From contig JAMPAL010000005.1 of NCBI GenBank assembly GCA_023667245.1, forward strand, positions 1-48,491: a stretch of DNA of 48,491 nt. The letters run 5' to 3'. Source of the stretch: Anaeroplasma bactoclasticum. Its GTDB lineage: Bacteria > Bacillota_I > Bacilli_A > ML615J-28 > CAG-313. The position numbers were made by a program, and so were the translations under genes. This document shows, in pieces, positions 1-48,491 of this stretch (its first letter is position 1; every line of letters begins with the position of its first letter). The notes below the pieces were generated by a model. The model was not told the DNA's origin. It made no database searches and saw only the letters and a program-made list of their open reading frames with translations.

Positions 1-34
1 TAGTTTGAAAAAGCGAAAATAGGACGTTGCCAGC
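1..34 (+). rRNA. rrf: 5S rRNA, 3' end only
   Basis: The first ~34 bases match the conserved 3' part of Firmicute 5S rRNA: the GCGAAAATAGGACG stretch followed by GTTGCCAG, the 3' strand of the closing helix. The rest of the gene lies outside the window. A tRNA array starts about 50 bp downstream, so the window opens at the end of an rrn operon. The exact 3' end is uncertain by a few bases. Confidence 0.75.
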
Positions 35-85
35 TCCTTTCTATATTCATTTGAATACCTAAGACATTCACACTTACGCACGTAT

Positions 86-161
86 GGAGGATTAGCTCAG
101 CTGGGAGAGCATCTGCCTTACAAGCAGAGGGTCGGCGGTTCGAGCCCGTCATCCTCCACCA
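86..161 (+). tRNA. tRNA-Val (UAC)
   Basis: Acceptor GGAGGAT pairs with ATCCTCC. The anticodon loop CTTACAA sits in a TCTGC/GCAGA stem and carries TAC. CCA is encoded. First tRNA after the 5S gene. Confidence 0.95.
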
Positions 162-165
162 TTGT

Positions 166-241
166 GCCGACTTAGCTCAATCGGTAGAGCAACTGACTTG
201 TAATCAGTAGGTTGTGGGTTCAATTCCTATAGTCGGCACCA
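166..241 (+). tRNA. tRNA-Thr (UGU)
   Basis: Acceptor GCCGACT/AGTCGGC; anticodon arm ACTGA-CTTGTAA-TCAGT with anticodon TGT; encoded CCA. Confidence 0.95.
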
Positions 242-248
242 TTAGGAT

Positions 249-324
249 GTCCTCGTAGCTCAGTTGGCAGAGCAACTGACTTTTAATCAGTGGGTCGGAC
301 GTTCGAATCGTCTCGGGGACACCA
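249..324 (+). tRNA. tRNA-Lys (UUU)
   Basis: Acceptor GTCCTCG/CGGGGAC (with G-U pairing); anticodon arm ACTGA-CTTTTAA-TCAGT with anticodon TTT; encoded CCA. Confidence 0.95.
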
Positions 325-345
325 TCTTTTTTTACAATCACGTAT

Positions 346-432
346 GCCTGAGTGGCGGAATAGGTAGACGCGCAGGACTTAAAATCCTGTGGTAGCAATA
401 CCGTGCCGGTTCGACCCCGGCCTTAGGCACCA
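346..432 (+). tRNA. tRNA-Leu (UAA)
   Basis: Class II tRNA of 87 nt with a long variable arm. Acceptor GCCTGAG/CTTAGGC; anticodon arm CAGGA-CTTAAAA-TCCTG with anticodon TAA; encoded CCA. Confidence 0.95.
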
Positions 433-441
433 TCACAACGT

Positions 442-517
442 GGGTCCATAGCTCAGCTGGGAGAGCACCTGTTTTGCACGCAGGGGGTCGAGGGTTCGAG
501 TCCCTTTGGATCCACCA
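442..517 (+). tRNA. tRNA-Ala (UGC)
   Basis: Acceptor GGGTCCA/TGGATCC; anticodon arm CCTGT-TTTGCAC-GCAGG with anticodon TGC; encoded CCA. Confidence 0.95.
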
Positions 518-538
518 TTTTTTTAAACTTGGTACTAT

Positions 539-615
539 GGCGGTGTAGCTTAGCTGGCTATAGCGTCCGGTTCATACCCGGAAGGTCGGGGGTTCAAGTC
601 CCTCCGCCGCTACCA
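539..615 (+). tRNA. tRNA-Met (CAU), elongator
   Basis: 77 nt. Acceptor GGCGGTG/CGCCGCT; anticodon arm TCCGG-TTCATAC-CCGGA with anticodon CAT; encoded CCA. The anticodon stem lacks the three G-C pairs of an initiator. The overall sequence resembles the elongator tRNA-Met of Bacillus and Mycoplasma as I remember them. Confidence 0.85.
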
Positions 616-634
616 TTTTATCATTCTAAGGAAT

Positions 635-711
635 GGACCTTTAGCTCAGTTGGTCAGAGCCCCCGGCTCATAACCGGTTGGTCCTAGGTTCGAGTCCTAG
701 AAGGTCCACCA
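635..711 (+). tRNA. tRNA-Ile2 (CAU, presumed lysidine-modified)
   Basis: 77 nt with anticodon CAT and acceptor GGACCTT/AAGGTCC. It is called Ile2 rather than Met because of its similarity to known Firmicute/Mollicute tRNA-Ile(k2CAU) and its place between Met and Ser, as in B. subtilis trnB. The 27:43 position at the base of the anticodon stem reads C against U, a mismatch. The tilS gene that would modify C34 is not in the window. Confidence 0.8.
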
Positions 712-726
712 TAATATAAAAAATAC

Positions 727-817
727 GGAGAAATACCCAAGTCTGGCTGAAGGGATCGGTCTTGAAAACCGACAGGGTGTAACAGCCGCGGGGGTTCGAA
801 TCCCTCTTTCTCCGCCA
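727..817 (+). tRNA. tRNA-Ser (UGA)
   Basis: Class II tRNA of 91 nt. Acceptor GGAGAAA/TTTCTCC; anticodon arm TCGGT-CTTGAAA-ACCGA with anticodon TGA; G discriminator; encoded CCA. Confidence 0.95.
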
Positions 818-828
818 TTTTTTAAGAA

Positions 829-904
<76 letters not shown>

Positions 905-905
905 A

Positions 906-981
906 GGTTCCATGGTGTAGTGGTTAACATGCCAGTCTGTCACACTGGAGATCGCGGGTTCAAGTCCCGTTGGAACCGCCA
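906..981 (+). tRNA. tRNA-Asp (GUC)
   Basis: Acceptor GGTTCCA/TGGAACC; anticodon arm CCAGT-CTGTCAC-ACTGG with anticodon GTC; G discriminator; encoded CCA. Confidence 0.95.
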
Positions 982-988
982 TTTTGTT

Positions 989-1064
989 GGCTAGGTAGCT
1001 CAGTCGGTAGAGCAATGGACTGAAAATCCATGTGTCGCCGGTTCGATCCCGGCCCAAGCCACCA
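989..1064 (+). tRNA. tRNA-Phe (GAA), acceptor-stem mismatch
   Basis: Anticodon arm ATGGA-CTGAAAA-TCCAT with anticodon GAA; T stem GCCGG/CCGGC; encoded CCA. Acceptor GGCTAGG against CCAAGCC leaves an A5-A68 mismatch where related tRNA-Phe genes have a Watson-Crick pair. Last tRNA of the array. Confidence 0.93.
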
Positions 1065-1078
1065 TTATGAAAATTTAG

Positions 1079-1111
1079 AAGAACTTAATCGGAAGGTTAA
1101 GTTCTTTTTTT
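1079..1111 (+). terminator. terminator of the rRNA/tRNA operon
   Basis: Perfect 10-bp stem AAGAACTTAA/TTAAGTTCTT around an 8-base loop, followed by a T run. It sits 14 bp after tRNA-Phe. Confidence 0.9.
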
Positions 1112-1171
1112 GTTTTTTAGTCTCATATTAAAAATAATAAAAGAGAAAGACTATTCTATTTATATAATAAT

Positions 1172-1280
1172 AAAAAATCCCTAAAAGGGATTAAACAGAA
1201 AAGGCGGCAGATGATAAAAATCGTTACAGGAATATCCAGGCTCATAGAATCAAAAACATGAGAGCCTTAGCACCTTTTAC
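1172..1280 (-). ncRNA. unidentified small RNA (~108 nt) with own promoter and terminator
   Basis: On the minus strand a TATAAT box (1287-1292) is followed about 7 nt later by a compact segment that can fold. The ends AAAAGGTG and CGCCTTTT close an 8-bp stem. Inside are a GGCTC/GAGCC hairpin and two short hairpins (GGA-TAT-TCC and GAT-TTTT-ATC) on either side of TGTAAC. A terminator ends it (AATCCCT-AAA-AGGGATT at 1176-1192, then T residues). There is no open frame of note. The GGTGCTAAG start and CCTGTAAC motif faintly recall the Alu domain of bacterial SRP RNA, but the SRP S-domain GGAAGGAAGCAGC motif is absent. I do not recognise the family. Confidence 0.55.
1176..1192 (-). terminator. terminator of the small RNA
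   Basis: Perfect 7-bp stem with a 3-base loop, followed on the minus strand by TTTTTTA. Confidence 0.7.
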
Positions 1281-1286
1281 ACAATA

Positions 1287-1292
1287 ATTATA
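1287..1292 (-). promoter_or_regulatory. -10 box of the small RNA
   Basis: TATAAT on the minus strand. A weak -35 (TTACCT) lies 17 nt upstream at about 1310-1315. Confidence 0.5.
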
Positions 1293-1375
1293 TCAGATAA
1301 AAATAAATAAGGTAATAAAAATTATGCATTGCTGGCATAATTCTTGCTATGTTATTGTTATGAAAATTGAAAAAA

Positions 1376-1394
1376 CTTAGTAAATTATACTAAG
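1376..1394 (-). terminator. terminator after the four-cysteine mini-protein
   Basis: Perfect 7-bp stem CTTAGTA/TACTAAG with a 5-base loop, then a T run on the minus strand. It lies just below the stop codon of the small minus-strand gene. Confidence 0.75.
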
Positions 1395-1399
1395 ATTTT

Positions 1400-1531
1400 T
1401 TATTCATTTTCATCAGTGTATTTAGGCTTTTTTAAATATGGACATGTTGTTATTTTAGTAGTACAATTATCTGTATAAAAACAGTCTCCACATTTCTCAT
1501 TTTTTCTTCTTTTTGCATTTTTTAGTTCCAT
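1400..1531 (-). CDS. small four-cysteine protein (43 aa), unknown function
   Basis: A 43-residue frame starts at ATG 1531 behind a very strong purine-rich ribosome site (AAGGGGGGGAG, 4-5 nt spacing) and ends at TAA just before a terminator, so it has the signals of a real gene. It is highly basic at the N-terminus (MELKNAKRRK). A compact C-x2-C-x6-C-x6-C pattern at residues 14-30 could bind zinc or an iron-sulfur cluster. There are no membrane segments or signal peptide. I do not recognise a family. It is divergent from the hydrogenase-like gene at 1657, about 125 bp apart. Confidence 0.65.
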   Translation of the reverse strand: MELKNAKRRKNEKCGDCFYTDNCTTKITTCPYLKKPKYTDENE

Positions 1532-1609
1532 GAACTCCCCCCCTTTTTTATTAGTATAACCAAATTGTAAAAATTTATGTAATTATTAAAAAAAATACTG
1601 AAGTTATGT

Positions 1610-1615
1610 TATAAT
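1610..1615 (+). promoter_or_regulatory. -10 box for the hydrogenase-like/DUF2779 operon
   Basis: TATAAT 42 bp before the start codon. No convincing -35 is seen at the right distance. Confidence 0.45.
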
Positions 1616-1656
1616 ATGAAGTAAATAGATATAAATAGTTAAGGTTAGGTGTATAT

Positions 1657-2772
1657 ATGAAAGTATCAATAAATCAAAAAGTGTACCAAATAGAGGATAC
1701 AGATAGTCCCATTTTTTTACTAGATTTTTTGGCTAAGGAAAATATTTTTCCAATCTCTGATGTAGAACTTTTAAAAACATTTGATGATATAAAAGTAGAA
1801 ATGGAATCATGCGATGATTTAGTAAATGCTGATGAGGTTATGTTAAAAGATGGACAAGTTATATATACTTTATCAGATAAGATTGTTGCATATTATAATG
1901 CATTGTGGATTTCTAATTTTTCTTCTATAGATAAAATCGATTTAGATGCAAGTAATTATCATATTTTAATATGTGAACCACACATATATCAAGAATGTTT
2001 CAATGCATATCAAGATAAAGGTTTTCAGGATATAATTAATTTAAAATTTGCGGAAATGATTTATTATCTCGAGGTAAGTCATCAGTTATTACTAGATAAG
2101 TCTAAAAAACTAGATTTAACACATCAAGATCCTATATGGATTGTTAAACATAATCTACTACATTATCCAGCTAATAGAGTATTAAACATAAAATCTCCTG
2201 AAGAAATAGCAGCTATTTTGATCAAAGAATATTATCAAAGAATCCGTCATATTGAAAAACCTATTCATATAACATATATCACCACTTCTCATTTATCCTA
2301 TAAAACAGTAAGGTCTCAAATCTTGTGCACAAATTCTATGATTGACCAAGTCGTATTGATGAATCAATTTGAGGTTGCTGGAAGTGGCTCTTGCTATGAT
2401 GGCGGTATTTCAAAAGAAATTTATATAAAAGATACAGTAGAAATAGATACTTCCTACAATGCTATGATTGTTTTTCAGTTATTTGAACAAATGGGATTTA
2501 AAGCAGAATCTTTTGAAACAAGTATAAAGGATGATATTTTATGGGTTTCTGCTAGATATAAAGAGGTTAGATTTGATGTATGTGTCTGTCCCAAATTTTT
2601 AAGCATAGAACAACTAGATGCACTAACTGATGTTGATTTTGTTTTTATAGCTGATACTTTTCCTCATTTACAATATCAGAAGATGACAGCTTTTTTAGAG
2701 GATTACAATATGAATCATATATATAAGAAATTTTTATTATATCCCGGTTATTCTACTATATGTAGGAGATAA
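1657..2772 (+). CDS. degenerate [FeFe]-hydrogenase-like protein lacking H-cluster ligands
   Basis: 371 residues, soluble, start set by TAGGTG 5 nt upstream. I read it as a distant paralogue of the HydA at 38536-40332. Residues 1-80 follow HydA's N-terminal 2Fe-2S fold, with almost all cysteines gone. Residues ~100-340 follow the H-cluster domain. Anchors are GFQDIINLKF for GFDDVTDVNF, HYPANRVLNIKSPEE for YYPQYLDNLSSCKSPQQ, ILIKEYY for SMIKHYY, IDQVVLMNQFEVA for IDYVLTTREYARL, and SGSCYDGGI for GVIFGATGGV. The four H-cluster cysteines (HydA 314, 370, 514, 518) correspond to non-cysteine positions near residues 163, 209, 331 and 335, and the ferredoxin domains are missing. It cannot be a hydrogenase; a structural, sensor or scaffold role is inference. 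It overlaps the next gene by one base. The homology is read by eye and moderate in certainty; reading frame and operon are secure. Confidence 0.7.
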   Translation: MKVSINQKVYQIEDTDSPIFLLDFLAKENIFPISDVELLKTFDDIKVEMESCDDLVNADEVMLKDGQVIYTLSDKIVAYYNALWISNFSSIDKIDLDASNYHILICEPHIYQECFNAYQDKGFQDIINLKFAEMIYYLEVSHQLLLDKSKKLDLTHQDPIWIVKHNLLHYPANRVLNIKSPEEIAAILIKEYYQRIRHIEKPIHITYITTSHLSYKTVRSQILCTNSMIDQVVLMNQFEVAGSGSCYDGGISKEIYIKDTVEIDTSYNAMIVFQLFEQMGFKAESFETSIKDDILWVSARYKEVRFDVCVCPKFLSIEQLDALTDVDFVFIADTFPHLQYQKMTAFLEDYNMNHIYKKFLLYPGYSTICRR

Positions 2773-4727
2773 TGATGAATATATCTAAGACCTTATTTAA
2801 AAATTTAACAAGATGCAAAAATTTTCCAAGTCTATATGATATATACATGAACCGTTCATTCCATGAAGTACAGGCAATAGATGGAAAGAAACTTGAAAAA
2901 GATCACGCCATTATGCAAGCAATGAGTCAATTTGCACAAACCAATATTGAATCTCATCAAGAGGAAATAATAGAGATGCTCAATGAAATGTTTGACATTG
3001 AAACCGGAGAAGATTTAACAAATATTACAAATCCACAACTAGAGGCATTTCAGACTATTTTTACTGAGGTAGAACGACTAGCTATCTTGCATGTTTCAAA
3101 TGTATTTCAACACCCTATTATAGCTTCAACAAATACATACGAGCAAAAAAAGTATGAATACAGATATGATGGGAATACATTTTATTGTTTCTTAGATGGC
3201 TATTTAGAAGATGAAGAGAAGATTTATATTTTTGAGGTAAAGGCAACGACTAGTAGAAAATATGATGATTTGAAGATGAAAATAAAACAAGAAGAAATTC
3301 CTCTTTTTAAGTCAAATGAAGAAGGAATTTCTACATTTGTAGGTGATCAATTAGTAGGCCAAAAAATAGGAAGTAAGACTATTACACAAGAAATGATAGA
3401 TAAGAAAAAGCAAAAATTATTGAATCGCTATTCAGATTGTGGAAAGTATATATATGATTTGTCTGTAGAACGTCACATTATTGAACAATCTTTGATTCAA
3501 AAACATCTAGAAAAACCCAAATCAATAGCGTATTATTTAGTGGTTTTAAATGCTGAATATCGCTTTAGTGGTCGATATAATAGTCAACAGCAGCCAATTT
3601 ATGATCAAGATGCAAAAGGGAATGCGCTATTTAAAATATATGATTTTAGCGATATCACAAAGCTATATCAAAATCAAATTCAAATAGAACGAGATCAGTT
3701 AATGCATCAATTAACCTATTTAGAAATTCACTCTCATCAATTGGGTGAACACTGTGAATATAAGAAAACTACTGCTTGTAAATTTTGCAAAATTTGTATG
3801 AAAGATGTTTTATGTGAAGGATCTATTTTGGAGTATACAGGTAAGCATTATGCCTTCACAGAAGAACAAGGGGGCAAGAAAAAAATTATACCCGTTTATG
3901 ATTTAATCAATAGAGGATACGCCACAATGGAGCAAGCATATCCCTATATAACAAAACTTGATAATATTGTAGAATATCAAAGTCTGATGAGCCATCAACC
4001 ATATATGGATAAAGAACGAATACGATATGCACTTGCCTCAATTCAGTATCCCATCTATTATTTAGATTTTGAAAGCTATAATTGTCCACTACCACGATAT
4101 AAAGGAGAAAGTCCCTACCAACAATCTTTGTTTCAGTATTCGCTACATATTGAAAAAAGTGAAAATCAGTGCGATTTGATTCAAAATCATCGAGAGTTTT
4201 TGGCACCAGATCATCAAGATCGAAGACTAGAATTGGTAAAACAGCTAATAAAAGATATTGATTTATCAGCAGGTGGTACTGTAATGGTATACAATAAATC
4301 GTTTGAAAAAACTAGATTAAAAGAACTCTCATACATATATCCTCAATACAAGAAAGAATTAGATACGATTAATAATCATATATTTGATTTGTTAGAAGTG
4401 TTAAAAGGAACAACATCACTTTATGAAAAGGTGCTGCCAGAAGGAGTTATGAATGAGTCAAATCAAAAACCGAGCTTTACATATTATCATTATATGATGC
4501 ATGGATCTTTTTCAATTAAGAAGGTTTTACCTTTATTTACGGATTTATCATATCAAGATTTAGAGGTAAAAAATGGTACTGAGGCCATTATTACTTATGG
4601 ATTATTTCCTTATTTTAGTGAGGAAGAATACCAAAATAAATACTTGGCATTGCGAACGTATTGTCGACAAGATACTTGGGCCATGGTATGTATATTAAGA
4701 GGATTGAAAAAAGAAGTGTTAAAATAG
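2772..4727 (+). CDS. DUF2779 family protein: Cas4/RecB-like nuclease plus DEDD-type exonuclease
   Basis: 651 residues. The N-terminal half looks like a PD-(D/E)XK nuclease: D142 in FLDGYL, then E155-x-K157 in IFEVKATT. C15 (LTRC) plus a cluster at C328, C336, C339, C342 and C348 could hold a 4Fe-4S cluster as in Cas4/AddB. The C-terminal half (~425-645) is the DUF2779 RNase-H-like exonuclease fold: D432/E434 in YYLDFES, N508 and E512 in YNKSFEK, D634 in YCRQDTW. The start could be 2772 or 2775; AGGAG at 2763-2767 suits either. It is coupled to the hydrogenase-like gene, and a bidirectional terminator follows. DNA or RNA processing, perhaps repair or defence, is inferred; the substrate is unknown. 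Confidence 0.8.
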   Translation: MMNISKTLFKNLTRCKNFPSLYDIYMNRSFHEVQAIDGKKLEKDHAIMQAMSQFAQTNIESHQEEIIEMLNEMFDIETGEDLTNITNPQLEAFQTIFTEVERLAILHVSNVFQHPIIASTNTYEQKKYEYRYDGNTFYCFLDGYLEDEEKIYIFEVKATTSRKYDDLKMKIKQEEIPLFKSNEEGISTFVGDQLVGQKIGSKTITQEMIDKKKQKLLNRYSDCGKYIYDLSVERHIIEQSLIQKHLEKPKSIAYYLVVLNAEYRFSGRYNSQQQPIYDQDAKGNALFKIYDFSDITKLYQNQIQIERDQLMHQLTYLEIHSHQLGEHCEYKKTTACKFCKICMKDVLCEGSILEYTGKHYAFTEEQGGKKKIIPVYDLINRGYATMEQAYPYITKLDNIVEYQSLMSHQPYMDKERIRYALASIQYPIYYLDFESYNCPLPRYKGESPYQQSLFQYSLHIEKSENQCDLIQNHREFLAPDHQDRRLELVKQLIKDIDLSAGGTVMVYNKSFEKTRLKELSYIYPQYKKELDTINNHIFDLLEVLKGTTSLYEKVLPEGVMNESNQKPSFTYYHYMMHGSFSIKKVLPLFTDLSYQDLEVKNGTEAIITYGLFPYFSEEEYQNKYLALRTYCRQDTWAMVCILRGLKKEVLK

Positions 4728-4740
4728 TCTAGGGAAGTAA

Positions 4741-4778
4741 AAAATGAGACTCTTCAAATTTGAAGAATCTCATTTTAT
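4741..4778. terminator. bidirectional terminator
   Basis: AAAATGAGA and TCTCATTTT flank an inner perfect palindrome TCTTCAAATTTGAAGA. A and T runs at both ends let it serve the convergent DUF2779 gene and rimO. Confidence 0.9.
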
Positions 4779-4786
4779 TTTTTATG

Positions 4787-6091
4787 CTACTCTATTTCTG
4801 ACCATATACCAATCAAGTCATAATCTGTTGCTTCTACAATTTTAACTTTTTTAATTGTACCCACATAACCTTCATGGAAAGCAGAAAAAATATATATAGC
4901 TCCATCCACATCATCTGGTGCGTAATGATAGCTTCTAGCCGTATATCGTTGATATCTAGCATCATAGTGATCTATAATGCAATCAAATGTTTGGCCAATC
5001 AAACTTTGATGATATTGAAGTGAAATTTCATTTTGCAATTTCATAATCATATCTTTTCGTTTATTCATTATAGAAGAATCTACTTTGGGATACATCTCAA
5101 AACCTGATGTATCCTCTTCATCAGAATAGGTGAAAACGCCCAATCTATTGAACTTTTGGTTAGCTACAAAATCATATAAGATATGAAAATCCTCCTTGGT
5201 TTCTCCTGGGAATCCTACAATAAGGGTTGTGCGGATGACCGCATTAGGTATTTGACTACGAATACATTGCATCAAACGCGTAAGAAAATCATAATCTCCT
5301 CTTCTATTCATAGCGCTTAGCATATGATTTGAGGCATGTTGAATAGGAATATCAAAGTATTTGGCAATTTTTAAATTCGTTTTGATTTCTTCTATGAGTT
5401 CTTTTGTAATTTCATCGGGATATAAGTAAAGTACACGAATCATTTCAAAAGACTCTATTTTGGATAATTCATGCAATAGTGCTGCTAAAGTCTTACCTTC
5501 ATTTAAATCGCTCCCATAACGAGTTGTATCTTGACCAATCAGGGTAATTTCTTTTACGCCTTGGTTAGCTAAATAATAGGCTTCTTCTAAAAGGCTATCA
5601 AAAGATCTACTCTTAAATGGACCCCGAATAAGTGGAATTGCACAATAACTACAGCGGTTATTACAACCCTCGGAAATGCGCAAATAAGCACTATGTGGTA
5701 AAGTTGTAATCACGCGATTTGTATAGTCCATTGAATAAGAAGTTGGCGTATGAAGTATTTTTTGAAATACTTCATCAATATGATCATAATCTTGAATAGG
5801 AAAGTAGATATCTACTTCAGGAATTTCTCGTTTTAGGTCTTCTAAATAACGTTCTACTAGACAACCCATAGCAATAATAGTTCTATTTCTTTTTTGTTCT
5901 ACCAAATCCAAAATGGTATCAATGGCTTCCTTTTTAGCGTTTTCAATAAAGCCACAAGTATTTACAACTAAAATATCTGCTTGACTTAATGCATTCGTAA
6001 TTTTAATTTGATATTTCTTAGCTACACCTAAAAATAATTCTGTGTCAATTAGATTTTTAGCACAACCAAGTGAAATCATTCCAAGTTTCAT
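4787..6091 (-). CDS. rimO: ribosomal protein S12 methylthiotransferase RimO
   Basis: 434 residues, usual for the family. A radical-SAM enzyme that adds a methylthio group to the conserved Asp of ribosomal protein S12. The N-terminal UPF0004 domain carries cluster cysteines C10 (SLGCAKN), C46 (NTCGF) and C77 (GCL). The radical-SAM triad C143-x3-C147-x2-C150 lies in CNNRCSYCAIP. A TRAM-type tail follows. SLGCAKN and the S12-type N-terminus favour RimO over MiaB. AGGTGAG precedes ATG 6091. It is transcribed alone from a consensus-like promoter and is divergent from the PduL-type gene. Confidence 0.93.
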   Translation of the reverse strand: MKLGMISLGCAKNLIDTELFLGVAKKYQIKITNALSQADILVVNTCGFIENAKKEAIDTILDLVEQKRNRTIIAMGCLVERYLEDLKREIPEVDIYFPIQDYDHIDEVFQKILHTPTSYSMDYTNRVITTLPHSAYLRISEGCNNRCSYCAIPLIRGPFKSRSFDSLLEEAYYLANQGVKEITLIGQDTTRYGSDLNEGKTLAALLHELSKIESFEMIRVLYLYPDEITKELIEEIKTNLKIAKYFDIPIQHASNHMLSAMNRRGDYDFLTRLMQCIRSQIPNAVIRTTLIVGFPGETKEDFHILYDFVANQKFNRLGVFTYSDEEDTSGFEMYPKVDSSIMNKRKDMIMKLQNEISLQYHQSLIGQTFDCIIDHYDARYQRYTARSYHYAPDDVDGAIYIFSAFHEGYVGTIKKVKIVEATDYDLIGIWSEIE

Positions 6092-6130
6092 TTGCTCACC
6101 TATATTCGTTAAAAGTTTTTATACCAATAT

Positions 6131-6159
6131 ATTATACTATAATAGACAAATATTTTCAA
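6131..6159 (-). promoter_or_regulatory. rimO promoter
   Basis: Minus strand: TTGAAA (6154-6159), 17-nt spacer, TATAAT (6131-6136), about 40 nt before the start codon. Confidence 0.8.
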
Positions 6160-6177
6160 ATTTATTAGGTCTTATTT

Positions 6178-6206
6178 TTGACCAAATATCAATTTTTTGC
6201 TATAAT
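6178..6206 (+). promoter_or_regulatory. promoter of the PduL-type gene
   Basis: TTGACC (6178-6183), 17-nt spacer, TATAAT (6201-6206). It stands back to back with the rimO promoter. Confidence 0.85.
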
Positions 6207-6242
6207 ATATATAAAGAGGAAAACGAAAGAAGGAAATATCAT

Positions 6243-6818
6243 ATGGGAAAAGAATTTATTGTTGAAACATCTGCTCGCCATATTCATTTAACTGAAGCAG
6301 ATTTTAAAGTATTATTTGGAACTGAGGCAACTCTTACACCAAAGAAAGATTTATCACAACCAGGACAATTTGCATGCGCTGAACGTGTAACTGTTGTAGG
6401 TCCAAAAAAGGAACTTCCAGGAGTATCTATTTTGGGTCCTTTTAGAAAGGCATCACAAGTTGAACTTTCTGCAACAGATGCAAGAAGTTTAGGACTAGGT
6501 ATTGCAATTCGAGAATCAGGCGATTTAGCAGGAACACCAGGATGTAAATTAGTTGGTCCTTGTGGGGAAATTGAACTTTCTGAGGGAGTAATTGTTGCCA
6601 AGAGACATATCCATGCAACAGTAAAAGATGCGGAAATGTTGGGCGTAAAAGATAAAGATATTGTTAAAGTAGAAGTCAAAACTCCAGAACGTTCTTTAAT
6701 TTTTGGTGATGTAGTAGTGAGAGTCAGTGATACATACGCACTTGCAATGCATATTGATACAGATGAGTCAAATGCAGCAGGTATGGTACCTGGTGTAATG
6801 GGGGCCATTGTAAAATAA
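6243..6818 (+). CDS. pduL: phosphate propanoyltransferase / PduL-type phosphotransacylase
   Basis: 191 residues from ATG 6243, chosen because it follows GAAGGAAAT and because the upstream in-frame extension runs through the promoter. PduL enzymes exchange phosphate and CoA on acyl groups (acyl-CoA + Pi to acyl-phosphate + CoA), replacing Pta. The two PduL half-domains show metal-binding histidines: ARHIHLT near residue 14, KRHIHAT near 122, and AMHIDTD near 173. There is no microcompartment targeting tail and no shell genes nearby, so a general housekeeping phosphotransacetylase role feeding acetate kinase is inferred. Monocistronic. Confidence 0.92.
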   Translation: MGKEFIVETSARHIHLTEADFKVLFGTEATLTPKKDLSQPGQFACAERVTVVGPKKELPGVSILGPFRKASQVELSATDARSLGLGIAIRESGDLAGTPGCKLVGPCGEIELSEGVIVAKRHIHATVKDAEMLGVKDKDIVKVEVKTPERSLIFGDVVVRVSDTYALAMHIDTDESNAAGMVPGVMGAIVK

Positions 6819-6827
6819 TTGAGAAAT

Positions 6828-6857
6828 AAGAGGGTAAAAAAGCCTTCTTTTTTCATT
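6828..6857 (+). terminator. probable weak terminator after pduL
   Basis: AAGAGG pairs with CCTTCTT (one bulge), followed by a T run, shortly after the stop. Confidence 0.5.
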
Positions 6858-6884
6858 CTTATAGAAAAAAAGATTAAAATAGTG

Positions 6885-6890
6885 TATAAT
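6885..6890 (+). promoter_or_regulatory. -10 box for the zinc-ribbon/mnmG operon
   Basis: TATAAT about 45 bp before the start; the -35 region is poor. Confidence 0.5.
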
Positions 6891-6930
6891 ATATAAAAGT
6901 AAAAAATACAAAAGGATTTAGGTGAAGAGT

Positions 6931-7161
6931 ATGATATGTCCTAAGTGTCATAATGAAAATAGATATGATGCCTTAACTTGTGATTTTTGTATGGCACCAT
7001 TACCCATGTCAAAAGAAAGAGAAGCATCAATTGCTAAGCAAAAGAAAATGGAGAAAAAGGCTAAAATGAATAAGTCACTAACTAAATTATTAGGACTATG
7101 TTTAGGCCTTGGTTTACTCATTTTAATTGTAATAGTTGCTTATATATTAAGGAAGTCGTAA
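6931..7161 (+). CDS. zinc-ribbon, single-pass membrane protein
   Basis: 76 residues from ATG 6931, which has AGGTGA 5 nt upstream; a GTG at 6922 would add three residues. An N-terminal zinc ribbon is visible (CPKC ... CDFC, two CxxC knuckles 13 residues apart), followed by a lysine-rich linker and one hydrophobic segment at the C-terminus. This zinc_ribbon-plus-TM layout is common in Firmicutes but has no settled function. One base separates its stop from mnmG, so it is the first gene of the mnmG-rsmG-soj operon. Confidence 0.8.
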
Positions 7162-7162
7162 T

Positions 7163-9100
7163 ATGGGTATTATATTCACAAAAGAAGAATTATTAAAAAA
7201 GAATCACTATGATGTAATTGTTGTTGGAGGAGGACATGCTGGAATTGAGGCCGCACTAGCTTGCGCTAGAATTGGTCTTCAAACTATAATGGTATGTGGT
7301 AGTTTTGAACGCATTGGAAATATGCCATGCAATCCCTCCATTGGTGGACCAGCTAAGGGTATTTTGGTACGTGAAATCGATGCATTAGGGGGACAAATGG
7401 CAAAGTCGGCCGATCACACTTGTTTGCAGGTGAAAATGCTCAATTTATCAAAAGGCCCTGCTGTTAGAGCTATGCGTGTGCAGTCAGATAAATTGGCTTA
7501 CGCAAAATATATGCAGTCTATAGTCGTTCAAGAAAAAAATTTAAATATATATATTGCTTTAGTGGATCAATTAATGACTTGTCAAGATGTAATTCAAGGG
7601 GTTGTTTTGGAAGATGGTATACAGATTTATTCACAAGCAGTAGTCATTACTACAGGAACATATTTATCTTCACGAGTACTTTGTGGAAAAAATGCAACAC
7701 CATCTGGTCCTGATGGGGAAAAGACCAATTATGGTTTGTCAACATCATTAAAGGAACTTGGATTTCAACTATTGCGTTTAAAGACTGGTACACCACCAAG
7801 AGTATATACAGATACAATTGATTTTTCAAAGGGGCAGTTAGAACTAGGTACTGATATGCCACTGACATTCAGTTATGAAACAAGTGCAAAGGATATGATT
7901 CCATTTGAAAAACAAATACCCTGCTATTTGATTTGGACAACACCAAAAACGCACGAGATCATTCGCTCTCACTTAACTGAATCTAGTATGTATTCTGGTA
8001 TTGTAGAGGGAGTTGGACCAAGATATTGTCCGTCCATCGAAGATAAATTAGTCCGTTTTTCTGATAAAGAACGTCATCAACTTTTTTTAGAACCAGAAAG
8101 TCTTTCACTTAATGAAACATATATTCAAGGTTTTTCGACGAGTATGCCACATGCTGTTCAAGAGGAAATGGTGCATTCTTTGCCAGGTTTTGAACATGCT
8201 AAAATAGCAAGATATGCTTATGCTATTGAATATGATGCCATTGATCCCCTCGAATTAAAACCTACTTTAGAATCCAAACGAGTAAGTGGATTATTTTTTG
8301 GTGGACAAGTGAATGGAACGAGTGGTTATGAAGAGGCCGCAGCTCAAGGATTAATAGCAGGTATCAATGCAAGTTGTTATATCCAAAAAAAGGAACCACT
8401 AGTTTTGAAAAGAAATGAAGCTTATATTGGAGTATTGATAGATGATTTGGTCACAAAAGGTGTAACGGATCCTTATCGAATGTTGACATCACGGGCAGAG
8501 TATCGCTTATTATTGCGACATGACAATGCAGATCAACGATTACTTCACTATGGATATAGAGTAGGGCTGATTCAAGAAAAGCGATACCAAGCCTACATAC
8601 TGAAGATGGAGAAATTAAAGGCAGAGAAAGAAAGATTAGTTCAAATGAAACTGACCCCTAAGGAGCATATCAATGCTTATTTGTCAAAAATCCCATCACC
8701 CATTTTAAAGGATGGTATTTCCGCAATCGAATTGATGAAGCGACCAGAAATTACTTATCAAGATATTGTGCAAATGTTAGATTTGAATATGCCATTAGAT
8801 GATGAATTAGGTAATCAAATCACTATTGAAATTAAGTATCAGGGATATATTGATAAAGAATTCAAAGAAGCTCAAAGAGTATTAAAACTAGAAAGTGTTA
8901 AAATTCCAGATGATATCAATTATCAAGAAATTGCCAATTTGGCTAGTGAGGCAAGAGAAAAATTAAATAAAGTAAGACCAAGAACGATTGCTCAGGCTAC
9001 AAGAATCAGTGGCGTCAATCCATCTGATATAGCCATATTATTAGTCTATATTGAGGCTAGAAGAAAAGGAAATCATATACATGACTCAAGAAGTGCATAA
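7163..9100 (+). CDS. mnmG: tRNA uridine-5-carboxymethylaminomethyl modification enzyme MnmG (GidA)
   Basis: 645 residues, close to the usual ~630. With MnmE it builds the cmnm5 group on wobble U34 of several tRNAs, using FAD. The dinucleotide-binding motif VVGGGHAG is at ~20-27 and the conserved [13 protein letters not shown] follows. [17 protein letters not shown] and [11 protein letters not shown] are family signatures. Its 3' end overlaps rsmG by 20 bp, the classic gidA-gidB arrangement near the Firmicute replication origin. mnmE is not in the window. Confidence 0.97.
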
Positions 9101-9791
9101 GTATAACTACATTTTAAATGAATTGATTCACTTAGATAACAAACAAGAAGAGTTGTTATATATATATTATCAATTGTTAGTAGAGTGGTCAAAGCAAATG
9201 AATCTTACAAGTATTATCGACTTAGCTGGTGTATATATCAAACACTTTTATGATAGCATTTTGGCGCTAAAAAAAATGGAATTCAAAGGCAAAGCAACGT
9301 TATTAGATGTAGGAACAGGTGCTGGTTTTCCTGGAATTGTCTTAAAAATTGTGTATCCAGATTTAGAAGTAACACTACTAGAACCAACCACTAAAAGATG
9401 TCTATTTCTAACCAAAGTGATACAAACTTTGCAATTAGAAGGCATTCAAGTAGTAAATGAAAGAGCAGAACATTATATCAAATTAGGCAGAGAATCCTTT
9501 GATTTTGTTGCTGCAAGAGCGGTTGCACCATTAAATATATTAGCGGAATTAACGATTCCATATGTAAAAAAGGGCGGATATTTTTTGGCATTAAAAGGGC
9601 AAAACTATCAAGAAGAATTGGAAAATGCTAAAAATGCTATTTCAAAACTAGGGGCAAAAGTAGAAAAAATTGCTATTTTTCAGTTGCCTGAATCATCAGG
9701 GGATAGAACAATTATACATATTCAAAAGGTAACAACCACACCACTGACCTACCCTAGAGTATATGCAAAGATTAAAAGTCACCCTCTATAG
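9081..9791 (+). CDS. rsmG: 16S rRNA (guanine527-N7)-methyltransferase RsmG (GidB)
   Basis: 236 residues from ATG 9081 (AAGGA ~10 nt upstream); an earlier in-frame start at 9051 lies deeper inside mnmG and is less likely. RsmG methylates G527 of 16S rRNA with SAM. The SAM-binding loop [12 protein letters not shown] and the family motifs AARAVAPL and SSGDRTI are present. It is translationally coupled to mnmG and followed 12 bp later by soj. Confidence 0.96.
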
Positions 9792-9803
9792 AAGGAGAAA
9801 AGT

Positions 9804-10586
9804 ATGGGCAAAATTATAGCCATTGTCAACCAAAAAGGTGGTGTAGGCAAAACAACAACAACAATAAATTTAGGAGCTGCGCTTGCATATAAAAGTCAAA
9901 AAGTACTAATTATTGATTATGATCAACAAGCTAATGCAACTATAGGACTAGGAATTAATCGTGAAGACATATTGTTTGATATATCTGATTTTTTCACACA
10001 TGTGGGTTTATTGAGGCAAGCTATTTTAAAAACGAGAGTAAAAAATTTATGGATTATTCCCGCTTCAATTAAATTAGCCAATATTGAAGAAAGCCTTTAT
10101 ACTTTAGAAGATAGAGTTTATTTATTACAAAAAAAATTAAAACGGATACAAAAAGAATTTGATTATATTCTAATTGATTGTCCCCCTTCCTTAGGATTGA
10201 TTGTGGATAATGCTTTATATGCTAGTGATTCTGTCCTAATTCCAGTGGAATGTAGTTTTTTTTCGTATGATGCTTTAACTCAAATGGTCAATAAAATCAA
10301 TAAAATTCAACAAGAAAAAAAACTGGAAATAGAGGGAATCTTACTTACAAAGTTGGATAATCGGAATACTCTAGGCTATGAAATTCAAGAAAAAGTCAAT
10401 TTCTTTTTTCCAGAGAAAACGTTTAAAACGGTGATTACACGTTCATCTCATATTCAAGAATCTCCTATGCATGGTGAATCAGTTATCCAGTTTTCCTTTC
10501 ATTCTAGAGGATCAAAAGAATATCGAAATTTAGCAAGTGAAATTTTAGAAAAAAAGAATAAAGAAAAAGATGAGGAACATATATGA
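9804..10586 (+). CDS. soj: ParA/Soj chromosome-partitioning ATPase
   Basis: 260 residues. The deviant Walker A KGGVGKTTTT lies near residues 11-20, Walker B is LIDCPPSLG, and QQANAT follows the A' region. ParA ATPases bind DNA and ATP and act with ParB/Spo0J on origin segregation and DnaA control. AAGGAGAAAAGT precedes the start. The gene downstream is not parB/spo0J but a DUF951 protein overlapping by 4 bases, which is unusual for this locus. Either parB is elsewhere or Soj acts alone. Confidence 0.93.
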   Translation: MGKIIAIVNQKGGVGKTTTTINLGAALAYKSQKVLIIDYDQQANATIGLGINREDILFDISDFFTHVGLLRQAILKTRVKNLWIIPASIKLANIEESLYTLEDRVYLLQKKLKRIQKEFDYILIDCPPSLGLIVDNALYASDSVLIPVECSFFSYDALTQMVNKINKIQQEKKLEIEGILLTKLDNRNTLGYEIQEKVNFFFPEKTFKTVITRSSHIQESPMHGESVIQFSFHSRGSKEYRNLASEILEKKNKEKDEEHI

Positions 10587-10786
10587 TAGAAGCAACCTCG
10601 GTAGAATTAGGAGATATTTTAAAATTTAAAAAAAATCATCCTTGTGGTGGAACCACTTGGAAAGTATTAAGAATAGGTATCGATTATAAATTAGAATGTA
10701 CTACTTGCAAACGAATGGTAATGATGAGTAGAATTGAGGCGCTGAAGCGTACAGTCAAATTAATAAAGACAAATCAGCAAGAATAA
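10583..10786 (+). CDS. DUF951 family protein
   Basis: 67 residues, start overlapping the soj stop (ATGA). DUF951 signature: an HPCGG...WKVLRIGIDYKLEC core followed by TTCKRMVM, giving one Cys plus a CxxC pair that may bind zinc. In Firmicutes this family sits beside the soj/spo0J and ychF genes; it may bind nucleic acid but its function is not established. Last gene of the operon. Confidence 0.9.
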   Translation: MIEATSVELGDILKFKKNHPCGGTTWKVLRIGIDYKLECTTCKRMVMMSRIEALKRTVKLIKTNQQE

Positions 10787-10805
10787 AGATTAAAATATAT
10801 CAATC

Positions 10806-10857
10806 AAAAAAGAAAGAAATGATATTTTGGAGTAAGAATATCCTTTCTTTCTTTTTT
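10806..10857. terminator. strong terminator after the mnmG operon
   Basis: About 20-bp stem with one mismatch (AAAAAAGAAAGAAA-GATATT against AATATC-TTTCTTTCTTTTTT), about 10-base loop, T-rich end. Confidence 0.9.
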
Positions 10858-10930
10858 ACATTTTTTAACTAAATTTAATGTATCATATATAAAAAACCAT
10901 GATGTGGCGAGAGAAGATGCATAGGAGGTA

Positions 10931-10990
10931 AAAAAGGGAAAAAAAGAAAAACACAATAATATGGAAATTATTTTCTTTTTTCCCCCTTTT
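10931..10990. other. long A/G-C/T inverted repeat upstream of spoIIE
   Basis: AAAAAGGGAAAAAAAGAAAA (10931-10950) can pair with TTTTCTTTTTTCCCCCTTTT (10971-10990) with small bulges, looping 20 nt. It lies 50 bp before spoIIE and after a separate strong terminator. An AGGAGGT sequence (10923-10929) stands just before it. It could be a second terminator or an attenuator of spoIIE. Confidence 0.5.
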
Positions 10991-11040
10991 ATGACAACAT
11001 AACTTGATATAATCAAAGTAATATATCAAAGAGGTGACTT

Positions 11041-13275
11041 ATGTTAAAGAAAATTAATATGATTATCGTTACATTTTTTTTAGTACTAACTGTTAAAGGT
11101 GATTTTTTATTTGCGCTTTATTTACCGGTTTTACTATTTTACTTATTCAAAGATAAAAAAAATATATATTATATTTACCCTACTTCCTTGATAAGCTTAT
11201 TGCTATTTGATCGAGGTATGATTTTACCTTATTTGATATTGATAACTTTATCTACACTCCTTTTCTTTTTATTTCGTATGGGAATTCAAAAAGAAATGGT
11301 ATTGTTTACCAAAACCAAATGGATGATTAGTATATATATATGTATAATCAATATACTTTCCTTTTTTGTTTATCCCAAAATAAATATGCTCATTACCAAC
11401 ATCATTTATACCATCATAAGCATAGGAATCTATCTATTTTTGGATTATTATTTATCCAAGTTATTAAAAGATGTGGAAAATATGGAAGAAAGGTTTTTGA
11501 TTAATGATAATGATACCTATCACACTTATATTTACTTAGAAATTTTATTGGCAATTTTTGCAACTATTGGTGCAAGTTATATTTATGTGTTTGGATTCAA
11601 TTTGTCAGTTGTAATAGGAACATACTTTGCGATGTACTTGAGTAGGAGATTTAAAAATATATATAGTTTACTTTACGGTATTTGTATTGTAGTATTAGAA
11701 TATTTAATTTTTCAAATTGATGAGAGTGTATTGATTCTCTTGGTATCGGGTATATATGCAATAAGAAGTATATATACTATTGGTATTTTTAATGTCTTTT
11801 TAGTCATGATTATTTTTACTAAAAGTATGGACAACCCTTATTTATATTTGTCACTCATGGCAACAAGTATTTTATTTGAAATCCTATCTTATTTTTTTAT
11901 GCCTAAAATTACAGAAGATGTGAGTCCGTATAAAGAGATACATGAAGTGGCACAAAAAAACGTAAATGATGAAATATTAAAATTTGCGGGATTCTTAGAT
12001 CAATTTGTAATGGGATTCCAAAATCCTAAAGGATACAATGAAAGATTGAGTAATGGTATCAAAACCATTGTCAATGAACATTGTAAAAATTGTTCTAAGC
12101 AAAAAGAATGCTTTCACCAACACAAATCCAATTTATATTTTGCATTTAAGGACATTTTGACAGCAGATGAGCATATAGACTTAAACCATGAATCTTATAT
12201 ACAAACATGTGAAAAATATCCGTCCATTTCTTCTACAGCAAGACTTCTTCGTAGTCATTTTGATTATCAAAATATTAACAAAAATGAAGGGGATGCCAAT
12301 AACTATATTTTGCTTGCTCAAATCAGTGGTGTATCTAACGCACTTAAAAATTATGTATTAGATACAACGTCTAAAAGTGAATTGGATTATCATTTGTTAC
12401 AAAAAGCCAAAGAGTATTTAAAAGATTTAGATATTCACATTACTTATTATGAAGTATTACGTAGTTATACGGATGATTTTTTAATAGCTATAGGCATTAA
12501 AAACAAGACACTTTTTCAGGTAAAACAAACATTAGTTACATTATTTAGACTGATTACCAAAACAGAAGTATCAGTAGAAGAAGTAAAGCAAGATAATACA
12601 ACTATTTATTTACATATCTTACCCAAAATTGTTTTGGATATTACCTATGCTTATGGTGCACTTCCTTCTGAAGATGAAATGATTAGTGGGGATAATTTTT
12701 TAATTAAGGAGTTAGATAATGGACACATGTTATTTGCTATTTCTGATGGAATGGGGAAAGGATATAGTGCTTTTTGTGAAAGCGATATGACATTAAAGTT
12801 AGTTCAAAATATAGTAGGATTAAATGTCGAATCTTCTACAGCACTTTCTATTCTCAATACTTTCCATGTTGTGCAAGATTATTTAGAACGATATGCTACA
12901 CTTGATTTTTTAGACATCAATCGGAAAAATAAAATGGCTACATTTTATAAAATGGGGGCCAATACTACTTATATCTTTAAGACAAATGGCATGGTGGACA
13001 AAATCATTAATAAGAGTCTGCCTCTTGGTATTGACGAAGAAATTGATGCAAAAGAATATATATTAGAACCAGGTGATTTAATTATTATGAGTAGTGATGG
13101 TGTATTAGAAAATCTCATTGATAATGACGAATTAGAAAGATTTATTTCTAATGCAAGAAATTTAGCACCAGAACAAATAGTTTATGAAATTCTTAATTAT
13201 ACACTTCATCATGAAATTAAAGTAAAAGATGATATGACACTCATTGCGCTAAAAGTATCTATGCACGAAAATTAA
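11041..13275 (+). CDS. spoIIE: stage II sporulation protein E (PP2C-type phosphatase)
   Basis: 744 residues. The first ~290 residues are a series of hydrophobic segments (about ten membrane helices). A linker follows with the SpoIIE-type cysteine cluster HCKNCSKQKECF near 347-358. A C-terminal PP2C domain (~545-740) carries GDNF, SDGMGKG (~568) and SSDGVLEN metal-binding motifs. In Bacillus, SpoIIE localises to the polar septum and dephosphorylates SpoIIAA to activate sigma-F in the forespore. AGAGGTGA precedes ATG and a TATAAT lies at about 11009. Monocistronic, ended by a terminator. The length is slightly below B. subtilis SpoIIE (~827). Confidence 0.93.
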   Translation: MLKKINMIIVTFFLVLTVKGDFLFALYLPVLLFYLFKDKKNIYYIYPTSLISLLLFDRGMILPYLILITLSTLLFFLFRMGIQKEMVLFTKTKWMISIYICIINILSFFVYPKINMLITNIIYTIISIGIYLFLDYYLSKLLKDVENMEERFLINDNDTYHTYIYLEILLAIFATIGASYIYVFGFNLSVVIGTYFAMYLSRRFKNIYSLLYGICIVVLEYLIFQIDESVLILLVSGIYAIRSIYTIGIFNVFLVMIIFTKSMDNPYLYLSLMATSILFEILSYFFMPKITEDVSPYKEIHEVAQKNVNDEILKFAGFLDQFVMGFQNPKGYNERLSNGIKTIVNEHCKNCSKQKECFHQHKSNLYFAFKDILTADEHIDLNHESYIQTCEKYPSISSTARLLRSHFDYQNINKNEGDANNYILLAQISGVSNALKNYVLDTTSKSELDYHLLQKAKEYLKDLDIHITYYEVLRSYTDDFLIAIGIKNKTLFQVKQTLVTLFRLITKTEVSVEEVKQDNTTIYLHILPKIVLDITYAYGALPSEDEMISGDNFLIKELDNGHMLFAISDGMGKGYSAFCESDMTLKLVQNIVGLNVESSTALSILNTFHVVQDYLERYATLDFLDINRKNKMATFYKMGANTTYIFKTNGMVDKIINKSLPLGIDEEIDAKEYILEPGDLIIMSSDGVLENLIDNDELERFISNARNLAPEQIVYEILNYTLHHEIKVKDDMTLIALKVSMHEN

Positions 13276-13286
13276 ATCATATCAAT

Positions 13287-13331
13287 AAAAAGGTGATGTA
13301 TACAATTTGTTCTTGTACATCACCTTTTTAC
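13287..13331 (+). terminator. terminator after spoIIE
   Basis: AAAAAGGTGATGTA pairs perfectly with TACATCACCTTTTT (14 bp), 15-base loop. Confidence 0.92.
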
Positions 13332-13418
13332 AATACGAATTACAAAACTTTAACATTTATTTAGTGATTTTTAAACATAAATATGTTAAAATACAAATAA
13401 TTGTTGAGGTGAATAGAT

Positions 13419-14090
13419 ATGATACAAATATTGTTAGTTGAAGATGATCAAGATTTAAATCAACTGATTGCGTATTATTTGAAAAGAGCGCATTATGAAG
13501 TGACCATATGTGTGAATGGGATGGAGGCTTTAAAAATGATATTATCATCACATTTTGATTTGGTGATTAGTGATATTATGATGCCAGGAATGGATGGATT
13601 TGGATTGGCAACTAAAATTAGAGAAATTGATCATATGATTCCTATTTTGTTTATCAGTGCTTTAGAAGATCAAACATCCAAAAAAAGAGGATTTCAACTA
13701 GGTATTGATGACTATTTGGTAAAACCATTTGATATTGATGAACTCGTATTCAGAGTGGAAGCCTTACTTAGACGCGCAAAACTGATGATACATCAAAAAA
13801 TTTCAATAGGTAATTTGATATTAGATAAAGAAGAACATATGGCATATGTCAATGGGGAAGAACTTGCACTAACTGTAAGAGAATTCGATTTATTGTTTCG
13901 ACTATTATCTACGCCTAAAAAGACTTTTACAAGGTCTAATCTGATGGAAGAATTTTGGGGATTTGATTCTTCAGCAACTTCTAGAACTGTAGATGTTTAT
14001 ATGGCTAAATTAAGAGAAAAGACAAAAGATTGTAATGGATTTGATATTGTTACTGTCCATGGTCTTGGGTATAAGGCTGTTTTAAGATGA
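13419..14090 (+). CDS. OmpR/PhoB-type response regulator
   Basis: 223 residues. The receiver domain has the acidic pair in VEDD, phospho-acceptor D52 (VISDIMMPG) and K102 (LVKPFD). The C-terminal winged helix (~125-223) ends with the SATSRTVDVYMAKLREK recognition-helix region and VHGLGYK wing. GAGGTGA precedes the ATG. The start of the kinase overlaps its stop by 4 bases, so the pair is one operon. Target genes are unknown; the membrane genes directly downstream are candidates. Confidence 0.95.
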   Translation: MIQILLVEDDQDLNQLIAYYLKRAHYEVTICVNGMEALKMILSSHFDLVISDIMMPGMDGFGLATKIREIDHMIPILFISALEDQTSKKRGFQLGIDDYLVKPFDIDELVFRVEALLRRAKLMIHQKISIGNLILDKEEHMAYVNGEELALTVREFDLLFRLLSTPKKTFTRSNLMEEFWGFDSSATSRTVDVYMAKLREKTKDCNGFDIVTVHGLGYKAVLR

Positions 14091-15145
14091 AAAAGAATCG
14101 TTTCAATCAACAATCTCAATTTTCATTTATAGGCTTTATGCTATTTTGTTTAGATATTGGTGTAACTGTTTGTGTAGTGGTCTTTGTTTATAATATCTTA
14201 AAGAATTACCATGCTCCGTCTTATCTTATTTTTGTTATCATGGCAATTGTAATCGTTCTTCTTGCTTTTGTGTGTTCTATCATTGATATGGTGCGTAGAA
14301 AAAAAACAATAGAAAAGCCTCTTTATCAAATCTTAGAGGCAACAAAGAGCATTACTTTTGGCAACTATGCTATTGAATTACAACCAAGACACCATAGGGC
14401 ATATTATGATGCTTTTGATTTAATTATGGAAAACTTAAATCAAATGGCTAGGGCCTTAGCCGATACAGAAATGTTAAAATCCGATTTTATTTCTAGCGTG
14501 TCACATGAAATAAAAACACCGCTAGCAATTATTCAAAATTATGCCATTACTTTATCAAAAAACAATATTAGTGACGAACAAAGACAAAAGAGTGTAAAAA
14601 TTTTAGTCGATACAACGGATAGATTAACCCATTTAGTGATGAATATTTTACAACTAAATAAACTAGAGAATCAAGCCATTTTGCCTCCAAAAACAATTGT
14701 TTTTGTGAATCAAATTTTAGAAAATGCGATTTTGCAGTATGAGAAGGAGATTGAAAAAAAGCAATTGGAATTGATTTGTGATTTCGAAGATATTAGATTA
14801 GAAACAGTGGAACCCTATCTTGAAATCATACTCAATAATCTCATTTCTAATGCTATTAAATTTACAAGTGAAAAAGGGACTATTACTTTATGTCTATATG
14901 TGCAACGTCATCAAATGGTTTTTTCTATCGCGGATAATGGATGTGGTATGTCCCCTACTACTGGAAGTCATATTTTCGAAAAATTTTATCAAGGAGATAC
15001 CTCTCACAAACAAGAAGGAAATGGTTTAGGGCTTTCTCTTGTCAAAAAAGCGGTGGATTATTTAGAGGGTGAAATAGAAGTAGAAAGCATATTGAATCAA
15101 GGGACCACATTTACGGTTAAATTAGGCGGTATTATTAATGAATAA
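14087..15145 (+). CDS. membrane sensor histidine kinase
   Basis: 352 residues. Two membrane helices (~12-37 and ~46-68) are separated by only about eight residues, so there is almost no extracellular sensor domain, as in intramembrane-sensing kinases. HAMP-like linker, then HisKA with H140 in SVSHEIKTPL, then HATPase with N (NNLISNAIKF), ADNGCG and GNGLGLSL boxes. It presumably phosphorylates the regulator encoded upstream. The end overlaps the next membrane gene by 8 bases. The signal may come from a membrane stress or from a partner protein. Confidence 0.94.
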   Translation: MKKNRFNQQSQFSFIGFMLFCLDIGVTVCVVVFVYNILKNYHAPSYLIFVIMAIVIVLLAFVCSIIDMVRRKKTIEKPLYQILEATKSITFGNYAIELQPRHHRAYYDAFDLIMENLNQMARALADTEMLKSDFISSVSHEIKTPLAIIQNYAITLSKNNISDEQRQKSVKILVDTTDRLTHLVMNILQLNKLENQAILPPKTIVFVNQILENAILQYEKEIEKKQLELICDFEDIRLETVEPYLEIILNNLISNAIKFTSEKGTITLCLYVQRHQMVFSIADNGCGMSPTTGSHIFEKFYQGDTSHKQEGNGLGLSLVKKAVDYLEGEIEVESILNQGTTFTVKLGGIINE

Positions 15146-16046
15146 GAAATATCGTTTATTACAGTGGATCAAAAAGCCTCATGGTATTGGTTTAGGGGTA
15201 TTTTATGTATTTGCAGTAGCTATTATTGTAGGTGCTATTTATATGGCTACAATAGAAAGTAGTGTAATTGCGTATGGTGTATATGGACTATCTGCAGTAT
15301 CATTAGCATATATGGTTTACACAATTGTATACTATGCACCAATTATCAAAAAAAAAGTCAGCTACTTTGCTAGGCAATATGCTTTTACACATCATCTTCT
15401 TGACAATTATGGATTTCGGACACTTGTTTTTACAACCTTTTCATTTTGTATCAATGTAGGCTATGCTATATTTGAGGGAATATTAGGTATTGTATTTATG
15501 TCTATTTGGTATATATCTTTATCAGGTTATTATTTTATATTAAGCATAGCTAGGGGAAGTATTTTATGGCGTCATCCAAAAAGAAGGAAGAATGTAAAAC
15601 AGTTAGTGGGAGAGGCATTGCAACAATATCAACATTGTGGCATTTTGTTAGTTGTGTTAACACTTGCTTTATCCATAGCTATTATACAAATGGTGTATGC
15701 CAATAAAGGTTTTATTCATCTTGGTTTTACAATATATGCATCAGCTGCATATACGTTTTATAAGTTGATAATGTCAATTGTTCATCTTGGAAAGGCAAAA
15801 AAGGAAAAAGATTATCGCATTCAATCATTAAGAAATATTGGATTTGCGGAAGCACTGGTTTCTGTATTGGCACTCCAAACAGCTATGTTTGCTTCGTTTT
15901 CAAATGAACAAATGAATGCAGCAGTATTTAATGCCATAACTGGTGGGGTAGTTGTTTTAATCATTTTAGTACTAGGTATATATATGATTATAGTGGGGGA
16001 TTCAAAACGAAAAAGAATCGAGAAAAGGGGAAAAGAAAATGAGTAA
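15138..16046 (+). CDS. polytopic membrane protein, unknown function
   Basis: 302 residues with about seven hydrophobic segments (roughly 19-38, 44-66, 95-115, 118-138, 168-187, 195-215, 236-252, 267-287). Charged cytoplasmic loops include a basic stretch WRHPKRRKNVK near 144-154. No enzymatic motif is seen. Its overlaps with the kinase upstream and a small membrane protein downstream (8 bases each) put it in the two-component operon, so it may be the kinase's membrane partner or its output. Confidence 0.8.
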   Translation: MNKKYRLLQWIKKPHGIGLGVFYVFAVAIIVGAIYMATIESSVIAYGVYGLSAVSLAYMVYTIVYYAPIIKKKVSYFARQYAFTHHLLDNYGFRTLVFTTFSFCINVGYAIFEGILGIVFMSIWYISLSGYYFILSIARGSILWRHPKRRKNVKQLVGEALQQYQHCGILLVVLTLALSIAIIQMVYANKGFIHLGFTIYASAAYTFYKLIMSIVHLGKAKKEKDYRIQSLRNIGFAEALVSVLALQTAMFASFSNEQMNAAVFNAITGGVVVLIILVLGIYMIIVGDSKRKRIEKRGKENE

Positions 16047-16428
16047 GGATAATCGGCGCTTTTTTTATCAATATAAAGCATTGACAAAACAAGAGAAGCA
16101 ACAAATTGAAAGTATCAGAAAAGAATATACCTCATTAGAAAAAAATAATGATTTATCAAAAATCAAATCTTTCCACCATAGGGTAAAATTGTATCCACAA
16201 TTACTTTGTATAAGTATAGGAATTTTGGGTTGTTTGGTATTTGGACTTGGTATGAGTATGATACTGGTTTGGAAAAAGCTTTTTTGGGGCACTTGTATAG
16301 GCTGTGTAGGAATAGTCATTATGCTTGGGGTAAAACAGATATATATGAAAATCCACTATCATCAAAAAGAAAAGTATGCCCGAATGATTTTAGAATTGTC
16401 ATCTCATTTGTTAGAAAAAGACGAGTAA
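16039..16428 (+). CDS. small membrane protein, paralogue of the next gene
   Basis: 129 residues: soluble N-terminal helix-rich part (IESIRKEYTSLEKNND), two hydrophobic segments (~53-75 and 82-99), short basic tail. It shares layout and motifs with the protein encoded at 16546 (IR.EY, then a G-rich first helix with LGxGM, then a second helix and a KxKYAxxILxLS tail), so the two are tandem duplicates. It overlaps the upstream gene by 8 bases. Function unknown. Confidence 0.78.
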   Translation: MSKDNRRFFYQYKALTKQEKQQIESIRKEYTSLEKNNDLSKIKSFHHRVKLYPQLLCISIGILGCLVFGLGMSMILVWKKLFWGTCIGCVGIVIMLGVKQIYMKIHYHQKEKYARMILELSSHLLEKDE

Positions 16429-16478
16429 TATGGTTTTACAAAACATTTACAAAAGAAATACAAAATACTTGAAATATG

Positions 16479-16510
16479 TTGACAAATTAGAAATATCCTG
16501 ATGGTATAAT
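16479..16510 (+). promoter_or_regulatory. promoter of the second small membrane protein
   Basis: TTGACA (16479-16484) and an extended -10 TGGTATAAT (TATAAT at 16505-16510). The spacer is 20 nt, too long for ordinary use of both elements; the extended -10 may carry it. It gives the second paralogue its own transcription start. Confidence 0.6.
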
Positions 16511-16545
16511 AGTAGTGAAAAAATGAAATGAAAGGAAAAAAGACG

Positions 16546-16890
16546 ATGAATCAACAGGAAAAAAATATCGTAGAAAAAATTAGAGAAGAGTATATTTCAA
16601 AGGAGAGTAACACATTAGAAGATTTGAAAAGACTAGACCAAAAAGTAAAACGGCCAGCGTATATTTTTGCATATACATTTGGAATGATGGGAAGTCTTAT
16701 ATTAGGCATAGGAATGTGTCTAGCTATGAAGGTCATTGGTAATTGGATGGCCCCTGGCATTTTCATTGGCGTTTTAGGTATAATTATGGTTTCCATCAAT
16801 TATCCTATTTATCAGAAATTGTTAATCAAAAGAAAACAAAAGTATCAAAAAGAAATACTTGCATTATCTGAACAAGCATTAAATGCATAA
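16546..16890 (+). CDS. small two-helix membrane protein, tandem paralogue
   Basis: 114 residues from ATG 16546 (AAAGGA ~9 nt upstream; ATG 16528 would place the start before this site). N-terminal helix with IREEYISKES and LKRLDQKVKRPA, two hydrophobic segments (~38-58 and 63-82), then IYQKLLIKRKQKYQKEILALSEQA. I recall this family from many Clostridia and Erysipelotrichia as an uncharacterised conserved protein; I assign no function. It is separated from its paralogue by 117 bp containing a promoter. Confidence 0.78.
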   Translation: MNQQEKNIVEKIREEYISKESNTLEDLKRLDQKVKRPAYIFAYTFGMMGSLILGIGMCLAMKVIGNWMAPGIFIGVLGIIMVSINYPIYQKLLIKRKQKYQKEILALSEQALNA

Positions 16891-16895
16891 AAAAT

Positions 16896-16941
16896 AAAAA
16901 AGAAAGTAAAACCATTCCATGTTGGGTATACTTTCTTTTTT
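16896..16941. terminator. bidirectional terminator
   Basis: Perfect 13-bp stem AAAAAAGAAAGTA/TACTTTCTTTTTT between the convergent small membrane protein and rhodanese genes. Confidence 0.88.
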
Positions 16942-16949
16942 TATATGAA

Positions 16950-17261
16950 TCAAGCATAATGAGTAATGACACTACCCATCCAGTGGTCAATCCCACCAAT
17001 TACATTGATTACGCGATAACCTAGGCGCATTAAATATTTTGTAGCATGATAGCTTTTATCGCCATTTTTACAAATAATAAAATAGATTTGTTTCTTATTC
17101 ATAAATAATTGATGCTTTTCCATTAATAAATGATAAGGAATGTTAATGGCATCTACAATATGATATTCATCAAACGACTGCGTTTCCCTAATATCAATGA
17201 TTTTAAAGTTAAGATGTGTTTGATAATATTTAAAAAATTGAATAGGTGATATTTCGTTCAT
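16950..17261 (-). CDS. rhodanese-like domain protein
   Basis: 103 residues, a single rhodanese domain. IIDIRETQSFDEYHI is the CH2A-type start, and the active-site loop is C64-KNGDKS with YHATKYLMRLGY after it. Such stand-alone proteins move sulfane sulfur as a persulfide on this cysteine. AGGAGAAAAATG precedes the start. The C-terminus is GGIDHWMGSV. The partner or acceptor is unknown and no sulfur metabolism gene is adjacent. Confidence 0.92.
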   Translation of the reverse strand: MNEISPIQFFKYYQTHLNFKIIDIRETQSFDEYHIVDAINIPYHLLMEKHQLFMNKKQIYFIICKNGDKSYHATKYLMRLGYRVINVIGGIDHWMGSVITHYA

Positions 17262-17355
17262 TTTTCTCCTCCTGTAAAAGATATGCTAGTCTATTTTATC
17301 AAATTTGATTTTCAAAAAAAGTCAAAAAAAGTATTCAAAACCACAAATAAATAAA

Positions 17356-17384
17356 TTGACTTTTTTCGACCATTGTGGCATAAT
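17356..17384 (+). promoter_or_regulatory. promoter of addBA
   Basis: TTGACT (17356-17361), 17-nt spacer, CATAAT (17379-17384), 22 bp before the addB start. Confidence 0.75.
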
Positions 17385-17406
17385 ACAAGATAAAGGAAAG
17401 GGGATT

Positions 17407-19839
17407 ATGATGAACAAAATAATAAAGACCATTTTAAGTGATACAAGTCCATTAGGATGTGTTGTTTTATCTACTAGTGAGATCAAGTCAAAATTGATTA
17501 GGTGTTTGTCTCATACGATGCACAATATTACTTTTAAATCCTTTGATGAGTTTAAAAAAGAGATATATCCGCCTATTGATTTACCCCTTCTTTTACAAAA
17601 TAGACAAGATGATACGCGGTTGGATATAGTAAAATTGAAATTACAACAATCCTATTTGATTGAAGAAGATAGTTATCAGCCTATATTACATGAACTATAT
17701 ACATATAAAATCAGTAATCAACTTGTGAAAAATCAAATGATAGATTCCTTTTATCAAGATAAGAAAATATATGTTGTCCAATATAATCACACCGATGATA
17801 TATTAGAAAGCGCCTTATCTGGAAAAGACGTGATATATTTGTATAAAAATCAAGTTCAAAAACAAAAACAACTTATTTATTCTTTTTCAAATCAAGAAGA
17901 TGAAGTGTTTTGTTGTGTGAATGAAATTGCCAAATTGTTGTCACAAGGTGTTTCACCCAATCAAATTGTGGTTTACAAACCAGAAACATCCTATTGTCAC
18001 TTGTTACAAGAGGCATTGGATATGTATCACATTGATTATGTGATAGAAGAAAACAAGCCACTGATAGAGTATGAATATACCAAACAATTTGTAGAAGAAT
18101 TGTTGCATATATCCGCTACTTCCTTAGAGGAAGCATTGCAAATGTATATTACATCACATCAATCATCTGATATATTGAGTCAATTGATTCAAACTTTAAC
18201 TCCTCTTATTAAACTCAATTTGCCTTTTCAAAGTGATTTGATGCAAGAAAGTATGCAATATCTTCTATCTACTTGTACCTATCAAAAAGAACGTTTCACA
18301 TCGTTGATACAAATAGAAGATATATTTAATCATATCTATGATGAGGATACACATCTATTTATACTCCATTTTAATCAAGATGTACTTCCCATCATACATA
18401 AAGATAATGACTATTTGGATGATCAAACCAAAACAGAATTGGGTCTTGCCACATCCATTTTAAAAAATCAAAAAGAAAGAAAAAAAGTAGATCAAATCTT
18501 ATGGGGCTATTCGCATATCCATTTGAGTATGCAAAGCCAAGAACCTATATCTAGTGTGATTGCATATTACAAGAAGAAGGGGCTTATTGAAGAATGCATA
18601 TCCACTTTTTGTATCGAAGATGTCATATCGAAGAGTTATGCCCAATTGCGATTTCAAAAGGCAAAAATGCAGTATAACAAATATAGAACAGTTTCTCAGG
18701 ATTTTATCAAGGGGTATACTACGTTTTCCAATATAACTGAACACTATGATAGTCAGTTTACACAAATATCTCCCATAGTGCTTCAATCTCATATACATCA
18801 GTTAACTTTATCGTATACTTCGATTAGCGAATATATGAATTGTCCTTTTAGTTATTATGTCAGCCATATTTTAGGAATTCGGGAAAAAATGGAAGAAAAC
18901 AATAGTCTTTTTGTAGGATCAATGTATCATGATGTGTTACGAAATATAATTAATGATATATATATTCAACAAAAAGATAGAAGCAATTTAAATGAATTAG
19001 TGGAGCAATATTTGACTTTATTCTTGCAAGAAAAAAACATAATATTGACGCCTAAATTATCGTTTTATTTAGAAAAATTTAAATTATCTATCATAACGCT
19101 ATTAGAAGTGATGCTTCAGTTTATGGATGATTCATCCTTTCAAGTAGAAGCATTAGAAAAAGAGATTAGGGTTACATTGGATGAACATACTACATTTATT
19201 GGTGTTATTGATAAAATTTTAAAGTATCAAGATTACTATGCAGTATTAGACTATAAAACGAATGCGGTAAGTGTAGATTGGCATGCATTAGATGTAGGTA
19301 TTGATTTGCAACTGCCTATTTATTTTTATTTGATTCATACATTAGATGATAAGGCACGTATGGCAGGGGGATATTTACAAAGCGTATATGATAGCAACTT
19401 ATTTACCTATGATGCTAAAAAAAGTTACCAAGAGCAATTTTTAAAAGCCAAAAAATACCAAGGATATACGATTCAAAATCCAGATATTATTTTTGCTATC
19501 GATAATCGTGTCATGAGTGGACAAGGTTGTATGCCTACACAAGTATTTACAAGTAAAAAAACATTTCATGCTAACTTTATCAATAGGTCATTTACGGAAG
19601 AACAATTTGAGACATTGATTCAGTATATTCATCAATTGATCGTACAGCAAAAAGAAAAGATTCAATCCGGAATATTTTCCATTGAACCACTTGTTTCTGA
19701 TAAAGGGGAATCAAAATGTGGATATTGTAAAGCAAGAGATTTGTGCTATAAGACAGTACGTATGAAAAAAGAGTACAAAAAACATAATGATTTTTCTTAT
19801 TTATTTGGAGGAAATAACCATGGCCATGAAGTGGAGTGA
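17407..19839 (+). CDS. addB: AddB/RexB-like subunit of the AddAB helicase-nuclease
   Basis: 810 residues from ATG 17407 (AAAGGGGATT upstream); a longer in-frame start at 17305 would read through the promoter. AddB partners AddA in resecting double-strand breaks for RecA. The C-terminal PD-(D/E)XK nuclease has SYTSISEYMNCPFSYYV (~468-485) and VLDYKTN (~615). The iron-sulfur cysteines are C~479 plus the C-GYC-...-C cluster near 771-780. The N-terminal part lacks a recognisable Walker A (GxGKT) and is much shorter than B. subtilis AddB (~1166), more like RexB. It overlaps addA by 20 bp. Confidence 0.88.
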   Translation: MMNKIIKTILSDTSPLGCVVLSTSEIKSKLIRCLSHTMHNITFKSFDEFKKEIYPPIDLPLLLQNRQDDTRLDIVKLKLQQSYLIEEDSYQPILHELYTYKISNQLVKNQMIDSFYQDKKIYVVQYNHTDDILESALSGKDVIYLYKNQVQKQKQLIYSFSNQEDEVFCCVNEIAKLLSQGVSPNQIVVYKPETSYCHLLQEALDMYHIDYVIEENKPLIEYEYTKQFVEELLHISATSLEEALQMYITSHQSSDILSQLIQTLTPLIKLNLPFQSDLMQESMQYLLSTCTYQKERFTSLIQIEDIFNHIYDEDTHLFILHFNQDVLPIIHKDNDYLDDQTKTELGLATSILKNQKERKKVDQILWGYSHIHLSMQSQEPISSVIAYYKKKGLIEECISTFCIEDVISKSYAQLRFQKAKMQYNKYRTVSQDFIKGYTTFSNITEHYDSQFTQISPIVLQSHIHQLTLSYTSISEYMNCPFSYYVSHILGIREKMEENNSLFVGSMYHDVLRNIINDIYIQQKDRSNLNELVEQYLTLFLQEKNIILTPKLSFYLEKFKLSIITLLEVMLQFMDDSSFQVEALEKEIRVTLDEHTTFIGVIDKILKYQDYYAVLDYKTNAVSVDWHALDVGIDLQLPIYFYLIHTLDDKARMAGGYLQSVYDSNLFTYDAKKSYQEQFLKAKKYQGYTIQNPDIIFAIDNRVMSGQGCMPTQVFTSKKTFHANFINRSFTEEQFETLIQYIHQLIVQQKEKIQSGIFSIEPLVSDKGESKCGYCKARDLCYKTVRMKKEYKKHNDFSYLFGGNNHGHEVE

Positions 19840-22800
19840 AGAGCAGACAAAAGCCATTTTTGATAGTGGTAAAACTATTTTAGTTAACGCAGGTGCAGGA
19901 AGTGGAAAAACAGCCGTATTGACAGAACGATTACTTCAAAAAATCAATTCAGGTGTACACTTGTCTCAATTAATTGTTTTGACATTCACTAGACTTGCCG
20001 CAAAAGAGATGAAAGAACGTTTAAGAGCAAAGCTAGTGGCAACACATACCCAAGAGGCCCAAGAAGAATTAGCGTATATTGATCAAGCTCATATTGAAAC
20101 ATTTGATGCATATACGAGTGGACTAGTAAAAAAATATCATTATTTACTCAATATCCCCAAACAAGTTCAAATTGTAGATGCTGTTCATTTTAAGATGATA
20201 TCAATGCAATTGTTGAATGAGATATTCAATCAACTTTATCAAACTCAAAATAGTCATTTTTTTGATTTATTAAACCGATATACCACCAAAGATGATCAAA
20301 AAGTACTAGCAGAGATTCTCAAAGTGTATCAGCAAATGCGTCTTTATCCCAATTATGAATATGTCTTGAATCATTATGATATCTATTTTAGTGACTCGTA
20401 TATAGATAAAACGATTCAAGATTATTTGGCTTTTATCAAAGAAAATATTTGTACTCTAGGCTTGATGTTACAACAAATGGCTCCATATACTGCAGATGCT
20501 AAACTGAATCAGCACTACAGCACTACATTTGAATTATATACGATGTTACAACAGGCAACTTCTTTAGTAGATTATAATGCGATGAAACAAATGCAATTAC
20601 CTAAGATGCCCGCAAAAGTAGAAGATGCCCTTGAAAAGGAAGCCTATAAAAAAGCATATGATGTATTTAAAGAAAAATGGAATCAAATTTTAGATGCATT
20701 GATATATGAAAGCGAAGAAGAGATTAAACACAATTACATACAAACGATACCTAGTTTAAAAGGAATCATTTATATATTGCAAACGTTGGATCAAAAATTA
20801 AAAGCTTATAAAAGGGAGCACAATGCGTATGATTTTAATGATATTGCTTTGATGGCTATCTCATTATTACAGCATCATCCCCATATTGCCAATCAAATTA
20901 GAACAAATACGGTTGAAATTTTAATTGATGAATACCAAGATACCTCAGATATCCAAGATCGATTGATTCAGTTGATTCAAAAAGATAATGTATATATGGT
21001 AGGTGATGTGAAACAATCCATTTATCGGTTTAGATATGCTAATCCAGAATTATTTAAAAGTCAATATGCTATGTTAAAAAAATCTGGAGTTATTGATTTG
21101 TCTAAAAACTTTCGTTCTAGAAAAGAAGTCCTAGACGGGGTTAATTTGATATTCAAAGAACTGATGTCTGTGCCTATTGGTGGAGTAGATTATGATACGT
21201 CACATGTTTTGAATTATGGCTTTACTCAATATGATCAATATCAATTAGAAGATTATCAAATGAAAATACTTGCTTATGAAGACTACAGTGAAAATGGAGA
21301 AGTTTCTTATACTAAAGCAGAACAAGAAGCTTTCATTATTGGAAAAAATATTATGGAAAGTGTACAAAAAAAGCAAGTATATGACAAAGAAGAAAATCGG
21401 TATCGACCATCAGTGTACAGTGATTATGCTATTTTAACAAGTGATAAAGATAAATTTGATTTATATAAGAAAATTTTTGAGTATTTAGGTATTCCACTAG
21501 ATATTTATAAAGATGAAACATTTACCAAAAGCGATGAATTATATGTATGCAATCATTTATTTAAAACCATAGAGGCTATGCGCCATAACCATTATCATCC
21601 ATCCCAACTGAAAAAGGCTTTAACAGGATTGCTCAGGAGCTTCTTATTTGAAATAGGAGACGATATCATAGCGGAAATTGTCACTAGTGCAAATATCCTA
21701 GAGGCATTGAAACAACGTCTACCAGATATCTATCAATCTCTTGATCAAGTGGCTCACCAATTAGATACGCTAACACTTACATCGTTTTTAACAATGACAT
21801 ATCGACAATTTCATATATATGAAAAAATGCTCAAATTATATGATGTAGAATCGGCTGAGGCTAGAATCAACTATATGTTTGATATTATTCAAAACTTAGA
21901 GGGCTTAGGGTATAAAATGATAGATATGATTGCTTACTTTGATTTGATTGTAAAAGAGGAATCTATGTTTGAGGTTAAAATGGCTAGGCCTATTCGACAA
22001 AATACCAATACTGTTAAAATGATGTCTATTCATGCATCTAAAGGACTGGAATTTCCCATTTGTTTTTTTCCAGAATTATATAAGAAGTTCAATTTATCCC
22101 AAACCAAAGATATGTTTATGTATAGCAAGGAATATCAATTGATTATACCCTATAGCGATACACAAGTGATAAAACCTAATATCTGCAAAGCATTAGAAAA
22201 CGATCATTATATTACAGAAGAAATCAGTGAAAAAATCCGTTTACTTTATGTAGCCTTAACAAGACCAAGAGAACAAATGATTTTTGTTTGCCCTATGTTA
22301 GAACCCAATGAGTATCATTCAATCACAGATATTGAAAAGAAAACATGTAGAAGTTTTTATGATATGCTGAATTGCATTTATGCTGTAGTGAAGCCCTATA
22401 TTATGCCAGTGGATTGGCATATAGTTCCTCTTTCAAAGGATTATTTGTTTCCACTACAATCTAAACAATGGGTAACAGATGATCATACAATATTACATTT
22501 CCAAGATGTAAGATTGAAAAAACAAACCATTATGCAACAACAAGCATCTAAGCAAATGTTGCATATCCCTTCTTCAGAAGAACTTTTTTTGTTAGAACAA
22601 GGTAATACTTTTCATAAAGCATTAGAGATATCTGGACTTTCTTTAGAAAAAGTACAAACATTGCATCTGCCAAAGCAGTATGATATATATATTACACGCT
22701 TTTTAAATCATCCTTTTATTAAAGAAAAACAAATCTTGCATCATTATCATGAATATGCATTTGAAAAGGTAGAACAAGATACTATTATCAAAGGGGTTAT

Positions 22801-23008
22801 AGACCTCATTTTAGAAACACCAAATGCTTTTTATATTATTGATTATAAGTTAAGCAAAATAGAAGATGTTGCATATCAAAAACAACTGCGTACCTACCAT
22901 ATGTATTTGAGCAGTATTGTGGATAAACCTGTTTATACCTATCTATATTCTATTTATCAAGGCACTTTCTTAGAGGTAGAATCAGTTGCAACAAAGAAGG
23001 GTTTATAG
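19820..23008 (+). CDS. addA: AddA helicase-nuclease subunit
   Basis: 1062 residues from ATG 19820, chosen for the GGAGG 8 nt upstream. UvrD/SF1A helicase: Walker A NAGAGSGKT at 23-31, DEYQDTSD near 369, GDVKQSIYRFR, NFRSR, VKMMSIHASKGLEFP and LLYVALTRPREQ (~808). The C-terminal RecB-type nuclease has IKGVIDLILETP and IIDYKLSK (~992-1010). With AddB it unwinds and degrades DNA ends until Chi. It is shorter than B. subtilis AddA (~1232) but all motifs are present. Confidence 0.96.
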   Translation: MAMKWSEEQTKAIFDSGKTILVNAGAGSGKTAVLTERLLQKINSGVHLSQLIVLTFTRLAAKEMKERLRAKLVATHTQEAQEELAYIDQAHIETFDAYTSGLVKKYHYLLNIPKQVQIVDAVHFKMISMQLLNEIFNQLYQTQNSHFFDLLNRYTTKDDQKVLAEILKVYQQMRLYPNYEYVLNHYDIYFSDSYIDKTIQDYLAFIKENICTLGLMLQQMAPYTADAKLNQHYSTTFELYTMLQQATSLVDYNAMKQMQLPKMPAKVEDALEKEAYKKAYDVFKEKWNQILDALIYESEEEIKHNYIQTIPSLKGIIYILQTLDQKLKAYKREHNAYDFNDIALMAISLLQHHPHIANQIRTNTVEILIDEYQDTSDIQDRLIQLIQKDNVYMVGDVKQSIYRFRYANPELFKSQYAMLKKSGVIDLSKNFRSRKEVLDGVNLIFKELMSVPIGGVDYDTSHVLNYGFTQYDQYQLEDYQMKILAYEDYSENGEVSYTKAEQEAFIIGKNIMESVQKKQVYDKEENRYRPSVYSDYAILTSDKDKFDLYKKIFEYLGIPLDIYKDETFTKSDELYVCNHLFKTIEAMRHNHYHPSQLKKALTGLLRSFLFEIGDDIIAEIVTSANILEALKQRLPDIYQSLDQVAHQLDTLTLTSFLTMTYRQFHIYEKMLKLYDVESAEARINYMFDIIQNLEGLGYKMIDMIAYFDLIVKEESMFEVKMARPIRQNTNTVKMMSIHASKGLEFPICFFPELYKKFNLSQTKDMFMYSKEYQLIIPYSDTQVIKPNICKALENDHYITEEISEKIRLLYVALTRPREQMIFVCPMLEPNEYHSITDIEKKTCRSFYDMLNCIYAVVKPYIMPVDWHIVPLSKDYLFPLQSKQWVTDDHTILHFQDVRLKKQTIMQQQASKQMLHIPSSEELFLLEQGNTFHKALEISGLSLEKVQTLHLPKQYDIYITRFLNHPFIKEKQILHHYHEYAFEKVEQDTIIKGVIDLILETPNAFYIIDYKLSKIEDVAYQKQLRTYHMYLSSIVDKPVYTYLYSIYQGTFLEVESVATKKGL

Positions 23009-23014
23009 TATAAT
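22986..23014 (+). promoter_or_regulatory. promoter of the PucR-type regulator gene
   Basis: TTGCAA (22986-22991), 17-nt spacer, TATAAT (23009-23014), starting inside the end of addA. Confidence 0.72.
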
Positions 23015-23049
23015 AGATATAAATCAGTTCACAAAAAGGAGTATAGTTT

Positions 23050-23886
23050 ATGTTGGATGCCCTAAAAGCGATTTATCAAGATGGTTTTATTGAACATGTT
23101 CAAACATTTCAAGAAGATTATTACTATTTTTACGTTCCATCTTCACAAGATATTTTTGGTGTGACCAAAAATATTACATCTAATGAATATCAACTCCTCA
23201 AATTGAATTATATAGAAAAAACAATTTATACTCAAAACACTAAAATCCAACAGTTGATGGCTTATCTTTTTGAAGAAGGTCCATACCCTTTTTCTAAAAA
23301 GAAAATGAAATTCCTTATTTATCCAAAAGCAATGGAAAATCAAGATATCATCTATGAACTTTTATCTAAAGTGTACCGTGAATTTATTAATGTGGAGATG
23401 TATGGATGTTACATTGCCTTTTATCAGGCAGAGGATATTACCAAATTAGATGAACTATTTCAAACTCTTAGTGCTGATTTAGGAATGAATTTGTATGTAC
23501 ATGAAGGATTTTATATTTATCAAGGAATAAAAGGTACTACTATCTTGACGTATATTGATCAGGTTGTAAAACACACAAATTTGATGCGTATGAGTTATAG
23601 TGATTTGAGTGAAGCTATTCTTACTTTTTCTGCAAAGCAAGAGGGAATATTACTTCATCAATTGAAGGAAATCATCTATACGCCTTATTTTGATCAATCT
23701 CCGATAAGAGATATTTTAGAAGTGATGATTAAACATGATTTAAATGTGTCATCTACTGCCAAATATTTATATATGAATCGAAATAGTTTGATGAATAAAA
23801 TAGACAATATTGAGAAAGAAACGGGTCTAAATCTACAAAAATTTAAGCATGCTTGTGCGATATATGTATTATCTAAAGTAGCATAA
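23050..23886 (+). CDS. PucR/CdaR-type helix-turn-helix regulator
   Basis: 278 residues, soluble. The first ~210 residues are of unknown fold (weakly GGDEF-like, as in PucR proteins). The C-terminal ~60 residues form the HTH_30 domain: LEVMIKHDLNVSSTAKYLYM, then NRNSLMNKIDNIEKETGLN. AAAAGGAG precedes the ATG, and it has its own promoter. A terminator separates it from the msmK-type gene, whose sugar uptake it might control; that is inference from position only. Confidence 0.82.
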   Translation: MLDALKAIYQDGFIEHVQTFQEDYYYFYVPSSQDIFGVTKNITSNEYQLLKLNYIEKTIYTQNTKIQQLMAYLFEEGPYPFSKKKMKFLIYPKAMENQDIIYELLSKVYREFINVEMYGCYIAFYQAEDITKLDELFQTLSADLGMNLYVHEGFYIYQGIKGTTILTYIDQVVKHTNLMRMSYSDLSEAILTFSAKQEGILLHQLKEIIYTPYFDQSPIRDILEVMIKHDLNVSSTAKYLYMNRNSLMNKIDNIEKETGLNLQKFKHACAIYVLSKVA

Positions 23887-23913
23887 CAAGCAAAGTGTTG
23901 AAAAAATGGAAAG

Positions 23914-23953
23914 AAAAAGAGCAAATTGCCTATAGTAGTTTTGCTCTTTTTTT
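23914..23953. terminator. terminator after the PucR-type gene
   Basis: 12-bp stem AAAAAGAGCAAA/TTTGCTCTTTTT, followed by T residues. Confidence 0.88.
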
Positions 23954-24000
23954 GGTATAATAACTATGTAAAAATAAAAAATAGAATTAAGGAGGCTCTT

Positions 24001-25137
24001 ATGGCAACAGTTGAATTAAAGAATATCAACAAAATTTATGACAATAATGTACAAGCAGTATTCGATTTTAATTTAAAAATCAAAGACCGTGAGTTCATTG
24101 TATTTGTAGGACCATCAGGATGTGGAAAAACAACAACACTTCGTATGGTTGCGGGACTTGAAGAAATCACAAGTGGACAACTCTTGATTGATGGAGAAGT
24201 AATGAATGACGTAGCTCCAAAAGATAGAAATATTGCGATGGTTTTCCAAAGTTATGCACTTTATCCACATATGACTGTATATGATAATATGGCATTTGGA
24301 TTAAAACTTAGAAAATTCTCTCGTACAGAAATTGATCGTCGTGTACAAGATGCGGCTGAAAAATTAGGATTAAAACCATACTTAGATAGAAAACCAGCAG
24401 CTTTATCAGGTGGTCAACGTCAACGTGTTGCATTAGGACGTGCAATTGTTCGTGATGCAAAAGTATTCTTAATGGACGAACCTCTATCTAACCTTGATGC
24501 TAAACTTCGTGTACAAATGCGTTCAGAATTAATTAAAATTCATGAAAGTTTAGGTACTACAACAATCTATGTAACCCATGACCAAATTGAAGCGATGACA
24601 ATGGCATCTCGAATTGTTGTTATGAAAGATGGATGGATTCAACAAATTGGTGCACCAAAAGAAATTTATGATAAACCAAACAATGTCTTTGTAGGTGGAT
24701 TTATTGGTACGCCTCCAATGAATTTTGTAAATGGTGTTGTAAGTAAAGATGGTATTTTTGAATGTGGTAGCCACAAATATGGTGTTATTCGTTTACAAGT
24801 ACCACAAGAACAATTTGAGGTATTAAAAGAACAAAATTATCTTGAAAAAGACCTTGTGATGGGAATTCGTCCAGAAGATATTTCTGACCAAGAAGATGCA
24901 ATGGCAAAACACCCAGAATGGACTGGAGAATATAAAGTAGATATTTCAGAATTGCTAGGTGCAGAATCTCAAATCCGTGTAAAACTTCCAGGTAAAGATG
25001 TCACAGGGCAAGCAATTACAGCGAAAGTACCTGCTCGTATTGACATTCATACTAATGATAACATCAAATTGATGCTCAATATGAACAAATGTCATTTCTT
25101 TGATCCTGAAACTGAAAATAGAATTCAAAAGGCTTAA
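24001..25137 (+). CDS. msmK: sugar ABC transporter ATP-binding protein (MsmK/UgpC/MalK type)
   Basis: 378 residues from ATG 24001 (AAGGAGG 7 nt upstream). Walker A GPSGCGKTT at 37-45, Q-loop FQSYALYPHM, signature LSGGQRQR at ~135, Walker B FLMDEPLSNLD (~155-165), switch VTHDQ. The C-terminal MalK-type TOBE/OB domain includes GIRPED. Such ATPases energise several carbohydrate importers in Firmicutes; no permease or binding protein is adjacent, so it is probably shared. Its codons look optimised for high expression. A TATAAT at 23956-23961 lies 40 bp upstream. Confidence 0.95.
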   Translation: MATVELKNINKIYDNNVQAVFDFNLKIKDREFIVFVGPSGCGKTTTLRMVAGLEEITSGQLLIDGEVMNDVAPKDRNIAMVFQSYALYPHMTVYDNMAFGLKLRKFSRTEIDRRVQDAAEKLGLKPYLDRKPAALSGGQRQRVALGRAIVRDAKVFLMDEPLSNLDAKLRVQMRSELIKIHESLGTTTIYVTHDQIEAMTMASRIVVMKDGWIQQIGAPKEIYDKPNNVFVGGFIGTPPMNFVNGVVSKDGIFECGSHKYGVIRLQVPQEQFEVLKEQNYLEKDLVMGIRPEDISDQEDAMAKHPEWTGEYKVDISELLGAESQIRVKLPGKDVTGQAITAKVPARIDIHTNDNIKLMLNMNKCHFFDPETENRIQKA

Positions 25138-25149
25138 TCCATTTTATAT

Positions 25150-25590
25150 ATGATAGACCGGGATATTTTGTATTTGAAAAAGCAGAATCGTTCTACAGAA
25201 GTATATTGTAAAAATGGTTTTCAAACTATATTGGACCAAACTATAGAACGAGTGCTAGAGATGTATTGTTTGCAAGATTTAACTACACTAGAAGGAAGAA
25301 TCAAAGCGATTCAAAAGATATATCATATCAAAAAACAAATACCCATATATTTATCAGAAGAATTAATTTTAATTCAAACAACGAATAAGAAAGAGATTGA
25401 TAATATATATATCAATAGTTGTAATATTATTGATATGATTAAGGATAAGCAAAACACAAAGATTATATTTTGTGATGCGAGTGAACTTGTTGTGCATAAA
25501 CCAGTTCATTTGATTGAAAAGTATATTCAAAAGAGTTTTCAAATTAAAAAATCAAATCAGATAATAAGTGAGAAAGGAAAACGAAAATGA
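25150..25590 (+). CDS. comK: ComK-like competence transcription factor
   Basis: 146 residues. The ComK core is recognisable: C[21 protein letters not shown] for the C..YGSS..GR..A.....KKK motif, then [15 protein letters not shown] (P.I.....I.FPT), then IYINSCNII (WIS..HI), then [14 protein letters not shown] (T.I.F.NG..L). B. subtilis ComK (192 aa) activates DNA-uptake genes. This copy is shorter at both ends and has no adjacent com genes. There is no clear ribosome site (start 12 nt after msmK), and its stop overlaps the pgk start (ATGA). An unusual place for a competence regulator. Confidence 0.78.
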
Positions 25591-26819
25591 CAAAAAAAAG
25601 TATTAGAGATTTGAACTTAAAGGGTAAAAAAGTATTAATACGTGTTGATTTCAATGTTCCAATGAAAGGTGGCGTAATCACAGACGATAATCGTATTGTT
25701 CAAGCATTACCTACTATTCAATATGCAATAGAACAAGGTGGAAAAGTAATTTTATTCTCTCATCTTGGTCGTATTAAATCAGCCGATGATTTAGCAAAAA
25801 ATAGTTTAGCACCTGTTGCTGCAAGATTAGAAGCATTACTTCAAAAACCAGTAACATTTGTACCTGCTACACGTGGAGAAGCATTAGAAAATGCAGTAAA
25901 TGCATTAAAAGATGGCGATGTATTGATGTTTGAAAATACACGTTATGAAGATTTAGATGGAAAGAAAGAATCAAAAAATGATCCTGAACTTGGCGCATAT
26001 TGGGCAAGTCTTGGTGATGTATTTGTAAATGATGCATTTGGTACAGCACATCGTGCTCATGCTTCTAACCAAGGTATTGCAAGTCATTTTCCAAATGATT
26101 CTGCAGCAGGTTTCTTATTAGAAAAAGAAATCAAATTTATTGGTGGTGCAGTAGATAATCCAGCAAGACCATTTGTAGCCATTTTAGGTGGTGCAAAAGT
26201 AAGTGATAAAATTTCTGTTATTGAAAATTTATTAGATAAAGCAGACAAAGTTATGATTTGTGGAGCTATGGCTTATACTTTCTTTAAAGCGCAAGGATTA
26301 GAAGTAGGTATGTCAAAATGCGAACCTGATTTTGTAGATTATGCTAAGGGTTTATTAGAAAAAGCCAATGGTAAAATCGTTTTACCAGTTGATGTTGTCA
26401 CTGTAAAAGTATCCGCTGAAGATGCTGCAGCCGATTTCTTTGGTGCTATCGCGAAAGCACCTACAACAGTAGTCTCTATAGACAATATTGCGGCTGATGC
26501 ACAAGGTTTAGATTGTGGCCCAAAAACAATCGAAACTTTTACAAAAGAGTTACAAGGTGCAAAAACTGTTGTATGGAATGGACCTGCTGGTGTATTTGAA
26601 GTAGAAAAATTTGCGGTTGGAACAAAAGCAATTTGTGAAACATTGGCTAACCTTGAAGGTGCAATTACCATTATTGGTGGTGGTGATTCTGCCGCAGCTG
26701 CTATTTCAATGGGCTATGAATCTAAATTTACACATATTTCTACTGGTGGTGGAGCAAGTTTAGAATATCTTGAGGGTAAAGCATTGCCAGGTGTAACTTG
26801 CCTAAGTGATGCCAAATAA
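25587..26819 (+). CDS. pgk: phosphoglycerate kinase
   Basis: 410 residues, typical is ~395-415. It converts 1,3-bisphosphoglycerate and ADP to 3-phosphoglycerate and ATP. Seen: RVDFNVPM substrate motif near the N-terminus, SHLGR, the [17 protein letters not shown] loop, [21 protein letters not shown], and the C-terminal GGGDSAAA nucleotide loop with [15 protein letters not shown] lies before the ATG, which overlaps the comK-like stop. It is followed by tpiA, an ordinary glycolytic pair; gapA is not next to it. Confidence 0.98.
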
Positions 26820-26832
26820 GGTGAGTCAATTT

Positions 26833-27594
26833 ATGAGAAAACCTATTATTGCTGGAAACTGGAAGATGTTCAAAACACGTGATGAAGCGCTTGGCTTTAT
26901 CTATGCTGTGAATGAAAAGATGCCATCTTGTGATGTTGTAGATACTGTTATTTGTGCACCATTTGTGGTACTGAGATGTTTGGTAAAACGTCAAGGTGAA
27001 AACCTAAAAATTGGGGCACAAAACATGCATTTTGAAGAACAAGGTGCATTTACTGGTGAAGTTGCACCTAATATGTTAACTAGCCTAGGTGTTCGTTATG
27101 TTATTATTGGACATTCTGAAAGACGTGCTATGTTTAATGAAACAGATACCTCTGTGAATAAGAAATTACATGCAGCATTTCAACATGACTTAACACCTAT
27201 TCTTTGTGTAGGAGAACACTTAGAAGAAAGAGAAACAGGAAAAACCGAAAGTGTAATTCAAGCGCAACTTGTTCAAGATTTAGAAGGATTATCTAAAGAA
27301 CAAGCAAAAGAACTTGTGATTGCATATGAACCAATTTGGGCAATTGGTACTGGTAAAACTGCTACATCAGATGTTGCTGATGAAACTTGTGGTTTTATCC
27401 GTAGTGTCGTTGCGTCTTTATATGATGCTGAAACTGCTGATGCTATTCGCATTCAATATGGGGGAAGTGTAAAAACTTCAAATATTGAGGAACTAATGAA
27501 AAAACCTAATATTGATGGTGCATTAATTGGTGGTGCAAGTTTAAATCCAGATGATTTTATTTATTTTGCTACTGTAGCAGAAAAACTACAATAA
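26833..27594 (+). CDS. tpiA: triosephosphate isomerase
   Basis: 253 residues from ATG 26833 (AAGGTGA upstream; in-frame ATGs before it overlap pgk). It interconverts dihydroxyacetone phosphate and glyceraldehyde 3-phosphate. Catalytic K11 (GNWKMFK), H94 (IIGHSERR) and E166 (AYEPIWAIGTG) are all present. IQYGGSV and IDGALIGGASL form the phosphate-binding C-terminus. Cotranscribed with pgk and ended by a strong terminator. Confidence 0.98.
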   Translation: MRKPIIAGNWKMFKTRDEALGFIYAVNEKMPSCDVVDTVICAPFVVLRCLVKRQGENLKIGAQNMHFEEQGAFTGEVAPNMLTSLGVRYVIIGHSERRAMFNETDTSVNKKLHAAFQHDLTPILCVGEHLEERETGKTESVIQAQLVQDLEGLSKEQAKELVIAYEPIWAIGTGKTATSDVADETCGFIRSVVASLYDAETADAIRIQYGGSVKTSNIEELMKKPNIDGALIGGASLNPDDFIYFATVAEKLQ

Positions 27595-27597
27595 ATC

Positions 27598-27648
27598 AAA
27601 AAGTCTTTTGTAGCTATCCTATTAGGGAAAGTACAAAAGACTTTTTTT
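27598..27648 (+). terminator. terminator after tpiA
   Basis: Perfect 15-bp stem AAAAAGTCTTTTGTA/TACAAAAGACTTTTT, then further T residues. Confidence 0.93.
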
Positions 27649-27690
27649 GTGATTCAATGCACTTTTCTTTTTTGAAAAAGAAAACTAGGG

Positions 27691-27696
27691 TATAAT
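27691..27696 (+). promoter_or_regulatory. -10 box before the GH18 gene
   Basis: TATAAT 54 bp before the start. The nearest -35-like TTGAAA (27672-27677) is only 13 nt away, so the -35 is unclear. Confidence 0.5.
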
Positions 27697-27749
27697 ACAA
27701 TTAAAAAAGAAACAATACTATAGTAAAATAGAGAAGAAGGAAAAAGAAG

Positions 27750-28805
27750 ATGATTGAAAATAAATTACAACAACCTCTTTGTGCTTATATATATTGTAAT
27801 CATTTTTTGAACTTGGATCATCAATTATTGGATAAGCGGTTTATAAATGCCATAGATATGGTTTATTATTCGTTTGTTCGAATCAATCCTGATGGTACTT
27901 TAATGATTCCAGATGCTTTTGATCAGTATTTGCCTCAGGTAAAAGCATTAACCTATTATGGTGTAAAAGTACTAATGAGTATCAATCATGCAAAAGGGCT
28001 AAGTGAGGCATGCAGCCGAGAGGAAACTAGAAAAAACTTAATAAATCGTTTGGTAGAATATATTCAACAACATAATTTACAAGGCATTGATATAGACTGG
28101 GAAGTTCCTGGGAATCAGGAAAAGACGATAGAAGAAGATAAAAACAACTTGAACCGTTTTGTTCAAGAGTTAAGACAAAAAATGAATGAAGTATTAGAAA
28201 ATGGTCTATTGACTATCGCCATTCCTGGAATACCTTTTGGTGATTATCGATTTGATTACACCTTTTTAAATCAATATATTGATTATTATAATGTGATGAG
28301 TTATGATGCGAATATAGATGATAGTACTTCTCATCTTTGTCCTTTATATCCTAATCCTAAAATCAAACGGAATTATTCTATTGATGAAGCATATCAAAAG
28401 TTAATACACCTTGGTGTAAAAAAAGAAAAGATTATCATTAGTGCGGCTTTTTACGGAAAGGTATATCAATTGCAGGAGTTTTTAGAAGATGATGTCATTT
28501 TAGGTAAGAAAGCTCAGTATATACCAGCTCAATATGAAAATGGTGTAGCCCATTATGATTATATTCAATGCCACTATACAAAAGAAAAAGGGTATGAGCA
28601 TTTTTTTGATGCGACTGCGTATGCTAGCTACTTGTATCATCCCAAAACACATATTTTCATTACATATGATGATGCTATTTCTGTAAAAGAAAAAGCACTA
28701 TATGCCAAAAAGAATCAATTAGGTATCATGTTTTGGGACTTAGGTGGTGACAACCATTTTGAATTATTTGAAACAATACACGCAGCATTAAAAGAAAAGA
28801 AGTGA
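27750..28805 (+). CDS. cytosolic glycoside hydrolase family 18 protein
   Basis: 351 residues, one GH18 barrel. Strand 4 carries the catalytic pattern GIDIDWEVPG with D114, D116 and acid E118; YNVMSYD and FWDLGGD are the later barrel motifs. The enzyme would cleave beta-1,4-GlcNAc linkages (chitin oligomers, peptidoglycan-like or N-glycan cores). There is no signal peptide and no LysM or other wall-binding domain, unlike spore-wall YaaH-type enzymes, so it probably acts inside the cell or on imported oligosaccharides. AGAAGGAAAAAG precedes the start. It is in operon with the next gene. Confidence 0.88.
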   Translation: MIENKLQQPLCAYIYCNHFLNLDHQLLDKRFINAIDMVYYSFVRINPDGTLMIPDAFDQYLPQVKALTYYGVKVLMSINHAKGLSEACSREETRKNLINRLVEYIQQHNLQGIDIDWEVPGNQEKTIEEDKNNLNRFVQELRQKMNEVLENGLLTIAIPGIPFGDYRFDYTFLNQYIDYYNVMSYDANIDDSTSHLCPLYPNPKIKRNYSIDEAYQKLIHLGVKKEKIIISAAFYGKVYQLQEFLEDDVILGKKAQYIPAQYENGVAHYDYIQCHYTKEKGYEHFFDATAYASYLYHPKTHIFITYDDAISVKEKALYAKKNQLGIMFWDLGGDNHFELFETIHAALKEKK

Positions 28806-28812
28806 GGGTAGT

Positions 28813-29484
28813 ATGGATACAAAAACACGTTATAAACAATTAATCAAAGAGAACAATCAAATGATGTCATACTTAAGTGACTCATATCAACGCATTGCCA
28901 ATAATTACATTAAAAAAGCAAGAGGATATGGGGTAAGATCAATAGATACAGAAGTCAAAATAAAACTTGTATTAGAAGAACTTACTTCATATGATGAAAA
29001 AAATATTGATACCAATATAGCTATACCCAATATGACAGATTATATTGAACAACATATTCAAGAATTATCTAAAGCACCCAATCTATCTTTTAAGATTAAG
29101 GAGATTATTGCGGTAGGAATACTGATTATTCTTATAGCTGGATACTATGTTATCAATTGTCAATTCAATAAAAAACGACCACTTGCTGCACCACAAGATG
29201 TTGTCATCACTGTAATAGGAGATAATCAACACTTTTATTTGGAATGGACACATAACCCCTTAGCACAAAATGGATATAAAGTAACCATTAAAAATAAAGA
29301 AACAAATGAAGTCATCAAGACTATTTCTATTGCCAAAAGAGTAATTGATGAAAAAAGACAAGAATGTAACCTAACAGACATTATATATGATTCGAATATT
29401 ACATATGTATTTGAGATTAAAGCTCAAGAAACGCAAAATTATGGGGAGTCAGAAATCGCAAGTTATACCTATCCTAACGAATAA
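28813..29484 (+). CDS. single-pass membrane protein with Fn3-like extracellular domain
   Basis: 223 residues. An N-terminal cytoplasmic helical domain (~1-95, with NYIKKARGYGVRS and LKLVLEELTSYDE-like helices) is followed by one membrane helix (~100-116). A C-terminal beta-rich domain (~125-220) resembles fibronectin type III: FYLEWTHNPLAQNGYKVTI and TYVFEIKAQETQNYGESE. It starts 8 bp after the GH18 gene, so the two are cotranscribed. I know no function; the Fn3 part may bind sugars or wall. The topology is deduced by eye. Confidence 0.75.
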   Translation: MDTKTRYKQLIKENNQMMSYLSDSYQRIANNYIKKARGYGVRSIDTEVKIKLVLEELTSYDEKNIDTNIAIPNMTDYIEQHIQELSKAPNLSFKIKEIIAVGILIILIAGYYVINCQFNKKRPLAAPQDVVITVIGDNQHFYLEWTHNPLAQNGYKVTIKNKETNEVIKTISIAKRVIDEKRQECNLTDIIYDSNITYVFEIKAQETQNYGESEIASYTYPNE

Positions 29485-29503
29485 TAGAGTAGAGACATTC
29501 TAA

Positions 29504-29532
29504 TTGACAAAAAGAGAAAAAAAGTGTATAAT
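29504..29532 (+). promoter_or_regulatory. rpsD promoter
   Basis: Full consensus TTGACA (29504-29509), 17-nt spacer, TATAAT (29527-29532). The best promoter in the window; it starts a ~175-nt leader. Confidence 0.93.
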
Positions 29533-29539
29533 ATATAAA

Positions 29540-29700
29540 GTGCGATAAATGCAGCATTCATTTGGTTTTTATGTTTAGATTATCACGGTATATGGATACA
29601 AGTAATCTCGCTGCTTAGGTGAACGTAATTGGATAATCTAACTAGAAATTGGAGTTGAATTTTTATCCACAAAGTAAAATACATAGTCACAAGACTTTAA
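29540..29700 (+). promoter_or_regulatory. structured rpsD leader, likely S4 autoregulatory RNA
   Basis: A 10-bp helix forms between TTAGATTATC (29575-29584) and GATAATCTAA (29632-29641). GCAGC (29551-29555), upstream of it, is complementary to GCTGC (29610-29614) inside its loop, giving a pseudoknot. Ribosomal protein S4 represses its own mRNA through a pseudoknotted leader in Firmicutes, so the same is inferred here. Confidence 0.7.
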
Positions 29701-29712
29701 AAGGAGAAAAAA

Positions 29713-30312
29713 ATGGCACGTTATACAGGCCCAAGTTGGAAACAATCTAGAAGATTGAAATTTTCTATTTTAGAAAATGGTAAAGAATTACAAAAGAGAA
29801 ATTATGCGCCAGGACAACATGGACAAAGAAGAACCAAACTTTCTGAATATGGTCTTCAATTACAAGAAAAACAAAAAGTTCGCTTTACTTATGGTATGAG
29901 CGAAAAACAATTTAGAAACTTATTTAATAAGGCTGAAAAAATGGAAGGTAAACATGGTGAAAACTTCTTGTTCTTATTAGAATCAAGATTAGATAACCTT
30001 GTATATCGTTTAGGATTTGCTACTACACGTCGTCAAGCAAGACAACTTGTTAATCATGGACATGTATTGGTTGATGGAAAGAAAGTAGATATCCCTTCTT
30101 ATACAGTAAAGCCAGGTCAAACTATTGCAATGAAAGAAACTTCTAAGAATTTAACTATTGTAAAAGAGGCTTTAGAAAATACAGTAACTCGTTTAGGATT
30201 TGTTAGTTTTGATGATACAAAAGGTGTAGGTACATATGTTCGTCTTCCAGAACGTGGAGAAATTTTACCTGAAATTCATGAAAATCTAATCGTTGAATTC
30301 TATAACAGATAA
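29713..30312 (+). CDS. rpsD: 30S ribosomal protein S4
   Basis: 199 residues, the standard length. A primary 16S-binding protein that starts small-subunit assembly. The N-terminus reads [14 protein letters not shown], followed by the [20 protein letters not shown] motif. The S4 RNA-binding domain (~90-155) has [29 protein letters not shown] and VKPGQ. The gene stands alone behind its own strong promoter and structured leader, the usual Firmicute layout. AAAGGAG precedes the start. The N-terminal zinc-type cysteines are absent, so it is the C-minus form. Confidence 0.98.
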
Positions 30313-30342
30313 TCAATTTGAATTTGATTTATTCCTAGAAAT

Positions 30343-30378
30343 AAAAATTGTTTGAGATATTCTCTCAAACAATTTTTT
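30343..30378 (+). terminator. rpsD terminator
   Basis: 15-bp perfect stem AAAAATTGTTTGAGA/TCTCAAACAATTTTT with a 5-base loop and T run. Confidence 0.93.
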
Positions 30379-30379
30379 A

Positions 30380-30744
30380 TAAAAAAGAGAATTTAAATGA
30401 AAAACAAAATCAGAGTATTTTCTCCTTATTTAAACAAGAAATTGCTATAATTTACATTTATTTTAAAAAACTTTTGCATTTTTTCAAAATTCGACATATT
30501 TTGCTTTTTAATAAGTTATACTATAGTAGGAGGACATCCAATTTTGATGTCAACAATATAAGAAATATTTCACTCGAGTAGATTATTTTTGTTTTGTTGA
30601 ATTATTTCCCCTCTCTATAAATGATTGAATGAAATGAAAAGGATTTGATAAATAAGGAAGTATCTTATATAATAAGTCCGTCCTTCCATGGATAGTGAAA
30701 GAGCATAGACTTTTAGACCATTGAGATTGTTGACAATTAAATGT
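30380..30744. other. ~365-bp intergenic region without a recognised gene
   Basis: Very AT-rich. It holds a TTCGACA at about 30490-30496, which on the minus strand is the Spo0A-box sequence TGTCGAA, and an AGGAGG at ~30529 followed only by very short frames. I see no tRNA or terminator inside, and no convincing ORF or riboswitch. Confidence 0.5.
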
Positions 30745-30774
30745 AAATGGAGTGAATATCAATTCACTCCATTT
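30745..30774. terminator. terminator of the metallophosphoesterase gene
   Basis: 13-bp perfect stem AAATGGAGTGAAT/ATTCACTCCATTT with a 4-base loop; A and T runs on both sides. Confidence 0.9.
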
Positions 30775-30789
30775 TGTTTTGAATAAGGT

Positions 30790-33186
30790 TTATATTGAAT
30801 CAGTATAAGAAACAATAATGGTTTTACTATACATTGATTCATAACCATTAGATGCAACAAAAGTAATTTCATAGTCTTGGTTAGGATCAAGTTGGATACC
30901 ATTTAATTGATAAGTAGTTGTAGGGTAGTAATTATTGCCAAGATAATTAAATTTGGCTTGTTCTATACCATTAATGTAAATGGTATAAGATTCAATAATA
31001 AAGTCATATTTGCTTGGTGCTGGATCAAAAGTAAATGTAATACTATTTGGGGATACATTGGTTGCTTGTAGATTGATTTCTGGAGCAAGTGACAAATCTT
31101 TTTCAATGATTTCAATACTACCATCTACAAATGTCAATGTTAGAACAAAATGGTAGTCGTAACATGATTCAATACCAGTAACTCGCATAGATGTATAAGA
31201 GGCAGTAGGGAAGAACATTGTTTGATCTGTTTTATGATGAAGTGTTTCCACCAATTGAGCAGAATACACATTACCATAGAAACGATTTGAAAATTCAAAA
31301 GTGTAAGCTTTGTTTTCTTCTTGGTAGTTTCCTTCTACTGATGCGATTAAATTTTCTTTGCTTTCAGTGAAAACTTCTTTATGTTTTTTTGTCTCAAATG
31401 TGCGTGTACTGATGATTTGACCTAAATCGTTGATTCGAGTAATAGTGAATTTTCCATTTTCAATTTCATAAATATATCCTGATGGATGGTTATACTCACT
31501 AGCACTTTTTACTCCACCAAAAGACATTGTAATATAATTGACACCAAGACCTGGATCAGTAGAGGTTGTTCCTTCATAGTAGTTTTCACTATAATTATCA
31601 CCGTGATAATGTCCTGCTATAACGAGGTCAACACAATATTTTTCAAAAATCGCCATCATTTCTTCATCTCTATCTTTTGCGTTAGGTCCACTTGCGGGAT
31701 AATAAACAGGTGAATGCATCATAACGATGGTGTATTCGGCTTCTACATGTTGAAGGGTATCTTCAAGCCATGCCAATTGAATATTTTTATCCACTGCTTT
31801 TTCATTATCATATACAATAAATAATAAACCATTATATACAAAATAGTAACTATCGCCAATATGACTAGATGGTCCATTATAAGCACCTGCATAATGGGCT
31901 TTTTGATATTTATAATCAGTTTGTGCTGTATTGTTATAATAGTATTCATGATTACCTGCAACACCTTCTCGAGGTAAATATTTTAAACTTGTAGATTGTT
32001 CAAAGAATACATCCCAACAAGGAGCAAAACCACCTTGGTCGACCATATCTCCTGCAGTAACGATAAAGCCGATTTCAGGATTAATTTCAAGGGCTTTTGC
32101 TAATATTTGTTCGCTTATTTCAGATCCATGGGATTCATATGTTCCAGTTTCTTCATTTAATTTGGCCCAGTAGTGTACATCAGCAAATCCCATAAAGGAT
32201 ATTTTTGATCCATCATTTTTAGCTGTTTTAAAACTATAAGTTTCGGTATAAGTATTATCTCCTTTATTAATTCGATAAATATAATCAGTATCTGGAGTGA
32301 GTCCTGTCAAAGAAACACGCATTACATTTCGTGGTTCAAAAGGAATAAATACTTCTTCAATACCATTTGTAAAGTAATAACCTGTAGGAGTAGCTACAGA
32401 ATAATTTTCAAAATTTACATCAGATGCTAAGGTATATTCTACGGATGTACGCAAGTTATGTGTATGATAATTGATTTCTATATCTGTAGAAGCATTACTA
32501 CCAAATCCAGTCATGATATAGAAGGCATCATTTATATCCGAATCAATTAATTCGTGAAGGATAGTTACCTTAATTGAACTATAGATATAATTTAAATCTT
32601 TTGAATAACAATTCACATAAACAACCCCTGCATTGATAGCAGTAAATAACCCATTTTCATCTATAGTTGCATCAGCTATTTCTGTTGTTTTAATTTGCCA
32701 AGTAACACCTTGAGGGGCATCTATTGGAAAAACTTGAGCATTGAGTTGAACTGTTTCGCCCATATAAATTTCAAAAGCATTTTCACCTTTTTGAGTCATA
32801 TCTTTGGCATCAATTTGCACAGATTCAGCGTAGGGTAAAACTTCTCCTCTTGTTTTTAAGCATACTGTACAAGTAGAAGGTTCCTCGTGGGTTGGATTTG
32901 TCCAAATATGTCCATAAGGACTTCCTTCTGTGGTTTGACAAACACTACATGTTTTGGCATGCTCACAATCTGCTGTTACCCATGCATGCCCCAAAGGTAG
33001 TCCTACTGTGGTTTGACATACCGTACAAGTCATTGGACTAGTACATGTTGCTTTAGTAAATTGGTGTCCATTTTTTTCACATTCAGTCTTTTTTTTGCAT
33101 CCAGTTATACTCATTATTGAAAGAAAGCAAAAGCACAATGCAAAAAAAGCCACAAATGCAAAACGCATTTTCTTCATTTTATTCAT
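30790..33186 (-). CDS. surface lipoprotein with Cys/His repeats, Ig-like and metallophosphoesterase domains
   Basis: 798 residues. Lipoprotein signal with lipobox SITGC (C30). Three short repeats follow (~48-68, 74-94, 100-113), each with T-C-x-V-C and two with GHxW, resembling zinc-knuckle modules of surface proteins. Next come a BIG2-type domain (~120-210) and a purple-acid-phosphatase-like Fn3 domain (~220-320). The calcineurin-like phosphoesterase (~328-570) has D335-x-H337, GDMVD (D379), GNHE (N411, H412), H490 and GHYH (H525, H527). Two beta-sandwich modules end the protein. The metal site is complete, so an extracellular phosphatase, phosphodiesterase or nucleotidase is likely. The start is ATG 33186 or 33177; AGGAG favours either. 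Confidence 0.88.
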   Translation of the reverse strand: MNKMKKMRFAFVAFFALCFCFLSIMSITGCKKKTECEKNGHQFTKATCTSPMTCTVCQTTVGLPLGHAWVTADCEHAKTCSVCQTTEGSPYGHIWTNPTHEEPSTCTVCLKTRGEVLPYAESVQIDAKDMTQKGENAFEIYMGETVQLNAQVFPIDAPQGVTWQIKTTEIADATIDENGLFTAINAGVVYVNCYSKDLNYIYSSIKVTILHELIDSDINDAFYIMTGFGSNASTDIEINYHTHNLRTSVEYTLASDVNFENYSVATPTGYYFTNGIEEVFIPFEPRNVMRVSLTGLTPDTDYIYRINKGDNTYTETYSFKTAKNDGSKISFMGFADVHYWAKLNEETGTYESHGSEISEQILAKALEINPEIGFIVTAGDMVDQGGFAPCWDVFFEQSTSLKYLPREGVAGNHEYYYNNTAQTDYKYQKAHYAGAYNGPSSHIGDSYYFVYNGLLFIVYDNEKAVDKNIQLAWLEDTLQHVEAEYTIVMMHSPVYYPASGPNAKDRDEEMMAIFEKYCVDLVIAGHYHGDNYSENYYEGTTSTDPGLGVNYITMSFGGVKSASEYNHPSGYIYEIENGKFTITRINDLGQIISTRTFETKKHKEVFTESKENLIASVEGNYQEENKAYTFEFSNRFYGNVYSAQLVETLHHKTDQTMFFPTASYTSMRVTGIESCYDYHFVLTLTFVDGSIEIIEKDLSLAPEINLQATNVSPNSITFTFDPAPSKYDFIIESYTIYINGIEQAKFNYLGNNYYPTTTYQLNGIQLDPNQDYEITFVASNGYESMYSKTIIVSYTDSI

Positions 33187-33212
33187 ATATTAATTCTCCT
33201 TTACACGTTTAT

Positions 33213-33240
33213 TATATCAAATTTATTTAAAAATGCAAAA
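33213..33240 (-). promoter_or_regulatory. promoter of the metallophosphoesterase gene
   Basis: Minus strand TTGCAT, 16-nt spacer, TATAAT (the latter near 33213-33218), about 27-32 bp before the start. Confidence 0.65.
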
Positions 33241-33372
33241 TAAAGAAAAGAAAAAAATAAAAAATGAGAAATAATCTACTATTATATAGGAAAAAATTGT
33301 AAGGTAAAAATACAAATAATTCCATAAAAAGTGCGAATATTTTCCAAATTGTAAAAAATCGGTTTGAAATGA

Positions 33373-33401
33373 TTGAAAAAAAATCACATATATGGTACAA
33401 T
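33373..33401 (+). promoter_or_regulatory. promoter of the hydrogenase operon
   Basis: TTGAAA (33373-33378), 17-nt spacer, TACAAT (33396-33401), 28 bp before nuoE. Confidence 0.75.
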
Positions 33402-33429
33402 ACATATGTTGATTTTTAGGAGGTTAAAA

Positions 33430-33909
33430 ATGTCAGTTAAATTACAAATGTCAGAAGAACAAATTCAATTATTAAAACAAAAAATTGCTGAACACAAGCA
33501 AAAGCCAGGTCCTCTTATGCCTACACTTCATGATGCACAAACTATCTTTGGTTGCATTCCTTTAGAAGTACAAAAAATTATTTCAGAAGAACTAGGAGAA
33601 AGTATTGCCAAAATTAATGGTGTGGTAACTTTTTATTCTCGTTTTACGCTTGAACCTAAAGGACAACATGTTATTGGTGTATGCTTAGGTACAGCTTGTT
33701 ATGTACGTGGTTCACAAACAGTAATTGATGAATTTAAAAAATTATTAAATATTGGTTCCAATCAAACAACAGAGGATGGTAAATTCACATTAGTTGAAAC
33801 TAGATGTATTGGTGCATGTGGTCTTGCTCCAGTATTTACAGTTGGCGATGACGTTTATGGTACTGCAACAGTGAAAACCGCAAAAGAAGTATACGATAAA
33901 TTACAATAA
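33430..33909 (+). CDS. NuoE-like 2Fe-2S subunit of the NADH-linked [FeFe] hydrogenase (HydC/HndA type)
   Basis: 159 residues from ATG 33430 (AGGAGG 7 nt upstream). An N-terminal helical bundle is followed by a thioredoxin-like 2Fe-2S domain with ligands C85, C90, C126 and C130 (VCLGTACYVRG and TRCIGACGLAP). It corresponds to the 24-kDa subunit of complex I and to HydC of bifurcating hydrogenases, passing electrons between the FMN subunit and the cluster chain. First gene of a nine-gene operon ending in hydA. Confidence 0.95.
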   Translation: MSVKLQMSEEQIQLLKQKIAEHKQKPGPLMPTLHDAQTIFGCIPLEVQKIISEELGESIAKINGVVTFYSRFTLEPKGQHVIGVCLGTACYVRGSQTVIDEFKKLLNIGSNQTTEDGKFTLVETRCIGACGLAPVFTVGDDVYGTATVKTAKEVYDKLQ

Positions 33910-33921
33910 TTGGTACATAGT

Positions 33922-34296
33922 ATGACTGTTCAAAAAATTATAGAAGTCATTAAGGGAAAAGAACTTACCCCTTCTATACAACCTGCTAATTTTGAATTGA
34001 AATATGCATTTAGTGGTGATTTGATGAGCGATGCTTTGATGGTGTTAAGAGAAGCACCAGAAGGATTTTGTGAAGCAGGTATTTTGATTACTGGTAACGT
34101 AACTATGCAAAGTATTCGAACTGCTGAAATGCTTGATTTTGCCGCTATCTTAATTACAAGAGGAAAAATCCCTTCTCCTCAAGTTCTAGAACAAGCTTAT
34201 GCCTCAGGTATTATTGTTTTGGGGACAAATGACGTTTCTTTTTCTACCTGTGGAAAATTGCATCATGCAGGGATAAAGGGGCTAAGTGATTTATAA
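33922..34296 (+). CDS. DRTGG-domain protein, hydrogenase operon
   Basis: 124 residues from ATG 33922; an upstream in-frame TTG (33910) has no better ribosome site. A single DRTGG-type domain with GDLMSDALMV and AEMLDFAAILITRGK segments. DRTGG domains are small ligand-binding modules found beside CBS domains and next to [FeFe]-hydrogenase genes in Clostridia. A second copy is encoded at 34728. The role is unproven, with sensing or regulation likely. The end overlaps the GHKL ATPase start. Confidence 0.8.
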   Translation: MTVQKIIEVIKGKELTPSIQPANFELKYAFSGDLMSDALMVLREAPEGFCEAGILITGNVTMQSIRTAEMLDFAAILITRGKIPSPQVLEQAYASGIIVLGTNDVSFSTCGKLHHAGIKGLSDL

Positions 34297-34715
34297 TGGG
34301 AACAATAACTGGTGAATTCGCGATTGAGGCAATGGATTTAGAAAACGCTGGTAACGTGTCTAGTTTTATAAAAAAAACACTCATTCAAGAAGGTATCGCA
34401 AAACCGATTGTCAAAAGAGTTTCTATCGCTATATATGAGGCTGAAATTAATGTCGTCATTCATTCCTATGGAGGCGTATGCAAATATGAGATCGATGATG
34501 AAAAGATTTTTGTTCGTTTTCAAGATACTGGTCCTGGAATTACAGACATTGAACAAGCGCTTCAACCTGGGTTTTCTACAGCCAATAATCAAGCGATTTA
34601 TTATGGATTTGGTGCAGGAATGGGATTAATGAATATCAAAAATGCAAGTGATGAGTTTCATATTAGTTCTTCACCAAAAGGAACAACACTAGATATTACT
34701 ATTTATAGCAAGTAA
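34296..34715 (+). CDS. GHKL ATP-binding protein (RsbW/anti-sigma kinase-like)
   Basis: 139 residues, one HATPase domain without a HisKA domain: EAEINVVIHSY (N box), RFQDTGPGITD (G1) and GFGAGMGLMNIKNAS (G2). It resembles RsbW/SpoIIAB-type serine kinases. Its start overlaps the DRTGG stop by 1 base. Such ATPases recur in NADH-dependent hydrogenase operons; regulatory phosphorylation or partner switching is inferred, since no sigma factor or anti-anti-sigma factor is in the operon. Confidence 0.88.
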   Translation: MGTITGEFAIEAMDLENAGNVSSFIKKTLIQEGIAKPIVKRVSIAIYEAEINVVIHSYGGVCKYEIDDEKIFVRFQDTGPGITDIEQALQPGFSTANNQAIYYGFGAGMGLMNIKNASDEFHISSSPKGTTLDITIYSK

Positions 34716-34727
34716 ATAGGAGTGTCT

Positions 34728-35048
34728 ATGAAAGTTTTAGAGATTTTAGAAAAAATAAAAGGAAAAATTGTAACCACACAAGTAGTAGATGTAGAATTTG
34801 ATGGTATTTATGCGGGCGATTTATTAAGTCATGTTATGGGACATGCCAAGGAAAAGAATATGTTTTTAACGATTATGTCTAATATGAATACAATAGCTGT
34901 TGCGAGCCTTTTAGATTTGCCTGTCATTGTATTAGCAGAAGGTGTACAACCTACAAAAGATATGATTCAAAAAGCTGAAGAGGAAGGAATTATGATTATC
35001 ACAACAACGGATAATGTGGTTGAGGTCATCAGACATATTTACGCATAA
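34728..35048 (+). CDS. second DRTGG-domain protein
   Basis: 106 residues from ATG 34728, with AGGAG 6 nt upstream (the GTG at 34722 would overlap that site). YAGDLLSHVMGHAKEKN and VASLLDLPVIVLAEG correspond to GDLMSDALMVLREAP and AEMLDFAAILITRGK of the first DRTGG protein, so the two are paralogues, possibly forming a heterodimer. It overlaps the PHP gene by one base. Confidence 0.82.
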   Translation: MKVLEILEKIKGKIVTTQVVDVEFDGIYAGDLLSHVMGHAKEKNMFLTIMSNMNTIAVASLLDLPVIVLAEGVQPTKDMIQKAEEEGIMIITTTDNVVEVIRHIYA

Positions 35049-35767
35049 TGAAATATTTTTACGATTTACATATTCATACTGCACTATCTCCTTGTGCAGA
35101 TGTGTTAATGAGTCCAAACAATATTTTGAATATGGCTATGTTAAAAGAGTTAAATATTATTGCTATCACAGATCACAACTCTTGTTTACAATTAGATGTC
35201 ATTGAGGAACTAAAAGATAGTTATGAAATGCTGATCGTTCCGGGTGCAGAAATAGAAGTAAAAGAAAAATATCATGTGGTTTGTTTATTTTCTAGTTTTG
35301 AAGAAGCCAAAAAATTTCAAAAAGAAATCGAGTTATTTCTTCATAAAACCATGCATGATGAAGTCATTTATGGAGAACAGCATTTATTTGATGTTTTTGA
35401 TGATATTGTGAATCAGTATCAAGTCAGTCTAATGGGATCATCCAATATTGGTTTACTTCAATTGCGTAGCATAATGAATAGGTATCATGGCATTATGATT
35501 TTGGCTCATATTGAAAAATATAAGTTAGACATTTTTGAAAAACTACATACAATTTATAAAGATATTTTTGATGCAATTGAAGTAAATGCAAATACCAATA
35601 TTGAACTATTGGAAAGTCAGCTTGAATCATTAGAATATAGGGTATTAAGAAATTCCGATGCCCATCAAATTATGGATATTTCAGAACCAATTCATACGAT
35701 AGAATTAGAAGACTTAACGATAGAAAGTTTGTTTAAAGCCATCAAAGGAAAGAAAAATCATGGTTGA
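35048..35767 (+). CDS. PHP-domain phosphoesterase
   Basis: 239 residues. PHP metal motifs: DLHIHT at the N-terminus, ITDHNS near residue 43, a GAEIE strand, and C-terminal RNSDAHQ. PHP enzymes hydrolyse phosphoesters using two or three metals (for example 5'-3' exonuclease or nucleotide phosphatase). Members next to hydrogenase genes are common but uncharacterised. The start overlaps the DRTGG stop and the end overlaps the next GHKL gene by 8 bases, so it is tightly coupled. Confidence 0.88.
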   Translation: MKYFYDLHIHTALSPCADVLMSPNNILNMAMLKELNIIAITDHNSCLQLDVIEELKDSYEMLIVPGAEIEVKEKYHVVCLFSSFEEAKKFQKEIELFLHKTMHDEVIYGEQHLFDVFDDIVNQYQVSLMGSSNIGLLQLRSIMNRYHGIMILAHIEKYKLDIFEKLHTIYKDIFDAIEVNANTNIELLESQLESLEYRVLRNSDAHQIMDISEPIHTIELEDLTIESLFKAIKGKKNHG

Positions 35768-36311
35768 TTTATCACTACATATATTAGATGTTGCCACCAA
35801 TGCATTTAAAGCAAGTGCAAGTTGTGTGCAAGTTACAATTGAAGAAAATGAAAATGATATTGAGATTTGGATTGAAGATGATGGTTGTGGCATGAGTCAA
35901 GAAGTGTTAGAACGTGTAACGAATCCATTTTTTACGTCACGAACAACGCGAAAAGTAGGATTAGGCATCCCCTTGTTTAAACAAACCTGTGAACAAACAG
36001 GTGGATATGTACACATCCAATCAACAGTTGGTGTAGGCACTTGTATTCATGCCAAGATGTATACCAATCATATTGATGCCATTCCTTTAGGAGATATTGC
36101 GGAAAGCATTTTTGTTTTGGTCATCAATCCTAATCAAATAGATGTCCATTTTAAGATGAAATGTAAAGAAACCAATCATCCTACATTTGAAATGGATACG
36201 AAACAAATCAAAGAAATATTAGAGGGAATTCCACTCACAGAACCTTCTGTTATGAGTTGGATAAAAGAATATATAACCGCAGGTCTTGCGGGTGAATTAG
36301 AAAATGAATAA
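35760..36311 (+). CDS. GHKL ATPase / histidine-kinase-like protein of the hydrogenase operon
   Basis: 183 residues. Complete HATPase fold with HILDVATNAFKA (N box, lacking a HisKA partner), IEDDGCGMS (G1), NPFFTSRTTRKVGLGIPLF (F and G2) and GVGTCIHA. A ~70-residue C-terminal extension is not recognised. It differs from the RsbW-like protein upstream. In Thermoanaerobacter and relatives a protein of this type stands just before the 2Fe-2S and NuoF subunit genes, as here. Substrate unknown. Confidence 0.85.
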   Translation: MVDLSLHILDVATNAFKASASCVQVTIEENENDIEIWIEDDGCGMSQEVLERVTNPFFTSRTTRKVGLGIPLFKQTCEQTGGYVHIQSTVGVGTCIHAKMYTNHIDAIPLGDIAESIFVLVINPNQIDVHFKMKCKETNHPTFEMDTKQIKEILEGIPLTEPSVMSWIKEYITAGLAGELENE

Positions 36312-36343
36312 TTTGGTAAATAGAGATTTATAGAGGAGGAACT

Positions 36344-36718
36344 ATGAAAAGTTTAGCAGAATTAAAGAAAATTAGAGAAGAAGCCGCTAGCAAAATTAAC
36401 CTACGTACTGCTAAAGATGGTTATCGTGTCGTTGTTGGTATGGCTACATGCGGAATTACTGCTGGAGCAAGACCGGTGCTTGCTGCATTTGTTGATCAAG
36501 TTGCCGCAAAAAATTTAGATAATGTAACTGTTACACAAGTAGGTTGTTTGGGTGAATGTGCATTAGAGCCAGTTGTAGAAGTTTTTGATGCACAAGGCAA
36601 TCGTACAACTTATGCAGAAGTACATGTTGCAGATGTTGAAACAATTATTGAACAACATATTATAAGTGGAAATGTTGTAACAGAAAAAACATTAGAAGTG
36701 ATTAAGGCAGCAAAGTAG
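36344..36718 (+). CDS. thioredoxin-like 2Fe-2S ferredoxin subunit (HndB-like)
   Basis: 124 residues. The motifs MATCGITAGAR (C36) and VGCLGECALEP (C68, C72) mark the family. Only three cysteines are visible, so the fourth ligand, if any, is not obvious. Small proteins of this kind are the extra electron-transfer subunit of tetrameric NAD(P)-linked hydrogenases such as Hnd. AGAGGAGG gives a strong ribosome site. It lies 11 bp before the NuoF-like gene. Confidence 0.88.
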   Translation: MKSLAELKKIREEAASKINLRTAKDGYRVVVGMATCGITAGARPVLAAFVDQVAAKNLDNVTVTQVGCLGECALEPVVEVFDAQGNRTTYAEVHVADVETIIEQHIISGNVVTEKTLEVIKAAK

Positions 36719-36729
36719 AGGTATAGAGA

Positions 36730-38523
36730 ATGTTAGTACGTGCACAAGTATTAGTATGTGGTGGGACAGGGTGCCTATCATCAAAATCAAAACAAATTAA
36801 AGAAGCATTTGAGGAAAATGTAAAAGCATTGGGTTTAGATAATGAAATTCAAATCATTCAAACAGGATGTTTTGGACTTTGTGAAAAAGGACCTATCGTT
36901 ATCGTATATCCTGATCAAACATTTTATTCACATGTAACTATAGACGATGTTGCTAAAATTTGTTCAGAACACCTACTTAAGGGTCGTATCTATGAACCAA
37001 AAGCGTATAAAGAAGCAACAGAAGAAGAACTTGCTAAAATCAAATCTTTTGGAGAAGTTGGTTTTTATAACAAGCAACTCCGTATCGCTCTTCGTAATTG
37101 CGGTATGATTAATCCATTTGATATTAACGAAGCCATTGGTAGAAATGCATATCAAGCACTTGGAAAATGTTTAACTGAATATACTCCTGAACAAGTGATT
37201 GATATTATGAAAAAAGCAGGTCTTCGTGGTCGTGGAGGTGGAGGATTCCCAACTGGATTAAAATGGGAATTATGTGCTAAAAACCAAGCAGATCAAAAAT
37301 ATGTTATTTGTAATGCCGATGAAGGTGACCCAGGTGCATTTATGGATCGTTCTGTTTTAGAAGGAGATCCACATAGCGTAATTGAAGCTATGGCAATTGC
37401 AGGATATGCAATTGGTGCTACAATGGGTTATGTATATATTCGTGCTGAATATCCTGTTGCAGTAGAAAGATTACAATATGCAATTGAGCAAGCTAGAGAA
37501 TATGGATTGCTTGGCAAGGATATTTTTGGTAGTGGATTCGATTTTGATATTGATATTCGCCTAGGTGCTGGTGCCTTTGTTTGTGGTGAAGAAACTGCTT
37601 TGATAGCTTCTATTGAAGGTGAACGTGGTATGCCTCGTAATAAACCACCTTTCCCTGCACAAAAAGGATTATGGGGAAAACCATCTATTATCAATAATGT
37701 TGAAACACTAGCAAATGTTCCAGTGATTATCTTAAATGGTTGGGAATGGTTCTCCAGTATTGGTACTGAAAAATCAAAAGGAACCAAAGTATTTGCTTTA
37801 GGTGGAAAAATTAAAAATACAGGCTTAGTAGAAATTCCAATGGGAACAACCCTTAGAGAAGTCATTTATGATATCGGCGGTGGGTGCCCTAATGGTAAGG
37901 CTTTTAAAGCTGTTCAAACAGGTGGACCTTCTGGTGGATGCTTAACTGCAAAACACTTAGATACACCAATTGATTATGATAATTTGATTGCTCTTGGATC
38001 TATGATGGGATCTGGTGGTATGATTGTTATGGATGAAAATAACTGTATGGTTGACGTTGCTCGTTTCTTCTTAGATTTTACAGTTGATGAATCTTGTGGT
38101 AAATGTACACCATGTCGTGAAGGTACAAAGAGAATGCTTGAAATTTTAAAGAAAATTACCAAAGGTGAAGGTACAATGGAAGATTTAACTACACTTGAAA
38201 ATCTTGCATTAATGATTAAAGATGCCTCACTTTGTGGTCTTGGACAAAGTGCACCAAACCCAGTACTTTCTACATTAGCCAATTTCCGTGATGAATATAT
38301 GGCACACGTAGTAGATAAGAAATGTCCTGCTGGTGTATGTAAACCATTACTTACATTTGTGGTTACCGATCAATGTATTGGTTGTACAAAGTGTAAGAGA
38401 AATTGTCCTGCCGATGCCATTAGTGGAGAACTTAGACAACAACACTTTATTGATCCTGCAAAATGTATCAAATGTGGTAGTTGTGTAAAAGGTTGCCCTA
38501 AAAATGCAATCGTTGTTCAATAG
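36730..38523 (+). CDS. NuoF-like FMN/NADH-binding subunit of the hydrogenase (HydB/HndC type)
   Basis: 597 residues. The N-terminal thioredoxin-like 2Fe-2S domain has C10, C15, C47 and C51. The FMN/NADH domain has RGRGGGGFPTG (~168-178), NADEGDPGAF and GAGAFVCGEETAL. The 4Fe-4S site is CGKCTPCREG (C~456, 459, 462) plus C~501. Two C-terminal ferredoxin clusters have CIGCTKCKRNCP and CIKCGSCVKGCP. This is the flavin subunit proposed to bifurcate electrons between NADH and ferredoxin. It is 12 bp before hydA. Confidence 0.96.
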   Translation: MLVRAQVLVCGGTGCLSSKSKQIKEAFEENVKALGLDNEIQIIQTGCFGLCEKGPIVIVYPDQTFYSHVTIDDVAKICSEHLLKGRIYEPKAYKEATEEELAKIKSFGEVGFYNKQLRIALRNCGMINPFDINEAIGRNAYQALGKCLTEYTPEQVIDIMKKAGLRGRGGGGFPTGLKWELCAKNQADQKYVICNADEGDPGAFMDRSVLEGDPHSVIEAMAIAGYAIGATMGYVYIRAEYPVAVERLQYAIEQAREYGLLGKDIFGSGFDFDIDIRLGAGAFVCGEETALIASIEGERGMPRNKPPFPAQKGLWGKPSIINNVETLANVPVIILNGWEWFSSIGTEKSKGTKVFALGGKIKNTGLVEIPMGTTLREVIYDIGGGCPNGKAFKAVQTGGPSGGCLTAKHLDTPIDYDNLIALGSMMGSGGMIVMDENNCMVDVARFFLDFTVDESCGKCTPCREGTKRMLEILKKITKGEGTMEDLTTLENLALMIKDASLCGLGQSAPNPVLSTLANFRDEYMAHVVDKKCPAGVCKPLLTFVVTDQCIGCTKCKRNCPADAISGELRQQHFIDPAKCIKCGSCVKGCPKNAIVVQ

Positions 38524-38535
38524 GAGGAAAGAACT

Positions 38536-40332
38536 ATGGAAAAATTAGTAACAATAACAATTAACTCAAAAACAGTAACCGTTCCTGCTAATTATACAAT
38601 TATGCAAGCAGCTGATTCAGTAGGTATTGATATTCCTCGTCTTTGCTTTTTAAAAGACATCAACGAAAATGCATCTTGCCGTGTGTGTGTAGTTGAAATT
38701 GTGGGTATGCGTTCGCTTAAAAACTCTTGTTCTGTTGAAGTAGGTTCTATTTTAAATCGTGAAGGAACAGCAACGATTCTTACCAACTCTAAGCGTGTAA
38801 GAACTGCCGTTCGTCAAACATTAGAATTGATTGCAGCAAACCATCGTTTTGATTGTTGGAAATGTCCAAGAGAACATAATTGTGAATTATTGGCTCTAAT
38901 GAGAAGATTTTCTATCAATAATGAAATGGCTGAGTCTGGTCAATTTGCCAAGAAATTACCTATCATCAATGAAAGTGACGCTATTGTTTTTGATTCATCT
39001 AAATGCGTACTTTGCGGTCGTTGTATTGGGGCATGTGAAAAACTTTCTGGTACAGGTGTATTGAATTTTAACCAAAGAGGATTTGTTACTTGTGTAGGTA
39101 GCGCATTAAATCATGATATTGCTGATGCGGGTTGTATTTATTGCGGTAAATGTATTCAAGCTTGTCCAACAGGTGCTATTCGTGAAAAAGAGCAAATTGA
39201 TTTTGTGGAAGAAGAATTAACCAATCATGAAAATTATCTAGTGGCTACATTTGCACCAGCTGTTCGTGCTGCTATTGGTGAAGAATTTGGTAACCCTATT
39301 GGAACCAACTGCGAAGGAAAATTGTATGCATCTTTGCATGAACTTGGTTTTGATGATGTAACTGATGTTAATTTTGGTGCCGATTTAACTATTATGGAAG
39401 AAGGAACAGAATTTATTGGAAGATTAACAAAAGCATTAAATGGCGAAAAAGTGGCATTCCCAATGATTACAAGTTGTTCACCTGGTTGGATTCGTTATAT
39501 CGAACAATACTATCCACAATACTTAGATAATCTTTCAAGTTGCAAATCACCTCAACAAATGCAAGGTTCAATGATTAAGCATTACTATGCAAAACAACTT
39601 GGTGTTGATCCTGCTAAAATTAAAGTAGTATCTATTATGCCTTGTATTGCTAAAAAATATGAAGCAAATCGTCCTGAAATGGAAAATGACGGATTAAGAG
39701 ATATTGATTATGTTCTTACAACAAGAGAATATGCACGTCTTGTTAAACGTCAAGGTATTGATTTTAATGCATTAGAAGATTATACACCAACAAGTCCACT
39801 TGCAAAGTATACTGGTGCTGGTGTTATCTTTGGTGCAACAGGTGGTGTAATGGAAGCAGCACTTCGCACAGTTGCTCATGTATTAGACCCTGAAAATGAG
39901 GATAAACTTGATTTTACAGTAGTTCGTGGTGTAGAAAATGGTATCAAAGAAGCAACCTTAACGATTGCTGGTCATGAAGTCAATGTTGCTGTAGTTCATG
40001 GTGCTGTGAATATTCCTGAATTGTTCAAACGCATTGAATCTGGAAAACAATATCATTTTGTTGAAGTGATGGCATGTACTGGTGGATGTATCAATGGTGG
40101 TGGTCAACCTATCGTAAATGCAAAAGTACAAGAATGTACAGATGTAAGAGCGCTTCGTGCAAGTGTACTTTATCAAATTGATAAGGATGCTCCACTTCAT
40201 AAATCTCATGAAAATGAAGAAGTAATGCGTGCCTATAAGGAATTTTTAGGAGAACCTAATGGTCACCTTGCTCACAAATTACTTCATACTACATATAATG
40301 CAAAAAAGGCATTTTCAAAAGAAAATAAATAA
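38536..40332 (+). CDS. hydA: [FeFe] hydrogenase catalytic subunit HydA (NADH/ferredoxin-linked, group A3 type)
   Basis: 598 residues. 2Fe-2S domain (C37, C48, C51, C65), His/Cys 4Fe-4S domain (C107, C110, C116), two ferredoxin clusters (C157-C167, C200-C210). The H-cluster domain has C314 (TSCSPGW), C370 (MPCIAKK), and C514 with C518 (MACTGGCINGGG). All ligands are intact, so it should reduce protons or oxidise H2 once matured. HydE, HydF and HydG are not in the window. It ends the operon at a strong terminator. Codon use suggests high expression. Confidence 0.97.
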   Translation: MEKLVTITINSKTVTVPANYTIMQAADSVGIDIPRLCFLKDINENASCRVCVVEIVGMRSLKNSCSVEVGSILNREGTATILTNSKRVRTAVRQTLELIAANHRFDCWKCPREHNCELLALMRRFSINNEMAESGQFAKKLPIINESDAIVFDSSKCVLCGRCIGACEKLSGTGVLNFNQRGFVTCVGSALNHDIADAGCIYCGKCIQACPTGAIREKEQIDFVEEELTNHENYLVATFAPAVRAAIGEEFGNPIGTNCEGKLYASLHELGFDDVTDVNFGADLTIMEEGTEFIGRLTKALNGEKVAFPMITSCSPGWIRYIEQYYPQYLDNLSSCKSPQQMQGSMIKHYYAKQLGVDPAKIKVVSIMPCIAKKYEANRPEMENDGLRDIDYVLTTREYARLVKRQGIDFNALEDYTPTSPLAKYTGAGVIFGATGGVMEAALRTVAHVLDPENEDKLDFTVVRGVENGIKEATLTIAGHEVNVAVVHGAVNIPELFKRIESGKQYHFVEVMACTGGCINGGGQPIVNAKVQECTDVRALRASVLYQIDKDAPLHKSHENEEVMRAYKEFLGEPNGHLAHKLLHTTYNAKKAFSKENK

Positions 40333-40349
40333 TAAGTAAAACTAAAATG

Positions 40350-40388
40350 AAAAGTTGTAAGGATAAATAGGCCTTACAACTTTTTTTG
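40350..40388 (+). terminator. terminator of the hydrogenase operon
   Basis: 13-bp perfect stem AAAAGTTGTAAGG/CCTTACAACTTTT with T run. Confidence 0.92.
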
Positions 40389-40436
40389 AAATAATAATTA
40401 TATATTCTTTTATAAAATTTTAGGAGAATAATATAT

Positions 40437-40550
40437 TTGGATCAATATGCCTATATTTATCGATGGCATGATACTATGTATTTAAATCATAAAATAACAA
40501 GATTATTTTCATATGTATATAGTTCAAAATCAAAGTTTAGTATTATATGA
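40437..40550 (+). CDS. possible 37-aa peptide with TTG start (uncertain)
   Basis: A short frame from TTG 40437 behind TAGGAG (10 nt away) and a TTGAAA/TATAAA pair with 18-19 nt spacing. The product is aromatic and basic, with no recognised motif. The rare start and the shortness make it doubtful; it is listed because expression signals precede it. Confidence 0.2.
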   Translation: MDQYAYIYRWHDTMYLNHKITRLFSYVYSSKSKFSII

Positions 40551-40593
40551 TGTGCTTTTGAAACTTTTATGATATAATACATAGGGTGATAAA

Positions 40594-41088
40594 ATGTTAG
40601 AATCAAAAATAGAATATGTAGTTCAGTTACTTTTACAAAAACAATATAAAATTAGTTTTGCAGAATCATGTACAGGAGGACTACTGGCATCAAGCCTAGT
40701 AGGAATACCTAATGCATCCAAAGTATTTGATGAAAGTATTATAACATACTCAGATGCATCTAAAGTGAAATATTTAGGGGTCAACCCCAATACGATTCAT
40801 CAATATGGCGTAGTTAGTGAAGAAGTTGCTTTGGAAATGGCTTTAGGAATTGCTAAAACAACTCTGGCACAAGTGGGTATAGGTATTACGGGATTTGCAG
40901 GTCCTAGTGGTGGTAGTATAGATAAACCTGTAGGTACTGTTTGCTTTGGTTTTAGTATACAAGAAAAAACATTTGCAAAAACAATGTATTTTAAGCAGAT
41001 GGGCAGAAATGAAGTACGGGAGTCTGCCATAATGTATGTATGGGATACACTCATTTCAAAATTAACAGAAAAGGAAGAAACAAAATGA
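40594..41088 (+). CDS. pncC: CinA C-terminal family protein, nicotinamide-nucleotide amidase
   Basis: 164 residues, a stand-alone CinA_C domain without the N-terminal MoaB-like half of full CinA. Signatures: FAESCTGGLLASSL, VVSEEVALEMA, GITGFAGPSGGS and KPVGTVCFGF. The enzyme deamidates NMN to nicotinate mononucleotide in the pyridine-nucleotide cycle. AGGGTGATAAAATG starts it; a TATAAT lies about 20 bp upstream. Its stop overlaps the next start (ATGA). Confidence 0.93.
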   Translation: MLESKIEYVVQLLLQKQYKISFAESCTGGLLASSLVGIPNASKVFDESIITYSDASKVKYLGVNPNTIHQYGVVSEEVALEMALGIAKTTLAQVGIGITGFAGPSGGSIDKPVGTVCFGFSIQEKTFAKTMYFKQMGRNEVRESAIMYVWDTLISKLTEKEETK

Positions 41089-41492
41089 ATCAAAAAAGAA
41101 TAAGTATCATCGCTAGTGTTTTAGCCGTATTGGTTATTGTATTTGTATGCCTATGTTTTGGTACAAAAGGAGCCAAAAAATCAGGTCAAATTCATCTGTA
41201 TATTACGGGTAAAAATGAAGTAGTTTTATTGAATCAAGAAGTGGATTTTTATCAAGGTGAAGTACTGATTGATGTATTAAGAAGACATGTCGAAATAGAA
41301 GAGGGAAAAGGTAGTCAAAAAGGAATGATTATTGCTATCAATGGAGATACAACTGATATTACAACCCATTATTATAAGTTAGTTGTAAACTGTGAATTTG
41401 CATCTGTTGGAGCGTGGGAACTTGTTCCATCTGATCAAGATGAGGTTAGAATTACTTATAGCTCTATAGAAGATTGGGAAGTTGGATGTTAA
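41085..41492 (+). CDS. DUF4430 (transcobalamin-like) extracytoplasmic protein
   Basis: 135 residues from ATG 41085. A hydrophobic N-terminal segment (~7-26) acts as a signal or anchor; the rest is a small beta-rich DUF4430 domain with EVDFYQGEVLIDVLRRH and CEFASVGAWELVPSDQDE. DUF4430 domains appear in cobalamin-binding proteins and often sit beside ECF transporter S components, as here. It is likely to bind a small ligand at the surface and hand it to the S component. It overlaps the next gene by 7 bases. Confidence 0.85.
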   Translation: MNQKRISIIASVLAVLVIVFVCLCFGTKGAKKSGQIHLYITGKNEVVLLNQEVDFYQGEVLIDVLRRHVEIEEGKGSQKGMIIAINGDTTDITTHYYKLVVNCEFASVGAWELVPSDQDEVRITYSSIEDWEVGC

Positions 41493-42019
41493 AAAGAACC
41501 TGTAGACAAATGGTATATTATGCTTTGTTTACTGCTATCCTTTTTGTACAAGAGCAACTGCTAGGTTTTTTACCCAATATCCAACTGACTATTTTCTTAT
41601 TAGTGTTATATACCAAAGTGTTTGGCCCTTTACCTACTTTAGGCATAATTATAATTCATGTTGGATTAGATTGTATCATCAATGGTTCTATCGCTCCCTT
41701 TGTGGTTATACCGATGGGGATTGGCTATGCATTCATCCCTATCTTTATTCACTTTTTCTTGAAAAATACAAATAAGCCCTTATTTTTAGCTTTATATGGC
41801 ATTTTAAGTGCAATTCTATATAGTCTATGCTTTACTGTGACCAATGCCTTATTTTTAGATATATCCATCAAACACTATATATTAGCAGATATTCCTTTTG
41901 TTCTTTTGCTTTGTGCTAGTTCATTTCTTAGTATTTTATGGTTATATGCACCTTGCTACCAATTATTGAAAAAACTATTACCTGCATATATATGTAAAAA
42001 AGAAGGAGAACCTCTTTAA
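41486..42019 (+). CDS. ECF transporter S component-like membrane protein
   Basis: 177 residues from ATG 41486 (an in-frame TTG at 41474 is possible). About five to six hydrophobic segments; the LPNIQLTIFLLVLYTKVFGPLP and VGLDCIINGS regions resemble S components of group II ECF importers. It would capture a vitamin-like substrate and share an EcfAAT module encoded elsewhere. Pairing with the DUF4430 protein suggests a common substrate, perhaps a corrinoid, but this is inference. Confidence 0.8.
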   Translation: MLKRTCRQMVYYALFTAILFVQEQLLGFLPNIQLTIFLLVLYTKVFGPLPTLGIIIIHVGLDCIINGSIAPFVVIPMGIGYAFIPIFIHFFLKNTNKPLFLALYGILSAILYSLCFTVTNALFLDISIKHYILADIPFVLLLCASSFLSILWLYAPCYQLLKKLLPAYICKKEGEPL

Positions 42020-42036
42020 AGAGATTCCCCTTTTTT
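42003..42036. terminator. bidirectional terminator
   Basis: AAGGAGAA pairs with TTCCCCTT (one mismatch) and inner CTCTTTAAAGAG, followed by T7. It overlaps the end of the S-component gene and lies between convergent genes. Confidence 0.8.
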
Positions 42037-42045
42037 TGATAGTTG

Positions 42046-42675
42046 CTATTGAAAGCGAACATAGTCAGGATGAATCAGTTGAATCCAACAAGTTTGACCC
42101 TTTTTGTGAATCTGAATTTCTCCTTCTTTTACTAGCTGTTGCAACGCTTTTGAAACAGTAGGTCTTGTGAAAGAAAGTAGGGTTGCGAAAGTACTAACAT
42201 TTTCAATTTGAATCGTAGAAGAATGTGTACGTAGCTGTTCTTCTATTAAATAATGCATAATTCTATCTTTTAAATTGCTATGGCGCAATAGTTTATTCTC
42301 ATTTTTGAGTTGCATTGCCTTATGAGAAATCATAGATAAAAAGGCAGTTAGAAAGGCTTGATTTTGAAATAACAGAAGCAGATGTTCTTTTTCAATATAT
42401 CTTACAACCGTTTCTTTTTTGCAAATGGCATGACCTAAATAATAAGGATGATTAGAAAAAAGGAGCAAATCACCAAAAGCATCTCCTTTAAATAATGATG
42501 TAATGGTTTCTTCTTTTTCAGTATGGGTTATCGTAATCACATCAATTTCACCTATTTCAATAAAACCAATATGCTGACACATTTCTCCTTGATTGAATAC
42601 AATATCTCCAGCATGATAACAAACTATTTTTGTGTATTTGTTACATAATGCATCAGAGAGTAAGTGATAAGGCAT
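42046..42675 (-). CDS. Crp/Fnr family transcription regulator
   Basis: 209 residues from ATG 42675. ATG 42684 lies only 2 nt from AGGAG and a third at 42711 precedes that site, so 42675 (11 nt) is preferred with doubt. The cNMP-like beta-roll (~10-115) has AGDIVFNQGE and KGDAFGDLLLF. The C-terminal winged helix has FATLLSFTRPTVSKALQQLVKEGEI as the helix-turn-helix. There is no CxxC cluster of Fnr type. It is divergent from the binding protein/permease genes across a perfect palindrome that it probably recognises. Confidence 0.9.
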   Translation of the reverse strand: MPYHLLSDALCNKYTKIVCYHAGDIVFNQGEMCQHIGFIEIGEIDVITITHTEKEETITSLFKGDAFGDLLLFSNHPYYLGHAICKKETVVRYIEKEHLLLLFQNQAFLTAFLSMISHKAMQLKNENKLLRHSNLKDRIMHYLIEEQLRTHSSTIQIENVSTFATLLSFTRPTVSKALQQLVKEGEIQIHKKGQTCWIQLIHPDYVRFQ

Positions 42676-42710
42676 CTCTTTCATATCTCCTTTCTTCAGA
42701 AAATAATTCA

Positions 42711-42736
42711 AAAAGTGTAATATATATTACACTTTT
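42711..42736. promoter_or_regulatory. 26-bp perfect palindrome, putative Crp/Fnr operator
   Basis: AAAAGTGTAATAT followed by its exact complement. The core TGTAA-N6-TTACA has the form of a Crp/Fnr-family site. It lies between divergent genes, around the -35 of the TATAAT at 42753-42758 that serves the transporter genes, and ~35 bp before the regulator start, so it could control both sides. Confidence 0.72.
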
Positions 42737-42809
42737 TTATTATAGCATATGATATAATATTTTAGCAAATCATATGAATGGAAAACAAAAAAAGAAAGGA
42801 AGATTCAAA

Positions 42810-43733
42810 ATGAAAAAAATAATAACCATTTTAACAACACTTTTATTCGCTTTTGGACTAACAGGGTGTTTGAATGCAGAAGAAGAAGTGAGTGTCATTG
42901 TACCTACAGGTACGCCTTCTTTAGGAATTGCTAGAGCATTAGAAGAAGAATTTATTAAAGAAAATATTGTTAGTGGGAGTGATCCATTGATTGCGGCATT
43001 TACCAATACCAATTATGATATCGTTGTTGCTCCTGTTAATTTAGGCGCAAAATTTTATAATGAAAATGAAAATTTTGGATATCAATTATATGAGACCATT
43101 GTATGGGGCAACTATTATATTGCATCCACAACTCCATTAGATTCTTTTGCCACATTAGAAGGTAAAACCATTACTGTATTTGGAAAAAATTCAACACCTG
43201 ATGTTGTTTTAAGAACACTGATTGCCTCTTATCATATGAATGTGGCACTAGAGTATGTAGATGATGTCAATACAGCTAATTCTTATCTTATGAGTGGAAA
43301 AGCAGATATTATTGTATCAGCTGAACCATCTATTACCAAATTATCTGGTAATAAAAATATATATACGCTAGACTTACAAGAAGAATGGGCAACTCTTACA
43401 GGTAGTTACTCTTTCCCACAAGCAGGTATTTTTGTCAAAAAAGAAAGAAAAAATAATGCATCTGTTCAATCCGCTTTAGATCAAATGATAGCTTCTATTC
43501 ATTTGATTGAAACAAATCCGAATCGCGTGGTACAAAGTGCTGTAAAGGTGGATGAAAATTTAGCTAAGATTACGGAGGAAGTTCTGCAAAAAGCAATACT
43601 AAAATGTAATTTAAAACTAGACACCAACAATCAAGCAGCCATTGATTTTTATTTCAGTAAAGTAATCGAATTAGGCCTTGGTAAAACCATTGGAGGTAGT
43701 ATCCCAGATGAGGCATTCTACTACCAAAAGTAA
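42810..43733 (+). CDS. ABC transporter substrate-binding lipoprotein (NMT1/SsuA-like)
   Basis: 307 residues from ATG 42810 (AAAGGAAG upstream). Lipobox LTGC with C20. The fold is a periplasmic-binding type II with VPTGTPSLGIARALEE after the N-terminus, TNYDIVVAPVNLGAKF, and GKTITVFGKNSTPDVVLRTL, like NMT1/THI5- or nitrate/sulfonate-type binding proteins. The substrate cannot be named. It overlaps the permease gene by 26 bases. Expression is likely under the divergent Crp/Fnr regulator. Confidence 0.88.
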   Translation: MKKIITILTTLLFAFGLTGCLNAEEEVSVIVPTGTPSLGIARALEEEFIKENIVSGSDPLIAAFTNTNYDIVVAPVNLGAKFYNENENFGYQLYETIVWGNYYIASTTPLDSFATLEGKTITVFGKNSTPDVVLRTLIASYHMNVALEYVDDVNTANSYLMSGKADIIVSAEPSITKLSGNKNIYTLDLQEEWATLTGSYSFPQAGIFVKKERKNNASVQSALDQMIASIHLIETNPNRVVQSAVKVDENLAKITEEVLQKAILKCNLKLDTNNQAAIDFYFSKVIELGLGKTIGGSIPDEAFYYQK

Positions 43734-44463
43734 AATTGTTTCATCAACGCTTTCTGTTAGTGCAATTTTATTAGTCTTTTTCGTATGGATGATTGTATCT
43801 AATATATATCAAAATGATTTCATCTTTCCTAGCATAAAAAGAATTATACAAGCCTTTTTCCGTATTTTTCAAACTTCTAGTAGTTTAAAGGCAATTGGTT
43901 TTACGTGTGTAAGGGTTATTCTATCTGTAGCTATTTGCTTTTTCTTAGGCTTAGTGATAACAAGTATATATATTATATGTCCAACTAGTATTCATTTTTT
44001 TAAGCCTATCATTCAAATGATGCGAAGCACTCCTCTTGCGGTGATATCTATTTTTATCTTTATTCTCATAGGAGATAAATCGGGTCCTTATATGATTACG
44101 ATTTTAATGAGTTTGCCTGTGGTCTTAGAAGGTCTCATTACAGCAGTAGATCAAATTAGCACAGATATCATTGATGAAGTACGTATGCTTCCTGGAAATA
44201 TAAGACAAAAAATCAAATCAGTATATTTCCCTATTACTTTGCCTTATGTCATGATGTGTTTAATACAAACCCTTGGCATGAGTTTTAAGGTGATGATTAT
44301 GGGCGAATATATATGTCAAACCAATACAAGTATTGGAAAAGTATTGTATGCTATAAAAACGAGTATTGAAATGGATAGCTTGTTGGCCTATGGTATTTTG
44401 ATTGTTCTCATTGTAGGGTTGTTAGAATGTAGCATCAAATATTTGAAAAAGAGATTATTTTAG
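43708..44463 (+). CDS. ABC transporter permease (SsuC/NMT1-partner type)
   Basis: 251 residues from ATG 43708 (GGAGG ~10 nt upstream inside the binding-protein gene). Six hydrophobic segments. The BPD_transp_1 EAA-like loop is seen as DIIDEVRMLPGNIRQKIKSVYFP, and RSTPLAVISIFIFILIG and MSFKVMIMGEYI are typical of SsuC. No ATPase gene follows; transcription ends at a strong palindromic terminator, so the ATPase must be encoded elsewhere or shared. Confidence 0.9.
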   Translation: MRHSTTKSKIVSSTLSVSAILLVFFVWMIVSNIYQNDFIFPSIKRIIQAFFRIFQTSSSLKAIGFTCVRVILSVAICFFLGLVITSIYIICPTSIHFFKPIIQMMRSTPLAVISIFIFILIGDKSGPYMITILMSLPVVLEGLITAVDQISTDIIDEVRMLPGNIRQKIKSVYFPITLPYVMMCLIQTLGMSFKVMIMGEYICQTNTSIGKVLYAIKTSIEMDSLLAYGILIVLIVGLLECSIKYLKKRLF

Positions 44464-44495
44464 ATAGATGGGATGAATCATGTAGTTTAGAATAT

Positions 44496-44530
44496 AAAAT
44501 GGTAAGCCAATTGGCTTACCATTTTTATTT
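44496..44530. terminator. terminator after the permease gene
   Basis: 30-bp perfect palindrome AAAATGGTAAGCCAA plus its complement, then TTTATTTT. Confidence 0.92.
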
Positions 44531-44623
44531 TATTATTGTAAGATAATCGCCCTATTCTATATATAAGAAGGAACAGATTCTCTCATTATGCATTATTTAG
44601 AGTAGATAAAGAATTTTCTTTTC

Positions 44624-44652
44624 TTGAAAAAAAGATAATAATAGTATATAAT
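44624..44652 (+). promoter_or_regulatory. promoter of the ywaF-like operon
   Basis: TTGAAA (44624-44629), 17-nt spacer, TATAAT (44647-44652), 32 bp before the gene. Confidence 0.8.
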
Positions 44653-44684
44653 AAAATTAGAATAAGTAAGAGGGAGGATACAAT

Positions 44685-45488
44685 ATGTTCTTTTCAAAAC
44701 AAGGAGAATACCCGCCTTGTGGCATGTTTTCTCTTACGCACATTATCGTCTTTATCTTTTGCGTGGTAGTTATTGTTATAGGCGTTTATCTATCTAGAAC
44801 AATGAAAGAAAAAAGTATAAGAAGATTGACCCAAATCATAGCTATAATAGTTGTTATTTTAGAAAGCGGTAAAATCCTATTTTCTCATTTGCAAGGCAAT
44901 TCTAATTTAGATAGTTGGGTACCACTTTATTTTTGTTCAATGTTTATTTATGCTTGTATTTTATCAGGATATACGAAAGGTATTTTTCAATCATTTGGAG
45001 ATGCATTTATCGGAACAGGAGGTATTGTTGCGGGGGCAATGTTTTTATTGATGCCATCGACTTCGTTAACAGCATACCCGATGTTCCATTTTTTATCTTG
45101 CTATAGTATGTTATATCATAGTTTAATGGTTTATTTAGGGATAGTATATATATCACACCATTTGATTACTCTTCAAAAGAAAACGTTAATAAATTATATG
45201 GTATTCTGCACGTTTTTCTCAGGTGTTGCCATCTTATTAAATAGTCTTTATCATAGTAATTTTATGTTTCTAAGAGAGCCTTATAATATTCCATTGCCAT
45301 TTTTAAAGCCACTATCAGAAAAACTACCGATTTGTTATACAATACTCATGTATGTATCTTGTACATTAGGTACATATATGATTTTGTTTATAGTATTATG
45401 GGGAATCCAATATATTCAGTTTAAAATAGGAAAAAAGGAGAAAAACGTTGATGGAAAAAATTATCCTAACGAATATGTGTCTAATTGA
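44685..45488 (+). CDS. YwaF/TMEM164-like integral membrane protein (TIGR02206)
   Basis: 267 residues, about seven membrane helices. Family features: FSLTHIIVFIF at the first helix, HLQGNSNLDSWVPLYFCSMFIYACIL, MLYHSLMVYLGI, and a Y-N-P-type motif region near SLYHSNFMFLREP. Bacterial YwaF is a conserved membrane protein of unknown function; the eukaryotic homologue TMEM164 is reported as an acyltransferase for ether phospholipids. AGAGGGAGG gives a strong ribosome site. It overlaps the Nudix gene by 38 bases, first of a five-gene run. Confidence 0.85.
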   Translation: MFFSKQGEYPPCGMFSLTHIIVFIFCVVVIVIGVYLSRTMKEKSIRRLTQIIAIIVVILESGKILFSHLQGNSNLDSWVPLYFCSMFIYACILSGYTKGIFQSFGDAFIGTGGIVAGAMFLLMPSTSLTAYPMFHFLSCYSMLYHSLMVYLGIVYISHHLITLQKKTLINYMVFCTFFSGVAILLNSLYHSNFMFLREPYNIPLPFLKPLSEKLPICYTILMYVSCTLGTYMILFIVLWGIQYIQFKIGKKEKNVDGKNYPNEYVSN

Positions 45489-45924
45489 AAATAAAACCAC
45501 TAAAGAAGTAGTTGTCATTCATCGTATAAAAGATTGGTGTGGGATTGCTTTTCCAGGTGGGCATGTAGAAGAAGGGGAAGCGATTGTACCCTCTGTGATT
45601 CGAGAAGTTAAGGAAGAAACAGGTTTAGACGTGAATCACCTTGAGTTTTGTGGCATTAGGGATTGGTATGATCCAACCACTCAAGAACGCAATATTGTGT
45701 TTATGTTTAAAACATCAAGTTTTAGTGGTACGCTTTATTCAAATCACAAAGAAGGAGTAGTAGAGTGGAGAAGACTAGACTCTATTCAACAAGAAGAGTA
45801 TGCAAGTGGTTTGGACCTTGAAATGGGGATTTTCTTTGAACAAGAAATTCTTGAGTTTTATTCCCATTATGATACAGAACAAAAAAAATGGAATCTAATT
45901 CAATATGGTGGTGAGAAAAAATGA
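45451..45924 (+). CDS. Nudix hydrolase (MutT/8-oxo-dGTP diphosphatase-like)
   Basis: 157 residues from ATG 45451 (a TTG stands one codon earlier; AAAGGAG upstream). Complete Nudix box GGHVEEGEAIVPSVIREVKEETGL near 33-56 (read as G-x5-E-x7-REV-x-EE-x-GL). It hydrolyses a nucleoside diphosphate linked to X. The spacing and length are like Firmicute MutT/YtkD-type 8-oxo-dGTP diphosphatases, but the substrate cannot be fixed from sequence. It overlaps the M42 gene start by 4 bases. Confidence 0.92.
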   Translation: MEKIILTNMCLIENKTTKEVVVIHRIKDWCGIAFPGGHVEEGEAIVPSVIREVKEETGLDVNHLEFCGIRDWYDPTTQERNIVFMFKTSSFSGTLYSNHKEGVVEWRRLDSIQQEEYASGLDLEMGIFFEQEILEFYSHYDTEQKKWNLIQYGGEKK

Positions 45925-46976
45925 GTATGGAATTGTTATTTAAAATGCTAGAAACACCTTCAGCAAGTGGTCATGAAATCAATTTTCAAAAAATGCTTAT
46001 AGAAGAACTAAAAGGCATTTCTGATGTGACTTATACACATCATAGTTACAATGTCGTTCATGGTATTTATCCCAAAAGTAACATGAAAGTGATGTTAGTA
46101 GCTCACATTGATGAGATTGGTTTGGCTATTGAAAAAATAGAATCAAATGGAATTTGTAGACTCACAAATATAGGTGCAATTCAACCCCATATGTATCTAG
46201 GTCAACATGTTGTGGTGATTCATACAGAAGAAGATGGTGCCAAAAAGATAGTACCTGGTGTAATTGGACCTACATATCAAATGGTATCAGGTGAACTTAA
46301 AGTAACGGATTTAAAACTAGATATTGGTACATCCACAAAAAAAGAAACTGAAGCACTTGTATCAATTGGGGATGTAGTGATTCATCAAATGACATATATG
46401 CGTCTTGGTGAACATAGACTTGCTGGAAGAGCATTAGATGATAAAATTGGTGCATATATTGCTATTGAAACACTCAAAAGAGTCAAAGAAAAACAGGCCT
46501 CAGTTGGTGTATATGTGGCAACAACTGTTGGAGAAGAAACAACGGGGCGTGGTGCAAAATTTGCAGTAGAAATGGTTAGACCCACATGTGCCATTGTTCT
46601 AGATGTAGGTAGTAGCACGGATGTTGCATATAAAAATACCTTTACCCATGATACCGCATTAGGAGAAGGACCCATTTTAACTATTGCAAGTCATGCTAAT
46701 CCTATTTTAGTGAGGCATCTAAAAGAAGCAGCTAAGCGGCTCAATATACCTTTGCAATTTGCAGTAGAAATATCTAGAACGTATACGGATATGGATCAAA
46801 TTTACGATAAGCAAGGAGGAATCCCTACTGAACTCATCAGTATTCCTCTTCGCTATATGCACTCTAGTGTAGAAGTGTGTGATATAAGAGATGTAGAAAT
46901 GATTATTGCATTACTGGTAGACACAATCATTCATTTAGATGATGCAGAAACATTTGACGTATTTCATGAGGTATAA
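45921..46976 (+). CDS. M42 family metallopeptidase (glutamyl aminopeptidase / cellulase-M type)
   Basis: 351 residues, usual length. Two-zinc co-catalytic site visible as VAHIDEIGL (His/Asp), GRALDDKIGAY (bridging Asp), TVGEETTGRGA (catalytic Glu pair), LDVGSSTDV and the C-terminal PLRYMHSSVE. These cytosolic dodecameric aminopeptidases trim N-terminal acidic or other residues from peptides. The start overlaps the Nudix stop; a DUF1653 gene overlaps its end by one base. Confidence 0.95.
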   Translation: MSMELLFKMLETPSASGHEINFQKMLIEELKGISDVTYTHHSYNVVHGIYPKSNMKVMLVAHIDEIGLAIEKIESNGICRLTNIGAIQPHMYLGQHVVVIHTEEDGAKKIVPGVIGPTYQMVSGELKVTDLKLDIGTSTKKETEALVSIGDVVIHQMTYMRLGEHRLAGRALDDKIGAYIAIETLKRVKEKQASVGVYVATTVGEETTGRGAKFAVEMVRPTCAIVLDVGSSTDVAYKNTFTHDTALGEGPILTIASHANPILVRHLKEAAKRLNIPLQFAVEISRTYTDMDQIYDKQGGIPTELISIPLRYMHSSVEVCDIRDVEMIIALLVDTIIHLDDAETFDVFHEV

Positions 46977-47188
46977 TGATGCAATTAGGATTATATCGTC
47001 ATTTTAAAGGGGGGCTTTATGAAGTAATAGGAATAGCTAGACATTCTGAAACATTAGAAGAACTAGTTATTTATAGGTCTTTGCAAGATCAAAGTTTTTG
47101 GGTTAGACCCCTTTCGATGTGGAATGAAAGAATTGAAAAAGAAGGAAAAACATATGTACGATTTACATATATAGGAGGAGAAAAATAA
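46976..47188 (+). CDS. DUF1653 family protein
   Basis: 70 residues (69 if the second ATG at 46979 is used). The whole protein is the DUF1653 domain: YRHFKGGLYEVIGIARHSET, ELVIYR, FWVRPLSMWNE and VRFTYI. The family is widespread, small and of unknown function; in other genomes it can be fused to or lie beside Nudix genes, matching the neighbour here. It is 3 bp before the ribosome site of the last gene. Confidence 0.93.
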   Translation: MMQLGLYRHFKGGLYEVIGIARHSETLEELVIYRSLQDQSFWVRPLSMWNERIEKEGKTYVRFTYIGGEK

Positions 47189-47191
47189 ATT

Positions 47192-48491
47192 ATGAAAAAA
47201 TTAATAGTGGGCATCAGTTTATTCAGTATTTTAATGATGGGATGTATTGCAACAGTGGAGGCAACATCACCTCATATTAGTAAACAGGTCCTTGTAGAAG
47301 AAGAAAGACTCAATGCTAATCTCCAATATCAGTATTATCAAATGGATACAAGTTATGATGTGGCCGCAGCTAAAGTCAAAAGAGATGTATATACTTATAC
47401 GCTTGATCCAAGTCAAGATGTCAAACTAGCTGTGTGGACGTATAGTAGCACGAGTGGTTACGAAAAAAAGACACTTGCGGCTATTGGTGAAGACTATGAG
47501 AAAAATCATCCAGGCTGGATCGTATTGGGTGGAGTAAACGCTGAAGGATACTATAATGATGAACCCACAAATGCAATTGTTCAAGATGGTGAAGTCATTC
47601 GAAAAGATGTTAGTGCTGAGGCTTTTAAAGAACTCATAGGTTTTAAAGCAGATGGTAGTGTTGTAATTAAACAGCGTCCAGTAGCTTCAAATACTCCAAG
47701 GTTAAAAGTAGATAATGAGAGTTATGATGTGACAAAAGTGAATGCATTACCTGATGAAAATGGAATATCCATTATTTTGCCAGATATGATGCAATCTATT
47801 GATGCAACGGGCTACAGAGTGTTTGAAATCAATTATGCAATGTACCGAAAATCGAGTCAGTTTCCAGCAGGTACACTAAGTGGTGATTTCTTAGGCATTT
47901 TTGTAAAAGGTATAGTAAACCAAGAATTAACTGAAGTAGGTGCAATTGGTACGCCACCAAGTAAAAAAGTATATATCATTACAAAAAATGCGACAGTTAC
48001 TGCGCATTTTAGTAAAGGAAAGGAAATTCTTTGTCAGTTTGAATATATCGATGAATTTAGCGATGTAGAATGTATGACAGGATATATGTATAAATATTTA
48101 GAAAATGGAGAAAGTATACCAGTATCTTATGTAGACACTAACGATATGGGACAAAGTGTTGTATATAATTGCGAATATTATAAAACTACATCTAAAGAAC
48201 GTGCAGGAATTGGCTTTAAAGCAGATGGTAGTATTGTAATTCTAACAGCCAATACGAAAACAGGAGGGCCTACTCAATTTGAAGTAGCAGAAATGTTTAA
48301 AGAATTAGGATGTGTTAATGCATACCAGTTTGATGGGGGTGGTTCGGTTACTTTCCTAAAACGTGATGCAGAAGGAAAATTGCAAATGTTAAATACACCA
48401 GGAGATGGTCATCCTCGTTCCATTATGACGGGTTTGTTTATCGTCGCAAGAGATCCAGGATTAAACAGTAAATATGCAGAATCAACCCCAA
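47192..48491 (+). CDS. phosphodiester glycosidase (NAGPA) family lipoprotein, 3' end beyond window
   Basis: Starts at ATG 47192 behind ATAGGAGGAG; the frame stays open for 433 codons to the window end. Signal with lipobox LMMGC (C18). A first part reads LGGVNAEGYYND, GEVIRKDV and GFKADGSVVI. A later part has GIGFKADGSIVILTA, EVAEMFKELGC, YQFDGGGSVTFL and DGHPRSIMTGLFI. This is the NAGPA domain, which removes sugars linked through phosphodiesters, such as wall or exopolysaccharide GlcNAc-1-phosphate. The active-site GGGSVT is seen. Incomplete at the 3' side. Confidence 0.87.
   Translation, partial: MKKLIVGISLFSILMMGCIATVEATSPHISKQVLVEEERLNANLQYQYYQMDTSYDVAAAKVKRDVYTYTLDPSQDVKLAVWTYSSTSGYEKKTLAAIGEDYEKNHPGWIVLGGVNAEGYYNDEPTNAIVQDGEVIRKDVSAEAFKELIGFKADGSVVIKQRPVASNTPRLKVDNESYDVTKVNALPDENGISIILPDMMQSIDATGYRVFEINYAMYRKSSQFPAGTLSGDFLGIFVKGIVNQELTEVGAIGTPPSKKVYIITKNATVTAHFSKGKEILCQFEYIDEFSDVECMTGYMYKYLENGESIPVSYVDTNDMGQSVVYNCEYYKTTSKERAGIGFKADGSIVILTANTKTGGPTQFEVAEMFKELGCVNAYQFDGGGSVTFLKRDAEGKLQMLNTPGDGHPRSIMTGLFIVARDPGLNSKYAESTP

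Follow-up and report, generated by a model that had tools for sequence, protein, structure and literature searches.

A cluster-free paralogue of HydA conserved in one bacterial family, and its putative link to the DUF2779 nuclease

INTRODUCTION

What becomes of a hydrogenase fold once its metal ligands are lost, and why would a cell keep such a gene? This question is raised by a locus of Anaeroplasma bactoclasticum that lies in a window of 48,491 nt (the window being the whole stretch of DNA analysed here), where a protein that we call P0001 had been singled out from the DNA letters as a relative of HydA from which every H-cluster cysteine is missing. We refer to that reading as the original prediction. 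To our knowledge, every relative of the H-cluster domain (H-domain) that is known or was found in the literature searched keeps iron-sulphur ligands, and we asked whether P0001 is indeed a HydA paralogue, whether it is kept by selection, and what it may do.

RESULTS

The locus and the hydrogenase genes of the genome

The ORF of P0001 is intact, with an ATG start codon and no internal stop codons (Table 1). The gene order is a cluster of eleven tRNAs at 86-1064, the P0001 gene, the DUF2779 gene and then rimO on the opposite strand. Each of the five genomes available for the genus of the window (g1) has an orthologue of P0001, with identities of 74% and 32–36%. Counting the relatives in g2 (G005 and G013) and g6 (G009), eight genomes in three genera, metagenome-assembled genomes included, are known to carry a member of the cluster-free family, and the gene is intact in all of them.

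Table 1. Features of the P0001 locus and of the true hydrogenase genes (window positions)
Feature	Position	Strand	Basis
Cluster-free HydA paralogue P0001, 371 aa	1657..2772	+	ORF; profile homology to HydA; orthologues in 5/5 genus genomes
N-terminal 2Fe-2S-type (Fer2_4-like) domain without cluster cysteines, residues 1-80	1657..1896	+	hhalign to HydA N-terminus; PDB hydrogenase 1 match
Pseudo-H-domain, N-terminal half, residues 100-234	1954..2358	+	BLASTP and hhalign; spans the HydA C314 and C370 columns and is Cys-free there
Pseudo-H-domain, C-terminal half, residues 235-340, diverged, no CX3C	2359..2676	+	Colinear position only; cysteine positions
C-terminal tail, residues 341-371, resembling the HydA small-subunit tail	2677..2769	+	Colinear hhalign match
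AGGAGA, likely ribosome-binding site of the DUF2779 gene, within the end of the P0001 gene	2764..2769	+	Sequence
DUF2779/UU173-like protein, 651 aa, PD-(D/E)XK nuclease and DEDD-type 3'-5' exonuclease	2772..4727	+	PF11074, E = 9e-39
HydB/NuoF-like subunit upstream of HydA	36730..38523	+	Complex1_51K and NADH_4Fe-4S
True HydA, group A6-like [FeFe] hydrogenase	38536..40332	+	PF02906, 312 bits

On the same contig, 34 kb downstream of P0001, are the true HydA and the NuoF-like subunit that accompanies it. This HydA scores 757.9 bits against NCBIfam NF040763, slightly below the cut-off of 765, and it is above the cut-off of TIGR02512. A true HydA is kept in 5/5 genomes of g1, and hence the P0001 copy is not the hydrogenase.

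Further Fe_hyd_lg_C proteins were seen in the course of the searches. On another contig of the same genome (G000:C44:55444-59394; L002 and L003), two adjacent ones, whose ligand cysteine motifs were recognised by eye, are accompanied by a phosphatase-like gene, and the pair resembles a HydS-type sensor pair. In G044, a 532-aa HydA-like protein (L082:4596-6194, minus strand; PF02906, 86 bits) keeps the 2Fe-2S, His/Cys and 4Fe-4S motifs and has 0/4 H-cluster cysteines; it stands in an operon with NuoE, NuoF and RnfC-like genes and is a separate case of a cluster-free H-domain, probably in an electron-transfer subunit. In its 550-aa HydA-like neighbour (L082:2599-4251, minus strand), three of the four H-cluster cysteines are present and the first is replaced by Asp (TSDSP instead of TSCSP).

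Homology of P0001 to HydA

Single-sequence searches of Pfam, NCBIfam and PDB sequences with P0001 were uninformative, the protein alone staying below the gathering score of Fe_hyd_lg_C (PF02906; 15.9 versus 22.1 bits, E = 0.011). BLASTP against the HydA of the window gave E = 2e-5 over residues 106–195, a stretch that includes the anchor quoted in the original prediction. A profile of P0001 built from the five g1 species was compared by hhalign with a profile of 57 true HydAs, and residues 2–81 matched the 2Fe-2S-type domain (E = 7.2e-12), residues 117–234 matched the N-terminal half of the H-domain (E = 2.3e-5), and residues 350–366 matched the C-terminal tail, weakly when taken alone but colinearly. 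All three matches occur in the same order along both proteins. The stretch at ∼235–345 gave no significant match to HydA on its own, being too diverged to align, and residues 235–345 are placed in the H-domain by position alone. When the H-domains of the family were pooled, the match to HydA reached E = 2.3e-7.

Shuffling of the profile columns gave maximal scores of 23.8 in the first test, compared with 42.9 for the real H-domain alignment, and of 21.5 in the pooled test, compared with 58.1; overall, real H-domain alignments scored 43–61 against shuffled maxima of 21.5–23.8, and chance similarity to HydA was thereby ruled out. Searched against PDB sequences, the five-species profile found [FeFe] hydrogenase 1 as the top match (E = 1.3e-7, residues 2–80) with a weak colinear second segment at residues 119–220, and other 2Fe-2S chains had E values of at least 0.1. 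In other genera, the same profile picked up true HydAs through their N-terminal and H-domain segments, with best E values of 3.7e-7 at the level of the order and 1.7e-10 at that of the class. An AlphaFold model of P0001, made from only two sequences, had a mean pLDDT of 36.8, and Foldseek returned no match to it at E ≤ 0.001.

On these profile comparisons, the homology between P0001 and HydA is secure. P0001 is accordingly described here, at the level of sequence, as a hydA paralogue that keeps the domain order of group A HydA (PF02906 and PF02256), namely the 2Fe-2S-type domain, the H-domain and the C-terminal tail, and the original prediction that it follows HydA along both the 2Fe-2S-like fold and the H-domain holds, with the middle of the C-terminal half unaligned by itself. 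The tail (IYKKFLLYPG in P0001 and AYKEFLGEPN in HydA) is the best-conserved stretch of P0001 in g1, at 51% identity versus 31–39% elsewhere, the variable linker excepted.

Loss of the metal ligands

It had also been predicted that the four ligand positions are not cysteine, and this was borne out: aligned jointly with true HydAs, 0/8 family members have cysteine in the columns of HydA C314, C370, C514 and C518, the emptiness of the last two columns resting on the absence of a CX3C motif together with colinearity. None of the eight thus has the four H-cluster cysteines of a catalytic HydA (in TSCxP, MPCxxKK and CxGGC). P0001 has eight cysteines, none of them in a CX2-4C motif; compared with group A HydA it lacks the ligand cysteines of both the H-cluster and the 2Fe-2S cluster, and the His/Cys domain and both 4Fe-4S ferredoxin motifs are deleted. 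C106 and C114 are invariant in g1, are absent in g2 and g6, and are not at ligand positions. An electron relay made of [4Fe-4S] ferredoxin motifs and 2Fe-2S cysteines is absent in g1 and g6, and only its [4Fe-4S] part is found in g2. The predicted loss of the ferredoxin domains is therefore correct for the window protein but not for the whole family, as g2 keeps two [4Fe-4S] motifs. Because H-cluster ligands and an electron relay are both missing, P0001 would be unable to handle H2 or electrons in g1; as far as its sequence tells, the window protein cannot activate H2.

One family in three genera

The g6 relative (406 aa, L055:1315-2535) matches HydA over 282 columns (E = 1.1e-9) and passes Fe_hyd_lg_C with 29.1 versus 22.1 bits, and it has only four cysteines, none in a ligand column. 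Its gene site is probably the same as that of the window, since the upstream antisense ORFs resemble, by eye, those over the tRNA cluster of the window. In g2, the gene lies directly upstream of DUF2779 and encodes two [4Fe-4S] motifs, which stand in place of the N-terminal 2Fe-2S-type domain, followed by a ligand-free pseudo-H-domain and the same tail. The H-domains of g1 and g2 match each other over 221 columns (E = 3e-10), a far closer match than either gives with the H-domain of HydA, and g1 and g6 match over their full length with E = 8e-9. Hence, by profile similarity, the proteins of g1, g2 and g6 are a single family rather than products of repeated decay, and they are in differing states of domain loss across the three genera. 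All three share the pseudo-H-domain and the tail and nothing else; the N-terminal module varies, being an empty 2Fe-2S-type domain in g1 and g6 and two [4Fe-4S] motifs in g2.

A profile search of g3, g4, g5 and the sister family found no member, and no full-length member was found outside the family among 395 genomes of the class and 295 of the phylum, searches that diverged members may escape. The other matches in the class and phylum were rejected as true HydA or other 2Fe-2S proteins, on inspection or by frame length. The genes upstream of DUF2779 in g3, g4 and g5 were considered as degenerate HydA and rejected as well, as their sequences read as a lipoprotein, an ABC-transporter permease and an unrelated secreted protein.

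Selection on the P0001 gene

Comparison of the P0001 gene with its 74% orthologue gave a dN/dS of 0.18 (dN 0.154, dS 0.86), and the comparison genes DUF2779 and RimO gave 0.10 each; P0001 thus evolves faster than the adjoining DUF2779 nuclease. Because dN/dS is 0.18, the gene is under purifying selection, and on this value, together with the conservation of the gene, pseudogene status was rejected. These substitution patterns indicate that selection maintains a cluster-free paralogue in one bacterial family.

Linkage to the DUF2779 gene

In the window the stop codon of P0001 overlaps the start codon of DUF2779 (TAATG); the overlap is one or four bases long in the other four g1 species, and the g2 genes abut or are separated by 2 nt. 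In two of the three genera, therefore, the paralogue gene directly precedes and usually overlaps the DUF2779 gene. The g6 arrangement differs: 3.7 kb and two ABC-transporter genes separate the paralogue gene from DUF2779. DUF2779 occurs without a partner gene in g3–g5 and in the sister family. Conserved cysteine loss and linkage to DUF2779, the two traits for which the original prediction proposed to survey homologues, are both supported by the relatives, the profiles and the selection analysis.

In the sister family, DUF2779 lies 1.7–6.6 kb downstream of the true hydA on the same strand in 9/9 contigs that hold both genes. Genes for a CRP-like regulator and an ABC transporter are often found between hydA and DUF2779 there (f2, L101–L109). 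In the DUF2779 tree, g1 and g2 group together (100/99) inside the monophyletic family.

The DUF2779/UU173 fold combines a DUF83-like PD-(D/E)XK nuclease with an RNase H-like 3'-5' exonuclease (PMC3985635). The function of this family (PF11074) is a predicted one, and the window member has an upstream partner gene that most of its relatives lack. Among 29 homologues C15, C328, C336, C342, D142/E155/K157 and D432/E434 are invariant, and the four cysteines are candidates for an Fe-S site; their layout presumably resembles the Fe-S site of Cas4/AddB nucleases. AlphaFold modelling of the DUF2779 protein from a two-sequence alignment only gave a pLDDT of 34.5.

DISCUSSION

The gene overlap and the linkage point to P0001 as a partner of DUF2779, and we judge it most likely, if tentatively, that its pseudo-H-domain serves as a protein-binding subunit of the DUF2779 nuclease. 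P0001 would be a cofactor-free structural or regulatory subunit, made together with the nuclease by translational coupling, and its working core would be the pseudo-H-domain and the tail because these are the only parts common to all three genera. Against this reading, the nuclease does not generally need a partner, as the partnerless proteins of g3–g5 and the sister family indicate, the two genes are apart in g6, and the partner evolves faster than the nuclease. A local duplication of hydA beside DUF2779 in an ancestor of the family is suggested because hydA of the sister family still sits a few kilobases upstream of DUF2779; afterwards, different modules may have been lost in different genera, and the gene may have been lost or relocated in others. 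The fuller account, in which this duplication led to the capture of an [FeFe]-hydrogenase fold by an Fe-S-type nuclease/exonuclease, as a subunit free of any cofactor, is possible but more doubtful; it would mirror in bacteria the eukaryotic route from a hydrogenase to Nar1, but with all metal sites erased.

P0001 might instead use its 2Fe-2S-type domain and its tail to dock on HydB/HydC, and so regulate, block or help to assemble the true HydABC complex, which would fit the retention of these two parts, the best conserved ones, and the presence of a true HydA in 5/5 genomes and on the same contig (36730-40332); we nevertheless consider this unlikely, as g2 keeps the gene though the N-terminal domain is wholly lost, and as the close linkage in g1 and g2 is to DUF2779 and not to hydABC. 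The true HydA fold encloses a deep pocket, and a redox or metabolite sensor that binds a small molecule in the emptied H-cluster pocket and signals to the DUF2779 nuclease or another partner could draw on the invariant C106 and C114 of g1 or on the [4Fe-4S] motifs of g2, which could respond to redox state. The original prediction had named a metabolite sensor, beside a scaffold, as a role that P0001 may have taken on. Such a sensor is quite improbable, since no conserved pocket residues were identified, C106 and C114 do not extend to g2 and g6, and P0001 itself contains no output domain. Nar1/CIAO3 is a hydrogenase-derived carrier in the maturation of cytosolic and nuclear Fe-S proteins, and by analogy P0001 could be a metallochaperone-like helper for a DUF2779 Fe-S cluster, as the invariant DUF2779 cysteines with their presumed Cas4/AddB-like layout and the two [4Fe-4S] motifs of g2 would allow. 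Nar1, for its part, has put a hydrogenase fold to other use with no H-cluster (PMC12991071). The helper role is nonetheless less probable again: the g1 and g6 proteins are without any cluster-binding motif, so that they could not carry a cluster the way Nar1 does, and partnerless DUF2779 proteins have the same cysteines.

Two readings would deprive P0001 of any such role. High divergence, progressive domain loss and low GC (0.279 for the gene versus 0.323 for the window) are what a decaying, functionless relic of hydA would have, but a relic is very improbable for a gene that is intact in eight genomes of three genera, free of stops, at the dN/dS found here, and with a conserved tail and coupling. 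That P0001 is unrelated to HydA, owing its likeness to chance or to generic 2Fe-2S proteins such as NuoG, would agree with the sub-threshold Pfam match and with the unalignable middle of the C-terminal half; it is scarcely tenable given three colinear matches that score far above their shuffles, a g6 relative that passes Fe_hyd_lg_C, and a PDB search led by hydrogenase 1 rather than by other 2Fe-2S chains.

Among known systems, Nar1 is the closest in spirit to the cluster-free family, although the g1 and g6 proteins have none of its cysteines: P0001 has no CX2-4C motif and no cysteine at the H-domain columns, whereas Nar1/CIAO3 is defined by eight conserved cysteines that hold two Fe-S clusters. 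The CIA targeting complex, which Nar1/CIAO3 binds, belongs to a eukaryotic system, and the genome of the window is bacterial. Nar1 (CIAO3, IOP1) gave the hydrogenase scaffold a new protein-protein role and kept eight Fe-S cysteines (PMC12991071). Sensory hydrogenases of the HydS type (groups C and D) retain the H-cluster and are linked to an additional signalling domain (PMC13104023); like the cluster-free family they use an H-domain outside H2 turnover, but neither H-cluster ligands nor a PAS or other output domain was found in P0001. HydA homologues without an H-cluster act in electron transfer in NiFe-HydABCSL and related Bfu bifurcating enzymes (PMC9304861), and BfuA, the HydA of NiFe-HydABCSL and StnC are all HydA or NuoG homologues of this type (PMC9304861, PMC10482914). 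These proteins keep the N-terminal Fe-S relay for electron transfer. A BfuA/NuoG-like subunit has the N-terminal clusters and no H-domain, whereas g1 shows the reverse, with the relay gone and a recognisable H-domain left. The original prediction that no cluster-free member has been described thus stands for the H-domain, for which a published case without any ligand was not found in the literature searched (most subscription papers lay outside its reach), but not for HydA homologues at large, as those without an H-cluster are known.

A selected, cluster-free H-domain means that the fold of a complex metalloenzyme can be retained for another purpose after its cofactor is lost. If the nuclease link is confirmed, the family would connect hydrogen metabolism to nucleic-acid processing by a route open to testing, and it would be a natural setting in which to ask what holds the H-domain fold together without the cluster. 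It seems that this gut bacterium and the species closest to it have found a further use for an ancient metal-enzyme fold after the metal was gone.
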